DNA of 13,116 nucleotides, taken from NCBI GenBank assembly GCA_937901365.1, contig CALCEF010000098.1, forward strand, positions 1-13,116, given 5' to 3'. Below are positions 1 to 13,116 of this stretch, one piece after another (the first letter of the stretch is position 1; each line of letters opens with the position of its first letter). The notes beneath the pieces are model-generated. The model did not search any database. It saw only the letters and a program-made list of their open reading frames with translations, and had not been told where the DNA came from. This DNA comes from an uncultured euryarchaeote. GTDB taxonomy: Archaea; Thermoplasmatota; Poseidoniia; Poseidoniales; Thalassarchaeaceae. The position numbers were made by a program, and so were the translations under genes.

Positions 1-491
1 TTCAGAACAGAAGAATGTTCAGCACCCTGCAACAATCTTTCAACAGCTTGACTGGCCAAAGGTAGAGCCTCTTCATCCCCAATGATGACCACGGTTGAAC
101 CATAAATGACAATCTCTGCACCAGAGTGCTCCTCAATCAATTCGCGAATTCGCCCGTTACGCCCTATGAGGCGACTTCGAATCCGTCGTTGTTGGTTGGC
201 ATTTTTCCCAACATATTCTCGCATGTCGTAGAGCATTAGATGCTGATCGTCTTTGAGTAATTGTAGGGCTCTTTCAGGATTCATACCTCGACCAATTGCT
301 CGAATAACATCTGGAAATTTCATTCGAATAATCGGGTCAAATTCTTCGTTCCATACAACAGAAACATCACCACTCTTGGAATCGATGTGGAGTTTTGAAT
401 TGGTTGCTTCCTCCAACGCTTTGCGCGTCGCGCCATTCCGTCCAATAAGTACCGCAATGCGGTCTTGCGGAATTCGAGCCAAACCCTCCAT
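1..491 (-). CDS. Archaeal Dim2/Pno1-like KH-domain RNA-binding protein (3' end outside window)
   Basis: This is an RNA-binding protein of the archaeal Dim2/Pno1 (Krr1-related) family, which is linked to maturation of the 3' end of small-subunit rRNA. The 163 visible residues contain two KH domains. The first carries the GRNG loop at residues 17-20 (VLIGRNGATRKALEE) and the second the GRNG loop at 110-113 (RLIGRNGRIRELIEE). Between them lies AIGRGMNPERALQLL (65-79), a hallmark of this family. The reading frame runs off the left edge, so only a short C-terminus should be missing. I chose the ATG at 489-491 because KH1 begins immediately after it. A GAGGAGG motif lies about 17 nt upstream, which is rather far, so a start slightly upstream is possible. 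The gene begins 26 bp after the stop of the Ig/CARDB gene on the same strand, so co-transcription is likely. The family call is confident; the exact start is not. Confidence 0.9.
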   Translation of the reverse strand, partial: MEGLARIPQDRIAVLIGRNGATRKALEEATNSKLHIDSKSGDVSVVWNEEFDPIIRMKFPDVIRAIGRGMNPERALQLLKDDQHLMLYDMREYVGKNANQQRRIRSRLIGRNGRIRELIEEHSGAEIVIYGSTVVIIGDEEALPLASQAVERLLQGAEHSSVL

Positions 492-517
492 TGGCCCCGC
501 GACCGAGGCCTCCTCTT

Positions 518-2302
518 TCAAGACGCCGATTGCCGCCGATTGAGGACATGGCTTGCAAACAAGCCAGCAAGAAGCAACAAAACAAGGTCGGGTGTAAATC
601 CACTAACCGAGCCAACAACCTCTGGGTCGGCCGCACCGATGAGTAGGAACGCCTCATTATTCCCCTCATCTCGTTCAGAGATTGAATCGTCGGGGTCGAC
701 GACTACCCGTAGGTCAAATTCACCTGCTGTAAGCAATGTAATGTTGACAGCAATATCCTCCTGCTGATCGATGAAACTGTTCACTGGTATGACCATTGAA
801 TTTAGTGCGGTCCATTGTGTCAACGAATCACGACTTGCAGGCGCACTCTCGATTCTCACAACTACACTTCCAAGGTATACTTCATTGGTTTCAATTGTTG
901 CTTCAAGTAGAACGGGGTCTTCCGAACCAGCTCTGACAACCAAGCGGTCAAGGGAAGCGTCAGAAATTGAGAAATCCAAACCTGGCAAGATGAGGAAGTG
1001 AGATGCAGGGGTTGTCACAGTATTGCCTGCATCATCCACAAGTGTCGCGCGAAGAGAAAGGTATTGCCCCGCTCTGGTTGACCAGTCGATGGCAGCAGAG
1101 AGGTGGCTAGAGGTACCAGATCCTACACTAAGCCAATCTGAAGAGATGTCAGGTGTATTGCCTGCACCATTCGAATCAAATCCGTATTCGATGTAACAGG
1201 ATGCGGCGTCAATACCAGAATGTGCATCTGTCGAATCCACTGTAACGGCAACCTGTCCAGACAGGGAATCGGTTAGGGTGGGGAGAATCCACCCTCCCGC
1301 AACCGGCGCGGTTCGATCAACCATGATTGTGATATTGAGGGGTTCACCAATATTCCCCACCCTGTCTTCGGCCCGGAATTGTATTGTTCGAACACCCTCT
1401 TCCAGTGACATTGAACCATATCCAGCAGATCCTATGTCCACCCAATTATCGGCGCTGTCACGCACATGATATGTCGAAATGCCCGAACCACCATTGTCGG
1501 TTGCTCCACTCGATAAATCGTTGAAGATCAAGGTCGTTGCATCAGTCCACGAACCTGTTGCTACCGAGAGTGAAGGTGTGCCCACATCAGGTCCACTGCG
1601 ATCAATACCAATATGGATAGAAGTCTGAGCTGAATTACCTCCTTCATCAAACACTGATAGAATAGGATTCCAAACACCTTCTGGTAAATCTCCGGGAGAC
1701 CAAGCCCACGAGTTGAGTATTGTCCCTGGCCCATCTTGTGCTGGTGTACCTGAACCGGGAACACCGGTCAAAGTTGCGTACGAAAGATGTGTATCAGAAC
1801 CAGTCCAATCAAAATTAATCGTTCCCGATTCGCTTGTTGTAAACCAAGCACGGTTGATTGTGGAAGATCCATCGCCGACATCAGACCCAGATGTGGTCAA
1901 TGTGAGACCGCTTGGTGCAGTATTGTCAATCGTGAAGGTTGGACTGACCACCCAACCAGTGGTTGTTGCATTGGTCAGTGTACCTTCGATTCTCAATTGG
2001 TAATCTCCATCGCTGTGCGCACTTGTGTCCCATGCGGTCAACCATGGTGCTGATGTAATCGTGGCAATTGCAGACCAAGTTGTTCCATCAGAAACCTCGA
2101 CATTGATGTAGTCCATGTCATCTACGTTCGTTGCTCGAACAGTGTATGTGCCAGAAAGGACCTGTCCAGAATCTGGACCTCCGCTGAAGTCTAAATCATC
2201 GCTTCGCCCTGATGATGCATCTACACTGAACCATGCTCCATGAGGCACAAGACACAGTAGAATTACTGTGGTCGTGGCCAAAAAGAAGCGGCGGGAAAGC
2301 AT
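518..2302 (-). CDS. Secreted, C-terminally anchored Ig-like/CARDB surface protein
   Basis: This is a 594-residue predicted extracellular protein of unknown ligand. An N-terminal signal peptide (basic LSRRFF, then a hydrophobic stretch to about residue 25) is followed by about four Ig-like beta-sandwich modules at roughly 35-128, 129-233, 236-331 and 332-439. Three junctions carry similar linkers: DNTAPSGL, DRSGPDVG and DRTAPVAGG. A CARDB domain follows (about 441-557) with the typical ending VVVDPDDSISERDEGNNEA. A C-terminal membrane helix (about 568-585, LVLLLLAGLFASHVL) and a short NRRQ tail anchor it. The start at 2302 is preferred over the in-frame ATG at 2329 because a GGAAGGA motif lies 9 nt upstream of 2302 and the shorter form begins directly with the signal peptide. 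The gene is head-to-head with the zinc-ribbon CARDB gene and precedes the KH gene. The architecture suggests adhesion or surface scaffolding; that role is inferred. Confidence 0.8.
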   Translation of the reverse strand: MLSRRFFLATTTVILLCLVPHGAWFSVDASSGRSDDLDFSGGPDSGQVLSGTYTVRATNVDDMDYINVEVSDGTTWSAIATITSAPWLTAWDTSAHSDGDYQLRIEGTLTNATTTGWVVSPTFTIDNTAPSGLTLTTSGSDVGDGSSTINRAWFTTSESGTINFDWTGSDTHLSYATLTGVPGSGTPAQDGPGTILNSWAWSPGDLPEGVWNPILSVFDEGGNSAQTSIHIGIDRSGPDVGTPSLSVATGSWTDATTLIFNDLSSGATDNGGSGISTYHVRDSADNWVDIGSAGYGSMSLEEGVRTIQFRAEDRVGNIGEPLNITIMVDRTAPVAGGWILPTLTDSLSGQVAVTVDSTDAHSGIDAASCYIEYGFDSNGAGNTPDISSDWLSVGSGTSSHLSAAIDWSTRAGQYLSLRATLVDDAGNTVTTPASHFLILPGLDFSISDASLDRLVVRAGSEDPVLLEATIETNEVYLGSVVVRIESAPASRDSLTQWTALNSMVIPVNSFIDQQEDIAVNITLLTAGEFDLRVVVDPDDSISERDEGNNEAFLLIGAADPEVVGSVSGFTPDLVLLLLAGLFASHVLNRRQSAS

Positions 2303-2436
2303 CGGCACCAATCCTTCCACAATATGCATCGACCTTCAAGGCTTTCCAATGGGACCCGCGAGACTATCACTTGCTTGGGGTATTCAGGCGCTTTCGGAAA
2401 GCAGGTTTGAAGTGCCTCGGCCGTTCTCCTGAACCC

Positions 2437-5130
2437 ATGGAGCGGACCCCGCTGGCACAGATTTTGTGCGCGCTTCTCTTCCTCATGCCCCTATTGGCAA
2501 TCTCCAGCCCGGTTAGCGCGGAATTATCTGGCGACGTTGCTTTTAGCACAGAGGGCCTCTCCATGAGTCCATCAACAGCGGTAGAAGGGGGAGATGTAAC
2601 ATTCACTCTTTCACTCCAAAATGTCGCGAATACAATTGCCGAAGACGTAGTCGTCGAATTTCACAAAAATAGTTTCGAAATGGGTAATCCTGCAGCATTA
2701 CACACCGTAGATATCGCTGCGAGTTCGTTTGAAGACGTGGATTTTGTTTGGTCAAACCTCGCATGGGGTGATGGTGAACAGACACTATTCATTCGTGTCA
2801 ATCATAATAATGATCCACAAATCATTTCGCACGATTTCGATGTAGAGGGACTGGCAAATCTTCGATTTTCCTACTTTGAAATCTCACCAGCAACTGGTGC
2901 CCATGAAGGAGAACCGGTTCAAATCCAAATCGAGGTAGAAAATGCAGGTCACGCGGATGCACCCGCCAGCCATCTTGAACTGACTGTTGCAGGATCCGCA
3001 AATCTTCTCTCCGTATCTCCTTTACAAGCAGGCGATTCTGTTTGGATGAACCAGACCGCTACAGCACCGGCTGCTGGAACATATGACGTGTTTGGAGTCG
3101 TGAATGCAGACAGTAGTGACAACATTGTCGAATCAACGACAGGAGATAATACAGAATCGCGTTCGCTAGTTGTGGATACATTGCCAGATTATCGACACGC
3201 TGACGGCCCAACAGTCGTTGCTGAACCGGGTTTGGCAGGTCCTTGGACAGTGAGTGGGACCATCGCTCGAGATGGTGGCTCTGGCACGACATCCGTGCCA
3301 TTGGAAATTCGCATTCAGAATGGCATTGCTCTTGAGGTCGTGAACCTACAATTCACAGATTCAGATTCTTTTGCAGAATATTCCGTCTCGATTACATCGG
3401 GTGACTTAACTGAAACAACCCCGGGTGACATTTTCCTTGATCTGGAAATTGATCCATCTGAGAGCGTGGCACAATCAAATTCATTCAACAATTTGGAAAC
3501 CACATCATTGACAATTTATCAAGAACCGAATGTCGTCGTAACAGGGGCATCTCCACAGTCACCTACGACTGTTCCAGGGAGTATGATTACGTTCACTGTG
3601 ACATTGCAAAATGTCGGCATGGTCGAAACAAAAGGAGTTCTGTCGGCGACATTTGATGGTCAAGTTCTGACTCCTCAAAATATTACTTTACTTTCTTCAA
3701 ATACGGGAAATGAGGGTCAACACAGCGCAACTTTCACCGCCTTTGCAGAAGGCCTGACACGAGACATACCATTTGTGGCAACCTGGACAAAAACACCTGG
3801 ATTTTTTGACCGTTTGGAAACTGATAATGTCGCAACTACTTCGGTGAGTTTGATTTCTGATTTGCAATTACAATTCCTCGCCAACACAGAAGGATGGACG
3901 CCAGCAGCTCCCCCGCTCTATGCAGGGTACACTTACGTCTACACAATCGATGCTAAAGCCCAGAGTGGTGCTGGCGATGAGACATTCAACTGTGTAGATC
4001 GTTCCACAGGGGTCATCTTAGACACGACACCTACGTTGACTTTTGAAACAGAACAACAGCAAACAATCCGCTGTGAGATTTCAGTGAACCAGCCCGGGCA
4101 AATCGAACTTGCAGTGATTCCGCATGGCTCAAGCATACAAACACCTCACGCCAAGGTTTGGTCAGTAGAACCTGAAGGTGGTACCGACACTTCAGGTGAG
4201 GGTGACTCCACATCGATTATGCTGTTTGCAATTGCAGGGTTGGTTGCATTAGGTGCTCTTGTTGGTGCTGTGGTACTCACACGACGTGGATTGGCTGATG
4301 CCGACCGTGAAACGTACGATTTGTGTCCTGCCTGTGACGGCGATATTGAAGGCGATGAAGACATCTGTCCACACTGTGATTTTGATTTACGAGTTGGCCG
4401 TGCTAAATTCCATGATTGTCTTGATTGTAATTCCACAATCCCGTCGATGTTGGAGCATTGTCCATATTGTGGCGCAGAGCAGGATATGGGTGCGCACTAT
4501 ACCCGGCGCGAACAAAAATTCAAGCCATTGCCTGCAGAAGTTGAAGAAGAACAGGTCGAGGAAGAAGACGAGGATGAAATTGTCAGGGGTTACGAAGGCT
4601 TCGACACACACGCAGGCTCTCTTGGATTCACTGAGGATCAGTGGGAGGGTGAATGGGATGAAAATATCTCTGAAGCCGAGACATATTTCGACGCCAAGGA
4701 AGAGGCTCGATTGGCAGCAGAAGCCGAAGCCACCGGCGGTGACGAAGTCGAGGATATTGTAGAGTCCACCGAACTCAGTGAAGTGATGGATGAAATGCCT
4801 GAGCACGATCTCGATGCGTTCCTTGGCGAAGTTGGCACCCGGCAACACCTTTCAGATGACGATGTTGAACTGACAGCGTCCGATGCGAGTTATCGTGAAC
4901 AAATTTTCGAACTGACCGGAGAGGATGGTGTTTTACCGGGGCAACAGGTCAATGTCGAAGCAATCGTTGACAATACCGTGGTCGGCAATGAAGTCCGTTC
5001 CACCAGCAGCGATTTCACCATTCCCGACGAAGAACAGCCCGTCGCTAAGCCAGAGTCAGAATCTGAACCCGCTCCAGACCAACCCGCTTCTAAGCGGCGA
5101 GGTGTCCGCCGTCGAAAGAAGGAAGAATAG
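2437..5130 (+). CDS. Membrane protein: five CARDB-like ectodomain repeats, one TM helix, cytosolic double zinc ribbon
   Basis: An 897-residue type I membrane protein. A signal peptide (1-28, ending SSPVSA) precedes five CARDB/Ig-like modules starting near residues 29, 138, 250, 362 and 473, a regular period of about 111 residues. Recurrent module signs include FTLSLQNV, IQIEVENAG and FTVTLQNVG near module starts, and DNIVESTTGDN and AQSNSFNN near their ends. One membrane helix lies at about 592-616. It is followed at once by two zinc ribbons: CPAC/CPHC (C630, C633, C644, C647) and CLDC/CPYC (C661, C664, C675, C678). The remaining cytosolic part is very acidic (Glu/Asp run near 700-712) and ends in a basic tail (KRRGVRRRKKEE). 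An open frame extends upstream to 2233, but the ATG at 2437 starts exactly at the signal peptide. The divergent neighbour is another CARDB protein. The ligand is unknown; a link from the surface to cytosolic partners is inferred. Confidence 0.82.
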   Translation: MERTPLAQILCALLFLMPLLAISSPVSAELSGDVAFSTEGLSMSPSTAVEGGDVTFTLSLQNVANTIAEDVVVEFHKNSFEMGNPAALHTVDIAASSFEDVDFVWSNLAWGDGEQTLFIRVNHNNDPQIISHDFDVEGLANLRFSYFEISPATGAHEGEPVQIQIEVENAGHADAPASHLELTVAGSANLLSVSPLQAGDSVWMNQTATAPAAGTYDVFGVVNADSSDNIVESTTGDNTESRSLVVDTLPDYRHADGPTVVAEPGLAGPWTVSGTIARDGGSGTTSVPLEIRIQNGIALEVVNLQFTDSDSFAEYSVSITSGDLTETTPGDIFLDLEIDPSESVAQSNSFNNLETTSLTIYQEPNVVVTGASPQSPTTVPGSMITFTVTLQNVGMVETKGVLSATFDGQVLTPQNITLLSSNTGNEGQHSATFTAFAEGLTRDIPFVATWTKTPGFFDRLETDNVATTSVSLISDLQLQFLANTEGWTPAAPPLYAGYTYVYTIDAKAQSGAGDETFNCVDRSTGVILDTTPTLTFETEQQQTIRCEISVNQPGQIELAVIPHGSSIQTPHAKVWSVEPEGGTDTSGEGDSTSIMLFAIAGLVALGALVGAVVLTRRGLADADRETYDLCPACDGDIEGDEDICPHCDFDLRVGRAKFHDCLDCNSTIPSMLEHCPYCGAEQDMGAHYTRREQKFKPLPAEVEEEQVEEEDEDEIVRGYEGFDTHAGSLGFTEDQWEGEWDENISEAETYFDAKEEARLAAEAEATGGDEVEDIVESTELSEVMDEMPEHDLDAFLGEVGTRQHLSDDDVELTASDASYREQIFELTGEDGVLPGQQVNVEAIVDNTVVGNEVRSTSSDFTIPDEEQPVAKPESESEPAPDQPASKRRGVRRRKKEE

Positions 5131-5191
5131 ACGTTCTTGAGGCCGTCACACAGAAATGTGAACCCCTACACCCGATAGACGAGGGACAGGG

Positions 5192-5827
5192 TTGTCAGGA
5201 CTGCGTACAAGGACGATGAGCGCCATCATGGCCGTACTTTTCGTGTCCATGGCCATGCCTGGTTGTCTATCTCTTGTTCTCGGTCGAGAAATGATGGAAA
5301 GTGCCAGAGGTTTCCCCGAAGTTCAGGAAAAACCAACGCTTTACGACCTATCGCACACATTCGTTATCGACGGCACCGAACTTCTTCCCACTCAAAGCCA
5401 AAAAACGCTCTATGAACCAATCCCAATAGATGATACCGTGCGCGAAGTCATCATCTATTTCGAGACTTCAGTCAATTATTTCCTTGGAGATGCCGATATT
5501 CGATATGTACACGTTGAGTTGTTGTGGTGTGAGGACGATGGTGCTGGCAACCCCCTAAACTGTGACCAATCCAACCCGATTTACGAGGTAATGGCCGACA
5601 ACGGATCTTACGAACCAGAACGAATTGAATTAGATCGGAATGAGAATCCCTTTGAAAGTGGCGTATGGAGTCTTACTGTGGACGGTCGTGGAACGGGTTG
5701 GAACACAGGGGTGACCATTGTAGACGAACAAGATTCGTGGATTCTACGAGTCACCGTCGTTCGCCCATGCTTAGCCTTCCCCGAAAGTCCTGATGTATGC
5801 ACTCCAACAATTGAGTTCGAGGATTAA
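5192..5827 (+). CDS. Putative secreted lipoprotein of unknown function
   Basis: A 211-residue protein I do not recognise. Its N-terminus has the shape of an export signal: basic GLRTRT, hydrophobic MSAIMAVLFVSMAM, then PGC with Cys25 as possible lipidation site. The lipobox (MPGC) is a poor match to the usual L-A/S-G/A-C, so lipidation is uncertain. The mature part is beta-rich, with two close cysteine pairs (WCEDDGAGNPLNC and RPCLAFPESPDVC) that could form disulfides outside the cell. The listed start is TTG, preceded by a GAGGG motif; an in-frame ATG at 5216 would give a shorter N-terminus that keeps the signal. It lies 61 bp downstream of the CARDB/zinc-ribbon gene on the same strand and is probably co-transcribed, so it may be a surface partner of that protein. 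Its stop overlaps that of the convergent nuclease gene. Confidence 0.68.
   Translation: MSGLRTRTMSAIMAVLFVSMAMPGCLSLVLGREMMESARGFPEVQEKPTLYDLSHTFVIDGTELLPTQSQKTLYEPIPIDDTVREVIIYFETSVNYFLGDADIRYVHVELLWCEDDGAGNPLNCDQSNPIYEVMADNGSYEPERIELDRNENPFESGVWSLTVDGRGTGWNTGVTIVDEQDSWILRVTVVRPCLAFPESPDVCTPTIEFED
5824..5827. other. Shared TTAA: overlapping stop codons of convergent genes
   Basis: The plus-strand lipoprotein stop (TAA, 5825-5827) and the minus-strand nuclease stop (TAA, 5824-5826 on the other strand) share the palindrome TTAA. Both genes read GAT TAA or equivalent into it, leaving no room for a terminator between them. Confidence 0.8.
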
Positions 5828-7032
5828 ACCAAGCTCTGTGGGCATTTTGACCTGCGCGAGCAATTTCTACACTTCCCTTCTCGCTCATGGTTTCGCTTTG
5901 CGCCACCTTCAACCATAAGGCGTTGAATTTCTTTTACCGATGCAAACAAATCCGCTTTCGCCGCATCATTCCATGCAACGGTGAACAATGAGTCTCCCCC
6001 ATAGCGAAGTATTCCATACTCTGCTTCTGTATCTGTTGTTTTGCTGACTAGGTGAATGTAGGCGAGCAATTGCATTCGGTGACTGTCGTGAGGCTTAGTT
6101 GGTATTTTCCCCGTTTTTTGTTCGACAGGAATGAACTGGTTGTCTATTTTCACGATTTGATCAGGGCGGCCGCGAATACCGGTTTCGTCATCGACAAGTA
6201 AGGCGGCACTTTGGCCTGAATCATCGCTATATGCCAAGATTTCAGTTTTTGACAGCCCAGCGTCCTCTTTAGCATCAAGTGCCTCTCTACCCCTAATCAA
6301 TACGCGATGTAATTGCCAGGCACAGAATAGCAACCAAGCCAAGGTAATTACAATCAATGCAAAGGTCAGAACGGTTCTGTTTTGAGCCCAATAAATGGCC
6401 AATCCATGCAATGCAACCGCAATCGAAGCCAGAAGCAAGCGAACCTCGACTTTACCTGCCCCACTTCCCTCTTCTATTTCAAAACCGGAAACCATCTCTT
6501 CGTCCTGTAGTCCACTTCCATCTATTGTAGGGGGTTGGGCCAATCCGAAGGGGCGTCCCAGCCAGCGTCGCCAAGGCAACGAGATGAGGGTGATTGCCAA
6601 TACTAGCCACACCACGGCCAAGACGATTAGATAACGACCTACATCTTGGATAAATTGTTCTGAAATTGTGCCTTCACTGACGAAGAAAAATGCTGCCGAA
6701 TCGGCCGAAAGAGCACAAACGACCGTAATCCACCATGTCCAGATTACCAACTCCTGTGATGCTCGGGATTCGGAGCGCTTGTAGTCCAACATTTTCTCGT
6801 GAATACGATCATGCTCTCGCATCCCTTGCACCAACGCCTCTCCCTCTCCGCTGACACCTGCTTTGGACAATTGCCAGGAAACTGGACAGTATGTGTGTCT
6901 CTCTAAATCAGATGCCGAAACTGGTAATACAATCCCTTGCAAATCTGTCCAATACCCATCCTTTCGCATCTCCCCTTCGGTGATTGAACCTGAAAGGTCT
7001 AGGGCGTTTTCAACAGATTCATCCTCGCCCAT
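5824..7032 (-). CDS. Cas4/RecB-like PD-(D/E)XK nuclease with four inserted membrane helices
   Basis: A 402-residue protein with all hallmarks of a Cas4-type Fe-S exonuclease. The N-terminal part has SASDLERHTYCP with Cys49, and EHDRIHE with His78. The catalytic core follows near the C-terminus: GRPD (Asp291), VEQKTGK (Glu304, Lys306) and QLLAY (Gln321). It ends with the C-x2-C-x5-C cluster Cys388, Cys391 and Cys397, which together with Cys49 would hold a 4Fe-4S cluster. Between His78 and the PD motif, where Cas4 usually has a few dozen residues, lie about 200 residues containing four strongly hydrophobic segments (about 96-118, 133-152, 196-215, 219-240) separated by polar loops. The core would therefore sit at the membrane. 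No cas genes or repeats are nearby, so it is a solo Cas4-like protein with a role probably outside CRISPR adaptation. The ATG start lacks a clear Shine-Dalgarno. The family assignment is strong; topology and substrate are unknown. Confidence 0.85.
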   Translation of the reverse strand: MGEDESVENALDLSGSITEGEMRKDGYWTDLQGIVLPVSASDLERHTYCPVSWQLSKAGVSGEGEALVQGMREHDRIHEKMLDYKRSESRASQELVIWTWWITVVCALSADSAAFFFVSEGTISEQFIQDVGRYLIVLAVVWLVLAITLISLPWRRWLGRPFGLAQPPTIDGSGLQDEEMVSGFEIEEGSGAGKVEVRLLLASIAVALHGLAIYWAQNRTVLTFALIVITLAWLLFCAWQLHRVLIRGREALDAKEDAGLSKTEILAYSDDSGQSAALLVDDETGIRGRPDQIVKIDNQFIPVEQKTGKIPTKPHDSHRMQLLAYIHLVSKTTDTEAEYGILRYGGDSLFTVAWNDAAKADLFASVKEIQRLMVEGGAKRNHEREGKCRNCSRRSKCPQSLV

Positions 7033-7136
7033 GTCAGAATCAGGACGGACTGAATGTTAAGGATTATTCCGATTCTCCTCGCCGACCCCCAAGAGATTTC
7101 CACCAACCCTCCATTCGGGCCACTGCGTCGAAAAAT

Positions 7137-7150
7137 CTCGCGTGCGCGAG
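7137..7150. repeat. Perfect dyad CTCGCG-TG-CGCGAG upstream of uS2
   Basis: Two perfect 6-bp arms with a 2-bp centre lie 52 bp upstream of the uS2 start, in the divergent region between the nuclease and uS2 genes. As RNA it would fold as a 5-bp stem with a 4-nt loop; as DNA it is a 14-bp palindrome. It could be an operator or part of a structured leader. The rest of the 169-bp region (7033-7201) holds no gene or RNA that I can recognise. Confidence 0.35.
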
Positions 7151-7201
7151 CGAAGCGGTTATGAAGAGGGGGTGGGTGGCGAGGCCGCACGAGGTTACGA
7201 A

Positions 7202-7807
7202 ATGACCGATTCAATGCTGGTTCCTCATGAAACCTATGAGGTAAACAAGGTTCACATTGGTACTCTACAGAAGAGTGCGGACATGAAACCGTTCCTCAGC
7301 GGAGATTCTGATGGTTCTGGATTGCACTTGATTGATTTGGAACACACCGACGCTCGAATGCGAATCGTTGCTCAATTCCTCAATCGATACGATGCGAATC
7401 GAATTCTAGTAGTGAGTGCACGCCAATATGGACAGCGCCCTGCTCGCAAGTTCGCTCAAGCAATCGGTGCCATGCACATCGTTGGTCGATTTATCCCAGG
7501 CACACTCACAAATCCAGGCCTTCGAACTTACATTGAACCCGAACTGATCGTTGTAACAGATCCACAAGCAGATCAGCAATCACTCTCAGAAGCGGTTAGC
7601 AGCGGTTTGCCCGTTGTTGCAATTTGCCATACTAACAACAATCTGCGAAACGTGGATTTGTGCCTTCCTGCAAATAACAAGGCCAAGGAAAGCCTAGCAA
7701 TGATTTACTGGCTACTTTCTCGCGAAGTCCTCAAGGTTCGCGGCACCATGGATGACGACACATGGGAAACCATGCACGATGTTGCTGATTGGAAATCCAC
7801 TTTCTGA
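7202..7807 (+). CDS. rps2: 30S ribosomal protein uS2, archaeal type
   Basis: This is the archaeal form of ribosomal protein S2 (uS2, eukaryotic SA homologue), part of the small subunit near the head-body junction. At 201 residues it is the usual archaeal length. Diagnostic stretches are VHIGTLQKSADMKPF near the N-terminus, LVVSARQYGQRPARKFA, GRFIPGTLTNPGLR, EPELIVVTDPQADQQ, the ICHTNNN segment, and the closing IYWLLSREVLKVRG. The open frame extends upstream to 7142, but the ATG at 7202 is preferred: the protein then begins at the expected place and GAGG lies 7 nt upstream. It is followed after 22 bp by the dihydrouridine synthase gene. The usual archaeal partners of rps2 (rpl18e, rpl13, rps9, rpoN, rpoK, eno) are not in this window. 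Confidence 0.97.
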   Translation: MTDSMLVPHETYEVNKVHIGTLQKSADMKPFLSGDSDGSGLHLIDLEHTDARMRIVAQFLNRYDANRILVVSARQYGQRPARKFAQAIGAMHIVGRFIPGTLTNPGLRTYIEPELIVVTDPQADQQSLSEAVSSGLPVVAICHTNNNLRNVDLCLPANNKAKESLAMIYWLLSREVLKVRGTMDDDTWETMHDVADWKSTF

Positions 7808-7829
7808 GTCATCTCAGTGAGGTGGAGAA

Positions 7830-8876
7830 ATGCCGGAACAAGTTCCTTTGTTCCTTGCACCGATGTCAGGAGTAACAGACGTTGCATATCGCTTGCTTGC
7901 AAGGGAAGCTGGGGCGGACTTCACTTCTACAGAATTCACTGCCGCCAGTGGCCTTAGTCGAAAAGACGCTAGATCATGGGCCAAGGTTGAAACCCATCCA
8001 AGAGAATATCCATTCATTCCTCAGATTTTTGGGGGGATCGAGGATGAGATGGTTGAAACAGCGCGTTTGCTATCAAACAATGCTGATGTCATCGACCTCA
8101 ATTTTGGTTGTCCAGCTCCTAAGGTAACAAAGACCTGTGCTGGTGCAGCAATGATGGGTAACCCCGACAATCTTGTTTCAATGGTTTCTCGGTGTATCGA
8201 AGCGAGTGACGTTCCAATATCGGTGAAGATGCGTTTGGGTACAGGGCAGAATTCGATCACAGTTCTTGAAATTGCAGAACGCTGTGCCCAATTGGGTGTC
8301 TTGCGGATTTGCGTCCATGGTAGAACATTGGCGCAGAAATATCGGGGTGTTGCCGATTGGGATTTAATTCGAAAGGTTGTTGAAATTGCTGAACCATATG
8401 GTGTTCCAGTGATTGCAAATGGTGACGTTGTGGATTCTCGTAGCGCTGAACAATGTCTTGAGGTGACTGGTGCATCTGGATTGATGATTGGCCGAGGTGC
8501 TATCGGTGATCCTTGCATATTTGGACGAATCAAGACTGAATTGGGCTGGGAAGATTTCGATGCCCCATGGGGTGATGCGAATGAAGCGGGGCAGAAGCAC
8601 TGGGCATGGAATCGCTACGTCGAATTGGTGGACGAAATTGGAGGGCCCTATGCCGCTCGCAACATGAAACAACACGCCATCTCATTCACCAAAGGCCTCC
8701 CCGGCGGTCGTGAATTACGACCGCATTTACATGCCATCAAGGATTTCCGTTTGATTGGCGAACCTCTGAATATCGCCTTGGAGGCATTCTCCGAGCGTCG
8801 CCACAACACATTGATTGTGCCCGAAGCAATTGAAGCGGCAGCAACCGCTTCCGAGGCAGGGGGATGGCGACGTTGA
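7830..8876 (+). CDS. dus: tRNA-dihydrouridine synthase
   Basis: A 348-residue flavoenzyme that reduces uridine to dihydrouridine in tRNA using FMN and NAD(P)H. The Dus TIM barrel is clear: LAPMSGVTDVAYR (9-21) at the FMN site, NFGCPAPKVTK (91-101) with catalytic Cys94, SVKMRLG with Lys133, VHGRTLAQKYRG with His163, ANGDV (196-200), and the phosphate-binding GRGAIGDP (221-228). The helical tRNA-binding domain follows. The ATG has a good ribosome-binding site (GAGGTGGAG about 6 nt upstream). It lies 22 bp after uS2 and overlaps the next gene by 13 bp, so the three are probably one transcript. The exact uridine modified cannot be told from sequence. The family call is very secure; the subgroup is not. 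Confidence 0.95.
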   Translation: MPEQVPLFLAPMSGVTDVAYRLLAREAGADFTSTEFTAASGLSRKDARSWAKVETHPREYPFIPQIFGGIEDEMVETARLLSNNADVIDLNFGCPAPKVTKTCAGAAMMGNPDNLVSMVSRCIEASDVPISVKMRLGTGQNSITVLEIAERCAQLGVLRICVHGRTLAQKYRGVADWDLIRKVVEIAEPYGVPVIANGDVVDSRSAEQCLEVTGASGLMIGRGAIGDPCIFGRIKTELGWEDFDAPWGDANEAGQKHWAWNRYVELVDEIGGPYAARNMKQHAISFTKGLPGGRELRPHLHAIKDFRLIGEPLNIALEAFSERRHNTLIVPEAIEAAATASEAGGWRR

Positions 8877-9982
8877 GCGACATCCGTCGCGGAATGAAGG
8901 GCATTGGCATTCTTTCGCTGATTTTCGCAATGCTTCTGATAGTTCAGATGATATCTCCCTATCTTGGATGGGATGACCCCGAAGTTGAGGATGGCTTCGC
9001 AATTGATGTGGTGACTAGCGGCCTTGGAGGTCCGGCCTGCCTTGAGTGGGTTTCCGATTATGACCTACTGGTCTGCGACCGTGATGGTGGTACAATCGAA
9101 TTGCTGAATTTCGAGATTGATTCAAACGGCTGGAACTGGACTCCTACTAACAATAGTTTCACCCTGCTTACAGGCCTACACGAGCCCCATGACATTCTCA
9201 TTCTCGATGACCATATACTCATCTCTGAGCGGGGAAAATTAACTCGTATCAATCAGACTGAACTCGATCAAACTCTGGATGATGCACCACGTGTGGTGGT
9301 CATCGATGGTGTACCCACGGGTAATCATCAGACGAACAATCTCGACATCATGCCCAATGGTACTGTGATTTGGCACGTAGGCTCAACCTGCAACATCTGC
9401 GATGAGGTGGATGAGCGTAATGCTGCACTACTTTGGGTGAATTCAAGCACTGGGGATCACGGCATCCTTGCAAGTGGTGTTCGCAATTCGTTCCATGGGA
9501 TATGGGTGCCCGAAATGGGTTACGTTTTCAGCGACAATGGTCGTGATTGGGAAGGGAATCATCCTCCTGAGGAGGTAAACCTCTTGATTCCTGGGGGGGA
9601 TTACGGTTGGCCTGATGATGATCCTGAACATCCGGTCCCAGAGGGGACCATTGGGCCGATTGCTACATGGACGCCTCACTCTAGCTTGAACAATCTAGCA
9701 CTTCGTCCACCTAACTCATCATTTCCCGGTGGAAATCACACAATCTATGCCACCGTTTTCGGTTCGTGGAATGCCCTCATTCCCGTTGGCCATGAAATCG
9801 TCCGTATCGATTTCACAGCAGACACCAACAGCCCACAAGGTTGGGCGTCCGAGACCTCGGTTTTCGCATCCGAACTTAGTGCGCCGCTACCAATTGCATT
9901 CCACCCTAGTGGACACCATCTATTCTATGCAAACTTTCTAGATGATGGCACCCTATACGTTATTTCAACAGTTAATTATTAA
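8864..9982 (+). CDS. Membrane-anchored PQQ-dependent sugar (glucose/sorbosone) dehydrogenase-like beta-propeller
   Basis: A 372-residue protein with a single N-terminal membrane helix (about 12-32, GIGILSLIFAMLLIVQMI) and an external six-bladed propeller of the soluble glucose/sorbosone dehydrogenase family. Family motifs are LHEPHDILI in the first half, the STCNICDEVDERNAA segment, and the signature run from VRNSFHGIW through FSDNGRDWEGNHPPEEVN to PGGDYGWP. Relatives oxidise sugars or related alcohols with PQQ bound in the propeller centre; many uncharacterised marine homologues have unknown substrates, so the reaction here is a family-level inference. C-terminal motifs FHPSGHHLFYANFLDDGTLY complete the fold. 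The ATG overlaps the Dus gene by 13 bp in another frame and follows a purine-rich GAGGCAGGGGG. No PQQ biosynthesis genes are in the window. Confidence 0.87.
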   Translation: MATLSDIRRGMKGIGILSLIFAMLLIVQMISPYLGWDDPEVEDGFAIDVVTSGLGGPACLEWVSDYDLLVCDRDGGTIELLNFEIDSNGWNWTPTNNSFTLLTGLHEPHDILILDDHILISERGKLTRINQTELDQTLDDAPRVVVIDGVPTGNHQTNNLDIMPNGTVIWHVGSTCNICDEVDERNAALLWVNSSTGDHGILASGVRNSFHGIWVPEMGYVFSDNGRDWEGNHPPEEVNLLIPGGDYGWPDDDPEHPVPEGTIGPIATWTPHSSLNNLALRPPNSSFPGGNHTIYATVFGSWNALIPVGHEIVRIDFTADTNSPQGWASETSVFASELSAPLPIAFHPSGHHLFYANFLDDGTLYVISTVNY

Positions 9983-9984
9983 AT
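9972..9984 (+). promoter_or_regulatory. Candidate TATA element for a leaderless small gene
   Basis: An AT-rich stretch (TTAATTATTAAAT) is centred about 25-27 bp before the ATG at 10005, the spacing expected for a leaderless archaeal transcript. The small gene has no Shine-Dalgarno, which fits. The element overlaps the stop codon of the upstream dehydrogenase gene. Confidence 0.4.
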
Positions 9985-10004
9985 GTAGACTATAATGCTA
10001 AAAC

Positions 10005-10160
10005 ATGGCCGTTGGTGAGTTCTGCTGGTGCTGTGAGTCCCGTATGACTCGCAAAATAGTCCCATTTATTGGGTTCATTGTTTGGTGGTGTGCAGAATGT
10101 ACACCTGATTTCGATTACGTTTCGTTCATCGAGAACCATGATTTCTGGGCAGAGGATTAA
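10005..10160 (+). CDS. Small cysteine-rich (zinc-ribbon-like) protein, 51 residues
   Basis: A short gene I do not recognise. The product has CWCC at residues 7-10 and CAEC at 29-32, giving a C-x2-C...C-x2-C pattern (C7, C10, C29, C32, with an extra C9) that suits zinc binding. Between them lie a basic MTRK and a hydrophobic stretch (IVPFIGFIVWW). The C-terminus is acidic and aromatic (ENHDFWAED). It could be a free-standing zinc ribbon or a small membrane-associated metal protein. The ATG lacks a Shine-Dalgarno, but a TATA-like element lies at leaderless spacing. It follows the sugar dehydrogenase gene by 22 bp and its stop overlaps the stop of the convergent winged-helix gene. Coding status rests on the paired cysteine motifs and the good fit between neighbours. 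Confidence 0.6.
   Translation: MAVGEFCWCCESRMTRKIVPFIGFIVWWCAECTPDFDYVSFIENHDFWAED
10157..10160. other. Second shared TTAA: overlapping stop codons of convergent genes
   Basis: The 51-residue gene stop (10158-10160, plus) and the double winged-helix gene stop (10157-10159, minus) again share one TTAA. The arrangement repeats the one at 5824-5827 and supports the small gene being real, since its stop fits exactly with its neighbour. Confidence 0.6.
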
Positions 10161-11260
10161 TCTGAATCAATCGCCTTTTCTAGTGTTTCAGCGACTCTCT
10201 TGATACGCCTAAATGTGCGATCCGCTTTGGACAATACACGTTCTCGAACCTGATTGGATTTAGCACCACACAAGCGCCAACCAATGGGTAACTTTCCTCC
10301 GAGTAAGTTGAGTATAACCATCTGTTCGTTGGACGGGACATCGGCAAACATTTTCTCACATGTAGCGACATTGAATGATTCATTGTCTAGGGATTTGACG
10401 ACCTTTTTGGCAATCCTCTCATCGATTCTTGAAAGCCCTCCTTTCTTCATCAACCAGTCACCACCCCGCCTGGCGTGTTGTGCTTGCAGTGCGGACCACA
10501 AGGTGACTGGTAATCGGTCGAGTCTAGGCACCCTCTCTGCTAATCCCGCGGACCAGAATCGATCTAGTGTACGAGTGAGTCGTGGTCGGGTTGTCCCCCA
10601 ATTTTCCAGAGCTTCATCCAATGAGAGTGGGGTGTGGGTCTTCAGTAGGTGCTCAAACATGAGTCTCCCTAGGGGAGGACTTCCATCGGCTGGGCGGCGG
10701 ACCCGATCCCCCAATAATCCAAGATCGAGTAGGAACGCATCCATCTCATCCTGCCCATCAGTGAGTGGTACACGTCCACGAATTTGGATCTGGAATGATA
10801 TATCGTCTTTCTTTTCAGAGGGAATTGACATTCGAACATCGCTTTCAGTCATCCAATCATCTAGTGCCCGAAGTCGCTGTTCTAGAACCAAGCGCGCTTC
10901 AGAGGCCATGATTTCAACCGCATTGGAAAGCGAACCATTCCGCAGATGATGCACCCTCCAACCATCACGATTGACACCCGCCGTGAGCCCACATTCGTTG
11001 AGTTTGCTCAATTGATACTGTATCGCGGTCGGGGAAAGCCCCAATTCATCCCCCAAGGTTTGTGCATCCCAGCCATCTCCTGGGTTCGCAAGCATATATT
11101 CACAGAGAATTCTGTGGATTGGAGAATGAACACCTTCCCCTGTCCATTCATCCCCGCTTCGGCGCACGAATTGCAAAGTATCGAGCAGCCAACTGACCAG
11201 TTGATCGACATCACGGCTACCTGCAGGTGCAGGCTGCTCGGCCAATCGCATGTTCAGCAT
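10157..11260 (-). CDS. Double winged-helix DNA-binding protein of unknown family
   Basis: A 367-residue cytosolic protein with two separate winged-helix regions. The first (about 44-105) is ArsR-like: HSPIHRILCEYMLANPGD, then LGDELGLSPTAIQYQLSKLNECGL, then a wing. The second (about 194-252) has SPPLGRLMFEHLLKTHTPLSLDEA and WGTTRPRLTRTLDRFWSAG, the shape of another recognition helix. The region between them is helical (LVLEQRLRALDDWM), with a charged segment (SEKKDDISFQIQIRGRVP). The C-terminal third is rich in Lys and Arg. No membrane helix or metal site is seen. It is the last of three regulator genes on this strand, 89 bp after the membrane-anchored one, with a hairpin just before its start. 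A transcriptional regulator is the likely role; target and signal are unknown. Confidence 0.75.
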   Translation of the reverse strand: MLNMRLAEQPAPAGSRDVDQLVSWLLDTLQFVRRSGDEWTGEGVHSPIHRILCEYMLANPGDGWDAQTLGDELGLSPTAIQYQLSKLNECGLTAGVNRDGWRVHHLRNGSLSNAVEIMASEARLVLEQRLRALDDWMTESDVRMSIPSEKKDDISFQIQIRGRVPLTDGQDEMDAFLLDLGLLGDRVRRPADGSPPLGRLMFEHLLKTHTPLSLDEALENWGTTRPRLTRTLDRFWSAGLAERVPRLDRLPVTLWSALQAQHARRGGDWLMKKGGLSRIDERIAKKVVKSLDNESFNVATCEKMFADVPSNEQMVILNLLGGKLPIGWRLCGAKSNQVRERVLSKADRTFRRIKRVAETLEKAIDSD

Positions 11261-11271
11261 AGGCCATCCCC

Positions 11272-11300
11272 GTCGCTTGGGGGCTCAAAACCCCTCCGAC
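11272..11300 (-). repeat. Potential leader hairpin before the 367-residue winged-helix gene
   Basis: On the minus strand GTCG...CGAC encloses GGGG-TTTTGAG-CCCC, a two-part stem lying 12-40 nt before the start codon at 11260. It could be an mRNA hairpin, a weak terminator after the upstream regulator gene, or an operator. There is no following T run, so a terminator is less likely. Confidence 0.35.
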
Positions 11301-11349
11301 ATCAGAAGCGACTCAGACCTAACTATGTCGTACAAGTTCAGAACGCGGA

Positions 11350-11991
11350 TTACTCGGGTAGAGGTCGCTCATCCAGCCACTCATACTGTACACCAGAGGC
11401 CTGTAAGCCTTCGAGATGAGGTGCGAGTTTGAGTTCATGACTGTGAACAATCCCACGTCGCCTTAGAACTTTGATCGCTGAATGTACAGTAGCTCGAGAC
11501 CGCCCCAATTCGCGGCTGAGTTCGGCTTGACTCTTTGGCAATGGTGTCTTCATCAATCGAGCCACGACAATTCGCTGGGCACCAGAGAGCCCTACCGGCA
11601 TCATTCGCGCCGCACTTTCCGAATCTCCGACATTCATCTCTCGAAGAATTTCGAGTTGCTGTGGTGCTCCAGCATAGTGACAGGATCGTCCATTGACAGG
11701 AACGACGGTAATCGATCGATTTGCGATGAGAACATCGAGGTGATGTCTGAGTGTACCGTTTGCAGCCCCGAGTTCACGCTGCAATTCTCGATAAGCCAAA
11801 CCCGGTTGTGCTTCTAGGACTTGCAAAATGCGTTGACGAAGTGGATGCTCCCAAGGGTTGGAAGTTTGAGTTGAAATCACCCCAGATGCGGACCAATTCC
11901 ACGGCATGACCGCACCAAGGCTGGCGCCCACAGCAGCCACTCCAGCCATGAGCCAGGGGCGCTGACGGTGCCATTGCTGTAGCAGTGCCAT
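11350..11991 (-). CDS. Membrane-anchored double winged-helix (ArsR/MarR-like) transcriptional regulator
   Basis: A 213-residue protein with one N-terminal membrane helix (about 13-30, WLMAGVAAVGASLGAVMPW) and two cytosolic winged helices. The first (about 48-107) has HPLRQRILQVLEAQPGLAYREL and GAANGTLRHHLDVLIANRSI, an ArsR-like recognition region, followed by the wing VNGRSCHYAG. The second (about 133-190) has LSGAQRIVVARLMKTPLPKSQ, LSRELGRSRATVHSAIKVLRRRG and a wing. Tandem winged helices tethered to the membrane are a recurrent archaeal theme, and such proteins are thought to tie membrane or envelope state to transcription. It lies 63 bp downstream of the HxlR gene on the same strand. A 17-bp palindrome directly before the start codon overlaps the presumed ribosome-binding site. 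The signal and targets are unknown. Confidence 0.83.
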   Translation of the reverse strand: MALLQQWHRQRPWLMAGVAAVGASLGAVMPWNWSASGVISTQTSNPWEHPLRQRILQVLEAQPGLAYRELQRELGAANGTLRHHLDVLIANRSITVVPVNGRSCHYAGAPQQLEILREMNVGDSESAARMMPVGLSGAQRIVVARLMKTPLPKSQAELSRELGRSRATVHSAIKVLRRRGIVHSHELKLAPHLEGLQASGVQYEWLDERPLPE

Positions 11992-11992
11992 C

Positions 11993-12009
11993 GAATCCCT
12001 TTGGGATTC
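11993..12009. repeat. Perfect palindrome GAATCCC-TTT-GGGATTC at the start of the membrane-anchored regulator
   Basis: Two perfect 7-bp arms around a 3-bp centre end 1 bp before the ATG of the membrane-anchored regulator (start at 11991, minus strand). In the mRNA the GGGATTC arm contains the only purine-rich ribosome-binding candidate. The site could act as an autoregulatory operator or as a hairpin limiting translation. Confidence 0.5.
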
Positions 12010-12054
12010 AGTGCTTATTGAAGCAATTGGTCCAGTGTTCGGACACAGGGTGGT

Positions 12055-12507
12055 CTATTTTTGCTGGACTGAGCCCTTTTGCAATTTCATGTAAGCCACG
12101 AGCGGCCCCAACAAGCGACCGGCTCGCTGACCGTGTTCGGTCAAACGATAGGTGACACGAACCGGCGGGCCATCGACGACAATGCGATCAATCAGACCAT
12201 TCTCTGTACACTTTCGCAATTTATCCGAGAGGGTACGACTTGAAATCCCCGTCAACAATTTCCGCAACTCATTGAATCGCCGCTCCCCCGCAATGTACAG
12301 CGTTGCAAGAATCTCAATCGTCCAGCGACTGGTAAAGACATCCAAAGCTTCGACAGAGGCTTCAACCTCCCACGCTAAATTGTGCTCTTCACTTTGGTAT
12401 TCGGTGAATATTTGGCGGATTCGAGCCCCCATTCCCTCAGTTGTCACGATACTAGAATCGATTTCTTTCATGTCATCATGCGGTAAAATCATCGGTGGTT
12501 CAGGCAT
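12055..12507 (-). CDS. HxlR-family winged-helix transcriptional regulator
   Basis: A 150-residue DNA-binding protein of the HxlR (MarR-like) family. The domain spans about 45-140: FTSRWTIEILATLYIAG, then RRFNELRKLLTGISSRTLS with the recognition helix, KLRKCTENGLIDR, and the wing PPVRVTYRLTEHG. The family's usual N-terminal redox or ligand cysteine is absent; the only cysteine is Cys100, in the helix after the recognition helix. The first 44 residues are an unusual acidic extension, and an in-frame ATG at 12471 is an alternative start. A GGTGA motif precedes the chosen ATG. It is the first of three minus-strand regulator genes and is divergent from a two-peptide gene pair. HxlR proteins commonly control adjacent divergent genes, so the peptide pair is the natural target; this is inferred. 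Confidence 0.92.
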   Translation of the reverse strand: MPEPPMILPHDDMKEIDSSIVTTEGMGARIRQIFTEYQSEEHNLAWEVEASVEALDVFTSRWTIEILATLYIAGERRFNELRKLLTGISSRTLSDKLRKCTENGLIDRIVVDGPPVRVTYRLTEHGQRAGRLLGPLVAYMKLQKGSVQQK

Positions 12508-12513
12508 ATTTTC

Positions 12514-12540
12514 ACCATGGTGTTATCAATGTAACATGGT
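12514..12540. repeat. Imperfect inverted repeat in the HxlR leader
   Basis: ACCAT-GGT-GTTA on the left and TAACATGGT on the right form 9-bp arms around TCAATG, with a 3-nt bulge in the left arm. It ends 7 nt before the HxlR start codon. In the HxlR mRNA the bulged arm overlaps the GGTGA ribosome-binding candidate. It could be a regulator binding site or an RNA hairpin. Confidence 0.4.
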
Positions 12541-12543
12541 GTG

Positions 12544-12576
12544 GAAGTTGCACCTTAATTTAAACTTTACAACTTC
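12544..12576. promoter_or_regulatory. Inverted repeat GAAGTTG...CAACTTC flanking a TATA-like core
   Basis: Perfect 7-bp half-sites (12544-12550 and 12570-12576) flank a 19-bp spacer that contains TTAATTTAAA (12555-12564), a TATA-like element usable in either direction between the divergent HxlR and peptide genes. A second TATA-like run, CTAAATATAA (12582-12591), may serve the plus-strand genes. The arrangement fits an operator for HxlR or another regulator that blocks TBP access. The binding protein is inferred. Confidence 0.5.
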
Positions 12577-12623
12577 TCAGTCTAAATATAACGGGCTACA
12601 ACGGTTTACTATCCACACTGAAT

Positions 12624-12629
12624 GGAGGT
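12624..12629 (+). promoter_or_regulatory. Strong Shine-Dalgarno GGAGGT for the 48-residue peptide gene
   Basis: GGAGGT lies 6 nt upstream of the ATG at 12636. It is one of the strongest ribosome-binding sites in the window, where most starts have weak ones, and is the main evidence that this very short gene is translated. Confidence 0.7.
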
Positions 12630-12635
12630 ATACAC

Positions 12636-12782
12636 ATGGATGCATGGTTAAAGAATTGGATTGATGAATGGGATGAAGGATATGAGCGGTTAGAGGCTGC
12701 GAAGAATGAGAAGTTGGAGAAGCGACCTAGGGTAAACCTGTTCCGTCGATTCTTCACCAAGAAAGAGACGGTGGAAGCATGA
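12636..12782 (+). CDS. Small charged amphipathic peptide, 48 residues, unknown function
   Basis: A very short gene I do not recognise. The first two thirds (MDAWLKNWIDEWDEGYERL onward) look like an amphipathic helix with Trp at 4, 8 and 12, one face aromatic and the other charged. After Pro31 comes a cationic amphipathic stretch (VNLFRRFFTKKE). There is no signal peptide and no cysteine. The ATG has an excellent Shine-Dalgarno (GGAGGT, 6 nt). The stop overlaps the next start as ATGA, typical of translational coupling. It sits divergently from the HxlR regulator with a candidate operator between, so expression is probably regulated. It could be a membrane-surface peptide, a toxin-like or antimicrobial peptide, or a small regulator of a larger complex; the sequence does not decide. 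Confidence 0.6.
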   Translation: MDAWLKNWIDEWDEGYERLEAAKNEKLEKRPRVNLFRRFFTKKETVEA

Positions 12783-12871
12783 GCTTGTCCGGATTGATCA
12801 ACACTTACCTGAGTGCAGTATCTTACTGGCGTTCTGCAAATTTCGATCATCACCGTCGATTTCAGCACTAA
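12779..12871 (+). CDS. Tiny peptide gene, 30 residues, coupled to the preceding peptide
   Basis: A 30-residue reading frame starting inside the ATGA overlap with the 48-residue gene. The product (MSLSGLINTYLSAVSYWRSA, then FDHHRRFQH) has a mildly hydrophobic, helix-prone N-terminal half and a His/Arg-rich tail (HHRR). There is no known family and no cysteine. Support comes from the ATGA coupling and from its stop directly abutting the stop of the convergent enoyl-CoA hydratase gene, leaving no unused bases. At this length, chance cannot be excluded. Confidence 0.42.
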   Translation: MSLSGLINTYLSAVSYWRSANFDHHRRFQH

Positions 12872-13116
12872 TCAGCCGTTGGTGTAAGTTGGGCGTCTCC
12901 CCTCGATGAGAGCTGAGAGCCCTTCCAATGCGTCTGAGGTGTCGAAAATATCCTCGAGGTTTGACAATTCAAGGTCAAGTCCGGCTTGGAGATCGTCCCC
13001 GGTGTCCACCGCTCCGTCGAGTAGTTCACTGGCCATACGCAATGCAATCGGTGCCGTTCGACTCAGCGATTTCAATTGGCGGCCCACATTTCGATCTTCA
13101 GCGTCAAATCCTTCAG
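12872..13116 (-). CDS. Enoyl-CoA hydratase/isomerase family protein (C-terminal end; 5' part outside window)
   Basis: The last 80 residues of a crotonase-fold protein; the frame is open through the right edge, so the GTG at 13087 is internal. The segment has the usual C-terminal helical region: KSLSRTAPIALRMASELLDG, where crotonases have the s-P-x-A helix, then LDLELSNLEDIFDTSDALEG with the conserved acidic E...F.T.D..EG motif, and the ending LIEGRRPTYTNG, equivalent to the common F-x-E-K-R-x-P-x-F/Y tail. Relatives hydrate or isomerise acyl-CoA thioesters in fatty-acid and amino-acid breakdown. The catalytic glutamates lie outside the window, so the exact reaction cannot be stated. Its stop codon abuts the end of the tiny plus-strand peptide gene. 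Confidence 0.85.
   Translation of the reverse strand, partial: EGFDAEDRNVGRQLKSLSRTAPIALRMASELLDGAVDTGDDLQAGLDLELSNLEDIFDTSDALEGLSALIEGRRPTYTNG

Follow-up and report, generated by a model that had tools for sequence, protein, structure and literature searches.

A probable membrane-integral solo-Cas4 nuclease of marine archaea and its split-gene relatives

Cas4 and its kin (EXO5, Dna2, AddB) are regarded as soluble DNA-end enzymes, and a Cas4 core carries an Fe-S cluster and acts by cutting DNA at its ends. The window, meaning here the whole stretch of DNA that was analysed (13,116 bp, one whole contig from a genome of 1.76 Mb that is 81% complete), contains a Cas4-type gene of another build (Table 1). 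By the names of its close relatives, the genome belongs with the marine archaea of Candidatus Thalassarchaeaceae / Poseidoniales. We lean towards reading its product as a membrane-integral solo-Cas4 nuclease that faces the cytoplasm, with two half-folds joined through transmembrane hairpins. In such a design, two sequence halves that are distant in the chain would fold into one Cas4 nuclease, and the stretch between them would form one or more transmembrane hairpins, entered and left on the cytoplasmic side. The halves would meet beneath the membrane, pinning the enzyme there. In some lineages the chain is cut at the predicted outer turn, and two single-pass proteins would come together to form the enzyme. 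The tether would confine cutting to DNA at the membrane and spare the chromosome.

Table 1. Positions in the window of the putative membrane Cas4 gene, its parts and its two neighbours
Feature	Position	Strand	Details
Putative membrane-integral solo-Cas4 gene	5824..7032	-	402 aa, ATG start, stop included
N-terminal half-motifs	6808..6924	-	residues 37-75: E44, Y48-C49-P50..W53, G70-x3-H74; invariant columns
Predicted catalytic part	6058..6174	-	residues 287-325: R-G-R-P290-D291, E304-x-K306, Q321-x3-Y325
Predicted C-terminal Fe-S cysteines	5836..5889	-	residues 382-399: H382, C388-x2-C391-x5-C397
Hydrophobic segment 1	6676..6732	-	residues ~101-119, holds D111
Hydrophobic segment 2	6577..6633	-	residues ~134-152
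Hydrophobic segment 3	6394..6450	-	residues ~195-213, holds H209
Hydrophobic segment 4	6319..6375	-	residues ~220-238
Convergent neighbour, 211 aa	5192..5827	+	lipoprotein-like N-terminus (by eye); no Pfam match
Divergent neighbour, ribosomal protein uS2	7142..7807	+	ORF bounds as listed; conserved housekeeping block

Signature residues and domains

The window protein has the PD..ExK..QxxxY set, the GxxxH motif, and one N-terminal and three C-terminal cysteines of the Cas4 family. The first predicted Fe-S cysteine is C49, within Y48-C49-P50..W53. When the window protein is aligned with 32 relatives (33 rows), C49, G70-x3-H74, D291, E304, K306, Q321, Y325, C388, C391 and C397 are invariant in 33/33 rows, and the cysteine, the GxxxH motif and the tryptophan of the N-terminal half are also invariant in the phylum-wide alignment. 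Outside Poseidoniales the C-terminal cysteine stretch is close to HRNHNRPGKCxxCSRRxxCPERL. A first-pass annotation of the window had listed a Cas4 signature, of which C49, D291, E304, K306, Q321, C388, C391 and C397 stand; its histidine, H78, has to be replaced, as the GxxxH histidine is the invariant H74 and H78 is substituted in some relatives.

Pfam PF01930 (Cas_Cas4) matches the protein with 36.7 bits against a cut-off of 22.7, and PF12705 (PDDEXK_1) matches as well; the only other Pfam match, to Gp22, is sub-threshold. The CRISPR Cas4 equivalog of NCBIfam, TIGR00372, narrowly misses its threshold (60.9 bits against a cut-off of 65), and PADLOC matches are confined to generic Cas4, Cas1-fusion and DruK PD-(D/E)XK models. 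In the six-frame scan of the window's own genome the Cas4 family was not called from a single match. The structure model of the window protein has the predicted Cas4 fold. Judged from its sequence, the protein is an intact Cas4-type PD-(D/E)XK nuclease with four cysteines of the Fe-S type, and it would be expected to hold the cluster and to cut DNA.

Hydrophobic segments and predicted topology

The first-pass annotation had placed four hydrophobic segments after the N-terminal Cys/His region and ahead of the PD motif. This agrees both with the Kyte-Doolittle plot of the window protein (19 residues, at least 1.6), in which the four lie between H74 and D291, and with the family-averaged hydropathy profile, which has four segments at nearly the same positions. 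For segments 1 and 3 the hydropathy is only moderate (1.66 and 1.86). The aspartate in segment 1, D111 (6700-6702), and the histidine in segment 3, H209 (6406-6408), are present in 33/33 Poseidoniales rows and not phylum-wide; they may pair within the membrane.

An even number of segments is demanded by the proposed topology if the cysteines and catalytic residues of both halves are to share one active site. At a threshold of 1.4, and counting only from the first cysteine motif to the PD motif, there are two segments in 11/73 loci, four in 55/73, eight in 3/73 and three in 4/73 (73 of the 79 loci could be parsed). Lowering the threshold to 1.2 leaves 2 three-segment loci but increases the stray segments elsewhere from 1 to 12. 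Raising it to 1.6 gives 9 three-segment loci, since weak segments drop below the line, and 6/17 Poseidoniales loci then show three segments and not four. The control set consisted of 27 ORFs for Cas4 or Cas4-Cas1 from the phylum, all adjoining or fused to Cas1 by their coordinates, and none had such a hydrophobic segment in the Cas4 part; this set leaves out L188 and L211, where a neighbouring ORF had been picked, and L209, a member of the split family. In some relatives (L071, L128, L182, L183 and L235) the membrane domain is much larger, with about eight segments lying between the two halves of Cas4 (roughly 480-580 aa).

In the type of 329 aa, the K+R values of the loops along the chain are 3.2, 0.9, 2.9, 0.4 and 4.0, which fits both halves being inside. 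The charge bias is weak in Poseidoniales, where loop 3 (5 residues) has a K+R of 1.2 and loop 2 has more D+E than K+R. In AlphaFold models the Cas4 core closes around the insert. The pLDDT of the helix blocks in the insert is ~68-91 for the window protein, with loop 158-193 under 50, and 46-80 for the insert blocks of a relative. Taken with the nearly always even segment numbers and the gene splits at the hairpin turn (see below), the loop charges and the closing of the core argue for both halves lying on one side of the membrane, as had been proposed from the window sequence. The moderate hydropathy of segments 1 and 3, the Poseidoniales loci with three segments, the weak charge bias in that order and the pLDDT values of the inserts count against the membrane reading.

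Occurrence and gene neighbourhood

The gene was found in 46/59 relatives and was not found in the other 13/59 that were searched, which are every member sampled of seven genera of the window's own family. An assembly error or a local gene fusion, which the first-pass annotation had named as what might undo its reading, is, as far as these methods reach, ruled out by this recurrence, by the profile matches across the phylum and by the conserved locus. In nearly all carriers the gene lies at one place per genome. One genome has a second, broken copy with stops (G046:C6:85786-86948), the intact gene being on another contig.

The surrounding block is conserved and encodes a KH-domain-like protein, CARDB proteins, a lipoprotein-like protein, Cas4, uS2, Dus and winged-helix regulators, each of them present in 15-17 of the 17 Poseidoniales loci examined. 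The lipoprotein-like neighbour of 211 aa has a homologue in 16/17 of these loci and adjoins Cas4 in the 8 that were displayed. This protein and the CARDB proteins were considered as partners, but because the whole block is equally syntenic, their synteny was given no functional weight. Further along the window are three consecutive winged-helix or HTH genes (10157-11260, 11350-11991 and 12055-12507), the last of them HxlR-like, with homologues in most Poseidoniales loci.

A profile of 33 sequences matches 247/389 genomes of the phylum, a number that counts profile matches including weak ones, not all of them inspected genes. Outside Poseidoniales the protein is mostly ~330 aa long, with the two halves alike and the insert shorter. 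The protein searches cover the best 120 of 956 and the best 120 of 553 matches, and in the neighbour analysis two of the 81 fetched stretches (L145, L167) were without a match. In family f3, which belongs to the window's class, a two-segment Cas4 follows a small membrane protein (L119, L120, L122, L153, L159 and L173). Upstream on the same strand in the f3 loci is a very large protein (~1,800 aa in L120, L122 and L173), and the one that was scanned had no Pfam match.

Split genes in archaea and on plasmids

In families f16 and f27, and less surely in f6, the profile matched two frames. The upstream ORF, of 85-125 codons, has the cysteine and GxxxH motifs ahead of a single hydrophobic segment; in the downstream ORF one such segment precedes the catalytic part and the three cysteines. 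The 29 split-type loci examined are 14 from f16 (14/14 genomes), 10 from f27 (10/10), 4 from f6 (4/10 genomes) and one second copy in f35; L234 and L235, among the 30 loci read for splits, are single-chain and were left out of the split count. Both halves are present in 28/29 loci, the exception being L261, which starts at a contig start and is without the N-half. In all 28/28 the segment of the N-half ends 0-7 residues before the stop codon, so that the break lies at the outer turn expected from the topology. Of these loci, 26/28 have the cysteine and GxxxH patterns, and the segments of the halves are strongly hydrophobic (Kyte-Doolittle values mostly 2.4-3.6, lowest 1.78).

The split is not a single sequencing error, because the frames differ; within f27 the second frame is at 0, +1 or +2 relative to the first, which favours two chains being made in this family. 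In f16, reading of the junctions puts the start position of the second half within a four-base overlap in 12/14 loci, mostly after a GGTGAT-like stretch. The codon at this position is ATA in 9 loci, TTG in 2 and ATG in 1, and the remaining two loci have an ATG just past the stop. In the loci with ATA (L236-L239, L242, L243, L245, L246 and L248), the overlap with the upstream stop reads ATAG or ATAA. A conserved AUA start or frameshifting is possible at this junction. The split in f6 is less sure because its N-halves match only weakly (E 0.004 to 0.12) and 1/3 has the pattern of cysteine and GxxxH. A 172-aa C-half from an f27-type relative carries the name Cuniculiplasma sp. In one genome (G149; L209 and L234) an intact membrane Cas4 of 356 aa occurs together with a second, split copy, whose two frames encode 98 and 195 aa.

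The split arrangement is also found on bacterial plasmids. A tblastn search with the 329-aa relative matched 9 plasmid records, none over 80% of the query. A split pair was read in three of them: Bacillus subtilis NRS6116_2, Paludisphaera borealis PALBO2 and Singulisphaera acidiphila pSINAC03. In all three pairs a small gene annotated as "hypothetical", with YC-x3-W, GxxxH and one C-terminal segment, precedes a Cas4-type gene that has a single N-terminal segment, either ending 4 bases short of it or overlapping it by 4 bases. The Bacillus pair (L264, 1179-1424 and 1429-1917), on a plasmid of 63.6 kb, comes after a helicase gene with one small ORF between. The further matches are four cyanobacterial plasmids (three annotated as cas4) and two more from Bacillus.

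Relation to CRISPR Cas4 and to other nucleases

The first-pass annotation had seen no cas genes or CRISPR repeats nearby, and this is borne out for the whole window contig: Pfam found no other cas gene among the 10 ORFs scanned, and there are no direct repeats of at least 20 nt in the 13,116 bp. The gene thus lies outside any cas locus, as in a solo-Cas4; neither adjacent cas1 or cas2 nor a genome with CRISPR was found for it. Among the 389 genomes, Cas1 was found in 79, with 0 in the window's own genome (81% complete) and 0 in its genus, family, order and class. The membrane-Cas4 profile matches 49/79 genomes with Cas1 versus 198/310 of the others (Fisher P 0.79). The absence of Cas1 and the lack of association across the phylum are grounds for rejecting a CRISPR link for this lineage. 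Several genomes (for example G115, G217, G245 and G357) hold a membrane Cas4 plus a separate Cas4 beside Cas1. In a tree of 142 columns of the catalytic half, unrooted and without L188, L211 and L209, 107 membrane or split forms and 27 CRISPR Cas4 proteins of the phylum fall on the two sides of one branch (96/92); with the mispicked ORF of L211 (branch 7.5) included, the grouping takes two changes. This is consistent with a single origin of the membrane and split forms, as far as an unrooted tree, which is no proof, can indicate.

Among known proteins, EXO5, Dna2 and AdnA are found in the structural matches of the AlphaFold models. A Dna2 helicase domain was not found in the window protein by Pfam, the fold of the nuclease part being what is shared. 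The Fe-S nucleases EXO5, Dna2, AdnA and AddB are soluble, several of them as parts of large enzymes, and we know of no membrane insert in any of them.

Solo-Cas4 enzymes are already known in archaea, according to the available text of PMC5704561. Those with solved structures are soluble, single-domain proteins of ~200 aa: the chains of SSO0001 (4ic1) and Pcal_0546 (4r5q) have 206 and 215 residues and no room for an insert, whereas the window protein has 402 aa with four segments inside the fold. CRISPR Cas4 (7mi4 Cas4/Cas1, 8d3l type I-C) adjoins or is fused to Cas1 and belongs to the other side of the tree. The ACE1 proteins (9iac, 9iab), an Argonaute-associated Cas4 family, are tied to Argonaute by title. 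A likeness of another kind is that to SNIPE (Saxton et al. 2026, PMC13190303), a membrane-anchored nuclease that faces the cytoplasm. The available text of that report describes SNIPE as cutting phage DNA during injection, as held off host DNA by its tether and as toxic without its anchor. It differs in being a bacterial GIY-YIG and DUF4041 protein with an N-terminal single-pass anchor and without a Cas4 core, so that it is comparable only in how it works; neither GIY-YIG nor DUF4041 was found in the window protein by Pfam.

The literature searched, which covers neither subscription papers nor outside preprints, yielded no paper on a Cas4 described as membrane, transmembrane or split. The word 'transmembrane' does not occur in the main text of Hudaiberdiev et al. 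2017 (PMC5704561), where 'membrane' occurs a single time, as part of a gene name, and the available portions of PMC10354927, PMC5847659 and PMC6509639 have no mention of a membrane Cas4. What appears from these sequence comparisons to be new is the membrane and split architecture of a Cas4-family nuclease, which is not a CRISPR Cas4 and is unlike the soluble solo-Cas4 enzymes.

Alternative explanations and possible role

The hydrophobic stretches could in principle belong to a soluble enzyme, as helices buried within it or as an interface with another protein, a reading that the moderate hydropathy of segments 1 and 3 and the conserved D111 and H209 inside segments would suit. We hold it to be very improbable: each split half has a single, strongly hydrophobic segment at its end or its beginning, segment numbers are mostly 2, 4 or 8, and the models show long helices besides the Cas4 core. 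The first-pass annotation had itself pointed to helices buried in a soluble fold as evidence that would count against a membrane protein, and the structure models and hydropathy, as far as these methods reach, do not indicate them. Slightly less probable again is a Cas4 of CRISPR adaptation that has moved away from its locus. The closest Pfam, NCBIfam and PADLOC models are indeed those of CRISPR Cas4, and some solo-Cas4 enzymes act in adaptation, going by the available text of PMC12538437; set against this are the Cas1 counts for the window's own lineage and for the phylum, the separate side of the tree and the genomes with both kinds of Cas4.

The helices within the fold, the CRISPR-independent design kept across the phylum and the membrane-anchored halves all bear on the site of action, and the enzyme therefore probably works on DNA at the cell membrane. 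By analogy with the unrelated SNIPE, its task may be to cut or trim DNA that appears at the membrane's inner face, chiefly DNA entering the cell, with the tether sparing the chromosome. We rank this role first, tentatively, because of the membrane site and the carriage on plasmids. In second place, and somewhat less likely, is genome maintenance at the envelope, in which the enzyme would trim flaps, ends or stalled forks in the cell's own DNA where the chromosome touches the membrane. Maintenance is favoured by vertical inheritance in a housekeeping block (solo-Cas4 is said to be mostly vertically inherited in the available text of PMC5704561), and the single place per genome within a block of ribosomal genes fits housekeeping at least as well as defence. 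The absence of a tie to Cas1 and the matches to EXO5, Dna2 and AdnA point the same way. A viral or phage origin was also considered, and no relatives were found in five scans (IMG/VR with A1, A2 and A4, and phage tblastn with two queries), although this absence is weak evidence because such scans find mostly near relatives. A further point for maintenance is a gene with a TPD domain, a family that includes human C15orf41/CDIN1; it is the immediate upstream neighbour, in the same orientation, in 15/62 loci outside Poseidoniales (gaps of -11 to 61 nt). TPD is no fixed partner, however, since it is found in 239/389 genomes, also where membrane Cas4 was not found. A membrane anchor would moreover be an odd site for general repair, and the gene was not found in seven genera of the window's own family. 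It is improbable that the enzyme works alongside exported nucleases on DNA that the cell takes up for transformation or as food. An apparently exported gene of the lamin-tail/PLD family lies within five genes of Cas4 in 6/62 loci and directly upstream on the same strand in 3/62 (gaps of 11-24 nt); its PADLOC matches to DrmC are taken as reflecting the shared PLD fold. The Bacillus plasmid also has pilus-type genes, though ~9 kb from the split pair. But the PLD neighbour is rare and is clustered near Cas4 in 0/17 Poseidoniales loci, and ComEC was found in 0/79 genomes of the window's family, which leaves no variation to correlate and weakens the uptake role that had been suggested for this family, at least by the classical route; archaea may use others.

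Implications

Somewhat more tentatively than the role in cutting entering DNA as such, the phylum-wide family may be pictured as nucleases whose active site and Fe-S cluster are stitched through the membrane from two half-domains linked by transmembrane hairpins alone, existing also as two assembling membrane proteins in archaeal families and on bacterial plasmids, and serving as a CRISPR-independent gatekeeper that cuts entering DNA and is possibly switched on when the halves assemble. If true, the membrane would be a site of DNA-end cutting in cells that do not depend on CRISPR for it. The design is kept in widespread marine archaea and across the phylum, and its two-gene split occurs on bacterial plasmids. 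The split forms make topology, assembly and role testable in cultivable hosts (the Bacillus subtilis plasmid, the Cuniculiplasma relative), and the finding bears on which non-CRISPR function the solo-Cas4 enzymes serve.
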